From positions 62,001 through 126,000 of IMG/VR virus record IMGVR_UViG_3300023199_000204: a DNA stretch of 64,000 nt. The stretch is one strand, 5' to 3'. The notes beneath the pieces were generated by a model. The model had not been told where the DNA came from, made no database searches, and worked only from the letters and a program-made list of their open reading frames with translations. The number at the start of each line of letters is the position of its first letter. Positions within the stretch are counted from its first letter, which is position 1. Below are positions 1-64,000 of this stretch, one piece after another. This DNA comes from a virus. Position numbers and translations under genes: made by a program.

Positions 1-2
1 CT

Positions 3-1745
3 CCTGTAGATTATAAAGTAGACCAAACTGGCTTAAGTGCTTCTGGATTGGTAAGAAGAGATGTGCGAATAGAATCTTCGGAGAGAGACTTTGTTGATTT
101 TCTTACTGAGATTAGTTCCGAACAAAGCCTCGAAGAAATTGGATGGGATCCAAGCAAAAAAGTAAGTTTTATAACAAGGTCCTCGTCTGCTGAGGTAAAG
201 GGCAAGGCGCAAAATAGAAAGTTTAGAAATCCTGGTTTAATTGAAAAAAGAAATATTATACTTGAATATGGCAGAGATTGGGATTTTGGAACTTATCAGG
301 AAGAACTTGATAGGCTTACAACTTCTCAAGTTACTCTAAACGAACTTGATGATAGAAGGGAAAGAAGAAGCAATTCGTTAAGTTTATCTTTGGCATTTCC
401 TAATGAATTAATGGAAGTAATTAGTGGAACGGTAGTTGATATTTTTGGAAACCCAATTGATATTAATAGAGTTGCTATCGAAGCTCCAAGAGGCAAAGAT
501 AGGGAATTTCTTAATGATATTTTGGAAAAAATGCGTCATACAATGGCATATCATATGGAAATTAATGCTAGAAAGGGGTGGGATTATAGGGCGAGAAATA
601 CATTTGCTGACCGACCAGACCCTCCTATATTTACTGTTCCTGATATATTTAGCTCTGCGAACAATGCTAGAGACAGAAGTAAATTTTCTTTAGATATTGA
701 TAAAGAAGGGCAGCTTAAAATAAATGTTCCGGCATCGTCAGAAACTGGAAATATATCATTTTTAACCAGAAATGAAAACTCTAGTACTATTGAAGTTGAT
801 GATAATGGAAATCCTAAAAAGAATGTTAGAGATGATTTTAGAGGATTGCATAGAAATATAAAAAATCAAGATATATTTTTGGACCAAGTTGGTCCTGGTG
901 GAATTAAAGTTTTAGGGACCTCTGTCAAAAATAGATTAAGTGGGAATAAATCAAGTTGGATAGATCCAGATCCAACAGACAGTTCCTCTTCTACGGGAGA
1001 AAGGAAAGAGTTGCCCGAGTTTATTGAAGCCGGAACTGCTTTTCACAACATAACTCAAACAGCTGCTCTTTTATTAAGAAGCAATTTAAATCAAACAGCA
1101 ACTGGTGAGTTAAATGAGGACGATGCTGCTCCTTCTGAAGGGGCAGTTTTGAAAGAGATTAACTCTAGAACCCCAAGTAACGAAAATCCTTCTCCTAATG
1201 CGGGAGGAAGAAGTTTACAATTAAATTTGGATGGAAGTATAGAAACATCTATAGGTGCGAACACATCAGATAGAATTTCTTGGATGTTAGATACGGCAGG
1301 AGCGCTTATTGCTAGAATAGGAAGGGATAAATCTGGGCGAAGTGCTATAATTCAAACAGATGGCGAAATTGCTTTAGAGATTGGGGGATTTGATTATATA
1401 GGGGAGGATGGAACAGATGAAGTTGATACGAGATTTGTGGGAAGAGGTAAAGATAGGACTATTTCTTTACCTTCTGACCCTAATAGATTTAAAAGTGGAA
1501 AGTTTGTCATAAGGGTTAGAAGATCCAATGGTGAGCAAACTGGACCTGATGTAGATAAAGAAGATCATTTAATTATAATTGAACAAACAGGAATAACTAT
1601 TCACTCTGCCGGAAGGATGAATTTCATAAGTGAAATGGACACTGTAATAAAAAGTGGCAGCAGGGTGGTAATAGATGCTCCAAAAGTTCAAATTTATGAG
1701 CAAAATCCAAGATACTTCTCAAGATCAGGCAGAAGAATATCGTAA
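3..1745 (+). CDS. Baseplate spike/hub-like structural protein (5' partial)
   Basis: The frame is open to the left edge of the window, so the N-terminus is missing; an internal TTG at 48 is not a convincing start. About 580 residues are visible. The C-terminal third has the look of a tail spike: residues rich in G, S, T, N and D alternate with hydrophobics (LQLNLDGSIETSIG near position 1220, then ALIARIG, IALEIGG). A final stretch (IHSAGRMNFISEMDT, then SGSRVVIDAPKVQIY) resembles the beta-helical repeats of gp5/VgrG-type spikes. It sits directly upstream of baseplate genes and is followed by a ribosome site for the next gene, so it belongs to the tail operon. No enzymatic domain is recognised. 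The spike assignment is inferred from sequence style and neighbourhood. Confidence 0.55.
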   Translation, partial: PVDYKVDQTGLSASGLVRRDVRIESSERDFVDFLTEISSEQSLEEIGWDPSKKVSFITRSSSAEVKGKAQNRKFRNPGLIEKRNIILEYGRDWDFGTYQEELDRLTTSQVTLNELDDRRERRSNSLSLSLAFPNELMEVISGTVVDIFGNPIDINRVAIEAPRGKDREFLNDILEKMRHTMAYHMEINARKGWDYRARNTFADRPDPPIFTVPDIFSSANNARDRSKFSLDIDKEGQLKINVPASSETGNISFLTRNENSSTIEVDDNGNPKKNVRDDFRGLHRNIKNQDIFLDQVGPGGIKVLGTSVKNRLSGNKSSWIDPDPTDSSSSTGERKELPEFIEAGTAFHNITQTAALLLRSNLNQTATGELNEDDAAPSEGAVLKEINSRTPSNENPSPNAGGRSLQLNLDGSIETSIGANTSDRISWMLDTAGALIARIGRDKSGRSAIIQTDGEIALEIGGFDYIGEDGTDEVDTRFVGRGKDRTISLPSDPNRFKSGKFVIRVRRSNGEQTGPDVDKEDHLIIIEQTGITIHSAGRMNFISEMDTVIKSGSRVVIDAPKVQIYEQNPRYFSRSGRRIS

Positions 1746-1766
1746 GAATATCGAAAGAATATCGTA
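1734..1766 (+). repeat. Three tandem 11-bp repeats across a stop codon
   Basis: The unit AGAATATCGTA occurs at 1734-1744, 1745-1755 (one variant position) and 1756-1766. The first copy contains the end of the upstream reading frame, and its TAA stop spans the copy 1/copy 2 junction. The array sits just before the GGAG ribosome site of the next gene. It is probably slippage-generated, and no function is evident. Confidence 0.8.
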
Positions 1767-1776
1767 AGGAGATATA

Positions 1777-3795
1777 ATGGCACAAGATACACTTCCGGTT
1801 CAAATACCATTTCCGGAGGAAGGCGAACAGCCAAAAACATATTCTGAACAATTATCGCAACTTAACTGTGTTTGTTCAGGAGGGGCAATAATTAGTCCAA
1901 TAACACTTCCTAGTGCTACAGTTAATTTAGGAGATATTATTGCTGATCATTCTAGAGTATTATCTAATTTTGCCTCAGCCTACAGTGTAATTACAATAAT
2001 TCTAAGAATGATTGCCTGTATTATAGATGTCTTATGTGCTATTCCCAACCCCTTTGCTATGATTTCGGCAATGATTAAGCTTTTTGGCACTTGTTTGCCG
2101 GAATTAATCCTTATATTTCCCCAATTTGCGATAATTGCCATTATTTTATGTTATATTAAAATAGTTATATCAATTATTGAATATATTCTTGAGGTCATAC
2201 TTCCATTAATTATTGATATTATTGCTAATGTTCAAACTTTAATTGATGCTTTTGAGAGTGGAAATGGAGATGCTCAGGCGGCAGTGGCATTTAAAATAGT
2301 TGCTTTGATAAAAGAAATGTTTAATGTTGTTGGAATTACATCGGCACTGGCAGCTCTTTTTATTATGATTAAAGCGATTATAAATCTTGGCGTAGGAATT
2401 CCTTGTGGAGGCTCTGGCGGCTCTTGTTCAGGTTGTGGTGATGATCAGTGCCCATCAGTAATCCAAGAGGATGATTTATCTGGAATAGATGGATCATTAA
2501 TAGTTTTATATGGAGAAGATATTTTTGATTATGAAATAAGATTTTTTTCGTCTTCCGCACAAAGCAGTTTTCTTCAAATAAGAGAATTTTTTCCAAAAGG
2601 TCTCAATTATAATGAAATGTCCGCTGAAGATATTCCTTATATCTTAACAGTAGATGGTCAAGACTATGCCATAACTTCTGTAGATAGTGGGGGAACGGCT
2701 CAGTTGTTTCAAATACCTAATGAAGAAAGATCTGATGGATATTTATCATCTTTTGTTTTCCCTCCAACAGCTTTGGCATCTGATCAGGTAAGGTTTGGAA
2801 CAGATACGGAATTTTTTGATTCGTCTTTTTCAGGTAGATATTTAGATATTTCAGATAGAAATGAAAGCACTTCTGACGATAATAGTGGAACCTGGTATAT
2901 ATCTTCAGTTATAGATGCTTATAACGTGGTGTTAGATAGCGATCCAAATGCCATTGGTAGTAGTACATTTAGTGGATTTAGTTCATTAAATCCAGAGCGA
3001 CACATTACTTGGAAATTAACTTCGTCAGCCCCATCACCAGGCGGAAGCAAAACTTTTTTAATGGATATTAACCATAACGAACTTATAAGGCACCAGTTAA
3101 TAGGACTAGGCTGTCACCCTTCGGTAAAGGCAACAAGAGATGCCACAGAAAATAGGTTCCCCGACGCAGCTAATGTAGATTTTCCAGAATTTCCTGATTT
3201 AAATGCCGTTGTTTCAGATCTTAATAATTGTGTTACAGCAATAGCTCCAATAACTGTAGATAGCTCTTATGTTTTAGATAATTATCAATCTATAGCTTCT
3301 GGAGCGGCGGAGCTTGAAGATTGTATTCAAGGAGTTTTGGGGCCATTTCAGGCGAATATGTTAAGTTATGCTAATCAGATATATCCTAGGGTTCTTGATA
3401 GAGAAAATAGTTTATTTGTAGCTAAACCCACAACTCAAATTATTGGAAATAATATATTGATTAGTGTTACTCCTTTAGATATTTATGGAGGACTATTATC
3501 GGCAGGGTTGCCTCCGGGAACAATTGTTGTTTCCATAAGTGCCACAGCAGGTAGCCTTTCAGAAGTTACTGAAGAGCTAGATGATGATGGAAATGTTACA
3601 GGAGTTTTTACAGCAGTATTGAGTAGCACTAAGGTATTAAGTTCAACACTAACTGCTCAGGTTGGAGGCCAATCTTTAAGTGATTTTGATGGCTCAACCC
3701 TTGTTGATAAAACTATTGAAGTAGAATTTATTGAGAAGTTTAGAACAGGAGATATAGATGATGGTCCCGAACCTCTTGGCGTTGGAGAGCAATAA
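1777..3795 (+). CDS. Hydrophobic, Cys-rich tail operon protein
   Basis: 672 residues, preceded by AAGGAG and starting at ATG. Residues about 65-205 are an unusually long run of hydrophobic helices (for example PQFAIIAIILCYIKIVISII), broken only briefly. A glycine/cysteine cluster follows at about 210-225 (CGGSGGSCSGCGDDQC). The remaining 440 residues are polar, beta-rich and typical of a virion protein, with a C-terminal segment that looks Ig-like (SVTPLDIYGG... TVVSISATAGSLS). It lies between the spike-like gene and the gp25/J genes and overlaps the next gene as TAATG. A membrane-interacting virion component is plausible; I do not recognise the family. The Cys cluster could bind metal or form disulfides. 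Confidence 0.6.
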   Translation: MAQDTLPVQIPFPEEGEQPKTYSEQLSQLNCVCSGGAIISPITLPSATVNLGDIIADHSRVLSNFASAYSVITIILRMIACIIDVLCAIPNPFAMISAMIKLFGTCLPELILIFPQFAIIAIILCYIKIVISIIEYILEVILPLIIDIIANVQTLIDAFESGNGDAQAAVAFKIVALIKEMFNVVGITSALAALFIMIKAIINLGVGIPCGGSGGSCSGCGDDQCPSVIQEDDLSGIDGSLIVLYGEDIFDYEIRFFSSSAQSSFLQIREFFPKGLNYNEMSAEDIPYILTVDGQDYAITSVDSGGTAQLFQIPNEERSDGYLSSFVFPPTALASDQVRFGTDTEFFDSSFSGRYLDISDRNESTSDDNSGTWYISSVIDAYNVVLDSDPNAIGSSTFSGFSSLNPERHITWKLTSSAPSPGGSKTFLMDINHNELIRHQLIGLGCHPSVKATRDATENRFPDAANVDFPEFPDLNAVVSDLNNCVTAIAPITVDSSYVLDNYQSIASGAAELEDCIQGVLGPFQANMLSYANQIYPRVLDRENSLFVAKPTTQIIGNNILISVTPLDIYGGLLSAGLPPGTIVVSISATAGSLSEVTEELDDDGNVTGVFTAVLSSTKVLSSTLTAQVGGQSLSDFDGSTLVDKTIEVEFIEKFRTGDIDDGPEPLGVGEQ

Positions 3796-5462
3796 TGGTT
3801 GAAAATTCAGCAGTAAATTCTGCTTTTAAATTTGATTTAATTACTTTCGCAAAGAATATAATAAAGGAAATTGAAGGGGCTCGCTCTTATCAAAAAGTTA
3901 CGGACGAGAAAACTAGTCAAGGATTTACATTACCAACAGAGAGTAGAGTTAATGCTTTATTTAGACTAATAGGTTTGCCCTATTTTGTAGTTTTTGAAAA
4001 CAAAGGGGAAGAGGAAAATAATCAAAATGAACCATTATCTTCAGGAAATAGAGTTTTAACTCCAGGATATGATAGTGAGTTTAGCGGCAAGCTTTCAGCA
4101 TATAAGATTAAAAATTTAGATGCTATTGGAGATGTTAAAATTGATGAAACAGTTTCTAGAAGAGAGCTAGAATTATCAAAAATAGAAAACTCTATTGGTA
4201 CAAATGAAACCAATGCCGCTATGTCAAGTTCTTTATTATTTTCTATGGGATTGGAACCTAATATTCCAGAAAAGGGGTTAGGTTCAGGGGAAATTGGTCC
4301 GACAAACAACAGAAGAACTGTTTATAAAAAACTTAAGCCGTTAGTGCCAAATTACAACACTAGTGGAATATTTCCTAAATCTAATTCTCTAGCAAGGCCG
4401 TTTTTGCCTGATTTGAGAAGACAAATTTTAGACAATCAGACTGTTTTGGCAAAGCCATTTATTGAGACGGTTATTAGAATTAGATTAGTGGGTCTGGAAT
4501 CTTCAAAATCGTTTGATCAGACAATAAAGCAAATTGATTATCTTGATTCTGTTCAAAATGATTTAGGAGATGACTTATTTTTTGAACTATTTCCAGATGG
4601 AGTGGGTGTTCTAGCACAAACAAATGCTTTAGAAAGATTTATTTTAGATAAAATGCTGACTTCAATTAACCAGCTAGCAATAAAGTGGGTTGAATTAGAA
4701 AAGAATCAAGAACAGGTTCGTAAAAAAAGAGCATTTAAGATCGTAGTCAGAACAACTTCTGCGAAAACCAATCCTCTCGGTAGAAGGGCACAGGTTGAGA
4801 CAAATTTAACTACACTGTCTAATTATAATGATGGAAAGAAGATTAAAAAGCTTAAAAAACAAATAGCTGTTGATGAGGCACTTTTAAGTCTTTTGCCCAC
4901 AGATGATACTGTTACTGGTAATAAGAAAAATCCTAAATTATCATCAACAAAAAATGTGGTTTCCTCAGGATTAATAAATTCTTTTACTAATATACTTAAT
5001 CAAGATTTAAGTAGATTTCAGAAAGAATTAAAAAAGTTACAAGCGGACATATCACGGTCAGCCAAAAATATTGAAAATTTAAGAGTTGAGCTTGATTTAA
5101 TGACAGGAGAGTTTACTGGCGTATCAATCCCAGACATTGTTGCTATAATAATAGGTTTGTTTCTAATATCAAAAAAAGATTTGCTAAACCTGCTAGATCA
5201 AGAAACAAGAGATAATCTTTCAGCGGACCCAGTATTGAAAACAGCCATAGAGAGTTTGAATTTATCTAGCACTTCAGCGACCCCTTCTTCAGTTATAGAA
5301 TCAGTTAAAAAATTGGAGACACAGGTGGATAGTGTATTTAGTGCTTTAAATGCTCAAATAGAGATAGTTAGGGATAGAATTAAGCCTTCCAAGCTAAATA
5401 AACAGCAAGGTAGAAAGAAAAAAGAAAATATTAACAGAAACTATGATTTAGAGGGAGAATAG
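3795..5462 (+). CDS. Tail/baseplate operon protein with coiled coil
   Basis: 555 residues, starting within the stop of the previous gene. The N-terminal half is polar and lacks a recognised domain. Residues about 290-320 and 400-440 are rich in heptad-like E/K/L patterns (SRFQKELKKLQADISRSAKN) predicted to be coiled coil. A hydrophobic segment (IPDIVAIIIGLFLIS) follows at about 452-466, and the C-terminus is basic. The gene ends with GAGGGAGAATAG, which supplies the ribosome site of the gp25-like gene. Co-transcription with baseplate genes points to a structural role in the tail. The family is not identified. Confidence 0.5.
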   Translation: MVENSAVNSAFKFDLITFAKNIIKEIEGARSYQKVTDEKTSQGFTLPTESRVNALFRLIGLPYFVVFENKGEEENNQNEPLSSGNRVLTPGYDSEFSGKLSAYKIKNLDAIGDVKIDETVSRRELELSKIENSIGTNETNAAMSSSLLFSMGLEPNIPEKGLGSGEIGPTNNRRTVYKKLKPLVPNYNTSGIFPKSNSLARPFLPDLRRQILDNQTVLAKPFIETVIRIRLVGLESSKSFDQTIKQIDYLDSVQNDLGDDLFFELFPDGVGVLAQTNALERFILDKMLTSINQLAIKWVELEKNQEQVRKKRAFKIVVRTTSAKTNPLGRRAQVETNLTTLSNYNDGKKIKKLKKQIAVDEALLSLLPTDDTVTGNKKNPKLSSTKNVVSSGLINSFTNILNQDLSRFQKELKKLQADISRSAKNIENLRVELDLMTGEFTGVSIPDIVAIIIGLFLISKKDLLNLLDQETRDNLSADPVLKTAIESLNLSSTSATPSSVIESVKKLETQVDSVFSALNAQIEIVRDRIKPSKLNKQQGRKKKENINRNYDLEGE

Positions 5463-5891
5463 ATGTCTTTTGATCTTAAAATAGAAAATAACAATTTGAC
5501 ATTAAATCCTGACGGAACTTTACAAACTGTTAGGGATAATGAAAAATTGGCACAAGACGTTATTAAGATTATTTTAACCCCTGTTGGTTCAAACAGGTTT
5601 CATAAATGGTATGGTAGCACCGTTGGTGCCAGGACAATAGGAGAGATTCTTCCTGCTGCTTTAACACAAGCTGATAGTGAAAGAGCAATACAAAACAGTC
5701 TCAATAATTTAATTGCCTTGCAAAGGGCTCAATCAAGAGCCCAGTATGTTTCTCCAGGAGAAACAATTGATAGTATTAAAGATATATTTGCTTCAAGAAA
5801 TAATTCAGACCCAAGGCAATATCAAATTGTTGTTTCAGTTATAACAAGACAATTAACGATAGTAGAGGAAACATTTACATTAAATGTATGA
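5463..5891 (+). CDS. gp25/GpW-like baseplate wedge protein
   Basis: 142 residues, the usual size for this family. The pattern DVIKIILTPVGSNRFHKWYGST matches the conserved core of the GPW/gp25 family, in which a helix with 'qiLlT..GeR' leads into a 'fG' turn; the helix-rich middle and final beta segment (QIVVSVITRQLTIVEETFTL) also fit. In T4 and P2 relatives this protein joins the baseplate wedge or sheath initiation platform. It is followed by the J-like gene, the normal W-J order. Assignment rests on motif and gene order. Confidence 0.85.
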   Translation: MSFDLKIENNNLTLNPDGTLQTVRDNEKLAQDVIKIILTPVGSNRFHKWYGSTVGARTIGEILPAALTQADSERAIQNSLNNLIALQRAQSRAQYVSPGETIDSIKDIFASRNNSDPRQYQIVVSVITRQLTIVEETFTLNV

Positions 5892-5901
5892 GGGATTTTA
5901 A

Positions 5902-8900
5902 ATGGTTGATTTTAAAAGTTTTAATAATATAGTGCTTGATATGATACAATCTTTGCGTCTTACGCAACCAGCACTTGACACAAAACCAAATACGGTAGCA
6001 AGAGATTTATTTGTTGACACCCAGGCTCTTCAGCTTGCCAACATATATGAAGCTATGAGAGAAGTTGCGGCTTTACAATCTATCGCCAATCTAACTGGAC
6101 AGGATTTGGTTAACTATGGTGCTAACTTTGGAGTAGAAAAAAGAAGTGGGACTAAATCTATCGGCACAGTTGTTTTTACATTTAGATCTCTTGATAGTGA
6201 TATTACTATAGAAGAAGGAACCGTTGTTAGATCTAGGGGAGGAATTCCATTTTTAACTGTATCTTCGGCAAATGCTTTAGTTTCTCAAAGCAATGCCTTA
6301 AGAGCAACAGCTACAAGACTTAGAAATCAATTAGACACTGCTGGAATTACTGATGAATTTGCTTTAGAAGTTTCTGTAGAGTCACAGAGTTCAGGGTCCT
6401 CAGGGAATATTTCCCAATATTCAATTGTAAGTCATTCTGCGGCAGGGGTAAATTCTGTAACAAATGTTACATCATTTAGCGGAGGAACAGATTCTGAAAC
6501 GGACGCTGCCTTTAGGTCCAGAATACTTTCAGTTTTTGCTGGCGCAAACACAGGAACGGCCTTAGGGTACAGGAGTATTGTTTTGGGCCTGGCAGATGCC
6601 ATTGACGCCCTTGTAATTGAACCAGGAAGCACTTTAATGACCAGAGATGGAACAATAGTTGTCACTGATGACGATGGCAACACAGTTGTTTCTGAGCCCG
6701 GCACGGGCGGAAGGGTTGATATTTATGTTTTAGGAGAAAACCCTCAGTCTGGAACAGATAGTTTTGTATATAATGATCAAAGCGGAGAGACAGATCCTAC
6801 TGATGATTCCAACAACTATATACTTGGACAAAGTTCATTAACTGCCGATGCCAGTTTAACTTTAAATTTAAGACGCGTGACCACCTTGTCTGGAACTTCT
6901 GACATTCCTCTTCAGCCAGTAACGTCAATTGTTTCTGTAAGTGGCAGCTCTTCTGGGCCTAACTTTATTGAAGAGTTTTTAGATACAGACGGAAATCTAA
7001 AAGGAAACTATAGGTTGGAAAAAGATTCCGGCTCTGCCTCTGGGAGCCCATTTGGTCTTGACAAGATGGTCTGGATTTCTGACAGAATAGATTTAGAAAG
7101 TGAATCAAGGACAAAAGGCAGTTTAAACTCAGTTGATGAGTTGGCATTTACGGATGTTTTAGAAATTTATGCTTCATCTCAGGATATTCAAGTAACAAAT
7201 GAAAATTCAACAGTTTCTTCTTCAAGAAACTCCATAACAACTTTACACTCTCCAGTAAGAACTGTATCAAGAGTTTTTAACCTGACAACTGGAGAAAGAT
7301 ATACTATTACAGACCAAAATCCAGATGGAGATGGAAATATAAATGGCACTGGTAGAGTTCTAATAAGTGGCAGAACTTTACCAACAGTAAGTGATATTTT
7401 ACAGGTTGATTATACCTGGGTTTATGATTTTGATTCAGGTATAGATTTTGATCATTTAAATCCACAGGATTCTTTAAATTCTTCACAGGATTCTATAGAC
7501 TGGGGCTATTCAAATTATATCAGAGACGAGCCCTCAACTGCTGTTTTAGATGCTTATAGTAATTTACACGTTCAAACAAATTATTTTATAAGCAAGGTAA
7601 TTTCCGTAAATACTTTCGTTTCTGAAACATCAGTTATTACTGGAACTACCACAGGTAAAACAATTGTAACAAATAACCCTGTATCTAATATACATAGTAT
7701 AATTGACACATCTATATCTGGTTCGCCAGAAATATATAACACAAAAGAATCAGATGGAGTATTTTCAAATCTTTTAATATCACTTCCTTCCGATACAGTG
7801 GCACAGGTAGGAGATACAGTAACTATTACATATAACCTTAATGATATTTTTAACATAGATGGTTATGATTCTGGAACTTACGCAAATAAATTAATTACTT
7901 TAAATCCAAACACAGCAACATCAACTGGCACAAGTGTATTAGTTAATTATGTTACTGAGTTAGAAAATTTAATTCCACAAACAGATATTTCATCATTATC
8001 TATTTCATCAAACGGTCTTAACGGTTTTGTTGAAGTTGACGGTTATCAGCCAGTATTGAATAGATTTTCAGGGCCCAGTAACACTATAATAGATAATCAA
8101 AGGCGCTCTCCATCAAAACTTAGGGTTAATGTATCTAATATTCCAAACAATGGTGTTATTAGAGTGGTAGGAACTACTATAAATAAAATTGATTCAACAT
8201 ACATTTCTACTTCATCCTCTTCTATAAATTTTGCTTCTCTTATACGTGAAGCGGAGGGTTTAAGTGAAATAGCAACAGTTCCTAATACAATATACATAGC
8301 TAAAGTTGTTAAATTACAACAGGTAACTTTATCCGACAACGGAGAAATTCAGTCAGTTGATTTAGAATATGATTTAACAAATTATAAAATCGGCGACTCT
8401 TCCTGGGATATTGCTAATTCCTTAGAAGACATTAGTATTAATAACACCTCTATGGTGTTAAGTGGTGTTTCAGCAAACACTTCATCTCTAATTTTAACAG
8501 GAACTGTAGTTAGGGTCATATTTTACTACGCAAAACTCAATGATTATGAAGATTTGTTTTTCTCTAGAAATGGAATAATGACAACAAATAAAACATTTGG
8601 GCACATTGATTCTTTAAATAGATTTTCTGGGTTCCAAGATTCTGGCGGAACAATTTCTGGAAAAGTTTTGGTAGATTCTTTTAATCAGCCGGCAGAAAAT
8701 TCATCTTATTTTGTAGATTATTCATATACTGCTCCAAAAGAAAATGAAAGAATTACGGTTAATTTTGAATATAATAAACTTATAGTTGATGCGACAGAGG
8801 CCATAGAGGATAATCGCCCAATAACAGCTGATGTTCTGGTGAAATCTGCGGTAGAAGTAGAATTAGATGTTGATGCCTATATAGTTGTTGAAGAAGAGTT

Positions 8901-9153
8901 CGCAGACAGAGAGGCTACAGTAAAACAAGATGTTGCTGATAATATTACCGCCACCCTTAACTCTTCAGCACTTGGAACAACATTAGATCAGTCAGATATT
9001 GTGGCTAATGTATATAATGTTGAAGGTTTAGATAGAATAAGAATAACAAGGTTTAATTTAGCAAATATTTCCGGAACAAAAACTAGTATAACGGCAGAGG
9101 ATAATGAGTATCTGAGCCCAGGATCAGTCACTGTAGAGGTGGAGAGTAGGTAA
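5902..9153 (+). CDS. Baseplate J-like protein
   Basis: 1083 residues, starting after a GAGGG ribosome site. Residues 1-75 carry the N-terminal helical region (NLTGQDLVNYGANFGVEKR). Residues about 80-240 match the Baseplate_J domain: an SDITIEEGTVVRSRGGIPF segment, then GTDSETDAAFRSRILSVFAG and GTALGYRSIVLG. The C-terminus (ADVLVKSAVEVELDVDAYIVV, then TLDQSDIVANVYNVEGLDRIRI) is the familiar J ending. Between these about 600 extra residues are inserted, so it is far longer than P2 J (about 300) and nearer to T4 gp6 size. It forms the wedge core between gp25-like and tail fibre attachment proteins. Confidence 0.9.
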   Translation: MVDFKSFNNIVLDMIQSLRLTQPALDTKPNTVARDLFVDTQALQLANIYEAMREVAALQSIANLTGQDLVNYGANFGVEKRSGTKSIGTVVFTFRSLDSDITIEEGTVVRSRGGIPFLTVSSANALVSQSNALRATATRLRNQLDTAGITDEFALEVSVESQSSGSSGNISQYSIVSHSAAGVNSVTNVTSFSGGTDSETDAAFRSRILSVFAGANTGTALGYRSIVLGLADAIDALVIEPGSTLMTRDGTIVVTDDDGNTVVSEPGTGGRVDIYVLGENPQSGTDSFVYNDQSGETDPTDDSNNYILGQSSLTADASLTLNLRRVTTLSGTSDIPLQPVTSIVSVSGSSSGPNFIEEFLDTDGNLKGNYRLEKDSGSASGSPFGLDKMVWISDRIDLESESRTKGSLNSVDELAFTDVLEIYASSQDIQVTNENSTVSSSRNSITTLHSPVRTVSRVFNLTTGERYTITDQNPDGDGNINGTGRVLISGRTLPTVSDILQVDYTWVYDFDSGIDFDHLNPQDSLNSSQDSIDWGYSNYIRDEPSTAVLDAYSNLHVQTNYFISKVISVNTFVSETSVITGTTTGKTIVTNNPVSNIHSIIDTSISGSPEIYNTKESDGVFSNLLISLPSDTVAQVGDTVTITYNLNDIFNIDGYDSGTYANKLITLNPNTATSTGTSVLVNYVTELENLIPQTDISSLSISSNGLNGFVEVDGYQPVLNRFSGPSNTIIDNQRRSPSKLRVNVSNIPNNGVIRVVGTTINKIDSTYISTSSSSINFASLIREAEGLSEIATVPNTIYIAKVVKLQQVTLSDNGEIQSVDLEYDLTNYKIGDSSWDIANSLEDISINNTSMVLSGVSANTSSLILTGTVVRVIFYYAKLNDYEDLFFSRNGIMTTNKTFGHIDSLNRFSGFQDSGGTISGKVLVDSFNQPAENSSYFVDYSYTAPKENERITVNFEYNKLIVDATEAIEDNRPITADVLVKSAVEVELDVDAYIVVEEEFADREATVKQDVADNITATLNSSALGTTLDQSDIVANVYNVEGLDRIRITRFNLANISGTKTSITAEDNEYLSPGSVTVEVESR

Positions 9154-12100
9154 TGGCAAATAATATTAGAATCAATGGTGTAAATGTAAAAAGTTCTGTA
9201 AAAATAGAGGTTACTTTTACACACGGAATTGGTTCAATTTCAATTGAAAATATTTCAATAGAAGGCATAGGCGGCGATCCTAACGCCACCATTTTGTCTA
9301 TAGAAATTAATAGTAACGCATTAACTATAAATACTAGACCAATATTGCCAAGAGGTTATTATAAATTAACATTAAGCTCAACTTCCTCTTCAATGATTGA
9401 AGGTGCTAGGGGCGAGTCATTTTTGGTTGATGGGGCGACAAATGTATATTATTTTACTGGTCCGGAAGATGACAATCCGATCAGAGATAATATACTAAGT
9501 GATGTTCCTGGGGTTTATGATACGGACCCAGGGGGATTGCTTTTTGATTCTATAGATGCTAGTGCTAGTGAGATACAAACTTCAAATAATAGAACTGGTG
9601 AAGTTCGCTCCGCTAATTATGTTTCTGTTACTGTTGAGGATGAATTAAAAACAAGAGGAGCAGGTCCTTTTGATAGATTCGCTAATGAAGGAGTTTATGA
9701 AATAATACGAGTTGGTTCAGTGGAAACTGGAACAACTGATTCCGCAGAAATTTCATTTTTAGAGTTTCCTTCAGATCCGGTAAGCTTACAGCAAGCTTCT
9801 ATCACTGATGAAGAGGTTTCAAATGTTTCTAATGATTCCAATAGTTTTGTAGGTTTGTTAATTACATTGGCAAATAAACCAATAATAAAAGTTTCTTCTA
9901 TAGTATTAACAAGGGGAAACACTGACTATGAATATAATATTTCTCAATATAAATATGGAATTCTTGAAAATAAATATGATTCAAATAACTCATATCCTGC
10001 CCTAGATATTGAAGAAAATCAAATTAGATTAAGCACTTCCGCAGTGGGTTCGTCTTTTCCATTGCCACAAGGGAGTGATGTTATAACTGTTAGCTATTTA
10101 TATAAAAAGGTAGGTAGAGATGTTGGAGATGACTCAGTTTCTGTAACAACTCTAACTAATATTGTAAGAGAATCTGTTCCAGCCGTATCTACTTCCTTCT
10201 TTTTACAAAACGCACCAATAGTTGATGAAAGCAATTCAATTCCTACAACTGGAGGGGTGTTATTTTTAGACCCACTTGTTAATTTTGACCCAGATGAAAA
10301 TCACCCTTCATTTGTAAATGAGATTCCTTTTAGCATATCTAGTTTCCCCAGTAGTGTTGGCGAATATACTGTAAATTATAAAACTGGACAAGTTATTGTG
10401 TTTGGCTCAAATGGCAGTGGCTTTGATGGAACAACAACAATTCCACCTGTAGCAACATATACCTATAGACAAACTTATCAGTCGGGCCTTGATTATACTT
10501 TTTCTGCCAGTCTAAATGAAGTTGCTTCTCTTCCGGGCAGAGATTTAAGAGGAGGCCCGGGAACAATATCTTTTGAATATGAAGATGCTTTTACCGAGGG
10601 AACAGATTTTAGCTTCCTGTCTCACGTAGAAGTAATAGATGAAAGAGTAGAAAATAGATTAATTGAAACAATCGGAGTAAAAACTGAAAACAACTTTGTA
10701 AACGAAGTTTTCAGAATTTATAATGAAACTACTGGAGAGATATATTTTCCTAGTAGGGTTAGTGGAAACGAAGTTTACTTCTCTGCTTCAAATCCTCCTA
10801 GATTGAATAATATAACTATGGAGGCGGCAGTTTTTACAACATCAATTCAATCTCAAATTATTGTTACAGACACCTTATCCGTTACTGGGAAATCATTTGT
10901 TGTTTTTAGAATTGAGTTAGAGAATACTAAGATAGCATCAGCAACTAGTGATTTTATAGGTGCTAGTTTTAATAGCTCATTAATTCTTTCAGATGCTGAT
11001 ACTTTTGTATCTGAAAGATATTATGATTCAGGTGATTCACTAGATGATAATTTAATTCGGCTACAGTCTGTCGGAGATTATATGGTTGATTACTCATCTG
11101 GCCTAGTATATGTAGCAGTCAATTCTGGATCGGGGACAGATATTGGCGATGCCACATATAAATATGGAGAAGTATCTACTAGAAATAACCATATAGTTAG
11201 AGTCAATGACCTATATAGAAGTGCTGGAGTTAATACAGACCATAGTAAAATATTTACCATTGGAGCGATTTCTGATTCATCTATAGGAATATCTAATTTA
11301 AACGAAATTGGAGAAAGAACTTATGATGGCTCTGTTTTAATTGTAGATAATAATGGAACAAATGATACTATCACCGTAGATAATGATATATTTAAACTTC
11401 GTTCAATATTCCAAGTAACAGATTTACAAACAGAGTTAATACCTATAAACTTTGCTACTAGGGCAGTAGTATCTTCTTCAAACCCAAATGTAATTACATT
11501 AAGTTCCTTAGGAGTTCCTGTAGAGGATACTTATTTAACAGTTGCCTTGTCTGGTACTAGAAAATATATCACCTGCGATAGAATACAGAGCCTGTTTGAT
11601 TCTGGTTTAGCCCAGGTAGTTTCGGCAACTTCAGTTATAGATTCATACAGTATGGTAAATTATTTTTCTCAAGGAAGCGATGGATATATATCTGCTGTAG
11701 AGAATAGGGTTTATCTTCCCTCTTCTACTGGGGCATTACCAGGGGATATTGTTAATGTAATTTATAATGCTAAGCTAAATGCTGGAGCGGCAGTTTTGGT
11801 TGATTATAGTATAGGTGATATATTTGTAGATTACACGTATACTCCTGATGAGATACTTATAAGCTATGAATATGGAGATAATGTTCTTGACTGGAGTATT
11901 TCAAATTCTGTTGCGGAAGGAGAAGAATATTTTGTTAGTTACAAATATGGAGCTTTGAGAAATTCTTTAAGAGATAATTTTGGTATATTAAGCAGTGTTT
12001 CTGAGATATTAACTATTCCAGAAGAACTTGACAGAGAAACATATAGAAATGCCATTACTGGAACTCTTCAATCTTTTCCTAAAGGTCCTACGATCCCTTC

Positions 12101-15100
12101 TATTGAGCAATTAGCAGAAGCTTTTACTCAAATAATTCCTAACATTACTGAAGAATTTTATCAAGAGCTGATATTAGGAAGAGATAAGCTATATCTGTCT
12201 GAAATGAAGTTAGAGGCAAATAGTGATGATGAGCTACCTACATTCTCTCCAGGGAAATTTGGTAATGGATTATTGCTTGACAAATCTGGACAAACAGCTT
12301 CACTTCCAGCCAACTCGAATATAAGCTTAAGAGAAGGTACTTGGGAGGCATTTGTAACAAATAATTGGGATGGTATTGAAAATGATGCTACATTGACATT
12401 TAATCCACTATTTGAAGGTTATGGAGATACTAGCAAAGTATTTATTGGATCTAATAGTTTAAACCCTACCGAAATACCTTTTACATTAAATAAAGACGAC
12501 GTAAGTTCTTTAGGTAGGCCAAATCTTCTACATCAAGAAATAGGCCATTTTATTTGGTATGATACTAGTTCAAAAAAATGGAGAGTTAGGGTAAGGGCTC
12601 CAATTTCAGAGGAGAGATTATTTTCTGGAACAATTGGGACTAGTGGTGAGTTTAACAATGTTAAGATAGCAACAACTGCTGATGGATATGATGGGTATGA
12701 GGGATATGAGGTAAATGAAATAAATGATGTAATTAGATCAACAGATGCGTCAGTCAAATATGCTTTTATTGTTGATTCATATGATTCCATAAATATGGCA
12801 TTTGACAGCTATGATTCATATTCTGGCGGTGGCCTTGCTGGATTTGATGGCATCGATTTTACGTCAGATAATTTACATTACTTGCTTGATGTTGCTGACA
12901 ATCCAACTAAAAATAGATTGAGCTTGTATAAGGATGGAAGGGGATTTTTAAGATTTAGAGTATATGATAACAATAGCAGAATAAAACAAGTAAGTTATAA
13001 TGTAAATTCTTGGGAAAAATCAGATACTCATCACGTTGGAATTTCTTGGAAAATGAACACTTCGGAAATGCAGGATGAAATTCATCTTTTTGTTGATGGA
13101 GAAGAGGCTCCAAATACATATAAGTATGGAGGATATTTAACTCCAGACGACGGCACAAATTTTATGGACCCTGCTTCTGAAATTTTAGCTTCTTCTACTA
13201 CTGTCCCTACAATAGGTGGATTTGATTTACAAACAACTCTGGGCTCAAGTGTTGTTTCATCTAATAGTTCAATATTTACTTCTGAATTAATAGGAGCTAG
13301 ATTCTTAATTTTAGATGATACGGATGATGGAGACGCTACCCAGGAATCTCCTTATGTATTCATTAAAAATGTTTTATCTCCAACTGAATTATCATTAGAG
13401 ATTGGACCAGTGGGGTCTGCTATTGACTATAATGCTCAAGCAACTCTATCTAATGTTAAATTTTCAGCAAATCCTCTTGATGTTGAAATGAGATTAGACC
13501 CATCAGTTGAGTTAATAAAACTTTTTTCAATAGATTCGTATGGGGAAGAGACAGAGCTATATTCACAAAACACAAATACTCCAGATTATGAATTTTATGA
13601 AGACGGGTATAAAGAAAAAGTTAATGTTTATGATGGCGTGGGAATTAATGACCAATTAATATTGAGATCTTACGGTTTATCTTCAGCTAGAGTTAGGCAG
13701 CAAGCATATATATGGGCAGACAAAACAACAAATATTTTAAGAACTATAGTTCCTAGCCCTACTTCAGTTGATAAGGTTTTCATAACTTCTATAATTTCAC
13801 AACCTACTCAAATTAGTGTAGGAGATTTTGCCCTAGTGGCAATGGTTGTTGGTGTAGATATAGTTCCAGTTTTAGTGGGCAGTGTAGATTTTTGCCAACC
13901 ATCTAACGAAACAACTGGAAGAACTTTAAAGGCAATGATATCAGGAAGTAATTTTGATTTTAATGGAGTAAATCAGGTTTCGATTATTGGAAATACAACT
14001 GATGGGTATGGGTCAGAGACTTTAGTTTTTAATGAAGTTGGTTCTTTAGTTACTTCTAGATTCTTTACAACAATAACTGATATAATTGTAAGCCTGACCC
14101 CTTCAGACCCAACTGAATCTGTTGGTTCTGTAGAGATAAGGGAGGCTCTTCCATTAACAATTTCTGAAAATGGGGGCGATGCCGCAGAAGTTCATTTGTC
14201 AGTACAACAGCAATACGGATTAGATGGATATACTACAATAGGAACAGGAAGATTAACTGACGGATATTCTAGATTTGGAGAAGAAGATATTGGGAAAACA
14301 ATTAATATTGTTTCTCCGGCGAGCATTGCTGGTCCATACTATATAGATGATGTTTTATTAGATCCATCTGGTGTTGTCAAAGATTCAAATACAGTTGTCT
14401 TAGACACTACTTGGTCAGACGCTTATACTAGTGTTGAATGGAATATGATTTCAACAAGCTATGGAGACAGTGGCTTTGCTAATGGATTAATAACTTTGGA
14501 AACAGCTGACAGTGGAGGAGATCCATTTTTGTTACGAAGTTGCTGGTATGAAGTTGATTTCCCTACATATTTAACTATTCCGTGGAATACTACACCAGAC
14601 AGGTTGTATGTTGGTTCAGATTATTTAGGAGAAAATCAAGCTAAAGCTGTTATTGATGAAATGAGAATTTTAAATGAGCTATCTTTAAGTACTGGTAGAG
14701 GAGAATCTGCTCCAAGCTCTGGAAGGTCTATTACAACTGATGCTCAAGTTGTTCAAGAATATACAGAGTCTATTAACACTCTAGGCTTATTTCACTTCAA
14801 TGATTCTGTTGAAAATTCTGCTAATTTTTATTCCAAATATGATCGCTCATTTAGACAAAGTGAAAATAGTGTTAATTTAAACTTTGGGCAGTCAATTGTA
14901 TTTAATATTAATAAACCACTAATAGTTGATAATGCTTCAATTTTTCAAAATAACGAGGGCACTATTGAATTTTGGATTAGCCCAATATTAGATACATATA
15001 ATGATCCAACTAGAAGATATTATATAGATTTAAGTCCAGAAGTTACGGCGACAGCCACTGTTATATCAAATCTTACAATTTCTTTACCAGTTAGGGCAAG

Positions 15101-15989
15101 AAGTATTAGTTCTGTAACAATTCCAAACAGTAATACTAATTATTTTATAGGAGGTGGCCTGTCAAATAATGGTCAAGCAATAACTTTAGGTCAGGCTTTG
15201 CCCTCTACATTAGTAACTGCTACAGTAACATATGTTCCTATTGCTAATCAAGGAGATAGATTTAGTATATATAAAGATGAAGTTGGTAATTTAGTATTAT
15301 ATGTTAGTGCTTCTGGAACAGATTATCAAATTAGAACTCCGATCCATTGGAAGAAAAATACTTGGCACAGAGTTTTTGCTGGTTGGAACTTAAACAATTC
15401 TGATAATCAAGACACTCTTCATTTTCTCGTTGATGGTGATGAAGGTGGAATTATTAGATATGGAACTGGACTTTTATATGGAGCGGGAAATCTATATGGT
15501 CAGCCAACTGTATGGGGTTCCGCTACTTTAGGAACAATAGCTTCGAGAAACATCCTATCTGATATTAATTTAACTGATACTTTTAACAAAATTAATATAG
15601 GGGCAGATTTTTCTGGGGACCTAACTGCTTTGGCACGAATGGATAATTTAAGAATATCGAGTGCCTTAAGAGATATAACATATCTTGGAGGGACTGGTCC
15701 TGGACAATTAATAGGTAAAGATTTACTTTATACTAGCAATGTAAATGCTGCTCTTCCAGTAGTTGAGGATGCTTTTACTAGATTATTATTAAACTTTGAT
15801 ACTACAGAGGAAGAAGTTGAATATTTAGCAAAAATTAGAAATTCTTCTAGTGGGATTTTTGATTTTTATGTAGAGGTAATAGATACTTTTGACTTAGCAG
15901 ATACTGATTTAATCCATAGCATAATAACTGCTTTATATAATAGAATAAAACCAGCTCATACAAGGGCATTTGTGAGCTTTACTGAATAG
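9153..15989 (+). CDS. Giant LamG-domain tail protein with tail-protein-I-like C-terminus
   Basis: 2278 residues, starting in a TAATG overlap with the J-like gene. The N-terminal thousand residues are repeated beta-rich segments (several 'YKYG' and 'VDYSSG' type units). Two concanavalin/LamG-like modules are visible. One spans residues about 1034-1320 (GTWEAFVTNNWDG, then HHVGISWKMNTSEMQDEIHLF). The other spans 1909-2100 (GTIEFWISPI, then WHRVFAGWNLNNSDNQDTLHF). The last 70 residues end DLIHSIITALYNRIKPAHTR, resembling the closing segment of P2 gpI-type tail proteins ('KPAH'). Position immediately after J fits gpI. The LamG modules suggest carbohydrate or surface binding. Domain calls are by eye. 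Confidence 0.7.
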   Translation: MANNIRINGVNVKSSVKIEVTFTHGIGSISIENISIEGIGGDPNATILSIEINSNALTINTRPILPRGYYKLTLSSTSSSMIEGARGESFLVDGATNVYYFTGPEDDNPIRDNILSDVPGVYDTDPGGLLFDSIDASASEIQTSNNRTGEVRSANYVSVTVEDELKTRGAGPFDRFANEGVYEIIRVGSVETGTTDSAEISFLEFPSDPVSLQQASITDEEVSNVSNDSNSFVGLLITLANKPIIKVSSIVLTRGNTDYEYNISQYKYGILENKYDSNNSYPALDIEENQIRLSTSAVGSSFPLPQGSDVITVSYLYKKVGRDVGDDSVSVTTLTNIVRESVPAVSTSFFLQNAPIVDESNSIPTTGGVLFLDPLVNFDPDENHPSFVNEIPFSISSFPSSVGEYTVNYKTGQVIVFGSNGSGFDGTTTIPPVATYTYRQTYQSGLDYTFSASLNEVASLPGRDLRGGPGTISFEYEDAFTEGTDFSFLSHVEVIDERVENRLIETIGVKTENNFVNEVFRIYNETTGEIYFPSRVSGNEVYFSASNPPRLNNITMEAAVFTTSIQSQIIVTDTLSVTGKSFVVFRIELENTKIASATSDFIGASFNSSLILSDADTFVSERYYDSGDSLDDNLIRLQSVGDYMVDYSSGLVYVAVNSGSGTDIGDATYKYGEVSTRNNHIVRVNDLYRSAGVNTDHSKIFTIGAISDSSIGISNLNEIGERTYDGSVLIVDNNGTNDTITVDNDIFKLRSIFQVTDLQTELIPINFATRAVVSSSNPNVITLSSLGVPVEDTYLTVALSGTRKYITCDRIQSLFDSGLAQVVSATSVIDSYSMVNYFSQGSDGYISAVENRVYLPSSTGALPGDIVNVIYNAKLNAGAAVLVDYSIGDIFVDYTYTPDEILISYEYGDNVLDWSISNSVAEGEEYFVSYKYGALRNSLRDNFGILSSVSEILTIPEELDRETYRNAITGTLQSFPKGPTIPSIEQLAEAFTQIIPNITEEFYQELILGRDKLYLSEMKLEANSDDELPTFSPGKFGNGLLLDKSGQTASLPANSNISLREGTWEAFVTNNWDGIENDATLTFNPLFEGYGDTSKVFIGSNSLNPTEIPFTLNKDDVSSLGRPNLLHQEIGHFIWYDTSSKKWRVRVRAPISEERLFSGTIGTSGEFNNVKIATTADGYDGYEGYEVNEINDVIRSTDASVKYAFIVDSYDSINMAFDSYDSYSGGGLAGFDGIDFTSDNLHYLLDVADNPTKNRLSLYKDGRGFLRFRVYDNNSRIKQVSYNVNSWEKSDTHHVGISWKMNTSEMQDEIHLFVDGEEAPNTYKYGGYLTPDDGTNFMDPASEILASSTTVPTIGGFDLQTTLGSSVVSSNSSIFTSELIGARFLILDDTDDGDATQESPYVFIKNVLSPTELSLEIGPVGSAIDYNAQATLSNVKFSANPLDVEMRLDPSVELIKLFSIDSYGEETELYSQNTNTPDYEFYEDGYKEKVNVYDGVGINDQLILRSYGLSSARVRQQAYIWADKTTNILRTIVPSPTSVDKVFITSIISQPTQISVGDFALVAMVVGVDIVPVLVGSVDFCQPSNETTGRTLKAMISGSNFDFNGVNQVSIIGNTTDGYGSETLVFNEVGSLVTSRFFTTITDIIVSLTPSDPTESVGSVEIREALPLTISENGGDAAEVHLSVQQQYGLDGYTTIGTGRLTDGYSRFGEEDIGKTINIVSPASIAGPYYIDDVLLDPSGVVKDSNTVVLDTTWSDAYTSVEWNMISTSYGDSGFANGLITLETADSGGDPFLLRSCWYEVDFPTYLTIPWNTTPDRLYVGSDYLGENQAKAVIDEMRILNELSLSTGRGESAPSSGRSITTDAQVVQEYTESINTLGLFHFNDSVENSANFYSKYDRSFRQSENSVNLNFGQSIVFNINKPLIVDNASIFQNNEGTIEFWISPILDTYNDPTRRYYIDLSPEVTATATVISNLTISLPVRARSISSVTIPNSNTNYFIGGGLSNNGQAITLGQALPSTLVTATVTYVPIANQGDRFSIYKDEVGNLVLYVSASGTDYQIRTPIHWKKNTWHRVFAGWNLNNSDNQDTLHFLVDGDEGGIIRYGTGLLYGAGNLYGQPTVWGSATLGTIASRNILSDINLTDTFNKINIGADFSGDLTALARMDNLRISSALRDITYLGGTGPGQLIGKDLLYTSNVNAALPVVEDAFTRLLLNFDTTEEEVEYLAKIRNSSSGIFDFYVEVIDTFDLADTDLIHSIITALYNRIKPAHTRAFVSFTE

Positions 15990-16002
15990 GAGGAGATAGA
16001 TT

Positions 16003-18816
16003 ATGGCTACTACTAAAAGGTTGCCGGTAGGAATAGGATTCGTTAATTGGCACGATGGGCAGCGTATAATAGAAGAAGATGTTGAAGCTGATCAAAATAG
16101 AAACACCAGCATAGACGCCGCCAATGTTGCCAATTTTATGGGAAGTGGAATTTTACGTTCTGATAGTGAACCTATCGTCATATTAGATACAAATTCTTTA
16201 AACGACACTCAAGAAGCACTATTTGATAGCTATGCTTTTGATGGACAAGATGTATATATAGGCAGTGTTAATGATGTTAGTGATTCTATCAAAGGAGTTC
16301 AACTTTCTGTAACACTATCTGATGTTGATTTATCTGGTTCTGAAACCACTAGAGTTTGTATAATAGGTGATACATTTGGGGATAGTTTGATATTTGATGC
16401 TCTTACATTTGAAGAAAATGGAACTCAGGTAACTAGGGGTAGGTACAAATCTATTCGTGGAATATTGTTTCAAGACTTTTTTGGAAATTTAAGAGGAAGT
16501 AGAAGTCCTGCGGCAGACGACGGGTATAATAAAACTGGCAGGTGTATAATAAGGGAGGTTGAAGCATTAGAGTGCTCAATTGATCCAATTATTGCTTCTC
16601 AAACCAATCAACCAAATAAGTTTTTTGAAGATTTTAATCCTGCTTTAAATTCTGATACAATTACCACTATGCTAGAAACAGCTATAGGCGCAGATAAATC
16701 TATTTCTGATATGGAAATAGGAATAGAAACATTTGCTCAAAGAGAGTTGGCAGTAAATGATGTTACTAAAAAAATTGGTCAGAAATTTTTAGCTAACGGA
16801 ACAAATATTCAGAAAATTTCTGTTCTCTTATCTGTTCAGCAAGATACTGCCGCCCTGCCGGCTGATGCTTATAATTGGTCTGGAAGTATTGCTTTGACTT
16901 TACATGCCCTTCAGACAGATGTTGATTGCCCAACAGACCCTATCCCAGACAACACTGTAGCTTTTGATCCAGAGCCCGCAATAATTGGTCAAATAACACT
17001 AGATTCAGATGATATGGAAAAGCAAGGAATTGTTCTAGACGGCTACTCAAGAAAAGTAGATTTTGTATTTACTGGAACAAATCTTTCTGACCCATCTCGC
17101 ACTCCTATTGAACTAAACAGATATTATGTACTAACAATAAGTAGAACTGGAGACGCAAGTGTGGGAACTTTGCTAGTTGAAGAAGCACCACATCGTGCTG
17201 ATAATGGATATATGACTATATTTGACGGCACTAGCTGGATTAATGTAAAAACTAGTGACCTGTGGTTTAGTGTAGAGGGCGACTATATTAAAATTTCTGA
17301 TGGTGTTGCTTACGAAGATGGAGTAGGAGTTGAGGTGTTAAAAATTGCTCCTGATGCTACAAACACAGAAGCACCGTATATAGAAGGTCTTATTGAATTC
17401 TCAACTGTAACAAAAGATGCTTATAATTATACTCTATTAGAGTCTAGCACAGCATTTTCAGATCAGGTTGAAGATGAGAGAACTGGCGTTCCTGTTTATA
17501 CAAGAGCAACACCTTCTCCAGAATTTTCAATATTAACTCAATCAAATCTTAATACATTGCTTGAAACAGATTTAACTCCAGTTTTATTATGTAGGGTAAA
17601 AGACCAAAATCCTAGAGGAAATCCATTGTCATTGACTGGGACAACAAACTCCATAGGTTTGGCTTTGGACAATGAATTTAATATTCTAGAGCCCAATGCC
17701 GATTTACAACAGCATAATTTAGTTGGCTCTTTACTTTACCCTAATTCGTCTCTTTCAGCCAACTATAGAATAATAAAAACAACCTTGATAAGCGATGCTT
17801 ATGGAGACGTTAATGGAGATGGAGAAATTGATAGTGATGATTTAGCATTAGCTCTAGCTCTTGACGGATATGATATTACAGCTACGGCAACTCAACAGTT
17901 AATTGCTGGAGGATATATTGATTTATTAGAATTTTTGCGTGCCGATGTTAATGGAGATGGGGCTGTAAATAGCACGGATGTTGGACTAATTTCTGGATAT
18001 ATTGATGGAAGTGTGGCTTCGTTTCCAGCAGGCTCCACATTCTCTAGGTTAAAAATTGATATAGAAAATACTACGGACCCGTTAGTTTCAGGAGCAGATA
18101 TTGATGGATCAGATGCGTCCTTTATAACTGCTCCATTTTCTCCGGTAGACTGGTCAATTCAATATTGTGCTTCTTGGTTGCCTGATAGAGTAGTATTTGA
18201 AGATTTAAGGAGATTTTTACCAACAACGTTTACTGAAACTTTATCTACAGAGCATCCAGGAGGACAAAATAATTTCTATGTTCCAGGAGATTTAATTATA
18301 GATGGTTATCAATTAAATAGAGATGGAACATATTATTCTGTTGATTTGGAAGTTAATCACTTATCATTAGATGTTCCTGTAATGGACTCATATGGAAATC
18401 CAACTTTCATAGATGGTTATACCGGAATACTTCTTTTTGATACCTTTGTGGCTGAATCTTCAGGGGGGAAAACAGCCTCTGGATTTAATGCTATGAAATA
18501 TGCTGATGGAACTTATGTTCAAATTGCGGACTATACTTCAGAAAAAGTAAAAATAGCACCAGCTATTCAATCTACTGCTCATACATTTCCAGTAACTGCT
18601 GGTGGAAATATCGAAGACATTGTAGGTATGCATTATGATGTTTCCTCTTCACTAGTAACTCTTTATTTGAACAATTTATATGACGACGGATATGGAAATA
18701 TACTTCCTCCAGTAAATACAAAACTTTTAGTTACTGTATATTTGAAAAAGGCAGGATTTAGAAATGAGACGCAATTTATTACAAAAGATCAAATGAAAAC
18801 ACTTTTGAACATTTAA
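16003..18816 (+). CDS. Tail fibre/adhesin with type I dockerin-like pair
   Basis: 937 residues, preceded by AGGAGG. The N-terminus (RLPVGIGFVNWHDGQRIIEEDV) resembles the baseplate-attachment end of phage tail proteins. Most of the chain is beta-rich and Asp/Gly/Tyr-rich. At residues about 602-670 there are two calcium-loop repeats, GDVNGDGEIDSDDLALALAL and ADVNGDGAVNSTDVGLISGY. Both match the DxNxDGxxxxxD pattern followed by a helix, which defines dockerin type I modules. Dockerins normally bind cohesins on cellulosome scaffolds or cell-surface proteins. The gene follows the gpI-like protein, the usual place for fibre genes. The dockerin is seen in sequence; receptor binding is inference. Confidence 0.75.
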   Translation: MATTKRLPVGIGFVNWHDGQRIIEEDVEADQNRNTSIDAANVANFMGSGILRSDSEPIVILDTNSLNDTQEALFDSYAFDGQDVYIGSVNDVSDSIKGVQLSVTLSDVDLSGSETTRVCIIGDTFGDSLIFDALTFEENGTQVTRGRYKSIRGILFQDFFGNLRGSRSPAADDGYNKTGRCIIREVEALECSIDPIIASQTNQPNKFFEDFNPALNSDTITTMLETAIGADKSISDMEIGIETFAQRELAVNDVTKKIGQKFLANGTNIQKISVLLSVQQDTAALPADAYNWSGSIALTLHALQTDVDCPTDPIPDNTVAFDPEPAIIGQITLDSDDMEKQGIVLDGYSRKVDFVFTGTNLSDPSRTPIELNRYYVLTISRTGDASVGTLLVEEAPHRADNGYMTIFDGTSWINVKTSDLWFSVEGDYIKISDGVAYEDGVGVEVLKIAPDATNTEAPYIEGLIEFSTVTKDAYNYTLLESSTAFSDQVEDERTGVPVYTRATPSPEFSILTQSNLNTLLETDLTPVLLCRVKDQNPRGNPLSLTGTTNSIGLALDNEFNILEPNADLQQHNLVGSLLYPNSSLSANYRIIKTTLISDAYGDVNGDGEIDSDDLALALALDGYDITATATQQLIAGGYIDLLEFLRADVNGDGAVNSTDVGLISGYIDGSVASFPAGSTFSRLKIDIENTTDPLVSGADIDGSDASFITAPFSPVDWSIQYCASWLPDRVVFEDLRRFLPTTFTETLSTEHPGGQNNFYVPGDLIIDGYQLNRDGTYYSVDLEVNHLSLDVPVMDSYGNPTFIDGYTGILLFDTFVAESSGGKTASGFNAMKYADGTYVQIADYTSEKVKIAPAIQSTAHTFPVTAGGNIEDIVGMHYDVSSSLVTLYLNNLYDDGYGNILPPVNTKLLVTVYLKKAGFRNETQFITKDQMKTLLNI

Positions 18817-18828
18817 TGGAGTTTAACA

Positions 18829-20184
18829 ATGCCTAACGCACAAATTAAAATTAACGGAGGGTCAGCTGGTGTTAGTGTTGATACCATTGCTCTTGGAGCA
18901 ACTGTTAATTTATCAAATGATGATAATGATGGAGCGACATCTTGGAGATGGGAATTTATTTACAAACCTCCAACATCTTCTACAACGCTAACCACACCCA
19001 CTTCATCTACTTCAACATTTGTTGCTGACGTGGAAGGTTCTTATTTAATTCAACTTAAAGTAAATACTGTGATAAGAAGCAGAGTAATTGCGGCAGTTAA
19101 AACCATTGATAATTTAAGATTTATTGCCTCAAGTGAATCAAATGAACTGGGAGGCTGGGAAGAAACAATAAATGATAATTTTAAAAATCTTGTCTTAAAA
19201 GTAGAGGCAGGAGGAATTGGTGACGCTTATGGAAAAATTCAAGTAAGCTCAAATGATACAACTTTAGGATATTTAGAAGAAAAAGTTTTAGCAGGGCTAA
19301 ATACTTCATTTGTTGAAAATAATAACGGAAGCAATGAGAACTTAACAGTATCTACTACTGAAACTATAGGATTGCCAGAACAAGTTTCTACACCAGATAA
19401 TCTAGATAACTATGGTAATCTATATAGTTTTGATGTTGATGGATATACTGAATTATATTACTTAGACAATTATGGTAATTCTATTCAATTAACAAGTAAA
19501 GGACTAGATGCTTCTTCACAAGGCTATACTTTTATCGATGATTTTTCTGATTTTTCTATTGATTCTATGTGGAATCAAGACCCCCAATCAGGAACTATAA
19601 CTGAATATGATGGATATATTAGAATAACACACCCTGCCGCTTCATCTGAATGGACAGATGTTATACAAGAGGCTCCGAATATAAATTTCGCCATCCCTTT
19701 TCCTTCAGATTACAGTACAGTTGTTTATGTTACAGTAAATAATGCTGTAAATAACCAAGGTGCTCAGATTACAAGTTATTTAGGAGGGCAAAAAGACACT
19801 TTTACTCATCTCCAGCTTAAATATGAGTCAAGTTCTTGGCAAGTTCATGCATTAGATACTCCTGCCCATGTATTTCAAACTGTTCCAGTTGGAACTGGTG
19901 GAGCCGCAACCAACCCGATTGTTGTTGGACAAAGTTCGTGTTGGCTTCTTTTTGAAAGATACGGCAATGCCTCTATGTACGCTTATTCTTTAAATAGTTT
20001 AAATAATCCTCCTGATGTAAATAGCTGGATACAATTGGCAGCGAGAGGGAGTTTTCCTTTCCAACATTATAATAACTATATATCATTAAATGTTTTTAAC
20101 TTTAGCACTCATCCTGCCTGTAGTGCTGATTTTAGAGTTTTTAGATTTCATAATATTCGTGGACAAATTCATAAGTTTAGTTAA
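18829..20184 (+). CDS. Tail fibre protein with Ig/PKD-like N-terminus
   Basis: 451 residues. Residues 1-90 form a PKD/Ig-like beta sandwich (GATSWRWEFIYKPP, then FVADVEGSYLIQLKVN). A conserved GGWEETINDNFKNL helix follows, then a repeated tail-fibre signature at about 187-225 (LYSFDVDGYTELYYLDNYGN, then QLTSKG). The C-terminal 220 residues (FIDDFSDFSIDSMWNQDP onward) resemble a LamG/jelly-roll ligand domain. The first 225 residues are paralogous to the next gene, which lacks the C-terminal module. Likely a receptor-binding or decoration protein; the ligand is unknown. Confidence 0.65.
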   Translation: MPNAQIKINGGSAGVSVDTIALGATVNLSNDDNDGATSWRWEFIYKPPTSSTTLTTPTSSTSTFVADVEGSYLIQLKVNTVIRSRVIAAVKTIDNLRFIASSESNELGGWEETINDNFKNLVLKVEAGGIGDAYGKIQVSSNDTTLGYLEEKVLAGLNTSFVENNNGSNENLTVSTTETIGLPEQVSTPDNLDNYGNLYSFDVDGYTELYYLDNYGNSIQLTSKGLDASSQGYTFIDDFSDFSIDSMWNQDPQSGTITEYDGYIRITHPAASSEWTDVIQEAPNINFAIPFPSDYSTVVYVTVNNAVNNQGAQITSYLGGQKDTFTHLQLKYESSSWQVHALDTPAHVFQTVPVGTGGAATNPIVVGQSSCWLLFERYGNASMYAYSLNSLNNPPDVNSWIQLAARGSFPFQHYNNYISLNVFNFSTHPACSADFRVFRFHNIRGQIHKFS

Positions 20185-20208
20185 AAATAAATATCATAGG
20201 AGAATTAA

Positions 20209-20754
20209 ATGCCATTTTCAGTAATTAAAATTAATGGAGGTGCTGATGGACAAAGTGATGACACCATTACTTTAGGCTCAACAGTTACTTTAACAAGTGG
20301 AAATGATAGTGGTGCCACTTCTTGGAAATGGGAGCTTATTTATAAGCCACCCACATCATCTGCTGTTTTAAGTGGAGCCTCTACAAATACTGCTACATTT
20401 ACAGCCGATGCAGAAGGTTCATATTTAATTCAATTAACTATAAATTCATATATAAGAAGCAGAGCAATTACTGCCGTTAAAACTATTGATGGGATAAGAT
20501 ATATTGCTTCTCAAGAAGCAGCAGAACTTGGTGGCTGGGAAGAAACAATAAATGATAATATTGATCTTTTAATTAATAAAATAGATGATGGGTATTTGGA
20601 TAATATAAAGCTAGCTGAACAGGTAAGTGCGCCAGATGCTATAGATGATTATGGGATATTATATAGTTTTGATATTGATGGTTATTCTGAACTACATTAT
20701 GTTGATAATTTTGGAAATTTAATCCAGTTGACAAGTAAAGGCTCAGCGGCTTAA
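20209..20754 (+). CDS. Short paralogue of the upstream fibre protein
   Basis: 181 residues with an ATAGGAG ribosome site. It repeats the N-terminal layout of the preceding gene almost segment by segment: an Ig/PKD-like domain (GATSWKWELIYKPP, then ADAEGSYLIQLTIN), the GGWEETINDN helix, and the closing LYSFDIDGYSELHYVDNFGN block ending QLTSKG. The C-terminal ligand-like module of the longer copy is absent. It looks like a tandem duplication in which one copy kept, or never gained, the distal domain. It could be a capping or decoration form of the fibre. It is the last gene before a terminator. Confidence 0.65.
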   Translation: MPFSVIKINGGADGQSDDTITLGSTVTLTSGNDSGATSWKWELIYKPPTSSAVLSGASTNTATFTADAEGSYLIQLTINSYIRSRAITAVKTIDGIRYIASQEAAELGGWEETINDNIDLLINKIDDGYLDNIKLAEQVSAPDAIDDYGILYSFDIDGYSELHYVDNFGNLIQLTSKGSAA

Positions 20755-20777
20755 AATAATAGATTTTATTTTATAAA

Positions 20778-20810
20778 GGGAAGTATAGAAATATGCTTCC
20801 CTTTTTCTTT
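20778..20810 (+). terminator. Rho-independent terminator of the tail operon
   Basis: A 10-bp stem pairs 20778-20787 with 20792-20801. It includes GGGAAG/CTTCCC and one G-U pair, and is closed by a GAAA tetraloop at 20788-20791. A T-rich run TTTTTCTTTC follows. It lies 24 bases after the last fibre gene stop. Confidence 0.9.
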
Positions 20811-20870
20811 CGAAAATCTATCAATATTAAATTAGTCTCTGAATTTTTATATCATTTTCTATCAATATTC

Positions 20871-20925
20871 GTATATTTATACGTATATGTATATACATGT
20901 ACATACATCTTGCCGATATAATTCA
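20871..20925 (+). promoter_or_regulatory. Palindrome cluster with possible promoter -10
   Basis: Three short perfect palindromes lie nearly end to end: TATACGTATA (20878-20887), ATGTATATACAT (20887-20898) and TACATGTA (20894-20901). A TATAAT hexamer follows at 20917-20922; no good -35 box is seen 17 bases upstream. The block sits between the operon terminator and a remnant gene. It is about 850 bases upstream of a ribbon-helix-helix regulator gene, whose family binds palindromes. It may be an operator/promoter for the next transcription unit. This is inference from base patterns only. Confidence 0.3.
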
Positions 20926-20961
20926 AGTATTGAAGTCGGTTAAAAACTGAAAGGAGTAATA

Positions 20962-21742
20962 CTGAAATATATAACCACACCAGTTGACGAAATTATATAT
21001 TTATATAAAGATGGATTATCTTTAAGAGATATTCAAGCTAAATTGGGAATACATCATCTATTTGTTCGTAAAATTTTAATAAAAAATAATATTCCGCGTA
21101 GAACTAAATCACAATCTATTCATTTAAGTAAAAAAAACAATTTTAAAATAAATAAATATCTAAATTCAGTTATAGAGGGAGACATTAGGAGATGGTCATT
21201 TAAAACGCGGTAATCATCAATCTTGTTTTGTATACGGAACAAGTAAAGAAGAGTATGCTAATTGGCTAGGAAATATATTTTTAAAAAATGGCATTCCATT
21301 AAGTGGAGGAAGTGTTTATTCCTCAAATAGCATGGATAACCGATATAATAAAAGATATTTAAAATTCCACTTTTCTACTTTACATTCTATTGAAATGAAA
21401 GTTATTAGAGATAAGTGGTATAAAAATAATATTAAAATTATTCCAAATGATTTTGCTATCAATAAAACTAATCTTTTACATTTGTGGATTGGGGATGGGT
21501 CATGAAATAAAAGAAACAAATATGGTTGGATTGCTACAGATTGTTTTTCTCATAATGAAGTAGTATTATTATCAAATAGTATAAACAATCTAGTTGGTAT
21601 AAAAACTAAAGTTAATTTATGTAAAACAAATAATAAAATTGTTCCCAGAATTTATATACCCAGGATTTCATTAAATAAAATGCTTTTATTTATTGGACCT
21701 TCGCCAGTTAAATGTTATAAATACAAATGGGGAAATTTTTAA
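20962..21742 (+). pseudogene. Broken LAGLIDADG homing endonuclease
   Basis: Conceptual translation resembles the intact endonuclease at 21912. It has an N-terminal HTH-like part (EIIYLYKDGLSLRDIQAKLG), a first LAGLIDADG-type motif LGDGHLKRGNHQSC near 21187, WYKNNIKIIPNDF, and a second motif LHLWIGDGS near 21480. It is disrupted twice. A frameshift near 21180 splits the first catalytic motif, and an in-frame TGA lies at 21503-21505 just after the second. No ATG fits the start: AAGGAG is followed by CTG at 20962, so the start codon may also be lost. It is a decayed relative of its downstream neighbour and ends in a TAA just before that unit's ribosome site. Confidence 0.8.
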
Positions 21743-21756
21743 AAAGGAGAAAAAAA

Positions 21757-21912
21757 ATGAGCAATAACAATTCTAATCGTCGTCAAATAAACATACGCCT
21801 GGAGCGGGAACTATATGATTTTCTTGTAAAATATTCTAAAAAAGAATATAAAACAATCACAGCAGTTGTAAGAGAAATGATAGCTAATTTGTATAAAAAT
21901 TCTCAAAGATAA
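21757..21912 (+). CDS. Ribbon-helix-helix DNA-binding protein
   Basis: 51 residues from the ATG at 21757, chosen because AAAAAGGAG lies just upstream; a longer reading from 21727 would start inside the pseudogene end. The pattern RRQINIRLERELYDFL, then YKTITAVVREMIANLY, fits the Arc/CopG ribbon-helix-helix fold: a basic beta strand, helix, turn and helix. Such dimers repress promoters by binding palindromic operators. Its stop overlaps the start of the intact LAGLIDADG endonuclease (TAATG), so the two are co-expressed. It may control that gene or the upstream palindromes; the target is unproven. Confidence 0.7.
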   Translation: MSNNNSNRRQINIRLERELYDFLVKYSKKEYKTITAVVREMIANLYKNSQR

Positions 21913-22814
21913 TGGATGTTAAGGAAATCATAAGATTATATAAAGGTGGTAAGTCTATTAGACAGATTGCTAAGATAAAACTCTGCTCTGCGACAAAAAT
22001 AAGAAATTTTATGATTAAAAATGAAATTGCTTTGAGAACAAAGGGAGAGGGGCTATCAAAATATTATGAAAACAATATTAAAATGAGTAAGTACTCTAAT
22101 GAAGTTATAACTGGCGAACTTATTGGAGATGCTTATATAAAACCAAACGTTAGACAGTCTTGTTTATCATTTTGTAGTAAACATAAATCATACTGCGATT
22201 ATCTATTTAATATATTTGATAAAGAAAATTTATGCAAATCTTATGTTAAAAAAGTAATTTATTATCATAAATATCATAATAAATATTACACAATATTTAA
22301 GTTAAGAACTGTTTCTACTATACAAATACATCATCTTAGATCCAAATGGTATAAAAATAATATTAAAATTATACCTGATGATTTCAAACTAACTCCAACT
22401 GTAATGCTACACTGGTATATGGGAGATGGAACCTTGCCGAAAGGACAATATGGAGTTTTATGTGTTGATTGTTTTACGAATCAAGAAAATAAATTTTTAT
22501 CTAACCTTATTAACAAAGAAATAGGAATTAAAAGCTCGATAATAAAGTCATTAAATAGAATATTTATTCCAAAAACGTCTATGTCTACATTATTAGATTA
22601 TATGGGAGCCTGCCCAATAAAAGAATTTAATTATAAATGGGATTTAAAACCTATAGGTAGAATTATAGACCCTATCCATATAGATAAAAATAAATTAGAA
22701 AGTTTATATATTAAACAAGATATGACGCAAACACAATTAGCAAAATATTTTAACTGTTCAAAATCTTTAATTAATAAGAAATTACGAAAATATAATATAA
22801 GGAAAAGAAAATGA
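21912..22814 (+). CDS. LAGLIDADG homing endonuclease
   Basis: 300 residues. An N-terminal HTH-like segment (EIIRLYKGGKSIRQIAKIKL) is followed by two LAGLIDADG-type helices, ITGELIGDAYIKP (residues about 65-77) and MLHWYMGDGTLPK (about 160-172). Acidic residues are in the catalytic positions, so this is a single-chain double-motif enzyme. A C-terminal HTH (MTQTQLAKYFNCSKSLINKK) probably adds DNA contacts. It is translationally coupled to the ribbon-helix-helix gene and overlaps the next gene by 4 bases. It is free-standing: no intron or intein structure is visible around it. Confidence 0.85.
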   Translation: MDVKEIIRLYKGGKSIRQIAKIKLCSATKIRNFMIKNEIALRTKGEGLSKYYENNIKMSKYSNEVITGELIGDAYIKPNVRQSCLSFCSKHKSYCDYLFNIFDKENLCKSYVKKVIYYHKYHNKYYTIFKLRTVSTIQIHHLRSKWYKNNIKIIPDDFKLTPTVMLHWYMGDGTLPKGQYGVLCVDCFTNQENKFLSNLINKEIGIKSSIIKSLNRIFIPKTSMSTLLDYMGACPIKEFNYKWDLKPIGRIIDPIHIDKNKLESLYIKQDMTQTQLAKYFNCSKSLINKKLRKYNIRKRK

Positions 22815-25072
22815 AAATACGATGGAGAGGATTAATTTCAACTCAACATAGTTGGGCGTTTGTTAGTCAATCATTAATAAGAGCCATCAATAACATTGGT
22901 GGGCACGAATTATATATTAAATCAACAAATGGTCTTAAGCATTTTCCAGAAGATTTAAAGCCACAATTGCTTCCTGGCTATCACAATAATTTATTAAAGG
23001 GAGATGCTGAATATTTAAATGAAAAAGGTGAGTTTATCACTGTTAATAAAAATAATCCCTTACCAGAGATTGCTTATAATAATAGACCTTACGATTTAGA
23101 GCTAAGCTATACAATTTTTTATCAAAGCCCTCGTAGATTTTTTGCCGATTCCAAGGCAAGAGCAATTATTTGGAATTTTGAAAGCTCAATTATGCCGCCT
23201 GGATGGCATTTGTATCATAAAGCAATAGATTACTATTTACCTTCTAGTCAATATTCTTTTGATATATTTGCTGATAATGGAGTTCCAAAAGATAAAATGT
23301 TGGTAGTTCCTCACGGAGTAGATACAAATATATTTAATCCTAACATTCCCCCATTTGAATTAAAAACTCAAAAGAAAATAAAGTTTCTTCATAACGCTAT
23401 ACCTCATCATAGAAAACTTCACGAAAAAGTAATTAAAGGGTATTTTAATACTTTTACTGATAAAGATGATGTTTGTTTAATTTTAAAAACTAAATTTCTT
23501 GATCCAAAAAAGCTTAACGAGCACGAAGTTGATGTTCAAGCAATATTAAAAAAGTGTGCCGGAAGAAGAAAAGATTTGCCTGAAATTGAAATTATTCAGT
23601 CTTTTATTCCAGATATTGGCTCTTTATATACGGCCTGCGATGCTGTAATTAGTATGAGTTCCTGTGAGGGGTTCTGGCTGCCTGGGCTAGAGGCTTTGGC
23701 CTGTGGGAGTTTAGTTATAGCCCCAAGGCACGGAGGACAACTTGAGTTTTTAAATGATGATAATTCTATTTTAATAGATACGAAAGAAATGAAGGCTCCA
23801 AGTTCAATGCAGTATTGGACAAATCACCCTGATGCTGTTGTTGGAGATCCGGACATAAAGCATTTTTCTAAGATGCTTTGGAAAGTTTATAAAAATCTAG
23901 AAAAAGAGAAACAAAGAATAAAGGAACCAGCTAAAAAAACTGTTGAAAAATTCACTTGGGAAGCAGCAGCCCAAATGATTTTGGATCTTCCAATTCCCAA
24001 GAAAAGCAAAAGAATTTTTGATAAGGACAGGGTGTTGTTTATAGTTCCATACCTAATGGCAGGTGGTGCTGAAGTTTGGGTCCGTGATGCCATTAACTCT
24101 TTGGATAAAAATATCTATGAAATAGATATTGCTTTTGTAAATGGATTAAATGATGAACTTGTTTCTACCTTTAAAGATGTTGATGCCGAGATTATAGATT
24201 TATCAAATCAAGGCAGGGGGGCAGCCCTAAAGTGTTTAATGGAGTCAGGAAGCTACTCTGTAGTTCATTTTTACAACAGTTTTGCCATATATAATATTAT
24301 TGGAGGAACACATAAACAAGGTTTAAGAGCAAAAATTGTTGAAACCGTTCATAGTGAGCTTAAATGGAGAGACTCTATGAGTAGGGTAGCAACAAGATTA
24401 CCATTTGTTTCTGAAATAATTGGTGTATCAAAGACTATTTGTGAAAAACTTAAAAATATGGGCAATAAAAATGTTTCTTTTGTTCCACAACCAATAAATT
24501 GGGAGCGATTTAAAAAAGAAAAAAATAAAGAAGTTTTAAAAGCAGATAATATACCAAGTGATTTTGTGGTAGGTTTTGTTGGTAGATTATCCACTGAAAA
24601 GAATTTGCCAGTTTTACTTCAAGTTGCGGCGGAACTTCCAGAAGTATCATTTGTAATTATTGGTTCCGGAGCCCAGCGTAAAATATTGGAGAACTTGGCA
24701 AAAAATATAAATAATATATTCTTTTTAGGAAGAAAAGAAAATGTTGAAGACTATTATTGTGCCTTTGACGCCTTAATTCTTCCATCAACTATGGAAGGAA
24801 TGCCCTTAGTTATTCTTGAGGCTATGGCAAGTGGAACTCCTATATTAGCTTCAAGAGTTGGTGCTATTCCAGAAGTGGTTATGGATAATATAAATGGAAA
24901 TCTAATTTCTAATTCTGATTATAAAGGATATATTGAAGCTATCAAGAACTTATTAAATAAAGATTTATGGAACAGGTATTCTCAAGGTAGTTTAACTATA
25001 GCAAGCTCAATAGAAGAGGAAAGTAAAGAAAAGCAAGTAGAAAAAATATACAATAAACTTTTAGGAAAATAA
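22811..25072 (+). CDS. Two-domain GT4 glycosyltransferase
   Basis: 753 residues made of two GT-B units. The first (residues 1-390) has a GT4-type acceptor end and the E-x7-E region SCEGFWLPGLEALACGS near residue 284. The second begins about residue 400 (DRVLFIVPYLMAGGAEVWVR) and carries VGFVGRLSTEKNLPVLLQVA and MEGMPLVILEAMASGTPILA near 662. Both halves keep nucleotide-sugar binding signatures, so the protein could add two sugars. It opens the glycan region and overlaps the upstream endonuclease by 4 bases. The specific donors cannot be told from sequence. Confidence 0.85.
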   Translation: MKIRWRGLISTQHSWAFVSQSLIRAINNIGGHELYIKSTNGLKHFPEDLKPQLLPGYHNNLLKGDAEYLNEKGEFITVNKNNPLPEIAYNNRPYDLELSYTIFYQSPRRFFADSKARAIIWNFESSIMPPGWHLYHKAIDYYLPSSQYSFDIFADNGVPKDKMLVVPHGVDTNIFNPNIPPFELKTQKKIKFLHNAIPHHRKLHEKVIKGYFNTFTDKDDVCLILKTKFLDPKKLNEHEVDVQAILKKCAGRRKDLPEIEIIQSFIPDIGSLYTACDAVISMSSCEGFWLPGLEALACGSLVIAPRHGGQLEFLNDDNSILIDTKEMKAPSSMQYWTNHPDAVVGDPDIKHFSKMLWKVYKNLEKEKQRIKEPAKKTVEKFTWEAAAQMILDLPIPKKSKRIFDKDRVLFIVPYLMAGGAEVWVRDAINSLDKNIYEIDIAFVNGLNDELVSTFKDVDAEIIDLSNQGRGAALKCLMESGSYSVVHFYNSFAIYNIIGGTHKQGLRAKIVETVHSELKWRDSMSRVATRLPFVSEIIGVSKTICEKLKNMGNKNVSFVPQPINWERFKKEKNKEVLKADNIPSDFVVGFVGRLSTEKNLPVLLQVAAELPEVSFVIIGSGAQRKILENLAKNINNIFFLGRKENVEDYYCAFDALILPSTMEGMPLVILEAMASGTPILASRVGAIPEVVMDNINGNLISNSDYKGYIEAIKNLLNKDLWNRYSQGSLTIASSIEEESKEKQVEKIYNKLLGK

Positions 25073-25073
25073 T

Positions 25074-26615
25074 ATGCCCGAACTTCCAATTTCCTCTTGG
25101 AGAGGTAAATTAATAAGCACGAGAAAGGATTCTAGTGGTAAAAAATATATGGTAATGTCTGGAACAAAGTCTATCCTATATATATCTCTTAAATCAGTGG
25201 AGCCGAATAAAACATATCGTGTAACAATAGATTTAAAATCTGACGGGGGAAATGGGGAAGGCTATTGTAATATTTATGGAAACAGAAAATTTGACTTTCC
25301 TCACGTTAGATTTAAGTGCGAAAAGGGTGGTTGGCAAACCTATGATATAAATATAAAAACTGGTAATTTCCCTAATACAGTGCCACTAGTTTTTCGTATA
25401 TGGAGGCCAGAAAATTCAAGTGGAAAGTTACTGGTAAGAAGAATAATATTTACTTCTATTGGAGATCCTAAAAAAGAACAAAAGGGTCCAGAACTAATAT
25501 CACAACAAACTAGAAATAATGCTTTAAATATAAATGATTCGTCTCAAAATAACCCTATTCCTCCAAAAGTTTTACCGGGAAGGGTGCCAAATGTTTTTAA
25601 ATCAAAACCTATAAAGCCTATTTCTACAGAGGAAAGGCGGTCTCGTAGAAGAAGAATGGCAATTGAAAGAGCGCAAAGAAGAGGGGATTTTTCCGTTGAA
25701 TCAACTCATAAGTTATTCCCCCAGCCCCCTCCAAGAATTTTGCCACAAATTATAGAGCCTCACGGAATAAAAGTTTCAGTAATAATATCTATATTTAATA
25801 GAATAGAGTTTTTTGAAAGGGCTTTATATACCTATGCTAAGCAAACAATAGGAGTGGATAATTTTGAAATAGTTGTAGTTGATGATAAAAGTTCTGATGA
25901 CATAAATGGGTTATGTAAAAGATTTGCCAAAGAGTATGGAGTAAAATTTCAATATATCCTTATAAACAAATATAAAGGGGCCATTGAGCCACGAGGTTTC
26001 ACTCCAGCTTTAAGCAACAATATTGGGTTAAAACACGCAAGGGGCTCTGTTATAGTCATCACTGGTCCCGAAACATTACAAAAAGAAACCAATTTAGAAC
26101 GATCCTGGGAGACTGCTAATAATGGTGCTTGCGTATATGGTAATGTTTATCGCTCCAATTTAAAGTTTGTAAATGTAATTAAAAAAACTGGTGTGGCTGA
26201 GAAATCTTTTTCTGAAATTATAAAAATACGAGGGTCCAAGGCTGATGTTTCAGTGACAAAGGGATTTTGGTGGTATTATATAGCTGTAAGAAAAGAGCAT
26301 TTAATGAGCATAAATGGAGTTGATGAAAGGTTTATGAGAGGAATAAGTGGGGAAGATGATGATCTTGCTAGAAGGATGAAGCGTTCTGGTGTTCCACTGG
26401 TTAGAGAACCAAGTATAGAGGGAATTCATCAAGATCACTCCGCAGAAGATAAAAAAGACCTCCACGCTTTTAGATTTAACTCAAAACAATGGAATAAATT
26501 AAGAAGAATTAATGAGAAGTTATTAAATAGCTGGAATAGAACAAAAAATACTGTTGCGAACACGAATATCGATTGGGGAAGCTCAGAAGCAATAATTAAA
26601 AAGGAGAATTTTTAA
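25074..26615 (+). CDS. GT2 glycosyltransferase with N-terminal beta domain
   Basis: 513 residues. Residues 1-125 look like a carbohydrate-binding-type beta sandwich (YRVTIDLKSDGGNGEGYCNI, then GKLLVRRIIFTSIG). A proline-rich, very basic linker follows (EERRSRRRRMAIERAQRR near residue 190). The GT2 domain starts at about 230 (KVSVIISIFNRIEFFERAL) with the DD acceptor motif VVVDDKSSDD near 270. ITGPETLQ and GEDDDLARRMKRSG come later, near 425. The catalytic part is paralogous to the GT2 at 40373. The fused beta domain may position it on a glycan or protein. The acceptor is unknown. Confidence 0.8.
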   Translation: MPELPISSWRGKLISTRKDSSGKKYMVMSGTKSILYISLKSVEPNKTYRVTIDLKSDGGNGEGYCNIYGNRKFDFPHVRFKCEKGGWQTYDINIKTGNFPNTVPLVFRIWRPENSSGKLLVRRIIFTSIGDPKKEQKGPELISQQTRNNALNINDSSQNNPIPPKVLPGRVPNVFKSKPIKPISTEERRSRRRRMAIERAQRRGDFSVESTHKLFPQPPPRILPQIIEPHGIKVSVIISIFNRIEFFERALYTYAKQTIGVDNFEIVVVDDKSSDDINGLCKRFAKEYGVKFQYILINKYKGAIEPRGFTPALSNNIGLKHARGSVIVITGPETLQKETNLERSWETANNGACVYGNVYRSNLKFVNVIKKTGVAEKSFSEIIKIRGSKADVSVTKGFWWYYIAVRKEHLMSINGVDERFMRGISGEDDDLARRMKRSGVPLVREPSIEGIHQDHSAEDKKDLHAFRFNSKQWNKLRRINEKLLNSWNRTKNTVANTNIDWGSSEAIIKKENF

Positions 26616-27445
26616 TGAATTTTATGACATATTTTGATGTTAATTATGCTGATAAGGGGTGGGCTTGTCATCACACCTTATATAAATTCCTTGGAGAAGA
26701 ATTAAAGTTATATGTGTTTGCTTTAGATGAAAAAGTATATGAACAGGCAAAAGAAAAGAAGGGAGTGGTTCCTATTAGATTGAGAGAGGTTGAGGAAAAA
26801 TATCCAGAGCTAAAAGATATTAAAAACACGAGATTAGCGAAAGAATATTATGCCACAATGACTCCAATATTTCCTCTATACTTATTTGAAAAATATAATG
26901 ATGATTTATTATTTTATACTGATGCGGACATAGCGTTTTATAGTAATCCAAAAGAGATGCTTGGTGTTTTAGGCAATAAGTCTTTAATGGTTGTGGATCA
27001 CGGAATTGAACCTCCAAGAGCAAAGGTAAGATTTAATGTTGGAATTTTGGCTTACAGGAATGATGAAAATTGTAAAGAGTTTTTGAATTGGTGGAAAGAA
27101 AAATGTATAGAATGGTGTGAATGGAAAACTATGCCTGACGGAAGATGTGCGGACCAGGGATACTTAAACATTATTCATAACGAGCCTGAGAGATTTAAAA
27201 ATACCTTAGCAATACAGCCTCTAAATACTGGTATTAATGTAAGTCCTTGGTGTGCCGAAAATTGTAATGTTATTAAAACAGGAGACGATATTATTATTAA
27301 TAATAAAACGCCTCTTATTTGCTATCATTTTCACGAATTTAAATTAACTCAAAATGGATATTATCCTACTGGATGGAAATTAGGAAATGGTTTAATTCAA
27401 AATGTTTATGAGCCATATTATAAACTTATCAAGAGTGTTAAATGA
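26615..27445 (+). CDS. GT-A type glycosyltransferase
   Basis: 276 residues, starting in a TAATG overlap. LLFYTDADIAFYSNPKEML near residue 100 gives the DxD metal/nucleotide-sugar motif in the context seen in GT8-like and related nucleotide-diphospho-sugar transferases. RFNVGILAYRNDENC and DQGYLNII are also typical of that fold, and ICYHFHEFK near the C-terminus could be the closing metal ligand. It lies between a GT2 gene and an HNH endonuclease that overlaps its end. The donor is not predictable. Confidence 0.75.
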   Translation: MNFMTYFDVNYADKGWACHHTLYKFLGEELKLYVFALDEKVYEQAKEKKGVVPIRLREVEEKYPELKDIKNTRLAKEYYATMTPIFPLYLFEKYNDDLLFYTDADIAFYSNPKEMLGVLGNKSLMVVDHGIEPPRAKVRFNVGILAYRNDENCKEFLNWWKEKCIEWCEWKTMPDGRCADQGYLNIIHNEPERFKNTLAIQPLNTGINVSPWCAENCNVIKTGDDIIINNKTPLICYHFHEFKLTQNGYYPTGWKLGNGLIQNVYEPYYKLIKSVK

Positions 27446-28389
27446 GCAAAAGAGTTATACCAAAGGGAAAATGTAGTATGTGTGACTCTTTTGCCAAACT
27501 TCCTAAAAATCCAAAAGAAATAGGTAGAATTTGTGAAAAATGTTATAGGCTAAATATTCAGCCAAAAATAAAATGTTCCATTTGTGGTAAATTGAAAATA
27601 ATTCACAAGGACACTTTTTGTCTAAAATGTTATAAAATTACATATGAACCTCCAAAGCACATCTGCTTTATATGTAAAAATAAATGTATATCTAATAAAA
27701 AAACTAGTTCAGGTCCAGTTTGTTTAAAATGCTATGATAAGAACTTTAAACCCAAAAAAAATTGTGAAAATTGTAAAAGAATAAAAGTAGTTAAAAAATA
27801 CATTAATTTTAAGCCGTTATGTGGGGGATGTGCCTCTAATTTTATAAAAAAACAAAAATGTGTAGAATGTAATAATATTAGGAAGATAAATAAAATAACA
27901 GTTAAGGGGACAGTTTGCGGAAAGTGTTATAATAAAAATCATAAACCAAAGCATAGATGTACTAGGTGTAAAAATATAAAATATTTAGCATCTGCCTCGC
28001 CCAATCTTTGTTTTAATTGTTATTACATTAAAAAAAGGAAAGAAGATTATAAATTTTATATTTTAACCAATTTAAGAAATAGTGTGAGAAGTGCTTTTAA
28101 CAAATATTCAAAGACGGGCAAGATAATAAATAGTTCATCTTATGGAATAAATTATAAAAAAATAATAGAACATCTTGGTAATTGTCCAGGGGAAAGTAAA
28201 GAATATCATATTGATCATATAATACCTTTGTCTGCTTTTGATTTAAATGATCAAATACATATTAAAGCAGCATTTTCTCCTGAAAACCATCAGTGGCTTA
28301 AAATAGAGGATAATTTAAAAAAGAGCAATAAATATGATAAAAATAAATTTGATAAACTAATTATGAAATATAAGGAAGGAAAGTTATGA
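27442..28389 (+). CDS. HNH homing endonuclease with zinc-ribbon array
   Basis: 315 residues. The first 200 hold a chain of CxxC pairs about 12-20 residues apart (CSMCDSF, CEKCYR, CSICGK, CLKCYK, CFICKN and so on), forming five or six zinc ribbons. The C-terminal 100 residues carry the nuclease: LRNSVRSAFNKYS, IIEHLGNCPGESKEYHIDHI, then SPENHQWLKIEDNLKK. This matches phage HNH endonucleases (HIDHIIPLSAF with downstream N and H). It overlaps the neighbouring glycosyltransferase and methyltransferase by 4 bases each, so its insertion left both frames intact. The related gene at 54571 is interrupted. Confidence 0.85.
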   Translation: MSKRVIPKGKCSMCDSFAKLPKNPKEIGRICEKCYRLNIQPKIKCSICGKLKIIHKDTFCLKCYKITYEPPKHICFICKNKCISNKKTSSGPVCLKCYDKNFKPKKNCENCKRIKVVKKYINFKPLCGGCASNFIKKQKCVECNNIRKINKITVKGTVCGKCYNKNHKPKHRCTRCKNIKYLASASPNLCFNCYYIKKRKEDYKFYILTNLRNSVRSAFNKYSKTGKIINSSSYGINYKKIIEHLGNCPGESKEYHIDHIIPLSAFDLNDQIHIKAAFSPENHQWLKIEDNLKKSNKYDKNKFDKLIMKYKEGKL

Positions 28390-29051
28390 GCAAGCTGATT
28401 AACGCTGACTGGACAGATGAAAGGTTAGCACAAGAAAATAATAAGATAAATGAAGAATATTTTAAAAAAGGAATTCATAAAGACTATCCTGCCTATTTTA
28501 AATTAAAAGAGGCGGTTGAGTGGATTTTACAGAGGGATAATAAGAGGCCTCTTAAGTTTCTTGATTATGGTTGCGGAACTGCTTGGTATGGAGTATATTT
28601 AAAAGATGAAGGTTTATTTGAACATATAGAGTATAATGGGGCAGATTTGTCAAAATCAATGTGCGACAAAGCAAAAACAAACCTACCACAATCAAACTTT
28701 ATTGTTGCTGACGCCAGTGAAGAGCATTTTGATAAAGAATATGATGTTGTTACTGAAATGGCTGTTTTGGAATTGGTTCCAAAATGGGAAGAAGCAATGA
28801 AAAATATATTAAAATCTAGTGGGAAATGGTGTGTTTTTCATAGGATGTATTTCAAAAGTCACGGCGAAGAAACGGTAAAGGAACAGGTTAATACTTATTT
28901 AAAAATTCCAGATATTAGAATACATATAAGTTTGGATGATTTTGATTATATATTATCAAAAAACAACTTCGATTTGGTTAGAGCAGACCGCTGGGAGAAA
29001 AATAATTTGTATAAGCAAGGAACTTTTATAGCAAGGAGAAAAGATGCCTAA
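28386..29051 (+). CDS. SAM-dependent methyltransferase
   Basis: 221 residues. Motif I FLDYGCGTAWYG lies near residue 60, an acidic ribose-contact segment (YNGADLSKSM) near 85, and FIVADASEEHFDKEYDVVTE near 105. Together these define a class I Rossmann methyltransferase. It sits among glycosyltransferases, which suggests O- or N-methylation of a sugar, but the substrate is unknown. Its end overlaps the next gene by 8 bases. Confidence 0.75.
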   Translation: MSKLINADWTDERLAQENNKINEEYFKKGIHKDYPAYFKLKEAVEWILQRDNKRPLKFLDYGCGTAWYGVYLKDEGLFEHIEYNGADLSKSMCDKAKTNLPQSNFIVADASEEHFDKEYDVVTEMAVLELVPKWEEAMKNILKSSGKWCVFHRMYFKSHGEETVKEQVNTYLKIPDIRIHISLDDFDYILSKNNFDLVRADRWEKNNLYKQGTFIARRKDA

Positions 29052-29931
29052 GTTTACTTTTTCCATGATAGTATTTAATGGGGCTTATTTATTAAAAGAA
29101 AATTTAGAGAATATTTATCCTTATGCTAAAAAGATAGTGATTACAGAGGGTCCGGTAAGACATTATCAAAACAAAGGTTATACTCAATCAACTGACGGCA
29201 CTCTTGAAATTATAAAGAATTTTCCTGACCCAGACAATAAGATTGTATTGCTTTCAGGAACTTGGCTTGATAAGGATACGATGGTCAGGGTTCAGGAGAA
29301 ACATTATGAAACTGGTTATATTTGGTGTGTCGATTCTGACGAATTTTATAAAAAAGAAGACATAGAAAAGGTTTCAAGTTATTTGGATAAAAACCCTAAT
29401 TGTCATTCTATGTCATTTAGATTAATGTCTTTTTATGGAGGATTTGATCATTATATAACTGGATATGAACAAATTTTTGAAACTCAAAGAATAAAAAAGT
29501 TTATGAAAGGTAAAAGCCGATGGAAGACGCATCGCCCTCCAACAATGTTATATGGCAATAAAACTTGTAAAGAGCTGGGACATATTAATCACGACACCAC
29601 AACTAGTTGGGGTATATATATTTATCATTATTCTCACGTTTTCCCAAAATTGGTTAAAGCAAAGATGGATTATTATAAATCACGAGACAAAAATGGAATT
29701 ATTGGAGATTATTTTAACAAGTTATATGTTCCTTGGATGAGAGCAGTAAATCATATTGATAAATTAAAAGTTGAGGCGGCAACAAGAGGCGTTCAGGAAA
29801 ATGTTCCAGGAGTAAGAGGAGATGCTTATACCGCAGAGTTTAAAGGAGAGCATCCAGAAGTCATAAAAAAGTCTATGCCTGAATTAAAAAAGGTTATAGA
29901 GCAAGAATTAAAGGAGCTTGGTGTTAAATGA
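29044..29931 (+). CDS. GT2-like glycosyltransferase
   Basis: 295 residues with an AAGGAG ribosome site. The start FTFSMIVFNGAYLLKENLEN, then KKIVITEG, is the nucleotide-binding strand of GT-A enzymes. YIWCVDSDEFYKKEDIEKV near residue 100 supplies a DSD (DxD) motif. The C-terminal third is rich in H and W (HYSHVFPKLVKAKMDYYKSR). It belongs to the group of short GT2-like proteins common in surface polysaccharide clusters. The sugar is unknown. Confidence 0.7.
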   Translation: MPKFTFSMIVFNGAYLLKENLENIYPYAKKIVITEGPVRHYQNKGYTQSTDGTLEIIKNFPDPDNKIVLLSGTWLDKDTMVRVQEKHYETGYIWCVDSDEFYKKEDIEKVSSYLDKNPNCHSMSFRLMSFYGGFDHYITGYEQIFETQRIKKFMKGKSRWKTHRPPTMLYGNKTCKELGHINHDTTTSWGIYIYHYSHVFPKLVKAKMDYYKSRDKNGIIGDYFNKLYVPWMRAVNHIDKLKVEAATRGVQENVPGVRGDAYTAEFKGEHPEVIKKSMPELKKVIEQELKELGVK

Positions 29932-30845
29932 AAATATATACATACAAAGATAATGAAATAAATCAATTTCCTCCTTTTACTGAGCGTCCTTGGATGCCAA
30001 AAGGAGAAAATGTTATTGAGGTAGATAATCCCGCTGACGCTGATTATATTATTTGTCCAGCAGCTTTACATAGAATTAAATCAAAGGACCAGACATTAAG
30101 GGTGGATAAAAAACTAAAAGCAGGGGTTGAAACTTTAAAGTATTGGAAAGACTATGAAAGCAAACACGTTTTTTTTGATTGTTCGGATTTCACTGTATAT
30201 CTTGGAGGAACGTCAGCCACTCTAATTCGCTGTAATGTTAGAGATTTTATGTTAAAAGATCCCAATACAATTCCTTGGTTTTGGCCAGTTGATGATTTGA
30301 AAGATTATACTGCCGTTCCAGAAGGTGGATTTAAATATGATGCTGCTTTTCAAGGATGGCTTTCCACAGAGACTAGAAAGCAGGCAGGGAACTCTTGTAA
30401 GGCTGTAATGGGAAATAGATTTCATCACAAAACCTTCAAAGACTTTTATGGTTTGATGAGCAATAAAGAAGAGCAGGAGAGAAGGAGAAAGAGTTTCCTT
30501 GAAACGCAAAGAGACTCAAAAATATTGCTTGCCCCTCAAAGCATTTCCGGCGTATTTCCTTATAGGTTTTTTGAGTCTATGTCTTCAGCCCGAATACCCG
30601 CTTTATTCTGTACGGGCTATCATTTGCCTTTTGAGGATAAAATTGATTGGGATAAATGTACTTTAAGATTTGATGCGGAACAAGCACCACAAGCAGGCAA
30701 ACTTATTCAGGATTTCTTAGATAAGACATCAATAGAAGAAATTATAGAACGTGGAAAATATGGTAGACAAATGTGGGACAAATGGCTTAACCGCGATAAG
30801 CAGCCTGAATTAGTTGCTTACGCATTAAAGGAAAGATTAAAGTAA
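29928..30845 (+). CDS. Exostosin-like (GT47-type) glycosyltransferase
   Basis: 305 residues. The C-terminal half contains ILLAPQSISGVFPYRFFESM followed by SARIPALFCTGYHLPFEDKI and DWDKCTLRF. This is the exostosin layout: a shared R/E contact region, a 'cIPv' strand, then 'lPf...idw'. The N-terminal half (ADADYIICPAALHR) suits the acceptor domain. It is followed without a gap by a zinc-ribbon endonuclease. The GT47 relation is by motif only; substrates are unknown. Confidence 0.65.
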   Translation: MKIYTYKDNEINQFPPFTERPWMPKGENVIEVDNPADADYIICPAALHRIKSKDQTLRVDKKLKAGVETLKYWKDYESKHVFFDCSDFTVYLGGTSATLIRCNVRDFMLKDPNTIPWFWPVDDLKDYTAVPEGGFKYDAAFQGWLSTETRKQAGNSCKAVMGNRFHHKTFKDFYGLMSNKEEQERRRKSFLETQRDSKILLAPQSISGVFPYRFFESMSSARIPALFCTGYHLPFEDKIDWDKCTLRFDAEQAPQAGKLIQDFLDKTSIEEIIERGKYGRQMWDKWLNRDKQPELVAYALKERLK

Positions 30846-30847
30846 AT

Positions 30848-32182
30848 ATGAAATTATTAGATCACAGCCCTCATTTAATTAAAGAATGGAATTTTAAAAA
30901 AAATATTAACATTAATATTGAAAATATATCTTATGGAAGTGGTAAAAAAGTTTGGTGGAAATGTAAATATGAGCACGAATGGCTTGCTGTTATAGGTCAT
31001 AGGACCTCTAGAAAGCAAGGTTGCCCTTACTGCTCTAATAAAAAAGTGTGTAAAGGCAACTGTTTGGAAACAAAATTTCCAGAAATAGCAGTAGAGTGGA
31101 ACAGTAAAAATAATTTTGGACCAAGTGATATAGTTTTTGGTAGTACAAAAAAAGTATGGTGGAAATGTAAAAAAGGGCATGAATGGAAAGCCATAATATG
31201 TAGTAGGGTTAAAGGGAATGGATGCCCATATTGCTCTGGATTAAAAACATGTAAAGCCAACTGTCTTGCTATTAAAAACCCCAAATTAGCAAAAGAATGG
31301 AACTATAGTAAAAATAAAAATTTAACTCCATATAAAATAGCCCCAAATAGTCATAAAAAAGTTTGGTGGAAGTGTGAAAATTCCCACGAATGGAAATATA
31401 TGGTAAAAGATAGGCACCGAGCAAAACATGGTTGCCCATATTGTTCTGGAAAAAAAGCAACTATTCAAACCTGCTTAGCTACATTGCGTCCAGATTTATT
31501 AGAAGAGTGGGATTATAATGAAAATACATTATCTCCATACGAAATTACTCTTGGTAGTGATAAAAAAGTTTGGTGGAAATGTAAAAAAAATCATAAATGG
31601 GCCGCCACGGTGAGTAATAAAGTTAATGGAAGCGGATGCCCATATTGTTCTGGGGCAAAAGTGTGTATAGATAATTGTTTGGCTACTAAAAACCCTACAC
31701 TTTCAAAAGAATGGAATTATGATAAAAATACCTCAACTCCTTTTGATTTTACATTTTGTAGTGGAGAAAAAGTTTGGTGGAAATGTAGAAATTGTAGTTA
31801 TGAATGGAATGCTCAAATAAGCAACAGAACTAATGGCTCTTCTTGTCCCATTTGCTCAAAAGGAAATGTTTCAAAAATATCTCAAGTTTGGCTTGATAGT
31901 TTAATCATTCCTAAAAAATATAGGGAGAAAAGGATATGTATTTTAGATAAGTATTTTACTGTTGATGCCTATAATCCAAGGACAAAAACAATATACGAGT
32001 TTTATGGTGATTTTTGGCACGGGAATCCAAAAATATTTAGGCATAATGATATAAATCCCGTAACCAAAACAACTTATAAAGAACTATATAATAATACAAT
32101 TGAAAAAGAAAATATTTTTATAAAATTTGGTTATAAAGTAATTTCAATTTGGGAAAATGATTTTAAGGAGATGTCTAAGTGA
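30848..32182 (+). CDS. Zinc-ribbon repeat homing endonuclease (five repeats)
   Basis: 444 residues. Five repeats of about 68 residues each follow the plan 'P.L..EWN..KN...P..I..GS.KKVWWKC..GHEW.A.I..R....GCPYC', a treble-clef/zinc-ribbon unit used for DNA binding. The last 100 residues (KISQVWLDSLIIPKKYREKR, then TIYEFYGDFWHGNP, ending VISIWENDF) look like the Vsr/EDxHD-type nuclease of phage homing enzymes. Two relatives lie at 38056 (four repeats) and 56885 (two). It carries three CATG sites, unlike its neighbours, a sign of recent arrival. The next gene starts with GTG overlapping its stop. Confidence 0.8.
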   Translation: MKLLDHSPHLIKEWNFKKNININIENISYGSGKKVWWKCKYEHEWLAVIGHRTSRKQGCPYCSNKKVCKGNCLETKFPEIAVEWNSKNNFGPSDIVFGSTKKVWWKCKKGHEWKAIICSRVKGNGCPYCSGLKTCKANCLAIKNPKLAKEWNYSKNKNLTPYKIAPNSHKKVWWKCENSHEWKYMVKDRHRAKHGCPYCSGKKATIQTCLATLRPDLLEEWDYNENTLSPYEITLGSDKKVWWKCKKNHKWAATVSNKVNGSGCPYCSGAKVCIDNCLATKNPTLSKEWNYDKNTSTPFDFTFCSGEKVWWKCRNCSYEWNAQISNRTNGSSCPICSKGNVSKISQVWLDSLIIPKKYREKRICILDKYFTVDAYNPRTKTIYEFYGDFWHGNPKIFRHNDINPVTKTTYKELYNNTIEKENIFIKFGYKVISIWENDFKEMSK

Positions 32183-33279
32183 AAATACCTTTTTTAAATT
32201 TAAAACCAGAGTCAGAAAGATTGAAGGATATGGGTTTAATGAAAGATATAGAAGAAATAATAGACTCTAATAGATTTTTATTTGGTCCAAAACTTGATCA
32301 ATTAGAAGATAAGTTAGGACATTATTTTCAAGCAAACGTCGCAGTAGTTGGAAGTGGAACTGACGCTATAGTTTTATCTTTAATGTCCCTTGGCATAAAC
32401 CGAGGAGACAGGGTTGGTTTGCCAGCTTTTAGTGCCATTCCTACGGCAACAGCAATTAAAATGGTTGGAGCAGAGCCAGTATATTTTGACGTTGATGCTG
32501 ACACTGGAGTTGTGGGAGATGCTGTTTATAAAAAAATAAAAGACTGCTATCTCAATGCTTTTATTCCAGTTCATCTTTTTGGAAAAACTGTTAATATTGA
32601 GGTAATAAATTTACTTAAAAAGTGTGGAATTCCAGTTGTTGAAGATTGTGCTCAAAGCTTTGGGTCTAAAATTATGACTTCTAATAATCAATTAATACAT
32701 ACTGGTTTGGCGGGAGACATAGGTGCTTTTAGTTTCTATATTACTAAAAACTTGGGTACATTTGGAGATGGGGGTCTTGTAGTATCTAAAAACAAAAGTT
32801 TAATAGAAGAAATAAAAGAATTGCGATTTTATGGACAAAAATCTAAATATGTTATGGGAAACTTGTGCGGCATAAATAGCAGGTTAGATGAAATACAGTG
32901 TAGTATAGTATTAAAAAAACTACAATATTTTCCTGAACAAATTACTTTAAGAAAAAACTTGAGACAACTTTATGTTTCGAAATTTAAAAATTACGGCTCA
33001 ACTTGCTATCTGAAATGGGATAGGGGTGATGCTCCCCACTTATTTCCAATAAAAATTACTCGTAGGAAAGATTTTATAAAAACATTAAAATATTATGGAA
33101 TTGAAACTGCTATACATTATCCTTTTACTCTTCCAGAAGTAATAGATAAAAATTTTAGAGACTTCCCTAATGCTCAATTTTTTAGAGATCATATTGTTTC
33201 TCTTCCATTTCATCCATATTTATCTAACGAGGAAGTTGAGTATATTGTTGAAAAGGCTGTTAATTTAGGAGCACGGTAA
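32179..33279 (+). CDS. DegT/DnrJ/EryC1-type sugar aminotransferase
   Basis: 366 residues starting at GTG, overlapping the upstream stop as GTGA, with an AAGGAG site. It shows the PLP-enzyme family pattern: NRFLFGPKLDQLEDKLGHYF, VGSGTDAIVLSLMSLGI, VVEDCAQSFGS near 157, and FYITKNLGTFGDGG near 190, whose lysine should bind PLP. RLDEIQCSIVLKKL follows. Such enzymes transaminate keto-sugars from the RmlB-type dehydratase encoded next door, making dTDP-amino-deoxysugars. Length and motifs look intact. Confidence 0.9.
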   Translation: MKIPFLNLKPESERLKDMGLMKDIEEIIDSNRFLFGPKLDQLEDKLGHYFQANVAVVGSGTDAIVLSLMSLGINRGDRVGLPAFSAIPTATAIKMVGAEPVYFDVDADTGVVGDAVYKKIKDCYLNAFIPVHLFGKTVNIEVINLLKKCGIPVVEDCAQSFGSKIMTSNNQLIHTGLAGDIGAFSFYITKNLGTFGDGGLVVSKNKSLIEEIKELRFYGQKSKYVMGNLCGINSRLDEIQCSIVLKKLQYFPEQITLRKNLRQLYVSKFKNYGSTCYLKWDRGDAPHLFPIKITRRKDFIKTLKYYGIETAIHYPFTLPEVIDKNFRDFPNAQFFRDHIVSLPFHPYLSNEEVEYIVEKAVNLGAR

Positions 33280-33281
33280 TA

Positions 33282-34223
33282 ATGAAAATATTAGTGACGG
33301 GACACTGCGGATTTATAGGACAAAATTTTGTTAGATTGTTTAAAGACAAATATGAAATAATTGGCTTTGATAAACTAGGGTATGCTTCAGATCCAAACGC
33401 ATTTGATTTATGCGAAGGGATGGTTGGTGATTTAGCGAAAGCAGATTGTGTTGATGATTTCTTTAAAAAATATGGACCGTTTTCATATATTTATCATTTT
33501 GCTGCCGAGTCGCACGTTGATAATTCAATTAACTCGCCTGAACCTTTTATTCAAAGTAATATAATTGGAACATTTAATTTATTAGAGGCGGTAAGAAAAT
33601 ATAACAAAGATGCTACTGTTGTTATTATTGGAACAGATGAAGAGTATGGAAGTTTAAACTATACCGAACCTCCCTTTACAACAGTTTCGCCTTTATTTCC
33701 AAGCTCTCCATATTCCGCAAGCAAAGCTTCTGCATCTTTATTAGGAAAATCTTACAATACAACATACGGTTTATGGGTAGTCTTTACAAAATCTGTAAAT
33801 AATTACGGACCGTATCAGTATTATGAAAAACTTATTCCTGTAGTAATTAACTGTGCTCTTAACGATAAACCAATTCCTGTTTATGGAAACGGTAAAAATG
33901 TTAGAGAGTGGATATTCGTTGAAGATAATTGCAAAGGAATATTAGAAGCAGGAACCAAAAGTATGCCTGGAATGATTAGTTTTATAGGTACTGGTAATGA
34001 ATTTTCTAATATAGATTTAATTAAGATGATTTTAAAATTAATGAATAAGCCAGAATCATTAATCTCATTTATTGAGGATAGAAAAGGGCACGACAAAAGA
34101 TATGCTCTTGATTCAAAACATTATCCTACTCCTTGGGAGCCTAAAATAGATATATATACAGGTCTTGAAAAAACCATTGAATGGTATATGAATAATAAAA
34201 ACTATTGGAGAACTAATGACTAA
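33282..34223 (+). CDS. rmlB: dTDP-glucose 4,6-dehydratase-like (RmlB family)
   Basis: 313 residues. The Rossmann motif GHCGFIGQN is at residues 7-15. FAAESHVDNSINSPEPFIQS matches the RmlB signature, followed by IGTDEEYGSL and the active-site PYSASKAS (Tyr about 144, Lys about 148). NNYGPYQYYEKLIPVVI and REWIFVEDNCKGI are further RmlB landmarks. It should turn an NDP-glucose into the 4-keto-6-deoxy sugar. RmlA and an aminotransferase flank it. The catalytic Asp-Glu pair is present as TDEE. Confidence 0.85.
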   Translation: MKILVTGHCGFIGQNFVRLFKDKYEIIGFDKLGYASDPNAFDLCEGMVGDLAKADCVDDFFKKYGPFSYIYHFAAESHVDNSINSPEPFIQSNIIGTFNLLEAVRKYNKDATVVIIGTDEEYGSLNYTEPPFTTVSPLFPSSPYSASKASASLLGKSYNTTYGLWVVFTKSVNNYGPYQYYEKLIPVVINCALNDKPIPVYGNGKNVREWIFVEDNCKGILEAGTKSMPGMISFIGTGNEFSNIDLIKMILKLMNKPESLISFIEDRKGHDKRYALDSKHYPTPWEPKIDIYTGLEKTIEWYMNNKNYWRTND

Positions 34224-34818
34224 ACCAACAGATATGTGGGAAGGATTTTTAGAAGAAATTAGAAAAAATCTTCAAGAGGGTAAGATAAATACTTGGGCAA
34301 ATTGGGGAGTGGTAAGGAATACTATGGCGACTGATACAAAGGTTCTTGTAAAATATGCCGAGGCATTTGAGAAAAACATCAAGCCTTTAAAAGATTTTGA
34401 TTGTATCTTTGAATTCGGTGCTGGAAGCGGACAATTTTGTAAGCTTATTTATCAAAGAGGTTTTAAAGGACATTATACTATATTTGACTTTCCTGAATTA
34501 AATGAGATTTAAAAATATGTATTATCTCATTTAAATACTGTAAGATTTATTTCAGATCGAAAGGATGTAAAAGATCCTAAAAAAGAAAATAATTTATTTA
34601 TAACTATGAGTGCTTTGGAAGAAGCTCCAAAAGAAATTATTGAATTCTTTTTAACCCACGGGAAAAAGTTTAATCACTTTCTATTAAAATTTAGTGGTGG
34701 TAAAGGAGAATTTGAGAAGTTTATGAATTCTATTGAAGGAAAATGGGTTTATGAAGATGACTATGACAGAAAAGGAGTCTATGTGGCTTATGGAAGGAGA
34801 GTGAAATGCGTGGAATAA
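34216..34818 (+). pseudogene. Sugar O-methyltransferase-like gene interrupted by an in-frame TAA
   Basis: One continuous frame of about 200 codons is broken only by TAA at 34510-34512. The first part (TDMWEGFLEEIRKNLQEGKI, then FEFGAGSGQFCKL near residue 75) is a class I methyltransferase N-terminus. The frame continues past the stop as KYVLSHLNTVRFIS, then NLFITMSALEEAPKEI and FSGGKGEFEKFMNSIEGKW, with no other defect. A CAA-to-TAA or GAA-to-TAA change is the simplest cause. Similar proteins occur in polysaccharide clusters as putative sugar O-methyltransferases. Neighbouring genes still overlap both ends. Confidence 0.75.
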
Positions 34819-35546
34819 TCTTAGCAGGAGGTACAGGCTCAAGACTTGGTCCCCTTTCCAAAGTAACAAATAAGCACTTACTTCCTGTTGGACCGGCCCC
34901 AATGATTTATTATCCTATATCTCAGATGCTTTTAAATGACATTGAGGACATTTGTATTGTTTCTGGACTAAGTCATCTTGGCTCTGTTGTTGAGCTTCTT
35001 GGCAGCGGAAGTAGATTTGGGTGTAGATTTACATATAAACTTCAAGACGAGCCAGGTGGAATATGTGAAGCATTAGCGTTATGTAGGGATTTTTCTAGAA
35101 CTGATTATATTGCTGTAATTCTTGGTGATAATATATTTGGCGATGTAATAGATTTAAATTATAAAGGCGAAGCAAGATTATTTTTAAAACAAGTTGAACA
35201 TCCCGAAAGGTTTGGAATTGCTGATGTTGATCATATGAAAAGATTGGTAGATATTAAGGAAAAACCAAGTGATCCGAAAAGTAATTTGGCTGTGATTGGA
35301 GCCTATTGCTATGGTCCAGTTATATGGCAACATATTGAATCTCTTACAAGATCTGAAAGAGGCGAGCTTGAAATTACTGATTTAAATAAAAAATTAATTG
35401 ATAATTACTATGTAGATTTAAAAGAACTTGATTTTTATTGGCACGATGCGGGAGAAATAAAATCATATAAAGAAGTTAATTATGAGATATGGGACAATAT
35501 GTCTAAAGAAGTGAAAGATAAAATAGACTGGATGATTAAAAGATGA
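34806..35546 (+). CDS. rmlA: Glucose-1-phosphate thymidylyltransferase (RmlA-like)
   Basis: 246 residues, with GGAAGGAG upstream. The signature IILAGGTGSRLGPLSKVTNK with HLLPVGPAPMIYYPI opens the protein, and YKLQDEPGGICEALALCRDF and ILGDNIFGD follow, all RmlA hallmarks. The usual C-terminal allosteric/dimer segment is shortened compared with about 290 residues for RmlA. It ends at DFYWHDAGEIKSYKEVN. It supplies dTDP-glucose for the RmlB-like enzyme and aminotransferase encoded just upstream. Confidence 0.9.
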   Translation: MRGIILAGGTGSRLGPLSKVTNKHLLPVGPAPMIYYPISQMLLNDIEDICIVSGLSHLGSVVELLGSGSRFGCRFTYKLQDEPGGICEALALCRDFSRTDYIAVILGDNIFGDVIDLNYKGEARLFLKQVEHPERFGIADVDHMKRLVDIKEKPSDPKSNLAVIGAYCYGPVIWQHIESLTRSERGELEITDLNKKLIDNYYVDLKELDFYWHDAGEIKSYKEVNYEIWDNMSKEVKDKIDWMIKR

Positions 35547-36214
35547 ATAACAAAACAGCTATAGTAGTAATCTCTTGCCAAAAATTCAATCAAGCCTGGG
35601 CTCCGTTTTTCATTTTAATGAAAAAATATTGGAATGATTGCCCATTCAAATCATATCTGGTTACAGATTATGGAAACTATAAAGAAACCAATACAATTTG
35701 TTTAAATGAAGATTTAGGATTTTCATCCAATCTTAAAAAAGCATTGGAGATGATAAAAGAAGATTATGTGATCTATTTCCAAGAAGATTATTTCATTTAT
35801 TCAAAAGTTGATACAACAAGAATTGAAAACTATATTGAACATATGAAGGAACATAATATTGCTTGTTTGAGGCTTGCTCCGTGTCCTGGACCAACTGCCC
35901 CTTGGAGGCACGAAAAATCACTTGGAGTTTTAGAACCTGGGGAGCCATATAGAATTTCTACTCAAACAGCAATATGGAGAAAAGATTTTCTTATATCTTT
36001 GCTTCACGACGGTGAAACTGGAAGAGATTTTGAAATTAAGGGCAGTCAAAGAGTTAATGGTATGAAAGAAACTCTTTTGAGTGTATGGAGAGATGAAACT
36101 CCTATTCCTTATATAATTACGGGAATTGTTAGGGGAAAGTGGCTTGATGAAAGTATAGAGTTATTAGAAAGAGAAGGCATTCCTACTGAACATATAAATA
36201 AGGTGATAGAATGA
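35543..36214 (+). CDS. Putative GT-A type glycosyltransferase
   Basis: 223 residues. The start KTAIVVISCQKFNQAWAPFF, then YLVTDYGNYK and VIYFQEDYFIYSKVD, suggests a Rossmann-like GT-A core with QED replacing DxD. RLAPCPGPTAPWRHEKSLGV, ISTQTAIWRKDFL and ETLLSVWRDETP follow. It resembles short uncharacterised glycosyltransferases from surface-glycan loci but I cannot name its family. It is translationally coupled on both sides. Confidence 0.55.
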   Translation: MNNKTAIVVISCQKFNQAWAPFFILMKKYWNDCPFKSYLVTDYGNYKETNTICLNEDLGFSSNLKKALEMIKEDYVIYFQEDYFIYSKVDTTRIENYIEHMKEHNIACLRLAPCPGPTAPWRHEKSLGVLEPGEPYRISTQTAIWRKDFLISLLHDGETGRDFEIKGSQRVNGMKETLLSVWRDETPIPYIITGIVRGKWLDESIELLEREGIPTEHINKVIE

Positions 36215-37569
36215 TTAAATTAATAATATTCGATTTAGACGGAGTTCTTGTTGATGCTAGACCTCTCCACGAAAAAGCATTAAATATGGCTCTTTCCAAA
36301 GTTGATCCAAAATTTGTAATAGAAAAAGAAGAACATTTATCTACATACGATGGACTGCCCACAAGAGAAAAACTTAAAACTTTAAGTAAATTAAAAGGGC
36401 TTTCTGTTGAATTACATAATCAGGTGTGGAGAGATAAACAGTCAGCTACATTAGAGATTATAAAAACTATGACACCTGATGAAAAAATGATTTCTATTCT
36501 TTCAGAATTAAGAAAAAATTATACAGTTGTTGTTGCTTCAAATTCTATTAGAGAGACGTTAAAAATGATGCTTGTAAGAAAAGGCTTAATAGAACATATT
36601 GATTATTATTACAGTAATCAAGATGTAATAATGCCTAAACCAAATAGTGAAATGTATTTAAGGTGTATGTTAAAAGCGAATGTTAATCCAAAAGAAACTT
36701 TAATAGTTGAAGATTCACATATAGGAAGGCAAGCAGCAATTAACTCTGGTGCTCATTTATGTGCGGTGAGAGATCCAGATGATTTAACATTGGAGAAAAT
36801 CAAATCTCATCTTGATGGTGTTAATGAGGTTAAAAGACCTAAATGGCAGGGTGGTAAAATGAATGTATTAATTCCTATGGCTGGAGCGGGCAGTCGCTTT
36901 CAACAAGCAGGCTACACATTTCCCAAACCTTTAATTGAGGTGGAAGGAAAGCCTATGATACAATTAGTTATTGAAAATCTTAATATAGAAGGAAGGCATA
37001 TATTTGTTGTTCAAAAGGAACATTATGAGAAATTTAACTTAAAATATATGTTAAACTTAATTGCTCCTAATTGTGAAATTGTTCAAGTAGATGGGATAAC
37101 TGAAGGAGCTTGTTGTACGACGCTTTTGGCGAAGGAATTTATTAATAATGATGAGCCTTTATTAATCGCGAACAGCGACCAGTTTATTGAGTGGGATAGC
37201 AATGAGTTTATGTATTCTATGATTGGCGATACAGTAGATGGTGGCATCTTAACATTTAAAAATACACATAGTAAATGGAGTTATGCTAAACTAGGAGAGG
37301 ATGGATTTGTATGTGAAGTGGCGGAAAAAAAACCTATAAGTAGGAATGCGACCTGTGGCGTTTATTTTTATAATAAAGGTAGTGATTATGTTAAATACGC
37401 GGAACAGATGATTGAGGCAAATGATAGAGTAAATAATGAATTTTATGTTGCTCCTGTTTTTGAATATTTTATAAAAGATAATAAAAAAATCAAACTATAT
37501 GAGATTAAAAAGATGTGGGGTTTAGGAACTCCTGAAGATTTAGAGACCTACTTAAGGAGAAATAAATGA
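36211..37569 (+). CDS. HAD phosphatase fused to a sugar nucleotidyltransferase
   Basis: 452 residues. Residues 1-200 are a HAD phosphatase of the beta-phosphoglucomutase type: IIFDLDGVLVDA gives the catalytic Asp pair, with VVASNSIRE, PKPNSEMYLRCM and LIVEDSHIGRQAA as motifs II-IV. From residue about 217, MNVLIPMAGAGSRFQQAGYT and FPKPLIEVEGKPMIQL start a nucleotidyltransferase, with LIANSDQFIEW as the metal site. The fusion could dephosphorylate and activate a sugar in one protein. The sugar is unknown; a GmhA-like isomerase lies at 47760. Confidence 0.85.
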   Translation: MIKLIIFDLDGVLVDARPLHEKALNMALSKVDPKFVIEKEEHLSTYDGLPTREKLKTLSKLKGLSVELHNQVWRDKQSATLEIIKTMTPDEKMISILSELRKNYTVVVASNSIRETLKMMLVRKGLIEHIDYYYSNQDVIMPKPNSEMYLRCMLKANVNPKETLIVEDSHIGRQAAINSGAHLCAVRDPDDLTLEKIKSHLDGVNEVKRPKWQGGKMNVLIPMAGAGSRFQQAGYTFPKPLIEVEGKPMIQLVIENLNIEGRHIFVVQKEHYEKFNLKYMLNLIAPNCEIVQVDGITEGACCTTLLAKEFINNDEPLLIANSDQFIEWDSNEFMYSMIGDTVDGGILTFKNTHSKWSYAKLGEDGFVCEVAEKKPISRNATCGVYFYNKGSDYVKYAEQMIEANDRVNNEFYVAPVFEYFIKDNKKIKLYEIKKMWGLGTPEDLETYLRRNK

Positions 37570-37949
37570 AAAATAAAATAGATGAAATGGAAAAGATTGT
37601 CGGTTTTTTAAAGTTAGATTTAAAGAACGGCAAAATAAATATAGTTTCGGATCCATATTTTGAAACGGAAGATTTTAAATCTTTTAAATCTTTTAATCTT
37701 AGTGAAAATAATATTGAATTTTCCAGAATTATTGGTAATGGTTATAAATTAAATTCTTACCCTATACCTTTATTAATGATTGTGAATAATAAAATTATTG
37801 GAACTGTTATTTGTAGTCGTTCTACGTGGAGGTGGCTTTTTTACTTAGATAATATTAAATTAAAACCAAATATTAAGCCTACCCCAGATATATATTCTAC
37901 ATTAGATAAATTTTTTAATTTACCAATAAAAGATATTATTAACATTTAA
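37566..37949 (+). CDS. Unknown small protein in the glycan region
   Basis: 127 residues, overlapping the stop of the HAD fusion. No recognised domain; hydrophobic strands (YPIPLLMIVNNKIIGTVIC, then RWLFYLDNIKL) suggest a small alpha/beta fold. An imperfect FKSFKSF repeat stems from a short DNA repeat at about 37674. A short gap with GAGGG follows it before the displaced glycosyltransferase start. Function not predicted. Confidence 0.5.
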   Translation: MKNKIDEMEKIVGFLKLDLKNGKINIVSDPYFETEDFKSFKSFNLSENNIEFSRIIGNGYKLNSYPIPLLMIVNNKIIGTVICSRSTWRWLFYLDNIKLKPNIKPTPDIYSTLDKFFNLPIKDIINI

Positions 37950-37966
37950 TTAGAGGGATAAATAAA

Positions 37967-38059
37967 ATGAATTTTACATTTGGAATTATAACTGGCGGAA
38001 ATGCTGAGGACAAAATAAAGGAAATAATAAAATCTATATATGAGGAAGTTGTTAGATGA
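37967..38059 (+). pseudogene. Displaced 5' end of a glycosyltransferase gene
   Basis: A 30-codon reading frame begins MNFTFGIITGGNAED and ends at a TGA that overlaps the start of the zinc-ribbon endonuclease. It is closely related to the start of the intact gene at 39178 (MNFTFGVITAGNKTY) at both protein and DNA level. It has a GAGGGATAA ribosome site of its own. It looks like the original 5' end left behind when the endonuclease inserted. Confidence 0.75.
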
Positions 38060-39177
38060 CTTACATATCTGAAACAATTTTATTGTATGAGTGGGACTAT
38101 AATAAAAACATAGGATTAAATCCTAATAAAATAAAACAAGGTAGCAATAAAAAAGTATGGTGGAAATGTAATATTTGTAGTCAAAATTGGAAAGCAATTG
38201 TTAAAAACAGGTCAAAAGGGTCAAAATGCCCATACTGTATTGGAAGAAAAATTTATGAAAAAAATTGTTTATCAACAACTCATCCAGAACTAATTAAAGA
38301 ATGGGATTTTTCTAAAAACATTATATCTCCTAATGATATAAGTTTTGGAAGCCATAAAAGAGTATGGTGGAAATGTAAAAGCAAACATGAGTGGAGAGTA
38401 TCTATAAATAATAGAACAAGTCATAACTATGGATGCCCATATTGCACAAATAGAAAAGTTTGCGAAGATAATTGTTTAGAGACAAATTTTCCTAAAATAG
38501 CAAAAGAATGGAATTATAACAAAAATGGTGATCTAACTCCAAAAAATGTAATTTTCGGAAGTGGAAAAAAAGTATGGTGGAAATGTAAAAGCGGTCATGA
38601 ATGGAAGACTACTATAGTTAATAGGACAAGACTTAAAAATAATTGTCCTTATTGTTGTAATCAAAAAGTTTGTAATGATAATTGCCTATCAACAACTCAT
38701 CCAGAGTTTTTAAAAGAATGGAATTATATTAAAAATAAATTATCCCCCTATGATGTAGTTGCCGGTAGCAGTAAAAAAATTTGGTGGATATGTAAATGCG
38801 GACATGAATGGCGAGCTACTTTAAAAAATAGGACCAATAAAAATAGAAGCTGTATTAAGTGTTATAATAATAGGGTTTCTAATATTTCTCAAAAATGGTT
38901 AGATTTATTATCTGTCCCAAACAAGTTTAGAGAAATTAAAATTAATGTTAATAATAATAAATATATATTTGCTGATGCTTTTTATAACAACACTATATAT
39001 GAGTTTTACGGATGCTTTTGGCATGGATGTCCAATTTGTTTTCCAGAAGGAATTAATAAAGTTAATAAAAAGCCTTTTAAAACTTTATATTATGAAGTAG
39101 GAGAAAGAAATAATCTAATACTTTCATCTAATTATGAGTTAAAAAGCATTTGGGAATGTGATTTTAAGGAGAGATAA
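38056..39177 (+). CDS. Zinc-ribbon repeat homing endonuclease (four repeats)
   Basis: 373 residues with four repeats of about 68 residues (KKVWWKCNICSQNWKAIV, KRVWWKCKSKHEWRVSI, KKVWWKCKSGHEWKTTI, KKIWWICKCGHEWRATL), each with CxxC pairs. The C-terminal nuclease-like domain follows (NISQKWLDLLSVPNKFREIK, then TIYEFYGCFWHGCPICF, ending SIWECDF). It sits between a 30-codon remnant and a full copy of a glycosyltransferase start. Its four CATG sites contrast with the near absence of this word in surrounding genes, pointing to recent entry. Confidence 0.8.
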   Translation: MTYISETILLYEWDYNKNIGLNPNKIKQGSNKKVWWKCNICSQNWKAIVKNRSKGSKCPYCIGRKIYEKNCLSTTHPELIKEWDFSKNIISPNDISFGSHKRVWWKCKSKHEWRVSINNRTSHNYGCPYCTNRKVCEDNCLETNFPKIAKEWNYNKNGDLTPKNVIFGSGKKVWWKCKSGHEWKTTIVNRTRLKNNCPYCCNQKVCNDNCLSTTHPEFLKEWNYIKNKLSPYDVVAGSSKKIWWICKCGHEWRATLKNRTNKNRSCIKCYNNRVSNISQKWLDLLSVPNKFREIKINVNNNKYIFADAFYNNTIYEFYGCFWHGCPICFPEGINKVNKKPFKTLYYEVGERNNLILSSNYELKSIWECDFKER

Positions 39178-39903
39178 ATGAATTTTACCTTTGGAGTTAT
39201 AACGGCGGGAAATAAAACATATATTGAAAATATTATTAAATCTATTGAAAACGAAAATATTCCTAATTATGAAATTATAGTAGTTGGCGGAAATCCAATA
39301 AAAAATATTTGTCATATACCATTTAATGAAAGTAAAAAGAAAATGTGGATTACTAAAAAGAAAAACCTAATAACTGAAAATGCTAAATATGAAAATATAG
39401 TTTATCTTCACGATTATATTAAACTAATGCCTGGTTGGTATAATGGTTTTAAAATATTTGGTAATGATTTTGATGTTTGTATGACCAAAATGGAGACATC
39501 AAGTGGAAAAAGGTATCGAGATTGGAGTTTATGTGCTTGGGCGCCTATTTTAGATTTAATAGGAGAGGAGAATAGATATGAAAGGCTTCTTCCGTATAAT
39601 GAAACCAGATTGACAAAAATACAATACATTTCTGGTGCTTACTGGGTTGCCAAAAGAGATTTTATGGTTAAGTATCCTTTAGATGAAGAGTTGGTTTGGG
39701 GGAGATCAGAAGATATTGAATGGTCTTATAGGGCACGAAAAGCCTGTAATTTTAAAATGAATGCTCACTCCTCTGTAAAGTTGTTAAAAGAAAAGGATCC
39801 GAGTTTTATCCTCGCGTCACAAAGAACAATAGATTTGTGCGTGGAGAATTTGGATTTAATTATGGAAAGAAATGAAAAGAAATATGAGGAAACTTGGAAA
39901 TGA
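39178..39903 (+). CDS. GT2-like glycosyltransferase
   Basis: 241 residues, with AAGGAGAG upstream supplied by the end of the endonuclease gene. NFTFGVITAGNKTYIENIIK and NYEIIVVGGNP form the nucleotide-binding core. VYLHDYIKLMPGWYNGF stands where DxD is expected. YISGAYWVAKRDFM and WGRSEDIEWSYRARK complete a GT-A layout, with Glu-Asp as probable catalytic base. The same 5' end occurs as a remnant upstream of the endonuclease. The donor is unknown. Confidence 0.7.
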   Translation: MNFTFGVITAGNKTYIENIIKSIENENIPNYEIIVVGGNPIKNICHIPFNESKKKMWITKKKNLITENAKYENIVYLHDYIKLMPGWYNGFKIFGNDFDVCMTKMETSSGKRYRDWSLCAWAPILDLIGEENRYERLLPYNETRLTKIQYISGAYWVAKRDFMVKYPLDEELVWGRSEDIEWSYRARKACNFKMNAHSSVKLLKEKDPSFILASQRTIDLCVENLDLIMERNEKKYEETWK

Positions 39904-40376
39904 AATTTATTTCGCATAGAGGAAACATAGATGGTCCAAATCCCGAAAGAGAAAATGATCCAGAATACATACAAGAAGCTCTTGATAAAGGGTTTGAAGT
40001 AGAAGTTGATGTTTGGTTTATTAATGGAGATTTTTATTTGGGACACGATTATGGTCAATATAAAATAACCAATCCAGATTTGCTATATGATAAAAGGGTA
40101 TGGTGCCACGCCAAACATATAAAAGCTTTGAAAGAAATGATTGAAGAAAATATACATTGTTTCTGGCATCAAAATGATAATTATACTTTAACATCTAATA
40201 AATATATTTGGGCATATCCTTTAAAGATATATAATCCACATACAATAGCTGTTTTGCCAGAGAACAATAATGTAATTCCAGAACATCTTGTTAAATGTGT
40301 AGGAATATGTAGTGATAATATAGCTTATTATAAAAAAGAATTTGAGTTGATAAGATTAACCAAGGAGATAAAATGA
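39900..40376 (+). CDS. Short glycerophosphodiester phosphodiesterase-like protein
   Basis: 158 residues from the ATG at 39900, preferred to a TTG at 39894 because it overlaps the upstream stop as ATGA. FISHRGNIDGPNPERENDPE with YIQEALDKGFEVEVDVWFIN and YLGHDYG matches the catalytic start of GDPD-family enzymes: His of HRG, Glu of EN, Glu/Asp of VEVDV, and GHD. The usual C-terminal half of the TIM barrel is reduced, since family members exceed 220 residues. Similar short versions occur in polysaccharide clusters. A role in trimming or adding glycerol-phosphate is speculative. Confidence 0.7.
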   Translation: MKFISHRGNIDGPNPERENDPEYIQEALDKGFEVEVDVWFINGDFYLGHDYGQYKITNPDLLYDKRVWCHAKHIKALKEMIEENIHCFWHQNDNYTLTSNKYIWAYPLKIYNPHTIAVLPENNNVIPEHLVKCVGICSDNIAYYKKEFELIRLTKEIK

Positions 40377-41239
40377 AAGTATCGGTAGTTATTTCAGTAT
40401 GTGATAATAGGAAAGATATGTTTAAAAGGTCTTTGGACACCTGGTCCAAACAAACTATGGACAAAAAAGATTTTGAATTAGTTGTGGTTGATGATGCGGA
40501 AAGAAGTGATTTAAAGAAACTATGTAAAACTTACAGTAAAGAGCACAGGCTTCAAATACAATATTTAAACATCGACAATTCAAAAGCAGATGTGCCAGTA
40601 ACAACATTTTTACCTATTGTGAGCAATAATGTTGGAATGAGAATCGCAAAAGGAGATGTTGTTGTAATTACTGGTCCTGAGACACTACAGGCAGAAGATA
40701 ATTTAAAAATAGCTCACACAATGGTCGCAAGAAAAGAATGTGCCTATGGGCTTGTATATCGTTCAAATATACAGTTTGTTGATTATATTGATTCGAAATG
40801 GGATGAGCTTAAAGACAAACCTTTTGAAAATTTATTTAACATTGCTGGAGCTAAAGCTGACTGTAGAACAAGACCACCACATCCTCCAAGTTATTGGTAT
40901 TTAATGGCTGTAAAAAAAGAGTATGTAGAGAAAATTGGAGGAGTTGATGAGGCTTTTGCTAAAGGTTTCTGCGCCGAAGACGATGACTTCTCAAACAGGA
41001 TGGAAAGATCAGGAGTTATGCCTGTATTTGAACATAAAATGATTGGCATTCATCAGGATCATAGCAGAGAGGATAGGTTAGATGCTAAACATTCAATACG
41101 AAAAACACCAGAAGGGCAGAGGTTAAGAAGAAAAAACACTATGTTGTGGAAATCAAACACTGTAAAAGGCGTGGTTGAGGTTAATAAAGACCATACTTGG
41201 GGTGATACAAAAGTTATTGTAAAACACGAAACTTGGTAA
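40373..41239 (+). CDS. GT2 glycosyltransferase
   Basis: 288 residues, coupled to the preceding gene by ATGA. KVSVVISVCDNRKDMFKRSL and VVVDDAERSDLKKLCKTYSK give the GT2 start with the DD motif. ITGPETLQAEDNL, WYLMAVKKEYVEKIGG and FCAEDDDFSNRMERSGVMPV follow, matching the catalytic domain of the gene at 25074. Its 3' end, encoding HTWGDTKVIVKHETW, is repeated at 48374-48442, 7.2 kb downstream. It precedes a short noncoding gap with an inverted repeat. Confidence 0.85.
   Translation: MKVSVVISVCDNRKDMFKRSLDTWSKQTMDKKDFELVVVDDAERSDLKKLCKTYSKEHRLQIQYLNIDNSKADVPVTTFLPIVSNNVGMRIAKGDVVVITGPETLQAEDNLKIAHTMVARKECAYGLVYRSNIQFVDYIDSKWDELKDKPFENLFNIAGAKADCRTRPPHPPSYWYLMAVKKEYVEKIGGVDEAFAKGFCAEDDDFSNRMERSGVMPVFEHKMIGIHQDHSREDRLDAKHSIRKTPEGQRLRRKNTMLWKSNTVKGVVEVNKDHTWGDTKVIVKHETW
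41180..41237 (+). repeat. Left direct repeat around the sialylation block
   Basis: The last coding bases of the GT2 gene recur at 48380-48437, exactly 7200 bases away, with about 48 of 57 aligned positions identical by manual alignment. Shared runs include TTAATAAAGA and TTATTGTAAAACACGAA. The two copies bracket the block with NeuA, NeuB and the GT29-like enzyme. Confidence 0.75.
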
Positions 41240-41256
41240 GAAATGCTAAAATTTTC

Positions 41257-41298
41257 TACTAATATTGCTATATTATTTTGATATATAAAATATTAGTA
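41257..41298 (+). promoter_or_regulatory. Intergenic inverted repeat
   Basis: TACTAATATT (41257-41266) and AATATTAGTA (41289-41298) form a perfect 10-bp stem with a 22-base AT-rich loop. It lies in the 72-base gap between the GT2 gene and a methyltransferase, and is followed by AAAGGTGG as ribosome site. There is no T run after it, so it is not a classical terminator. It could be an operator, an RNA processing site or a junction scar. Confidence 0.45.
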
Positions 41299-41311
41299 AA
41301 AGGTGGATTAA

Positions 41312-41908
41312 ATGGGAAAATTTAGTATAGAATATATGATAAATCAAGCGGTTAGTGGAACAAGTGATATTCATTCTCACTTGTTAACTTTATTTGCATT
41401 GGCCTTAAATATCAAAGCAAAAGTTATAATTGAGTTAGGCGTTAGGGGAGGCGAAAGCACTATTCCATTGTTGTTAGCAGCACAAAAAAATGGTGGAAAA
41501 TTACACTCTGTTGATATAAAAGACCACGGTATAAGTTCAGTCCCTGAAAATTTAAAAAAGTTATGGAAGTTTTATAAAAGTGACGCCATAGAGTTTTTAA
41601 AAAACTGGAAAGTAAAGGCAGATTTGGTTTTTGTTGATGATTGGCACACTTATGATCACGTTAAAAAAGAATTAGAAATAATTGAAACTTTCATAACACC
41701 TTCTAGTTTAGTAATATTACACGATTCAATGTATTACAATTATGAGCCATATTATCATATGGATTTAAACGCAACTGGGCAATGGGCAGATGGAGGCCCT
41801 TATAGGGCTCTATCTGAGCTTGATAAAAATTCTTGGGAATTCTCTACTATACCTTCTTGTCACGGCTTAACCATTTTAAGAAAAAAGCCTAATAAGAAGT
41901 TTAAATAA
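41312..41908 (+). CDS. Class I methyltransferase (Methyltransf_24-like)
   Basis: 198 residues. VIIELGVRGGESTIPLLLAA near residue 38, KLHSVDIKDHG, ADLVFVDDWHTYDHVKKELE near 108 and LVILHDSMY follow the pattern of the Methyltransf_24/cephalosporin-hydroxylase-like group, in which the VFVDD..HtYd segment binds metal. The likely job is sugar methylation or hydroxylation. It is the first gene of the block between the direct repeats. The exact reaction is uncertain. Confidence 0.65.
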   Translation: MGKFSIEYMINQAVSGTSDIHSHLLTLFALALNIKAKVIIELGVRGGESTIPLLLAAQKNGGKLHSVDIKDHGISSVPENLKKLWKFYKSDAIEFLKNWKVKADLVFVDDWHTYDHVKKELEIIETFITPSSLVILHDSMYYNYEPYYHMDLNATGQWADGGPYRALSELDKNSWEFSTIPSCHGLTILRKKPNKKFK

Positions 41909-42958
41909 ATGTCTTTTAAAAATATTTTAAAAAAACATAATGATTTGCCACAGGCTCAAAAAGTATTGTTTGTTCCTGTTAATACGCGACATAACGGAAT
42001 GCCGCAGGGCTTTGTAAATAATGGATTTCAGACATATTCTATAAACATTGATAATCCTAGGTTAGATAGAAACAAATATAAAGTTGAAGGTGGCATAAAA
42101 GAAATTGGAGAACTTCTTATAGAAACTTGTAAAAATTTACAACCTAATTGGGTACATATTCCTACCTCTAAACCAGGATTAATAGAGTTAAAAGATGTAA
42201 AAGAGGCAAAAAAAGTGTGTGGCGCAATTTTTACAAGCTGGGCAGGAGATGTTAGAGAAGAACCTTTACCATTTTTTATAGAACTTAGCGAAATAATTGA
42301 TTTTACATTTATCTCTAATGTTGGCCAACTTGATTTATATAGGAAAAATGGATGTAAAAACGTAGATTATTGGCAATACGGAGTGGATGTTAATAAGGCT
42401 AAGCCACTATCTACAAAAGAAAAAGATGTTCTTAAATCTAAATATAATCACGATATAGTATTTTGTGCTAACAGCTATGATGGGTTTCCTGGTTACTATA
42501 TAAGAAAAAGTATAGTTTCAGAAGTTTATAAAAAATATGGATCTAGATTTGCTATTTATGGCAACGGGTGGGATACAATAGCGAAAAATTCTTCAAAACC
42601 TAACATAAAATATTTTGAACAAAATAATGTTTATAATTCATCTAAAATTGTTTTAAGTATTAATAATTTCAATGATATTGAAATGTATTTTTCTGGAAGA
42701 CAGTTATTGGCAATGGCCTCAGGTACATTAACATTATCTCACTATATTCCTGGTTTAGAAAGATATTTTGAAAATGGCAAAGATCTTGTTTGGTTTAAAA
42801 CCGAAGATGAATGTATGAAGTTAATAGATTATTATTTAAATAATGAAGGCGAAGCTAAAAGAATAGGATTAAATGGAAGTGCTAAGGTTCTAAAAGAACA
42901 TTCATATGAAGCTAGAATAAAAGAGTTAGGTATAAAACTAGGATTTATAAATGAGTAG
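41909..42958 (+). CDS. GT4-like glycosyltransferase (CgeB-type)
   Basis: 349 residues. The C-terminal half carries FSGRQLLAMASGTLTLSHYI, GLERYFENGKDLVWFKTEDE and LIDYYLNNEGEAKRIGLNGS, the pattern of the Glyco_trans_1_2/CgeB-type GT-B donor domain. The N-terminal half (VLFVPVNTRHNGMPQGFVNN) is the acceptor domain. It has a weak ribosome site and probably depends on translation of the upstream gene. Its substrate is unknown; adjacency to nonulosonate genes suggests one shared glycan. Confidence 0.7.
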   Translation: MSFKNILKKHNDLPQAQKVLFVPVNTRHNGMPQGFVNNGFQTYSINIDNPRLDRNKYKVEGGIKEIGELLIETCKNLQPNWVHIPTSKPGLIELKDVKEAKKVCGAIFTSWAGDVREEPLPFFIELSEIIDFTFISNVGQLDLYRKNGCKNVDYWQYGVDVNKAKPLSTKEKDVLKSKYNHDIVFCANSYDGFPGYYIRKSIVSEVYKKYGSRFAIYGNGWDTIAKNSSKPNIKYFEQNNVYNSSKIVLSINNFNDIEMYFSGRQLLAMASGTLTLSHYIPGLERYFENGKDLVWFKTEDECMKLIDYYLNNEGEAKRIGLNGSAKVLKEHSYEARIKELGIKLGFINE

Positions 42959-43712
42959 TAAATATAAACTAAATCCAAAAATTGAAGAAATTTTAACTGA
43001 TAAAAGAGTGGCTTTGGTGGGGCCATCCCCATATCTTATTGGAAGTGGAATGTCTAAAATAATAGATAGCTTTGATGTTGTATGTAGGATTAGAGATATA
43101 CTTCCAAAAAAAGATTTTAGAAATGATCTAGGAACACGAACAGATGTAATTTTTTATAACTGTGCGACTATAAGTGTGCCTCATTATAAAAAGCGTCTTA
43201 AAGAAGCCGAATCTGTTCTCAAAGATATTAAGATGATGATATGCCCTGTGGCTAAGGGGCTTGGTTCTGATGATTGGAAATCTTGGCCTGATGATTTTAT
43301 AGCACCAGTGGTTAAAAACTTTGCTAATGTTAATAAATATAACATTCCGTTTCATTGGATAGGTATTCCAAACTATAGAATATTATATAATGAGGTTGGT
43401 GTGGAGCCAAACACTGGAACTTTAGCTATTAAGGTGCTTTTGAAATATAAAGTAAAAGAGCTTTTTATAACAGGATTTAGTTTCTATGCTGAAGGATCTA
43501 CAGTTTCAAAAGTATACTATCCAGGATATTTGTTAAATGGGTTTGAGCCAAATCCAAAGACCTGGAGCCCTCATAAAGGTCATAATCAAGATATACAAAA
43601 AAAGCATTTTATAAACAATATTTTACCAAGCACTTCAACAAAAGTGATAGTTGATTCTTATTTAAACAACCTATTAAGTCTAAATCACAAAGAAGTAATA
43701 AAAATAAAATGA
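42951..43712 (+). CDS. Sialyltransferase-like (GT29-type) enzyme
   Basis: 253 residues. VALVGPSPYLIGSGMSKIID followed by SFDVVCRIR (residues about 19-47) resembles sialylmotif L ('vGnS..l...g..ID..D.V.R.N'). EPNTGTLAIKVLLKYKVKEL with FITGFSFY (about 147-172) resembles sialylmotif S. SPHKGHNQDIQKKHF later supplies candidate catalytic histidines. The next two genes encode CMP-sugar and nonulosonate synthases, which would produce the expected donor. GT29 enzymes are mostly eukaryotic, so a phage copy is unusual. The assignment rests on motifs plus context. Confidence 0.7.
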   Translation: MSSKYKLNPKIEEILTDKRVALVGPSPYLIGSGMSKIIDSFDVVCRIRDILPKKDFRNDLGTRTDVIFYNCATISVPHYKKRLKEAESVLKDIKMMICPVAKGLGSDDWKSWPDDFIAPVVKNFANVNKYNIPFHWIGIPNYRILYNEVGVEPNTGTLAIKVLLKYKVKELFITGFSFYAEGSTVSKVYYPGYLLNGFEPNPKTWSPHKGHNQDIQKKHFINNILPSTSTKVIVDSYLNNLLSLNHKEVIKIK

Positions 43713-44398
43713 AGTTATTAGCTATAATCCCTGCTCGTGGGGCAAGTAAAAGTATAAAGAAAAAAAATATAATAGATTTAAATGGAAACCCATTATTATC
43801 ATATACAATACGTTTTTGTCAAAAGTCCAAAGTAATTAAAAATTGTTATGTATCTACAGAAGATGAAGAAATTAAGGCGGTAGCTCAAAAATATAAAGCA
43901 GCCGTAATAGATAGACCACATAAATATTCTATGGATAATTCTACAGATTATGGCTTTTTAAGCCATTTTTTTAGTATAATTCAATGTGATGAAGTTGCTC
44001 TTATGAGACCAACGACTCCAATTAGAAATTTGGAGTTTGTAGAAAAGGCAGTTAAAAAATATTTTGATATTAAAGACGATATAACTGGGTTTAGAAGTGT
44101 TAATGAAATTAATGAAACTCCTTATAAAGTATTTAAAATAAATAAAAGTGGTATATGCGAAGGATTTTTTGATAATTTTAATAACATAAGTGATTATTCA
44201 AATTTACCCAGACAAAGTTTTCCAAAAACATATAAGCCCAACGGACATATAGATATAGTTAAAAAATTAACTCTAGAGTCTGGTAGTATTTTTGGTAATA
44301 GAATTTATGGTTTCATAGGTAGCAGAATTACAGATATAGATAGTATTGAAGACTTAGAATTCGCAAAATATGAAATAAGTCTAAAGGAGAATAAATGA
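43709..44398 (+). CDS. neuA: CMP-nonulosonate (sialate) cytidylyltransferase, NeuA-like
   Basis: 229 residues, the family's normal size. AIIPARGASKSIKKKNIIDL is the CTP-binding P-loop of CMP-Neu5Ac synthetases, followed by GNPLLSYTI, NCYVSTEDEEIKAVA and MRPTTPIRNLEFVEKAV. The late ITDIDSIEDLEFA segment gives the Asp ligands. It activates a nonulosonic acid with CTP. It overlaps the sialyltransferase-like gene by 4 bases and precedes NeuB, a coherent three-gene module. Which acid (Neu5Ac, Kdn, other) cannot be told. Confidence 0.9.
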   Translation: MKLLAIIPARGASKSIKKKNIIDLNGNPLLSYTIRFCQKSKVIKNCYVSTEDEEIKAVAQKYKAAVIDRPHKYSMDNSTDYGFLSHFFSIIQCDEVALMRPTTPIRNLEFVEKAVKKYFDIKDDITGFRSVNEINETPYKVFKINKSGICEGFFDNFNNISDYSNLPRQSFPKTYKPNGHIDIVKKLTLESGSIFGNRIYGFIGSRITDIDSIEDLEFAKYEISLKENK

Positions 44399-45231
44399 GT
44401 GTTTTTATTATAGGAGAGATAGGTATTAATCATAATGGATGTATAGATACAGCTTTAGATTTAATAAAAAAGGCTTCAGTCGCTGGATGCGATGCGGTTA
44501 AGTTTCAAAAAAGAACGGTAGATGTAGTGTACTCTAAAGAAGATCTGGATCGGCCTAGAGAGTCGCCTTGGGGAACAACAAATCGGGAACAAAAATACGG
44601 GTTAGAGTTCGGAGAGGAAGAGTATAATAAAATTGATAGTTTTTGTAAAAAGATGAAAATAGAATGGTTTGCTTCCTCTTGGGATGTAAAATCTCAATTA
44701 TTTTTACAAAAATATTCTTTAAACTATAATAAAATTGCTTCTGCTATGTTGACAAATAGAGAGTTGTTGAAAATCGTAGCAGCAGAGAAGAAACATACAT
44801 TTATTTCTACTGGAATGTCTAGTATGGAGCAAATAGATAAGGCTCAGCAAATATTTTTGAAAAATGGATGCCCATATGAATTAATGCATACCACTAGTGT
44901 TTATCCAATGGATCCAGAGGACGCAAATCTAAAAATGATAGAGACTTTACAAAAGAAATTTAATGTGCCAGTAGGTTATTCTGGACACGAGGTTGGTATT
45001 GCTATTAGTTGTGCTGCTGCTGCTCTTGGAGCAACCTCTATTGAGAGGCACATAACATTAGATAGATCTATGTATGGTTCTGATCAGAGTGCATCTTTAG
45101 AAATAGCAGGTCTAGAAAAGCTAGTTAAGTACATAAGAGCAATTGAAAAAGCTATGGGTGACGGAGTTAAAAAAACTACAGATAAAGAGCTTGAAGTTGC
45201 TAAAAAGTTACGGCGGGTAAATACTTTATAA
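44395..45231 (+). CDS. neuB: N-acetylneuraminate synthase-like (NeuB)
   Basis: 278 residues with AAAGGAG upstream. IIGEIGINHNGCIDTALDLI and AGCDAVKFQKRTVDVVYSKE are the PEP- and metal-binding start of NeuB. IASAMLTNRELLKIVA, FISTGMSSMEQI, LMHTTSVYP and VGYSGHEVGIAIS complete the TIM barrel. It lacks the C-terminal SAF/antifreeze-like domain that brings most NeuB proteins to about 345 residues. It condenses an aldose such as ManNAc with PEP. No ManNAc-forming epimerase (NeuC) is visible in this window, so the host may supply the precursor. Confidence 0.9.
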   Translation: MSVFIIGEIGINHNGCIDTALDLIKKASVAGCDAVKFQKRTVDVVYSKEDLDRPRESPWGTTNREQKYGLEFGEEEYNKIDSFCKKMKIEWFASSWDVKSQLFLQKYSLNYNKIASAMLTNRELLKIVAAEKKHTFISTGMSSMEQIDKAQQIFLKNGCPYELMHTTSVYPMDPEDANLKMIETLQKKFNVPVGYSGHEVGIAISCAAAALGATSIERHITLDRSMYGSDQSASLEIAGLEKLVKYIRAIEKAMGDGVKKTTDKELEVAKKLRRVNTL

Positions 45232-45668
45232 TGGCATCTATAAGACATATAGGAATTACCGTTAGTAATTTATCAAAATCTTTAAATTTTTATGAAAGCT
45301 ACTTTGGTTTTAAAATTCAAAGAAAAATGGAAGAATCTGGTGAAGTTCTTGATAATTTTTCCGCATTAAAAAATGTAGAAGTAATAACAGTAAAGCTTAG
45401 TGATAATAAGGAGCAGCTTTTAGAACTTCTTTGTTATAAATCTCACCCTAATAATAAAGTTGAGTTAAATTTGAAAAGACAAATTTGTTATGTAGGTTGC
45501 TCACATTTTGCTTTAACTGTAGATGATTTAGATGAGATATATAATAAAATGTGCGAAAACGGGATTATATTTAATTACCCTCCTCAAATTTCATCAGATA
45601 ATAAGGTAAAGATTGCTTTTTGTAAGGATCCAGATGGAGTTTTAATAGAATTGGTTGAGGAACTATGA
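45231..45668 (+). CDS. VOC/glyoxalase-fold protein
   Basis: 145 residues. IRHIGITVSNLSKSLNFYES and YFGFKI, then HFALTVDDLDEIYNKM and FCKDPDGVLIELVEEL, show the two paired beta-alpha-beta-beta-beta modules of the vicinal oxygen chelate superfamily. Metal ligands would be the first His, a Glu of the central segment, His of HFAL and the last Glu. It lies inside the nonulosonate block, coupled to NeuB and an SDR gene. It may isomerise or epimerise a sugar intermediate; this is inference. Confidence 0.75.
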   Translation: MASIRHIGITVSNLSKSLNFYESYFGFKIQRKMEESGEVLDNFSALKNVEVITVKLSDNKEQLLELLCYKSHPNNKVELNLKRQICYVGCSHFALTVDDLDEIYNKMCENGIIFNYPPQISSDNKVKIAFCKDPDGVLIELVEEL

Positions 45669-46351
45669 GTATATTAAAAAATAAAAGGGTATTAATAACT
45701 GGAGCATCTAGTGGCCTGGGATATGAATTAGCAAAGGAATTATGTCATAAAAACTGTGATTTGTTTTTAACTGGAAGGAGTTGTTTAAAAAATATTCCAA
45801 AAGACATATATAGTTTATATTTCCCTTGCGATTTAACAGATTCTACTAAACTAGCTGAATTAATCAAAGAATGTAAAAAGAAGCTAGGTGGAATAGATAT
45901 CCTAATTAATTCTGCCGGAACATTCTCTATTTCAGAAAATGAAAATCTAGAAGATTTAGAATATAATCTAGAGCTAAATGTTATTGTTCCATTTAAACTA
46001 TACAAGGCGTTTATAGATGATATGATTGAAAATAAATGGGGAAGAATAGTTAATATAGGGTCATCTTCTTGCTATAAAGGATCAAAAGATACTTTAACAT
46101 ATTGTACATCGAAACACGCCTTGTTAGGTTTTACTAGATCTTTATATGATAGACATAGAAATGATGATATTAAGGTTTTTTGTATTTCTCCAGGATCTAT
46201 GAAAACTAAAATGGCACAAATTGACCACAGGCAAGACTTTAGTACTTTTTTAGATCCTAAAGAAGTTGCTAAATACATATCTTTTGTTTTGGAGTTTAAT
46301 TCAAACTTAATTTCTGAAGAATTAAGATTAAATAGGATGGTAGTTAAATAA
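45665..46351 (+). CDS. Short-chain dehydrogenase/reductase
   Basis: 228 residues. RVLITGASSGLGYELAKELC is the NAD(P) motif, INSAG is the NNAG equivalent, GSSSCYKGSKDTLTYCTSKH carries the catalytic Ser, Tyr and Lys, and CISPGSMKTKM follows. All active-site elements are present. Its place between a VOC protein and a methyltransferase suggests oxidation or reduction of a sugar intermediate, with substrate unknown. Overlaps the VOC gene by 4 bases. Confidence 0.85.
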   Translation: MSILKNKRVLITGASSGLGYELAKELCHKNCDLFLTGRSCLKNIPKDIYSLYFPCDLTDSTKLAELIKECKKKLGGIDILINSAGTFSISENENLEDLEYNLELNVIVPFKLYKAFIDDMIENKWGRIVNIGSSSCYKGSKDTLTYCTSKHALLGFTRSLYDRHRNDDIKVFCISPGSMKTKMAQIDHRQDFSTFLDPKEVAKYISFVLEFNSNLISEELRLNRMVVK

Positions 46352-46352
46352 T

Positions 46353-47042
46353 ATGACAAAATACACTGAAGTAATATATCCTGAAGACAAAGGTAATACT
46401 TATCCAGATAAATATTTTAAACATATATGTGAAAATTATTTACTTAAAGATTTATATAACAAAAAGATTTTAGATATAGGGTGTGGAAAAGGCACAGCTA
46501 TGAATTATTTTTCAAAATATGGTCTTAATTCATTTGGAATTGATTGCCGAGATGAGGGTTTAGATAATTTTAAACTATGTAATATAGAAAATGAATCAAT
46601 TCCTTACCCAGACAATACTTTTGATATAGTATATAGTAAATCAGTAATAGAGCACGTTATTAATTCTGATAATTTTATTGATCAATCAATAAGAGTTTTA
46701 AAGCCTGGTGGTCTTTTCATATGTTTAACCCCTGACTGGGGATCACAATATAAATATTTTTGGGACGATTACACTCACGTAAAACCATTTACCAGGAAAT
46801 CATTACAAAATTTACTTTTAATTAAGAATTGCGTTGATGTTGAATGTAACTATTTTTATCAACTTCCTTTTTTATGGAAATATCCTAGGCTGGTGTTTAT
46901 ATCAAAAGTCATATCATTTTTATTTCCAGATGATTTGAAATGGAAAACAAAAGCACAAAGAAATACCGAAGATAGAAAGTTAATTAGATTTTCCAAAGAA
47001 AAAATGCTATTGGCTAGGGGATTTAAAGCAAATTATGAATAA
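46353..47042 (+). CDS. SAM-dependent methyltransferase
   Basis: 229 residues. KILDIGCGKGTAMNYFSKYG (motif I, about residue 39), FGIDCRDEGL, NTFDIVYSKSVIEHV and RVLKPGGLFICLTPDWGSQY are the full set of Methyltransf_11-type motifs. The C-terminal part (FYQLPFLWKYPRLVFI) is hydrophobic. Probably methylates a sugar or acceptor lipid in the same glycan pathway. Its 3' end overlaps the next SDR gene by 8 bases. Confidence 0.8.
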   Translation: MTKYTEVIYPEDKGNTYPDKYFKHICENYLLKDLYNKKILDIGCGKGTAMNYFSKYGLNSFGIDCRDEGLDNFKLCNIENESIPYPDNTFDIVYSKSVIEHVINSDNFIDQSIRVLKPGGLFICLTPDWGSQYKYFWDDYTHVKPFTRKSLQNLLLIKNCVDVECNYFYQLPFLWKYPRLVFISKVISFLFPDDLKWKTKAQRNTEDRKLIRFSKEKMLLARGFKANYE

Positions 47043-47757
47043 CTTATTTTCTGTAAAAGACAAGGTCGTAATTATTACTGGCGGTGCGAGAGGAAACGGT
47101 TTAGCATTAACAGAAGGTTTTAGGGCTCACGGAGCTATAGTTTACTCCTGTGATATTTTAAATAAAAATAAAAAAGATCCTAATCATTTTATTTTTAATA
47201 TAAAAGACGTATATAGTCTAGCAAAATTTGTTGATCAAGTATATGAAAATGAAAAACACATAGATGTATTAATTAATAATGCTGGCGTTACAAATAGCGG
47301 ATATACCGATAGTGCTTGGGATGAAACTTATCAAATAAACTTAAAATCACTTTTTAATATTACTAGATTGTGCTTAAAATATATGGTTCAAAAAACCCGA
47401 GGCTCTATAATAAATATTACTAGTTTAAACGCAGAGGTTTCTTTTCCAAATAATCCTTCCTATATAGCTACAAAGGGAGCTATTAAGCAGCTTACCAAAG
47501 CAATTGCCAGAGATTATGGCAAATATAATATACGGGCAAATAATTTAGGTCCAGGCTATATCATTACAGATATGACGGCAACCAGTTATAAAAACGAGGA
47601 AATTAGGACTAATAGGGCTAATAGAACAATGCTTGGAAGATGGGGTTGTTCAGAAGATTTGGTTGGTCCGGCAATATTCTTAGCTTCTAGGGCCTCTTCT
47701 TATATTACTGGAGAAGACATATATGTAGATGGCGGATGGCTAGCGAAGGGAGAATAA
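47035..47757 (+). CDS. Short-chain dehydrogenase/reductase
   Basis: 240 residues. VVIITGGARGNGLALTEGFR (NAD-binding), LINNAGVTNSG, NITSLNAEVSFPNNPSYIAT with KGAI (catalytic Ser-Tyr-Lys), NNLGPGYIITDM and the C-terminal ITGEDIYVDGGW are textbook classical SDR features, closest in style to FabG/gluconate dehydrogenase-like proteins. It is complete. Its role in the nonulosonate block is unknown. Confidence 0.85.
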   Translation: MNNLFSVKDKVVIITGGARGNGLALTEGFRAHGAIVYSCDILNKNKKDPNHFIFNIKDVYSLAKFVDQVYENEKHIDVLINNAGVTNSGYTDSAWDETYQINLKSLFNITRLCLKYMVQKTRGSIINITSLNAEVSFPNNPSYIATKGAIKQLTKAIARDYGKYNIRANNLGPGYIITDMTATSYKNEEIRTNRANRTMLGRWGCSEDLVGPAIFLASRASSYITGEDIYVDGGWLAKGE

Positions 47758-47759
47758 AT

Positions 47760-48374
47760 TTGAAAGATTTTAAAAAATATATAAAAGCTCATATTAAAAA
47801 TAGTTTGTCAATACTAAATAAGGTTAAAAAAGAATGTAATAAAGATATATGTAAAGCTATAGATATAATCCTTAATTCATTATTAGCGGGGAACAAATTA
47901 ATGTTATGTGGAAATGGTGGAAGTGCCGCTGATTGTCAACATATGGCTGCTGAATTCATAAGCTCATTCTCTAAAAATATAAATAGAAAGGGTATTCCTG
48001 CAATAGCATTAACAACAGATACTTCAATTTTAACGGCATATTCTAATGATTTTGGATATGATGGTGTTTTTAAAAGACAAGTTGAAACTTTAGGAAAACC
48101 AGGTGATGTTTTGTTAGGAATAAGTACCAGTGGAAACTCAAAAAATATCATTCTAGCTTTGGAGGCTGCGTCTAACATTGGGATTAAAAGAATATCACTT
48201 ACTGGAAAAGATGGAGGCTTGGTTAAAAATGTTTCAGAAGTATGTATAAAAGTCCCTAGTTCGGACACTATGTATATACAAGAATGTCATTTAACAATAG
48301 AACATATAATATGTGCTATGGTTGAAGAGAAAATAGTAAATAATAAAAATTTTCTTATCAAGGGAGTTATATAA
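47760..48374 (+). CDS. SIS-domain sugar isomerase, GmhA-like
   Basis: About 204 residues from TTG at 47760, preferred to the ATG at 47736 because AAGGGAGA lies at proper spacing before the TTG while the ATG has no clear site and lies inside the SDR gene. MLCGNGGSAADCQHMAAEFI, ALTTDTSILTAYSNDFGY, GISTSGNSKNIILALEAA and the C-terminal ECHLTIEHIICAMVEE match sedoheptulose-7-phosphate isomerase. It could feed a heptose pathway or a related ketose/aldose conversion. It is the last complete gene of the block bounded by direct repeats. Confidence 0.85.
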   Translation: MKDFKKYIKAHIKNSLSILNKVKKECNKDICKAIDIILNSLLAGNKLMLCGNGGSAADCQHMAAEFISSFSKNINRKGIPAIALTTDTSILTAYSNDFGYDGVFKRQVETLGKPGDVLLGISTSGNSKNIILALEAASNIGIKRISLTGKDGGLVKNVSEVCIKVPSSDTMYIQECHLTIEHIICAMVEEKIVNNKNFLIKGVI

Positions 48375-48442
48375 TGAAAGTTAATAAAGACTATACTTGG
48401 AGAGATCTTAAGGTTATTGTAAAACACGAAATATGGAGTTAA
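48374..48442 (+). pseudogene. C-terminal remnant of a GT2 glycosyltransferase (right direct repeat)
   Basis: A 22-codon frame MKVNKDYTWRDLKVIVKHEI is closely related to the end of the GT2 at 40373 (VNKDHTWGDTKVIVKHETW), at DNA level too. It has a GGGAG ribosome site contributed by the GmhA-like gene and could be translated, but is too short to act as an enzyme. It directly precedes an HNH fusion gene. Confidence 0.75.
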
Positions 48443-48445
48443 ATA

Positions 48446-49675
48446 ATGCACGAGAAAAAATGTTCTAAATGTAAAAATATATTAGATTTTTCTAATTTTA
48501 GTAAAAGTACATCTCGTGGGGGTGATAAATTTAGTCTTAGCTATTATTGTAAATCTTGTGTAAGTGAATATAATAAAGAAAAAAATGTTTATAAAAACTA
48601 TTATATAAAAAATAAAAAGGCATGCTTAGAAAAGTGTAAAAGATGGAGAGAAAAAAATATAGAGTATAGGAGAGAATACGATAGAGAATATAGTAAAAAA
48701 AATATAAAGAAAAAGCTAGCATATAAAAAAAAAAAGTATAGAGAAGATGAAACATATCGGCTCAAAGAAAATCTACGCTCTTCCCTGCAGCGTGCTTTTA
48801 AAACTCAAAATACACAAAAAATGTTTTTATCTAAAACTTATGGAATAAATTATGATGAAATAATTAATTATCTTGGACCAAAACCAGAGAGTAATTATGA
48901 AATAGACCATATATTACCTTGTTCATCTTTTAATCATAATAACCCTATGGAAATATGGATGTGTTGGAATAAAGACAATTTTCAATGGCTTCCATTAACA
49001 GAAAATCGTAGGAAAAATAACTACTATAATGATGAATATTATTTAAAATATTATAAAGAAAAAGCAAATATATATGTAAAAAATAATTTTGAGAACTTAA
49101 CTTCTAAATTACATTTAGGATGCAGCAATGTATATTTAGAAAATTATCTAAATATAGACATCAATCCAACATATTATTCTGGTTTTGTAGAGCAAAATTT
49201 TATTGAAAATGTTAAAACTAATTTTAATAATTATTATAGATATGATTTTTGTAAAGGTCCAGAATATTCAGTGGTAGATGTTGGGGCAGACATTAGCAAA
49301 CATATTCCCATTGATAGTAATACTTGTGATGAAGTTGTGATGCTTCACGTTTTGGAACATTTTCCTAAATATGTTGTAGGAAATGTTTTAGATGAAATAA
49401 ACAGAGTTTTAAAATATGGTGGGGTATTTGTTGTAGGAGTTCCAGATATTATTGAAACTTCAAAATTACTTTTAAAAGCGTCTACTCCCGAGGAAGAAAA
49501 CTGGGCATTAAGGCTAATTGATGGTTCCCAACGTAATGAATGGAGTCATCATTTTATGAGTTTCAGTAAAAAGAGTTTAATTAGATTATTAGAAGAACAC
49601 GGGTTTGGAGAGTTTGAAGATTTACCTAATATAAACTTTTATCCTGCTGTTCATTTGAAAGCAAGGAAGTTATAA
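48446..49675 (+). CDS. HNH endonuclease-methyltransferase fusion
   Basis: 409 residues in one uninterrupted frame. Residues 1-200 are an HNH homing endonuclease: an N-terminal zinc ribbon (KKCSKCKNILDFSNFSKSTS, then YCKSC), a long basic region, then LRSSLQRAFK, NYEIDHILPCSSFNHNNP and DNFQWLPLTENRRKNN. From about 215, KLHLGCSNVYLENYLNIDIN begins a class I methyltransferase with CDEVVMLHVLEHFPKYVVGN and EINRVLKYGGVFVVGVPDI. The join falls where a stand-alone methyltransferase would have its start codon. One CATG lies in the HNH half, none in the methyltransferase half. Confidence 0.85.
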   Translation: MHEKKCSKCKNILDFSNFSKSTSRGGDKFSLSYYCKSCVSEYNKEKNVYKNYYIKNKKACLEKCKRWREKNIEYRREYDREYSKKNIKKKLAYKKKKYREDETYRLKENLRSSLQRAFKTQNTQKMFLSKTYGINYDEIINYLGPKPESNYEIDHILPCSSFNHNNPMEIWMCWNKDNFQWLPLTENRRKNNYYNDEYYLKYYKEKANIYVKNNFENLTSKLHLGCSNVYLENYLNIDINPTYYSGFVEQNFIENVKTNFNNYYRYDFCKGPEYSVVDVGADISKHIPIDSNTCDEVVMLHVLEHFPKYVVGNVLDEINRVLKYGGVFVVGVPDIIETSKLLLKASTPEEENWALRLIDGSQRNEWSHHFMSFSKKSLIRLLEEHGFGEFEDLPNINFYPAVHLKARKL

Positions 49676-50673
49676 TGAAAATAAATAATACTGATAAAAT
49701 TTTGGTGACTGGCGGACGAGGCTTTCTTGGAAAGCACGTTGTTCAAGAATTGAAAAATAGGGGCTATGAAGATATAACTATTGCGCCTCCAAGTTCTCAA
49801 TTAGATTTAAGAAACAAAGATTTAGTTGAAGGATATTTTCAGGCATTAAAGCCTGATGGAGTAATTCATTTGGCAGCTTTCTGCGGTGGAATTGGAAAAA
49901 ATCAAGAAAACCCGAACAAAATGTTGAGAGATAATATAAGTATTAATATGAATGTTCTTGATTCATTTAGAAATACTGGTGGAAAACTTGTTGCCGTTGG
50001 CTCTGTTTGTTCTTACCCTAAAAACTGTCCTGTGCCTTTTAAAGAAGAAGATTTGTTTTCAGGATTTCCAGAGGAAACTAATTCTCCTTACGGCATAGCG
50101 AAAAGAGTTATGCTTATGGATATGTTGTCTTATGGTAATAAATGGTATAAAGGTAGAGAGGTGTTTTTGATGCCTGCTAATCTTTATGGACCAGGAGATG
50201 GATTTTTTAAGGATGGGGCTCACGTAATTCCTGATATTATATCAAAAATACATACGACTATCGAAGCAAAAAAAGCATATCAGGCAACTCATCCTGGCGA
50301 TAAGTATAAATATAATTATCTTGAATGTTGGGGTGATGGAAGTCCAACTAGAGAATTCCTATATGTCCAGGACGCAAGCAGAGCCATTGTGGCGGCTTTG
50401 GAGAAGGCAGATGATGTTGGACCATATAATATTGGAAACGGCGTTGAGACGAGTATTAAAGAGCTTGTGGAGAAAATTGCTGAAATTATGAAGTTTGATG
50501 GAGAAATAAGGTGGGACGCAAATAAGCCAAATGGTCAGCCAAAAAGATGTTTGAATGTTAATAAAGCAAAAGAAGCATTTGGTTTTAAAGCAGAAGTTGA
50601 TTTAGATTTAGGATTAAATGAAACAATTTTATGGTTCAAAGAATTAGTAAAAGGAAAAATTAAAAAGGATTAA
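49675..50673 (+). CDS. fcl: GDP-L-fucose synthase-like epimerase/reductase
   Basis: 332 residues, starting in a TAATG overlap. ILVTGGRGFLGKHVVQEL (NADP motif), VIHLAAFCGGIGKNQENPNK, VGSVCSYPKNCPVPFKEEDL, NSPYGIAKRVML (Tyr and Lys) and PANLYGPGDGF match Fcl/WcaG. The final CLNVNKAKEAFGF is also typical. It uses the product of the Gmd-like enzyme encoded next. An epimerase/reductase for a related GDP-deoxysugar is possible. Confidence 0.9.
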   Translation: MKINNTDKILVTGGRGFLGKHVVQELKNRGYEDITIAPPSSQLDLRNKDLVEGYFQALKPDGVIHLAAFCGGIGKNQENPNKMLRDNISINMNVLDSFRNTGGKLVAVGSVCSYPKNCPVPFKEEDLFSGFPEETNSPYGIAKRVMLMDMLSYGNKWYKGREVFLMPANLYGPGDGFFKDGAHVIPDIISKIHTTIEAKKAYQATHPGDKYKYNYLECWGDGSPTREFLYVQDASRAIVAALEKADDVGPYNIGNGVETSIKELVEKIAEIMKFDGEIRWDANKPNGQPKRCLNVNKAKEAFGFKAEVDLDLGLNETILWFKELVKGKIKKD

Positions 50674-50676
50674 TTA

Positions 50677-51654
50677 ATGAAAAAAACAGCGTTAATAATT
50701 GGCGTATGCGGTCAAGCGGGTTCATATTTAGCAGAGTTTTTACTAGAAAAAGACTATCGTGTTGTGGGAGTAATGAGACGAAATGCGACCGCTGATCTTG
50801 GAAACGCCACACATTTAGAGAATGATATTGAAATTGTTGAAGGAGACATTACTGATTTTAGCAGTATATTGAAAATTATTCAACTAACCCGTCCTCAAGA
50901 ACTATATTCATTGGCAGCACAGTCTCACGTTAAAACAAGTTTTGATCAGCCAATTGCTTCTGTAAATATTAATTTACTTGGTGTGGTTAACATACTTGAA
51001 TCTGTTAAAACTTTGGGGTATTCTACAAGAATTGCCCAAGCATCGACTTCTGAATTATGGGGAGCAACTGCTCCACCACATAATGAAGATAGTTATATGG
51101 CTCCAAGGAGCCCTTATGCTATTGCCAAACTTGGTGCCCATTGGTTTGTTAAAATGTATCGGGAAGCATATGGGATGTATGCTTGTAATGCTATTATTCA
51201 TAACTATGAAAGCCCTAGGCGTGGTCCGAAGTTTGTAACTCGTAAAATTACATTAGGAGTTGCCGAATGTTTAAAAGACCCAGACTTTAGGCTTAAGCTT
51301 GGTAATATAAAAGCAAAAAGGGATTGGTCACACGCAAAAGATATGGTCCGTGGTTGGTGGACGATGCTTCAACAGCCAGAGCCAGATGATTTTGTATTTG
51401 GTTCTGGTCAAATGAGGAGCGTGGAAGAATTTTTAGAAAAAGCATTTTCAATTGTCGAATTAGATTGGCAAGACAAAGTAGATATAGATAGGTTCCATAT
51501 GCGACCACTTGAAGTGGATGCCCTATGTGCCGATACATCGAAAGCAAAGGAAATATTGAACTGGGAGCCAGAGATAAGTTTTGATGAGCTGGTGGAAGAA
51601 ATGGTTAAATCAGATTGTAAATTATTGGGAGTAGGTAGTGAAAATTATAAATAG
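50677..51654 (+). CDS. gmd: GDP-mannose 4,6-dehydratase
   Basis: 325 residues. ALIIGVCGQAGSYLAEFLLE, YSLAAQSHVKTSFDQPIASV, QASTSELWGATAPPHNEDSY, SPYAIAKLGAHWFVKMYREA, NYESPRRGPKFVTRKIT and IKAKRDWSHAKDMVRGWW are Gmd signatures; catalytic Thr-Ser-Glu, Tyr and Lys are present. It makes GDP-4-keto-6-deoxymannose, which the upstream Fcl-like enzyme converts to GDP-L-fucose. Its end overlaps the first of four small paralogues. Confidence 0.95.
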   Translation: MKKTALIIGVCGQAGSYLAEFLLEKDYRVVGVMRRNATADLGNATHLENDIEIVEGDITDFSSILKIIQLTRPQELYSLAAQSHVKTSFDQPIASVNINLLGVVNILESVKTLGYSTRIAQASTSELWGATAPPHNEDSYMAPRSPYAIAKLGAHWFVKMYREAYGMYACNAIIHNYESPRRGPKFVTRKITLGVAECLKDPDFRLKLGNIKAKRDWSHAKDMVRGWWTMLQQPEPDDFVFGSGQMRSVEEFLEKAFSIVELDWQDKVDIDRFHMRPLEVDALCADTSKAKEILNWEPEISFDELVEEMVKSDCKLLGVGSENYK

Positions 51655-51919
51655 TGGATTTGAAATTGGAGACAAAATAAAACATACTAAAGAATACATA
51701 GAGTGTTGTACTAATAAAAACTATAATGCTTCAGACATATTTATAGTTTACGATGTCCTTTTTTCCAGAGGTTATGAAAAATTAACAATTTGTTTTCAAG
51801 ATTCGTGGGCAATAAAAAATAATAAACACTATTCAGTTGATATTTCCTATGATAGAAAATTTTATCAGAAAGTAAATTATAAATATTTTCAAGAAAAAGT
51901 ATTTGAAAAGGTGAATTAA
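51638..51919 (+). CDS. Tandem small paralogue 1 (unknown family)
   Basis: 93 residues starting at GTG (GGGAGTAG upstream), overlapping the gmd end by 17 bases. VKIINSGFEIGDKIKHTKEY opens the protein, with IFIVYDVLFSRGYEKLTICF in the middle and VFEKVN at the end. The same plan recurs in the next three genes: an 'N..F.IGD.I..TKE' start, a central 'vYDv..R..K.T.lC..D' strand pair, a 'y.vDl' strand and a terminal 'VFER(L/V)K'. It suggests a small all-beta (SH3/KOW-like) fold. Function unknown. Confidence 0.6.
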   Translation: MKIINSGFEIGDKIKHTKEYIECCTNKNYNASDIFIVYDVLFSRGYEKLTICFQDSWAIKNNKHYSVDISYDRKFYQKVNYKYFQEKVFEKVN

Positions 51920-52255
51920 ATGAAAATACTTAATACTTTTGCTTTTAAAATAGGTGATAGAATTAAATTTACAAAAGAATTTATGGAGTTTTTCTATCCA
52001 GGAATTCACGGACCTGGTAGAGCCATATATTTAATAAATGAGATAAAACAAATGAGGAAGTCTGTAAAAAAGGTTAATCCTAATTGTAAAAAGGGTCATA
52101 TATATTTATATATATATGATATAACTCACGGTAATAACAATAACAGCAAAATAAATGAAATAACATTTTATTTATATCCAAACAACACCCTTGCCTATGG
52201 ATCTGAATTTAAAGGGAAAGTATTTAAAGGGAAAGTATTTGAGAGGGTAAAATGA
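51920..52255 (+). CDS. Tandem small paralogue 2 (unknown family)
   Basis: 111 residues. MKILNTFAFKIGDRIKFTKE and the ending KGKVFERVK tie it to its neighbours, while the middle diverges (lysine- and tyrosine-rich, GHIYLYIYDITHG). An in-frame 15-base duplication at 52211-52240 doubles KGKVF near the C-terminus. It starts directly after the previous stop and overlaps the next gene by 4 bases. Function unknown. Confidence 0.55.
   Translation: MKILNTFAFKIGDRIKFTKEFMEFFYPGIHGPGRAIYLINEIKQMRKSVKKVNPNCKKGHIYLYIYDITHGNNNNSKINEITFYLYPNNTLAYGSEFKGKVFKGKVFERVK
52211..52240 (+). repeat. 15-bp tandem duplication in a small paralogue
   Basis: AAAGGGAAAGTATTT occurs twice back to back (52211-52225 and 52226-52240), adding five codons (KGKVF twice) in frame. 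It lies in the conserved C-terminal motif of the second paralogue, so the family's C-terminus tolerates length change. Confidence 0.85.
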
Positions 52256-52572
52256 AAATATTAAACACAAATTCAAATTTACCATTTAAAATTGGTGATA
52301 AAATTATATATAATCCAAAATTAAAACATTGGGTTAAACATTCTGGAATTGTTAAGTGGAAAGATTTAATTGATAGAATAGACAAATTTAATAAAAACCC
52401 AAGAATTGTGGATGATATTCAAAGAGGCGGCGACTGCTACTATGTTTGTTTAAGAATTAATACCAAATTAGTAATTGGTCATACTATGTATCAGTTGGAT
52501 TTAAATGGAAGATCTTTAGAAACTATATGGAGAGCATTCCCTAATCCATTATTTGTGAGGCTTGAAAAATGA
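52252..52572 (+). CDS. Tandem small paralogue 3 (unknown family)
   Basis: 106 residues. MKILNTNSNLPFKIGDKIIY, the central YYVCLRINTKLVIGHTMYQL and the end PLFVRLEK fit the shared plan, though the TKE element is replaced by NPK. It overlaps both flanking genes by 4 bases. No catalytic residues stand out. Function unknown. Confidence 0.55.
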   Translation: MKILNTNSNLPFKIGDKIIYNPKLKHWVKHSGIVKWKDLIDRIDKFNKNPRIVDDIQRGGDCYYVCLRINTKLVIGHTMYQLDLNGRSLETIWRAFPNPLFVRLEK

Positions 52573-52865
52573 AAGTATTAAATAGTGATTTTGATGTTGG
52601 TAATATTGTTGTTTATACCAAAGAATATAAAAAATATCTTGTTGAAAATAAATCAACAATACTAAAGCCTTTGGAATTTTATGAACAGGAATTTACTGTT
52701 TATGATGTAATAAAATTTCGCAGAATGAAAATAACTAGATTGTGTTTAAAAGACGAAGATTTTCTTAAAAAAGATTTAGTATATACTGTGGATTTAAATC
52801 CAGCTGGGACTTCAGTTGTAGAAAGGAAAAAATTTTCTGGGCAGGTTTTTGAGAGGTTAAAATGA
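52569..52865 (+). CDS. Tandem small paralogue 4 (unknown family)
   Basis: 98 residues. MKVLNSDFDVGNIVVYTKEY, FTVYDVIKFRRMKITRLCLK with DEDFL, YTVDLNP and GQVFERLK make this copy, together with copy 1, the clearest member. It is coupled to the GT2 gene that follows. The four genes lie between gmd and a glycosyltransferase. A regulatory or glycan-binding role is possible but unsupported. Confidence 0.6.
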   Translation: MKVLNSDFDVGNIVVYTKEYKKYLVENKSTILKPLEFYEQEFTVYDVIKFRRMKITRLCLKDEDFLKKDLVYTVDLNPAGTSVVERKKFSGQVFERLK

Positions 52866-53647
52866 GCAAGGTTGGAATATATTCTCCAAGTTATAATGTC
52901 GATAAATATTTACCAGACCTAATTAGAAGCTTACAGGAACAGACATTTAAAGATTGGAAAGTTGCGATATTAGATGATGGTTCCACTGATAAGTCATATG
53001 AGGTTGTCAAGTCTTTATCTAAAACTGATGATAGGATTATTGTTGAAAAAAGACCAAATCACAATGGAAGAATAGGTTTTATAAAAAATGAAACAATAAA
53101 GCTTTTAGGAGATGTAGAATACTTATGTAGTGTTGATGCTGATGATATGATCACACCAAGAGCTTTAGAAACATTCGTTAATTTCCTTGATAAAAATAAA
53201 AATTATGGAGCAGCTTGCGGCAGCTTTGAATGTTTTAATGATGAAGGAAAAAAGTGGCAATTTAGTCACGTGGCAAATTCAAATGAGTTTAGTTCTGAAG
53301 TTTTATTAAAGTATATGTGTTTCTTTCCTATGAGATTTTATAGAAAAGAATGTTATGATGAAATTGGCGGCTATGATAATAATTTAACTTCAGCAATTGA
53401 TTATGATTTTGCTTTAAAACTAGATGAAAAATTTTTAATTAAAAGAATAAAATCTCCTATAAGTTATTTATATAGGCAACACAGTATTCAAATTTCTCAA
53501 AGAGAAAGGCCAGAGCAAAATAATAATGCTAAATTAGCTCTACAAAATGCTTTAAAGAGAAGGGGTTTAAAAGGAAAAGTTTTAAATGACACCCCTCCTT
53601 TTCAGATAAAATATGAGCAAAATAAGCATTTTATTTGGAGACCATAA
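52862..53647 (+). CDS. GT2 glycosyltransferase
   Basis: 261 residues. KVGIYSPSYNVDKYLPDLIR, WKVAILDDGSTDKSYEVVKS and YLCSVDADDMITPRALETFV give a canonical GT2 core with DD and DAD motifs. IGGYDNNLTSAIDYDFALKL supplies the catalytic Asp region. Closer to classical GT2 enzymes than the pair at 25074 and 40373. The donor could be GDP-fucose given the nearby Gmd/Fcl, but this is a guess. Confidence 0.9.
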   Translation: MSKVGIYSPSYNVDKYLPDLIRSLQEQTFKDWKVAILDDGSTDKSYEVVKSLSKTDDRIIVEKRPNHNGRIGFIKNETIKLLGDVEYLCSVDADDMITPRALETFVNFLDKNKNYGAACGSFECFNDEGKKWQFSHVANSNEFSSEVLLKYMCFFPMRFYRKECYDEIGGYDNNLTSAIDYDFALKLDEKFLIKRIKSPISYLYRQHSIQISQRERPEQNNNAKLALQNALKRRGLKGKVLNDTPPFQIKYEQNKHFIWRP

Positions 53648-54493
53648 ATGGAAAGAAAAAAAATATTTATTATTGGGTCGGCAGGATTTTTAATGTCGAA
53701 TTTTACAAGATATTTGTTATATAGAACAAAAGATTATGAAATAATAAGCGTTGATGATATAGGAACAATAGGGAAGAAAAAGCGGATATATTTTAATACT
53801 TTACACAAGTATTATCCTTCAGGGTTAAATAGAGAGTCATTAATTAATATTATTAAATTTGAAAATCCTGATATGATCATAAACGGATTATACAGTCCAA
53901 AACAATTGTTTAGCGAAATAATGTCATTTGATGTTAATAAAGTTTTATATTCCTTAGGCTATGGCGAAAAAACAATTCATATTGAAGGGAGAGACCATTA
54001 TGATGAAGCCTCAAATGTACTTGAGAAATCTGCGTCAAAGTTTATACTTAAATCTGGGGGAACTGTAATAAAAATACCAAATATTATAGGAATGCGAGAA
54101 GATAATGTTAGAGGATCAATAAGATTCACTATGTTTGATTTATTAAATAGCAAGCAAGATAGTAAAGCTATTATTAATGATACATATCCCACTGCTTATG
54201 CTGAAGATTTAGCATCATTAATTTGGTATGTAATGGAGAAAGAGATTAAGGGAAGCGTATTAATGCCAAAGTTAGGTGATATTAACACAATTGATATAGC
54301 ACACACTGTTAATGAGGTTTCTTTCAATAATGAAAAAGAAATACTAATGGTTGATGAAGGAGAAATTTTTCATACTGACTATGATGATCTTAAAAGTATA
54401 GATGGCTGGATTCCTGACTCAACTTCTATAGAGGATGTTATTAAAAACACAGTGGCGTGGTATAATAGTAATCCGTGGGCCTTATGGATGTAG
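53648..54493 (+). CDS. Divergent NAD-dependent epimerase/dehydratase
   Basis: 281 residues. FIIGSAGFLMSNFTRYLL is a Rossmann motif with an altered third glycine, and ISVDDIGTIGKKKRI and MIINGLYSPKQLF follow. The extended-SDR Tyr-x3-Lys is not clearly present: the region reads GRDHYDEASNVLEKSASKFI. The C-terminal TYPTAYAEDLASLIWYVME and DGWIPDSTSIEDVIKNTVAW match the epimerase tail. It may be a degenerate or altered-function epimerase. Its end overlaps the long reading of the following HNH frame. Confidence 0.7.
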   Translation: MERKKIFIIGSAGFLMSNFTRYLLYRTKDYEIISVDDIGTIGKKKRIYFNTLHKYYPSGLNRESLINIIKFENPDMIINGLYSPKQLFSEIMSFDVNKVLYSLGYGEKTIHIEGRDHYDEASNVLEKSASKFILKSGGTVIKIPNIIGMREDNVRGSIRFTMFDLLNSKQDSKAIINDTYPTAYAEDLASLIWYVMEKEIKGSVLMPKLGDINTIDIAHTVNEVSFNNEKEILMVDEGEIFHTDYDDLKSIDGWIPDSTSIEDVIKNTVAWYNSNPWALWM

Positions 54494-54570
54494 ATTTTTT
54501 CTTTTTCGATGTCATTAATAACTTAACAAATCGAGAAAAATTTTCAAGAAAAAAAAATAATGGAGAAAAA

Positions 54571-55455
54571 GTGAAAATTTGTTCAAAATGTAATAATAAA
54601 AAAGATTTAGATGAATTTTCAAAAGGAAAGGGAAAATTAGGGCGAGCTTCGTGGTGTAAAGATTGCCACCATAATTATAAATTACTGAGGAAAAAAGAAA
54701 AATGTAGTTTTTGCGGAAATTTTAAAAAAGTAGATAAAAGAATTGATGATAAAATTTTATGTTCCAATTGTAATTCAAAAATAAATATGAAATTATGTGT
54801 TAGGTGTAAAAAAATAAAAATACCATCGAAAAGAGTAGGTGGCGGGCATATCTGTAAAAGCTGTAATAGAAAAAAAGATTTCTGTTAAAAATGTAATAAT
54901 TATGAAAGAATTGAAATAAAAGATCCTAAAATTTGTCATAAATGTTATAATAATAAAGAAGAATGTTATAAATGTAATAAAATTAAAAAAGTTAATAAAA
55001 GGGCTAGTAATAAACCGTATTGCGAATATTGCTCACCTAATGTTGAAAAATGTTATGTATGTTTTAGAGATAAAAGAGTTCATACTAAAATTGATAATAA
55101 GCCTATTTGTAGTAATTGCTATAACAAAATAAGATATAAAAATGATGAGAATTACAATATAAGGCGTAGAATTAGTAGTAATATTAGGTCTCGTATAAAA
55201 AATAAAGGAAAAGTTAAATATAAAGAAATAATAGAACACCTAGGATCGTGTCCAGGTAAAAGATGTTATTATCATATAGATCATATTTTTCCTTTATCGG
55301 CATTTGACCTAACAAAAAGTGAAGAAAGAAAAATTGCTTTTGCCCCAGAAAATCACCAGTGGCTCAAGAAAGAAGAAAATATAAAAAAGGGAAATAAATA
55401 TAATAAAAAAGAATTAATTAAATTTAAAGAAAAAATAAGGAGTGAGAGTAAATGA
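54571..55455 (+). pseudogene. HNH/zinc-ribbon homing endonuclease interrupted by an in-frame TAA
   Basis: Start taken as GTG at 54571 with GGAG five bases upstream, giving KICSKCNNKKDLDEFSKGKG. A longer in-frame ATG at 54475 lies inside the epimerase gene. The single frame of about 294 codons is broken by TAA at 54886-54888 within a zinc ribbon (KKDFC stop KCNNYER). Afterwards zinc ribbons and an HNH domain (EIIEHLGSCPGKRCYYHIDH, then FAPENHQWLKKEENIKK) continue intact to a TGA overlapping the tubulin start. It is a relative of the gene at 27442. Either a nonsense mutant or a readthrough case. Confidence 0.75.
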
Positions 55456-56885
55456 GTGAAAGCAAACTAAAGAATAGAGTGGTCGTCACGGATGAACAAG
55501 GAAATGTTGAGAGAATTAAATCTGATGCTGAAATTGTAAAAGAAAATGAAACTCTAGAAAAAGAATTAAATAATCCTATTGAGACAAAAGAAGAACAAAA
55601 ACTTGATATGAATGTTTTGAAGAAACTCAAAGAAAAACAGCAAGATAAGGAGAATGATGTGAAGGCTGTAGGAACTAGAGATAGAAGTTTATACTTTGGA
55701 GCGGTTGGGCTTGGACAAGCCGGCAATCGCCTGATTCAAACGATGAATAGTTTTGGGTATGAAGCCTGTGCTTTTAATACAGCAAAACAAGATCTTGAGC
55801 ATATTAAGCTGCCGGAAAACAAAAAAGTTTATCTAGATTTTGCTCTAGGCGGAGCGGGTAAGGAATTGGATAATGGTCGGCAAGCAGTGGAAAATAATGC
55901 TGACAAGATATTAAAAACTTTAAATGATAATTTTAATGACTCTCACGAAATGTTGGTTTTAGCTGTCTCTGGCGGGGGTGGAACTGGCTCTGGTGGTGCT
56001 GAGGCGATGATAGGCTTAATGTCATCATTAGGAAAGCCAATATGTGTAGTTTATATTCTCCCTATGGCGTCAGAAGACGCTCTATCAAAACACAATGCTG
56101 TTACTACGTTAGGAAAGCTAGCTAAAATGGCAACATCTGATGTAATTACAACGCTAATAGTTATTGATAATGCTAAAATAGAATTGATATATCCCGGATT
56201 AAGTAAAGCAGAGTTTTGGCCCACAGCAAATGACGCAATTGTTAAACCATTACATTTGTTTAATCATTTGTCATCAATGCCTACTTCTTATGATGCTCTA
56301 GACCCAATGGATTTTGGTAGATTATTTACAACTGGTGATTGTACCATTTATGGTATGGTTGAGATTGAAGATTATATGGAAACAACAGCAATTGCTGAAG
56401 CTATTATTGAAAATCTTGAGGATAGTTTATTAGCATCAGATTTTGATCTTAAAGAGACAAGATTTGGTGGATTTATTGTTACATCAAGTGCGGAAGTATT
56501 AAGAAATCTTCCTGCTACAAATATTCACTATGCTTCTCATGTAATTAGCGAGGCCTGTGATTCTCCGCAACTTGTAAAGGGTGTCTATGAACTTGAAAAT
56601 CATCCTGATACTGTTAGAGTATATACAATGCTTAGTGGTTTAGGATTACCTGCTCCAAGAATAGATGCTCTTAAAAATGAGGCTACAGAGCAAATGGCTG
56701 TTTTAAGAGAGAAGGAAAAATCCAGAGCAAGTAAGATGACTGTTGATTATGGAAGTGGAAATGCTACACAAGACAAAGCACAAGAGGTTCATAGAATGAT
56801 ACAACATAAAAAATCAGGATTTGGGAAACTTACAGGAAACTCAAATAAGATTATTAATAAGAAAAAAGATAGAAGAAAAAGGTAA
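55452..56885 (+). CDS. Phage tubulin/FtsZ-family GTPase
   Basis: 477 residues with AAGGAG upstream. A charged, probably disordered extension covers residues 1-75. The GTPase core starts at about 80 with FGAVGLGQAGNRLIQTM (loop T1). LAVSGGGGTGSGGAEAM near residue 174 is the tubulin/FtsZ signature loop T4. LDPMDFGRLFTTGDCTIYGM near 280 resembles the T7 loop and its following helix. The tail is basic (NKIINKKKDRRKR), as in TubZ and PhuZ proteins. Known phage tubulins centre or segregate phage DNA by forming filaments; that function is by family analogy. Endonuclease genes abut it on both sides. Confidence 0.85.
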   Translation: MSESKLKNRVVVTDEQGNVERIKSDAEIVKENETLEKELNNPIETKEEQKLDMNVLKKLKEKQQDKENDVKAVGTRDRSLYFGAVGLGQAGNRLIQTMNSFGYEACAFNTAKQDLEHIKLPENKKVYLDFALGGAGKELDNGRQAVENNADKILKTLNDNFNDSHEMLVLAVSGGGGTGSGGAEAMIGLMSSLGKPICVVYILPMASEDALSKHNAVTTLGKLAKMATSDVITTLIVIDNAKIELIYPGLSKAEFWPTANDAIVKPLHLFNHLSSMPTSYDALDPMDFGRLFTTGDCTIYGMVEIEDYMETTAIAEAIIENLEDSLLASDFDLKETRFGGFIVTSSAEVLRNLPATNIHYASHVISEACDSPQLVKGVYELENHPDTVRVYTMLSGLGLPAPRIDALKNEATEQMAVLREKEKSRASKMTVDYGSGNATQDKAQEVHRMIQHKKSGFGKLTGNSNKIINKKKDRRKR

Positions 56886-57586
56886 TGAAAGTAATAGCTA
56901 ATACACATTTAATTAAAGAATGGAATTATTATAAAAATAAAGACTATGATCCAAATAAAATAACTATTGGAAGTGGTAGAAAATTTTGGTGGATTTGTAA
57001 AAAAAAACACGAGTGGAAAGTTAGAGTTCCTGATAGGCTTAAAAAAAATAGTGGTTGCCCATTTTGTGTTGGTCAGAGAGCAACGCCAGATAAAAGTATA
57101 AAAGTTTTATATCCTGAATTATTAGAAGAGTGGAATGATAAAAGAGAGCCAGTAGATTTTTTACCTATGTCTAATAAGAAAGTAAAATGGATTTGTAGAT
57201 ATGGTCATAAATGGAGTGCCGTAATAGCTGATAGAATAAGAAAAAATAGTGGATGTCCGAGATGTTTTAAAAGAATTTCTGACATATCTCAAAAATGGCT
57301 TGATAAAATTAAAATAGATAAGGATAAAAGAGAGATTTTAATTAAAACTGATAAAAATTCTTATGAAGTAGACGGAATAAATTTTAAAAATAAAATTATT
57401 TATGAGTTTTATGGGTGCTTTTGGCACGGATGCCCAAAGTGTTTCAAAGATGGTGTTAATTTAAAAAGCAAAATGACCTATAAAGAATTATATGATAATA
57501 CGAAAAAAAGAGAACAAAGAATTAAAAAAGCAGGATATAAAATAATTAGTATCTGGGAATGCGAATATAAGAAGAAGTATGAATGA
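56885..57586 (+). CDS. Zinc-ribbon repeat homing endonuclease (two repeats)
   Basis: 233 residues with two zinc-ribbon repeats (THLIKEWNYYKN, then KFWWICKKKHEWKVRV; and YPELLEEWNDKR, then KVKWICRYGHKWSAVI) and the same C-terminal nuclease-like domain as its relatives (DISQKWLDKIKIDKDKREIL, IIYEFYGCFWHGCPKCF, IISIWECEYK). It starts in a TAATG overlap with the tubulin gene and ends overlapping the P-loop gene. It contains no CATG, so it may be an older resident. Confidence 0.75.
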   Translation: MKVIANTHLIKEWNYYKNKDYDPNKITIGSGRKFWWICKKKHEWKVRVPDRLKKNSGCPFCVGQRATPDKSIKVLYPELLEEWNDKREPVDFLPMSNKKVKWICRYGHKWSAVIADRIRKNSGCPRCFKRISDISQKWLDKIKIDKDKREILIKTDKNSYEVDGINFKNKIIYEFYGCFWHGCPKCFKDGVNLKSKMTYKELYDNTKKREQRIKKAGYKIISIWECEYKKKYE

Positions 57587-57954
57587 AAACCAAGATAGAA
57601 AAATTAAATGATTTATATATATCTTCAAGACAAGTTGGTCATACAACAGCTATGTTAGAGGGTTTAAGAAAAGTTGGCAAAGGTATTGTAGTGTGTATTA
57701 ACGAACATAATAAAAAATATCTTCAAGATAATATCATATCAAATAATTATAGTCGTATAATTAATACAAATATACTAAAAAATATTAGAATATTTACACT
57801 TAATCAACTCGATTCGATGAAAGGTTTATCAGTTCCAATAGTTGTAGATAATGCTTCATTTATAGAATTAGCTCGGGAAGTAAAAGAATTAAGAAATAAA
57901 TTAAATATAGCACAAGAAAAGATACAAAAACTAAAACAAATATTAGAGGAGTAA
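57583..57954 (+). CDS. Small P-loop-like protein
   Basis: 123 residues. SSRQVGHTTAMLEGL (residues about 13-27) resembles a degenerate Walker A, and IPIVVDNASF-type sequence (SVPIVVDNASFIEL near 84) resembles Walker B. A C-terminal coiled coil follows (VKELRNKLNIAQEKIQKLKQ). Similar short proteins with a GHTT loop are common in phage genomes and remain uncharacterised. It lies next to a helicase gene, suggesting a role in nucleic acid metabolism. Confidence 0.55.
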   Translation: MKTKIEKLNDLYISSRQVGHTTAMLEGLRKVGKGIVVCINEHNKKYLQDNIISNNYSRIINTNILKNIRIFTLNQLDSMKGLSVPIVVDNASFIELAREVKELRNKLNIAQEKIQKLKQILEE

Positions 57955-59490
57955 ATGTTAATTAAAATTATAGTCAATAATATATCTTCAAAGCTTCAGG
58001 GCATTGACGACATTGATGTTGTTGATACCCTTGATCGTATTATGAGTTATTATGTTGAAGGATATAGATTTACTAAAGCTTTTAGAGAGGGCTGGTATGA
58101 TAAGAAAAAAGGCAAATGGATTACTTGGGACGGAAAAAAACATCTATTAACAAGAAAGCTAGAATTTCCAACGGGATTGCTACAAACTGTATTTGATTAT
58201 TTAGATAAACTAAAAGTTAAATATGAAATAATAGATAATCGCCCAGAAATTAAATTAGGAAAGCCTATAAAAACAAAAAAATATAAACCAAGAGAATATC
58301 AGCAAGAAGCGGTAGACACATTTTTTAAAAAGGGAAGGGGAATAATAAGAATTGGAACCGGAGGAGGCAAGAGCTTTGTATCGGCTATGATTGCCGCCAA
58401 GTATAATATTCCAACTATGATATATGTTATTGGTAAAGATCTGCTTTATCAATTTCATAGAGAGCTGTCTGAATGCTTACCAGTTAAAATAGGTATAATC
58501 GGCGATGGACAATGTGACGTGAGAAAGATTAATATATGTTCTGTTTGGACTGCTATTACTTCATTTAATATAAATAGTAAAGAAATATCAATTGGGGATG
58601 AAGATTGGGCTCCTGAAATATTACCTCCAACCAATGTTCAAAAAATTAAAATTAAAAAAGCAATAGAAAATACTAACTTGGCTATCTATGATGAAGCTCA
58701 GTATTTAGCTACTGAAACTATTCAATCTATATTTAAAGCCAGCAAAAATTGTAGATATATTGCTGGTTTGACCGGCACAGATTGGCGAGACGATGGTGCT
58801 GATTTATTATTAGAAAGTATTTGTGGTCAGCGTATATATAATATGCCTTCATCTGAACTAATTAAAAGAGGATATTTAGTTAAGCCTAAAATTACTATGT
58901 TAGAAGTTCCTCCTTATCCAGAGAATCTACCTCGGCATTATGGGTCCGTTTATAGCAAGTATATTTCAAACAACGATGATAGAAATAATTTAATAATTTC
59001 GGCAGCTTTTAAGTTAATAGAGAAAGGGAGAAAAGTATTAATTCTTGTTAGACACTTATCTCACGGAAAACTTTTAATGAAAAAACTTAAAGACCTTTCA
59101 ACTTATTTTATTAATGGTTTAGTTGAGGGTCAAGAGCGTGAGGAGATTAAGCAAGAATTTATTGATGGTCATATTGAGTGTATTGTTGCATCAAGTGTAT
59201 TTGATCAGGGAGTTGATTTACCTCCATTGGACGCTTTAATTTTGGCCTGCGCTGGCCGGTCATCTGTCCGAACTCTTCAAAGAATAGGACGAGTAATTAG
59301 ATCTTATCCAGGTAAGAAAGACGCAATTGTTGTTGATTTTATAGATAATGCTAGATATTTAGATAAGCATTCTGCTACGAGAGTATCTATCTATGAAACG
59401 GAACCAGAGTTTCACATCAAGTTTCCTAAAGGTTTTGATGATTCAACTTTAAAGAGAGATAAAAAAATCGCAAAAAAAATTAGTAAATAA
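57955..59490 (+). CDS. SF2 DNA helicase (UvsW/RAD25-like)
   Basis: 511 residues with GAGGAG upstream. After a 110-residue N-terminal domain, KPREYQQEAVDTFFKKGRGI (Q motif region), RIGTGGGKSFVSAMIA (motif I), NLAIYDEAQYLA (motif II, DEAQ), IAGLTGTDWR (motif III), ECIVASSVFDQGVDLPPLDA (motif V) and SVRTLQRIGRVIRSY (motif VI) form a complete SF2 helicase. The layout resembles phage UvsW-type recombination/repair helicases. It precedes the GC-rich noncoding patch and replication genes. Confidence 0.9.
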   Translation: MLIKIIVNNISSKLQGIDDIDVVDTLDRIMSYYVEGYRFTKAFREGWYDKKKGKWITWDGKKHLLTRKLEFPTGLLQTVFDYLDKLKVKYEIIDNRPEIKLGKPIKTKKYKPREYQQEAVDTFFKKGRGIIRIGTGGGKSFVSAMIAAKYNIPTMIYVIGKDLLYQFHRELSECLPVKIGIIGDGQCDVRKINICSVWTAITSFNINSKEISIGDEDWAPEILPPTNVQKIKIKKAIENTNLAIYDEAQYLATETIQSIFKASKNCRYIAGLTGTDWRDDGADLLLESICGQRIYNMPSSELIKRGYLVKPKITMLEVPPYPENLPRHYGSVYSKYISNNDDRNNLIISAAFKLIEKGRKVLILVRHLSHGKLLMKKLKDLSTYFINGLVEGQEREEIKQEFIDGHIECIVASSVFDQGVDLPPLDALILACAGRSSVRTLQRIGRVIRSYPGKKDAIVVDFIDNARYLDKHSATRVSIYETEPEFHIKFPKGFDDSTLKRDKKIAKKISK

Positions 59491-59665
59491 TCCACAAGAT
59501 TTGCGCAATTTCGATTTCCAACAATAAAAATTTTCTTGAAATTTCGGCAGGTTAGGGCGAACTGTCGAAGTGCTGAAAAAATCTGACTGAAATGAAGAAA
59601 ATCGAGTCGCTGCCGCCACCGATCCGCCATTTTAGGGGCAGAGGTGCGTCTATATGAGGTGATAG
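59491..59665 (+). other. GC-rich noncoding segment with hairpin
   Basis: The 175 bases between the helicase gene and a small ORF hold no convincing gene. About half of the bases at 59541-59640 are G or C and CpG is frequent, against roughly one third G+C elsewhere. TTCGGCAG (59543-59550) pairs with CTGTCGAA (59562-59569), one G-U pair included, around an 11-base loop. The word AATTTCG occurs twice. It could be a structured RNA, a replication-linked site or a foreign insertion. Confidence 0.45.
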
Positions 59666-59833
59666 ATGAAAAGAGTATATAAATGGGATAAGAAGATTAA
59701 CAAGCTCATAGAGGTTAAAAAAGAATGGAAGGGATGGGAGTGTTATGAAGTAATAGGATTTACTATACTTAATTATAGATTGGAAGAAAATGATGGTTAT
59801 GATAAAGAGGAGATATGGCTAGAAAGAAAGTGA
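59666..59833 (+). CDS. Small unknown protein
   Basis: 55 codons starting at ATG after GAGGTGATAG, a good ribosome site. The product is charged and Trp-rich (MKRVYKWDKKINKLIEVKKE, then WKGWECYEVIGFTILNYRLE). It overlaps the next gene by 19 bases, as neighbouring phage genes do here. No family recognised. Confidence 0.5.
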   Translation: MKRVYKWDKKINKLIEVKKEWKGWECYEVIGFTILNYRLEENDGYDKEEIWLERK

Positions 59834-60516
59834 TTAAGTGTAAAGTATGTAACATAAACAAAGAAGTTGTTTTTAAAGGGGACGGGGTTCAATACCCCGT
59901 TTTTTCTTGTCCAAAGTGCGGTGATGAAAAAAATGATTGGCAAAAATGGTGGGAGGAATATAAGGATAGGTTTAAAGACCCCGAAAATTGGAAGAAGAAA
60001 AAAGAACTTTTGGCGTGTGTGGTAGGATATTTTTGTTACAAATATAAAGAGTTTTACGGGTTTAACTATACTTTTACATATACAAACCCAGTTCCTTATA
60101 CAAGTAAAGATTTTACTATGGGTAGAAGATTAATAACTATGTTTGAGAATGATGGACCTGCTATTAAAAATTATATTAAATGGATATTCGCAAAGAAAGT
60201 CCGACCTAGTTATAGCATAACAAGCTTGGGATTTTTTACTGTGGCTAATTTGGTGAATGAATATAAGGCGGCACGAGCAAGGGCTAAGATATTGAAAAGG
60301 TCCTCTCCTCTGCCGAAAGAGTTTTTAAATTGGTGCAAGGAAAATCACAATGAGGTGTTTGATTCACATCATTTGGAAAATTGGAATGATTTAAACAGAT
60401 TGGTTAAGTTCGTTAATCAATATGGGATTAACTGCTTGGAAGGAAATATTGTAATGGAGGCGGTTAATAGAAAAATGCTTCCAACAGGACCTAAAATGAG
60501 AGAGTTGGAGAATTAA
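59815..60516 (+). CDS. Zinc-ribbon protein of unknown function
   Basis: 233 residues with AAAGAGGAG upstream. The N-terminus has two Cys pairs (CKVCNINKEVV and CPKCGDE), a zinc ribbon. The rest is helical and basic (KWWEEYKDRFKDPENWKKKK, then ITSLGFFTVANLVNEYKAAR). It lies among replication genes and may be a DNA-binding accessory protein. No homologue recognised by eye. Confidence 0.55.
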   Translation: MARKKVIKCKVCNINKEVVFKGDGVQYPVFSCPKCGDEKNDWQKWWEEYKDRFKDPENWKKKKELLACVVGYFCYKYKEFYGFNYTFTYTNPVPYTSKDFTMGRRLITMFENDGPAIKNYIKWIFAKKVRPSYSITSLGFFTVANLVNEYKAARARAKILKRSSPLPKEFLNWCKENHNEVFDSHHLENWNDLNRLVKFVNQYGINCLEGNIVMEAVNRKMLPTGPKMRELEN

Positions 60517-60929
60517 TGGATTATAATAGAAAACAAGGTGCCGTAATAACAAAAAATGGTAATATTGCAGAAGGATTTATAGAAGTATCATCTGACGAAT
60601 ATATAACAGTTATAGATAAAAATAATGATTTATATGTTATTCCAATAGATAATATGGATATGATTAAAATTCCAAATGGTGCTATTATAAATAGAAAAGA
60701 AGAAGCTCCTGATTTAAGAGATATTATTGAAAGAAGATCGTATCAACCAGCTTATGATAATAGGTTCGAATATCGCAAAGGATATAAAATCCCCATAAAA
60801 AAAGAGCCTGAGCAACCTATAGAGGAGTTGGACGATAATGGATTTGCTATAAATATGGATGGGAAGGCAATTGATGAAGGAAATGTGGGATATGAGTATC
60901 CAGATTTTAGAAAAATGGGAGAAAAATAA
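60516..60929 (+). CDS. Unknown protein in the replication region
   Basis: 137 residues, TAATG overlap with the preceding gene. Residues 8-55 look like a small beta barrel of about five strands (GAVITKNGNIAEGFIEVSSD, then YITVIDKNNDLYVIPIDNMD) in the style of Sm-like or SH3 folds; the remainder is charged and probably disordered. No function is claimed. Confidence 0.5.
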   Translation: MDYNRKQGAVITKNGNIAEGFIEVSSDEYITVIDKNNDLYVIPIDNMDMIKIPNGAIINRKEEAPDLRDIIERRSYQPAYDNRFEYRKGYKIPIKKEPEQPIEELDDNGFAINMDGKAIDEGNVGYEYPDFRKMGEK

Positions 60930-61395
60930 TTGATAGGCCAACTTGTTATGAAGATTTAAACAATATACAAAAGGCTATTGCCGCATTGGAAAACTTCAAA
61001 TATAAAGTTATAAATTTTTGCGGATGCGGAAATGTTGATGAGGTAATATATGATTATTTAGTTCCAATTTTAAAACAGTTTAAAGGGGAGTCAATCATTC
61101 CCAAAATATGAAGAGTTGGATAAAATGTTTATCCTATATGTTTTAGATTCTTGGGAATTATTAGAGCACGGAACAACAGTTAGGTGTTCCTGGCTTTCTC
61201 CCGAGGGAAAGGCTTTACTTCATTTATTAGACAGATGTAAAGATTTAAATTTTGAAAAGGAAACTGGCTTTAGTGAAGGAAACTGGCTTTAGTGAAGAAA
61301 ACTGGAATTATAAAGGAGAAAGTATTGATATAATGATTGGATTATGTGGAGAATTTAAAAAATACGTTAAAGAGTATTGTAAGGCGAACAAATGA
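60929..61395 (+). pseudogene. Disrupted small gene with a 19-bp duplication
   Basis: Three reading segments can be joined into one protein. Segment 1 (from about 60929, no ATG) reads RPTCYEDLNNIQKAIAALEN and stops at 61109-61111. Segment 2, in another frame, reads FPKYEELDKMFILYVLDSWE and LSPEGKALLHLLDRCKDLNF and stops at 61290. Segment 3 reads ENWNYKGESIDIMIGLCGEF and ends at 61395. Removing one copy of the 19-bp tandem duplication exactly restores the frame between segments 2 and 3. The first break might instead mark two separate genes, the second starting at ATG 61125. Confidence 0.65.
61259..61296 (+). repeat. Frame-breaking 19-bp tandem duplication
   Basis: GGAAACTGGCTTTAGTGAA occurs at 61259-61277 and 61278-61296, and a similar GAAAACTGGAA follows. 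Because 19 is not a multiple of three, the second copy shifts the frame and creates a TAG stop. The perfect identity of copies suggests a recent event. Confidence 0.9.
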
Positions 61396-62069
61396 TAAGT
61401 GCTAAAAAAACAATTCTTGAAAAAGATAAGATTATCAAAGAATGTAAAAGCTGTGGTGGGATAGGATGCGGCATATGTTATTCTCACTGTGCTTATATAG
61501 ATAAATTAGCAGAGGCGGACATTCCCGTTGATTATTGGTTTAGAAAAATGGATGATTTTTATGGAGACCAAAAGTTTAAAGAATTTGTGCGTTTATATAA
61601 TGAAAATATATTAGATAATTATATGGAAGGAAAGTCTTTAAGATTTGTTGGTCATAGGGGAGCTGGCAAAACAATGGGAGCTTGTGCCATATTAAAACAG
61701 GCAGTAATTTATGATTATACAATACACTATACAACATTGGTTGAAGCAGTTACTAAACTAATGTCTCCAGAATCTTATTATTTTAGAAAGAAGATTAAAC
61801 AGTGCGATTTTATGGTTATTGATGAAGTAGACCAAAGATTTTTTCCTTCACCAGGCTCACAAGAGTTGTATGGAAATCATTATGAAAACATAATTAGAAC
61901 TAGACTTCAGAATAAACTTCCTACTATAATGTGTTCAAACGAAGAAGACGTGGATAAAATATTTGCTGGTGAATTTAGAATATCATCTAAATCTTTAGAT
62001 GCGCAGTTTGTAAAAACTATCACGGTTTTTGGAAAAGATGCGAGAGAGGGGAAAGAGAAACTTAAATGA
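61392..62069 (+). CDS. DnaC-like helicase loader ATPase
   Basis: 225 residues. A Cys cluster near residues 17-32 (CKSCGGIGCGICYSHC) may bind zinc. RFVGHRGAGKTMGACAIL near 87 is Walker A and CDFMVIDEVDQRFF near 137 is Walker B. NKLPTIMCSNEEDVDKIF gives sensor 1, and RISSKSLDAQFVKTITV the late arginine region. Size and motifs match phage DnaC/IstB-type loaders, which place DnaB on DNA. The DnaB-like gene follows with a 4-base overlap. Confidence 0.85.
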   Translation: MISAKKTILEKDKIIKECKSCGGIGCGICYSHCAYIDKLAEADIPVDYWFRKMDDFYGDQKFKEFVRLYNENILDNYMEGKSLRFVGHRGAGKTMGACAILKQAVIYDYTIHYTTLVEAVTKLMSPESYYFRKKIKQCDFMVIDEVDQRFFPSPGSQELYGNHYENIIRTRLQNKLPTIMCSNEEDVDKIFAGEFRISSKSLDAQFVKTITVFGKDAREGKEKLK

Positions 62070-63445
62070 ATCTTGATACAAAAATTTTAGCATACTGTCT
62101 TTATGAAAAAAGACTATTGATAAGCGTAGAACAAGAAATTACAGCAGATTTCTTTCATCCGGATTATCAAGTGTTTTATAAGCTTTTAGTAAGTTGTTAT
62201 AAAAACTACCAAGAAATTCCAACACCTAGAGTTATGATGGAGCAGGCGGGAGCAGTGTGGATTCCTGAACATGATAAAATCTATTCAAGCTCCTTGGAAT
62301 TAGAAGTTGATCCAAAGGAACTTCCTCACGATTTAAAAGAATTTAAGAGGAGATTTAACAAAAATCTGCTTCTTAAAACTGGATCTAAAGTATTTAAAGA
62401 AAACTGGGACGGCAATGAATTTTCCTCTCTTGAAGAGGCAAACAAAATATTAAAAAATCTAATTGTTGAAATAGATAATATTTATAAAAGTAAAATATAT
62501 AAAGAAGGAACTTTATCAGAAACAGTAGATGATGCTTGGGATTCTTTTAGAAAAGTTAGAGATGATCCAGATTCAGCTAAAGGCTTACATGTTGGGTTTG
62601 AAACGTTTGATAGAATTTCTAATGGGATAAGACCAGCAGAGCTTGTATTGATTGGTGGAGAGTCTGGTTCGGGAAAGTCTGCGTTGTCAATGAATATGGC
62701 AGTTAATGCTTGGAAAGGAAATAATATAATTCCTCACGATCCAGAACTTGTGGGAGAGTTTATAGAGGGCGGCGCCAATATTATTTACTTTACAATTGAG
62801 ATGCCGTTTAAAGTTTTGAGAAGGCGGCTAGATGCTTGTATTTCTGGAGTCCCTTTATATGGAATAAGAGATGGAAGTCTAGATGAGAATGAAATTCAAA
62901 GATTCAAAGCAGGTCTTAAATTTCAGGAAGAGTATGGAAAACAATTTCACATTGTAGATGTTCCTAGGGGCTGTACTGTTCATCAAATAGAGAGCAAATA
63001 TCTAGAAAAATGTCATGAATTTCAGCCTGATCTTATTGTTGTTGATTATATAAGTCTTATGACTTCTGACAAGGATGAAGGGTCGGATTGGCTTAGTCTG
63101 GGAAGATTAGCGGAGCAAATGCACGAGTTTTGTAGAACTTATAATGTTCCAGTAATATCACCAGTTCAGCTTAATAGACCTCCTAGAAACGGTCACACAA
63201 AACCCGACCAGCACAGGGTTGGAAGAAGTAGTATGTTGCCTCAGAATGCCAATATGTTATTGGCAATAGAAACAAGGCCAGAGGAGGAAACAAGAAGAGA
63301 TATGCTTGTAAGATGGGTAAAGAACAGAGATGGAGAACAAACTTCTTTTATATTACACAAACAACTTAATGTAATGAGAATATTTGATAGTGTTCCTGGA
63401 TGGGAACCGAATATACACGATGGGTATGAAGAAATAAATGTATGA
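62066..63445 (+). CDS. dnaB: DnaB-like replicative helicase
   Basis: 459 residues. The N-terminal helical domain includes YCLYEKRLLISVEQEITADF and FHPDYQVFYKLLVSCY. The RecA-like domain has LIGGESGSGKSALSMNMA (Walker A, about 198), IIYFTIEMPFKVLRRRLDA, QPDLIVVDYISLM (Walker B, about 325), ISPVQLNRPP (H3) and VRWVKNRDGEQTSFILHKQL. This is the DnaB/gp41 pattern with all motifs intact. It contains three CATG sites, more than other core genes here. Confidence 0.92.
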   Translation: MNLDTKILAYCLYEKRLLISVEQEITADFFHPDYQVFYKLLVSCYKNYQEIPTPRVMMEQAGAVWIPEHDKIYSSSLELEVDPKELPHDLKEFKRRFNKNLLLKTGSKVFKENWDGNEFSSLEEANKILKNLIVEIDNIYKSKIYKEGTLSETVDDAWDSFRKVRDDPDSAKGLHVGFETFDRISNGIRPAELVLIGGESGSGKSALSMNMAVNAWKGNNIIPHDPELVGEFIEGGANIIYFTIEMPFKVLRRRLDACISGVPLYGIRDGSLDENEIQRFKAGLKFQEEYGKQFHIVDVPRGCTVHQIESKYLEKCHEFQPDLIVVDYISLMTSDKDEGSDWLSLGRLAEQMHEFCRTYNVPVISPVQLNRPPRNGHTKPDQHRVGRSSMLPQNANMLLAIETRPEEETRRDMLVRWVKNRDGEQTSFILHKQLNVMRIFDSVPGWEPNIHDGYEEINV

Positions 63446-63617
63446 TATAGAAATAGCATATTTAAAGAATGTAATATATGATGATAAAACAGGGCAATTA
63501 TATTTGAAAATGGAAGTAACTGATCCCGTTTGGAAACAAAAAATACTACATAAATGGCAAGAGTTAGATATTAAAATTGTCATTGAGAATAAGGAGAAAA
63601 GTGATGCCGATATATGA
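63438..63617 (+). CDS. Small unknown protein
   Basis: 59 codons starting within the last bases of the helicase gene (ATG 63438) and ending inside the next gene. MYDIEIAYLKNVIYDDKTGQ and LYLKMEVTDPVWKQKILHKW read as a small alpha/beta protein. The ribosome site is weak, so expression would rely on coupling to the helicase gene. No family recognised. Confidence 0.45.
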   Translation: MYDIEIAYLKNVIYDDKTGQLYLKMEVTDPVWKQKILHKWQELDIKIVIENKEKSDADI

Positions 63618-63894
63618 TTATATTTGCCTCAATTGTAAATATGAATTTTCAGTTATAAAAAAAGTTGATAAAGATGGAAATTCTATAAGTAGAACAAGTT
63701 GTAGCAAATGTGATGGGTTTGATTTAAAAAAAAAGCTTACCAGTTGCGGAGTTAGAGTAGATTATAAAGATTCTAAAGAAATGTATGAAAGGGTTATAAA
63801 GCCAGATGCTAAAAAAATAGCAGATAAAATTCGTGCTGGAGACGAGGACGCCGCTGCCGATGTTTTTGGAGAAGATAAAGTATTTGGAAGTTGA
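63604..63894 (+). CDS. FmdB-like zinc-ribbon protein
   Basis: About 96 residues from the ATG at 63604, chosen because AAGGAG precedes it and the family begins MPxYdY; an upstream start at 63577 would add nine residues. MPIYDYICLNCKYEFSV with SCSKCDGFDLKKKL gives the FmdB/CxxC zinc ribbon. The remainder is charged (IKPDAKKIADKIRAGDEDAA). Members are common small proteins of unclear role, often linked to transcription or replication operons. Confidence 0.75.
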   Translation: MPIYDYICLNCKYEFSVIKKVDKDGNSISRTSCSKCDGFDLKKKLTSCGVRVDYKDSKEMYERVIKPDAKKIADKIRAGDEDAAADVFGEDKVFGS

Positions 63895-63924
63895 TTAGTA
63901 AGTAAAAATTAGGAGAAAGAAAGT

Positions 63925-64000
63925 ATGACTAAAATCAAAAATTCTGGGTCAAAAGGGGTGAATGAAGTGAAAGAAAGTGAAGTAGAAAAAAGCATTTTCG
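63925..64000 (+). CDS. Start of a gene cut by the right edge (3' partial)
   Basis: ATG at 63925 follows AGGAGA with good spacing. The 25 visible codons (MTKIKNSGSKGVNEVKESEV) are hydrophilic and remain open to the window end. Product unknown. Confidence 0.5.
   Translation, partial: MTKIKNSGSKGVNEVKESEVEKSIF

Follow-up and report, generated by a model that had tools for sequence, protein, structure and literature searches.

In T4-like phages, the free-standing HNH homing endonucleases mobA-E include mobE, which lies in nrdA of phage Aeh1, and mobA, which lies in a T4 topoisomerase gene; the pieces of the genes that they split are made separately and then reassembled (PMC2988022). Translational coupling has also been discussed for the T4 mob genes (PMC2988022). 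Another HNH insertion, the ShiLan domain, occupies a phage DNA methylase gene in a reading frame different from that of the host (PMC11855218). In phage ICP1, the chimeric nuclease Odn combines a DNA-binding domain with a nuclease and attacks a parasite (PMC8263062).

The gene that we describe here, in which an HNH endonuclease and a methyltransferase share one open reading frame at 48446-49675 of the window (the whole stretch of 64,000 bases that was analysed), resembles each of these systems in part. With the mob genes it has in common an HNH gene within or beside a phage gene, a start coupled to an upstream frame, and a host gene that would still be expressed in pieces; there the products are separate polypeptides, whereas in the present gene the larger piece is covalently attached to the endonuclease. 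Like ShiLan, it places an HNH domain in a phage methyltransferase gene with no detectable intron or intein and with the host frame continuing. In ShiLan, however, the HNH is out of frame and the host, a DNA methylase, is translated across the insert from its own start codon, whereas in the present gene the HNH is in frame and carries the start codon of the host domain, and that host is a sugar-type methyltransferase. We rejected a ShiLan-type insertion because the HNH and methyltransferase share one frame and a stop codon precedes the HNH. Odn likewise fuses a nuclease domain derived from a homing endonuclease to a domain of different origin, but its partner is a DNA-binding domain and not a metabolic enzyme. 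Finally, the LHLGCG-type class I methyltransferases of glycan clusters (loci L116 and L066, and relatives on plasmids and in MAGs) share the fold, motifs and gene neighbourhood of the methyltransferase half; among those fetched, no fusion to an HNH nuclease occurs, although some are fused to other domains. We found no published description in the open-access literature searched of an in-frame HNH leader fused to the large piece of a split host gene. Gene splitting by homing endonucleases is known; within that literature, an in-frame fusion that supplies the start codon of the host gene appears to be a new form of it.

Genomic setting of the fusion gene

The virus record that contains the window is 316,473 bases long and, because a record of this size carries a T4-like baseplate wedge gene, a DnaB-like helicase and a PhuZ-like tubulin gene, we assign the virus as a jumbo myovirus. 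The tubulin homologue is found at 55452-56885 of the window; PhuZ-like tubulin is a marker for nucleus-forming jumbo phages.

The fusion gene is held in a long glycan cluster encoded on one strand. This cluster, at 41909-53647, includes genes for NeuB, a cytidylyltransferase, a family 29 sialyltransferase-like protein, a GmhA-like isomerase and GDP-sugar enzymes. Its gene order runs from glycosyltransferases through the sialyltransferase-like, cytidylyltransferase, NeuB, short-chain dehydrogenase and GmhA-like genes to the fusion, which is followed by GDP-fucose synthase-like and GDP-mannose 4,6-dehydratase-like genes. Domain searches identified the immediate neighbours, all on the + strand: upstream, a sedoheptulose-7-phosphate isomerase-like gene (GmhA, SIS domain; 47736-48374), and downstream, a GDP-fucose synthase-like epimerase/reductase (49675-50673) and the GDP-mannose 4,6-dehydratase-like gene (50677-51654). 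The HNH genes of the phage have a GC content of 24-26%, compared with 27-38% for flanking genes.

In the whole window the tetranucleotides CATG (19 observed against approximately 142 expected) and TGCA (22 against approximately 176) are each depleted about 8-fold, which suggests avoidance of host restriction sites. The earlier note had read the CATG counts of the fusion gene, one in the HNH half and none in the methyltransferase half, as fitting two origins. We rejected CATG as a marker of origin, since these counts match the local rate and are what chance would give: the probability of finding no CATG in the 591 bases of the methyltransferase half is 0.84 at that rate. The two paralogous HNH genes of the phage likewise contain none.

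Two domains in one reading frame

The fusion ORF (48446-49675, + strand) comprises 409 codons and is stop-free throughout, a length that in DNA of 27% GC is not expected by chance. Searches against Pfam and PHROGs recovered domains in both halves of this single frame, and the in-frame fusion of an HNH endonuclease to a methyltransferase that had been noticed from the sequence is therefore borne out.

The HNH half consists of residues 1 to about 207 (48446-49066, + strand), with two CxxC pairs, a coiled linker and an HNH core; its end was placed where the paralogues end in the alignment. PHROGs "endonuclease VII" matches across residues 1-202 (E=5e-14), and Pfam HNH_4 matches residues 149-178 with an E value of 5e-4 that falls slightly short of the curated cut-off. 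The catalytic core (48905-49006, + strand) contains D154-H155, N178 and N187, which are among the eleven columns that are invariant in nine aligned HNH sequences, and all of the family-invariant catalytic residues are present. Of the zinc-binding cysteines, C6, C35 and C38 are common to the paralogues, and C9 is present as well. Single-sequence pattern scans for relatives found none, whereas alignment-based scans did find relatives. In all 22 of the viral HNH relatives that we fetched, the reading frame closes no more than about 30 codons from the HNH match; unlike every one of them, the HNH half lacks a stop codon of its own and reads into the methyltransferase.

Over its whole length, the HNH half can also be aligned with two paralogues from this phage (33% and 28% identity). 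The paralogues stop at ...NKYDKNKFDKLIMKYKEGKL and ...NKYNKKELIKFKEKIRSESK, where the fusion reads on as ...NNYYNDEYYLKYYKEKANIYVKNNFENLTSKLHLGC. Paralogue 1 is free-standing (27442-28389, + strand); it overlaps both of its neighbours by the 4 bases ATGA and is set exactly between genes, and its first 8 bases, ATGAGCAA, are identical to the start of the next gene. Repeats at the HNH borders that resemble target sites, with 7 shared bases (8 in the case of paralogue 1), were rejected as being within the range of chance. Paralogue 3 (54571-55452, + strand) has an in-frame TAA at 54886-54888, which falls inside a CxxC zinc knuckle, and it is either a decayed copy or the product of a sequencing error. 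On its downstream side paralogue 3 adjoins the tubulin/FtsZ-like gene.

The methyltransferase half comprises residues 216-409 (49091-49675, + strand), from ENLTSKLHLGCSN... to the stop codon, as delimited by Pfam, alignment and model. Matches to Pfam Methyltransf_11 and Methyltransf_23 at residues 279-387 (E=1.6e-7 and 8.7e-7) are both above the curated cut-off, and PHROGs "methyltransferase" extends across residues 278-405. The SAM motif I, LHLGCSN (49109-49129, + strand), and the acidic residue of the Rossmann fold are present, with the third glycine of motif I replaced by serine (GCS for GCG); the signature HVLEHF (49346-49363, + strand) has its His, Glu and His conserved. An AlphaFold2 model of this half alone, made using an alignment with 15 relatives, yielded a complete Rossmann-type domain (pLDDT 88.7, pTM 0.87), and SAM methyltransferases ranked at the top when that model was used in a PDB fold search. 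The cut-off, the confident full fold and the PDB neighbours agree with the earlier description of a complete methyltransferase, which is of the class I SAM-dependent kind. The DNA-methylase motifs [DNS]PP[YFWH] and PCQ are absent from this half, and for that reason a restriction-modification reading is unsupported; judged by its motifs, relatives and neighbours, the enzyme is of the sugar-pathway type within the glycan cluster and not a DNA methylase.

We asked whether the methyltransferase could be made separately. The in-frame ATG, GTG and TTG codons of the ORF are at 48446, 48821, 48947 and 48959, and the next is only at 49271; with no such codon in between, the internal translation start near 49085 that had been thought worth looking for is absent. 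Because motif I lies between 48959 and 49271, the SAM-binding motif would be made solely as part of the fusion and, on the sequence as given, fusion is obligate for the methyltransferase. Starts in other frames near the join all run into a stop codon within 28 codons and none serves the methyltransferase, so that correcting an overlooked stop codon or a simple frameshift would not bring back an independent methyltransferase gene. Similarly, gaining or losing one base at the A-rich join would leave the methyltransferase without its own start codon, evidence against a simple homopolymer slip having merged two normal genes.

The linker, the IYVKNNF region (49067-49090, + strand), is predicted to prolong the helix that ends the HNH half. 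In a full-length model of the fusion, of which the HNH half is fairly confident and the methyltransferase half unreliable, a helix at residues 196-221 runs from the end of the HNH into the methyltransferase (local pLDDT 67-87). According to these models, both domains are probably folded and joined by a helix. We rejected an intein, because no Hint splicing domain or intein family was found in the fusion with Pfam, PHROGs or NCBIfam and because the stop at 48440 closes the edge of the insert. We also rejected a group I intron: the region 46000-52000 had no Rfam match at E values up to 1, and the ORF occupies nearly the whole insert.

The join and the upstream stub

Stand-alone versions of each half were found, namely the 22 HNH relatives and methyltransferases of the L116 type. 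The nearest methyltransferase relative found is the stand-alone protein of L116, a 68-kb viral contig from another phage, which has 35% identity to the methyltransferase half over 188 residues (pairwise E=2e-39) and shares with it the C-terminal signature FEDLPNxNFYPxVHL. The L116 protein begins MSEEDKKEI-KLHIGC, 9 residues ahead of motif I, and its gene is followed, at a distance of 2-3 kb, by genes for GDP-mannose dehydratase and fucose synthase. Encoded at L116:3974-4867, it has approximately 70 additional C-terminal residues that resemble a tail-fibre repeat (GDITITSGSGGGNYLASDITF...), which makes it a further fusion within this methyltransferase family. Many bacterial and viral relatives begin 1-9 residues before motif I, and the earlier placement of the join at the expected methyltransferase start is upheld, as stand-alone enzymes begin at that position. 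L116 offers an HNH-less relative, but its distance is too great for it to reveal the empty site. No other fetched locus has an HNH in frame with a methyltransferase motif, and none of the gmhA neighbourhoods examined in other phages has a methyltransferase directly downstream of gmhA. Neither a second copy of the fusion nor an HNH-less copy of the exact site was found in the collections searched, which may leave out records very near this genome.

Directly upstream of the fusion is a stub of 22 codons, MKVNKDYTWRDLKVIVKHEIWS (48374-48442, + strand), whose ATG overlaps the gmhA stop codon (TAATG) and which is a candidate for the severed 5' end of the methyltransferase gene. The Shine-Dalgarno-like sequence of the fusion ORF, GGAG (48435-48438, + strand), lies inside the stub, 7 bases before the ATG at 48446. 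The stop codon of the stub lies 3 bases ahead of the HNH start, and stub, HNH and methyltransferase are all in one reading frame. A start-context repeat, GGAGTTAWATAATG, at 48374 and 48446 was dismissed, as 8 of 1,378 gene-start pairs are equally alike.

The stub ends in ...IWS and the methyltransferase resumes at ENLTSKLHLGC, so that joined they would read ...IWS-ENLTSKLHLGC. Some distant methyltransferases have N-terminal extensions, ending in LWSENQPLRLHLGC (L068), LWSDNQPLRLHLGC (L071), KWSKGQPLRLHLGC (L077), LWHAGGSLRLHLGC (L082), IWHSEIPLRLHLGC (L109) and IWREGTPLRLHLGC (L111); before RLHLGC such proteins have LWSENQPL, LWSDNQPL, IWHSEIPL or IWREGTPL, and the IWS of the stub falls in the matching register. 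Using a position-specific score built from 13 such extensions, we found that the join of stub and methyltransferase scores 3.9 bits and the next best join position -10, giving a single matching register. In this test, which was made after the match had been spotted by eye and in which each control took its own best join position, an equal or higher score was obtained by 150 of 20,000 shuffled stubs and by 308 of 40,821 22-mers of the window (p about 0.008). A tblastn search of the stub against phages gave only chance matches, in tail chaperones, and a DNA pattern for W..N...[KR]LHLGC had one match in viral contigs, by chance.

This comparison suggests that the HNH split the methyltransferase gene after codon 22, as an insert of 651 bases (48440-49090) between codons 22 and 23. 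Against it, the statistic is modest, the matching sequences belong to distant methyltransferases, and L116, the nearest relative, is without such an extension; we rate the chance that the stub is the severed methyltransferase start at about even. The earlier note had suggested that the endonuclease may have inserted at the start of the methyltransferase gene. Landing at the 5' end remains the simplest explanation, but the stub, as a possible severed N-terminus, may place the insertion inside the gene. The two sites make different predictions: an HNH-less methyltransferase would begin like MKVNKDYTW...IWSENLTSKLHLGC if insertion was after codon 22, and M-F-ENLTSKLHLGC if insertion was at the start codon.

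Origin and consequences of the fusion

We consider it probable that a free-standing HNH gene was inserted in the 5' portion of a methyltransferase gene of the sugar pathway and stayed fused in frame. A gene for a homing-type endonuclease would have entered the glycan cluster of the jumbo phage, with its ribosome site and start codon either brought along or reused and a stop codon immediately ahead. With the HNH frame running stop-free into what remained of the methyltransferase, the latter would be produced solely as the C-terminal portion of a protein of 409 residues. The overlapping signals suggest that ribosomes leaving gmhA would translate the stub first, terminate at 48440, and reinitiate 3 bases further on, at 48446. 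In mixed infections the putative HNH would nick HNH-less alleles and be copied into them, and keeping the methyltransferase frame would prevent the insertion from killing the pathway, in which the methyltransferase half would keep methylating a sugar. We infer this order of events, and activity in either half. The continuous frame, the intact residues in both halves, the lack of a start codon for a separate methyltransferase, the free-standing relatives, the sugar-gene setting, the low GC of the HNH genes and the in-register match of the stub support entry of an HNH gene; the replacement of Gly by Ser in motif I runs counter to it, as does the failure to find an HNH-less copy of the site or a second fusion in the collections searched.

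The main alternative concerns the site of insertion. The HNH may have inserted at the gene boundary before the methyltransferase start, with a later small deletion, taking the HNH stop and the methyltransferase start codon together, having fused the frames; the stub would then be an unrelated tiny ORF. The many stand-alone methyltransferases that start just before motif I, L116 among them, agree with this history, as do the position of paralogue 1 exactly between genes and the join, AATAATTTTGAG, which differs from an ATG by one base. It nevertheless requires a second event and gives no account of the coupled start of the stub, its stop 3 bases before the HNH, or its in-register match, and we regard it as possible but doubtful. 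A different objection is that the methyltransferase half is a non-functional, decaying passenger, read through by chance after the HNH inserted, for which one could cite the serine in motif I and the stop that interrupts a paralogous HNH gene in the phage itself. Its 194 stop-free codons in DNA of 29% GC, the retention of residues conserved in relatives, and a fold that is both complete and confident make this unlikely.

The remaining explanations are less probable still. Since the source is a single metagenomic virus record, and A6 and T4 runs occur at the join (49078-49090), an assembly or base-calling error could have merged two separate genes; we think this very unlikely, because no ATG, GTG or TTG near the join starts the methyltransferase in any frame, even after a shift, and a homopolymer slip therefore does not restore two normal genes. 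That a nuclease and a methylase are on one chain might also point to a selected bifunctional enzyme, such as a restriction-modification-like nuclease with a DNA methylase, but this seems most improbable given the missing DNA-methylase motifs and the sugar-pathway identity of both the relatives and the neighbours of the methyltransferase.

Returning to entry of the HNH gene into the methyltransferase gene, we tentatively raise the further idea of addiction by protein fusion, in which the HNH splits the host gene yet supplies its larger piece with a start codon and an N-terminal domain. If this is true, a phage that lost the parasite would lose the methyltransferase as well. The fusion is a small example of parasitic genes reshaping host proteins: an endonuclease serving as the leader of the surviving piece would demonstrate a direct way for a selfish gene to become hard to lose and, by the same route, to create a new domain combination.
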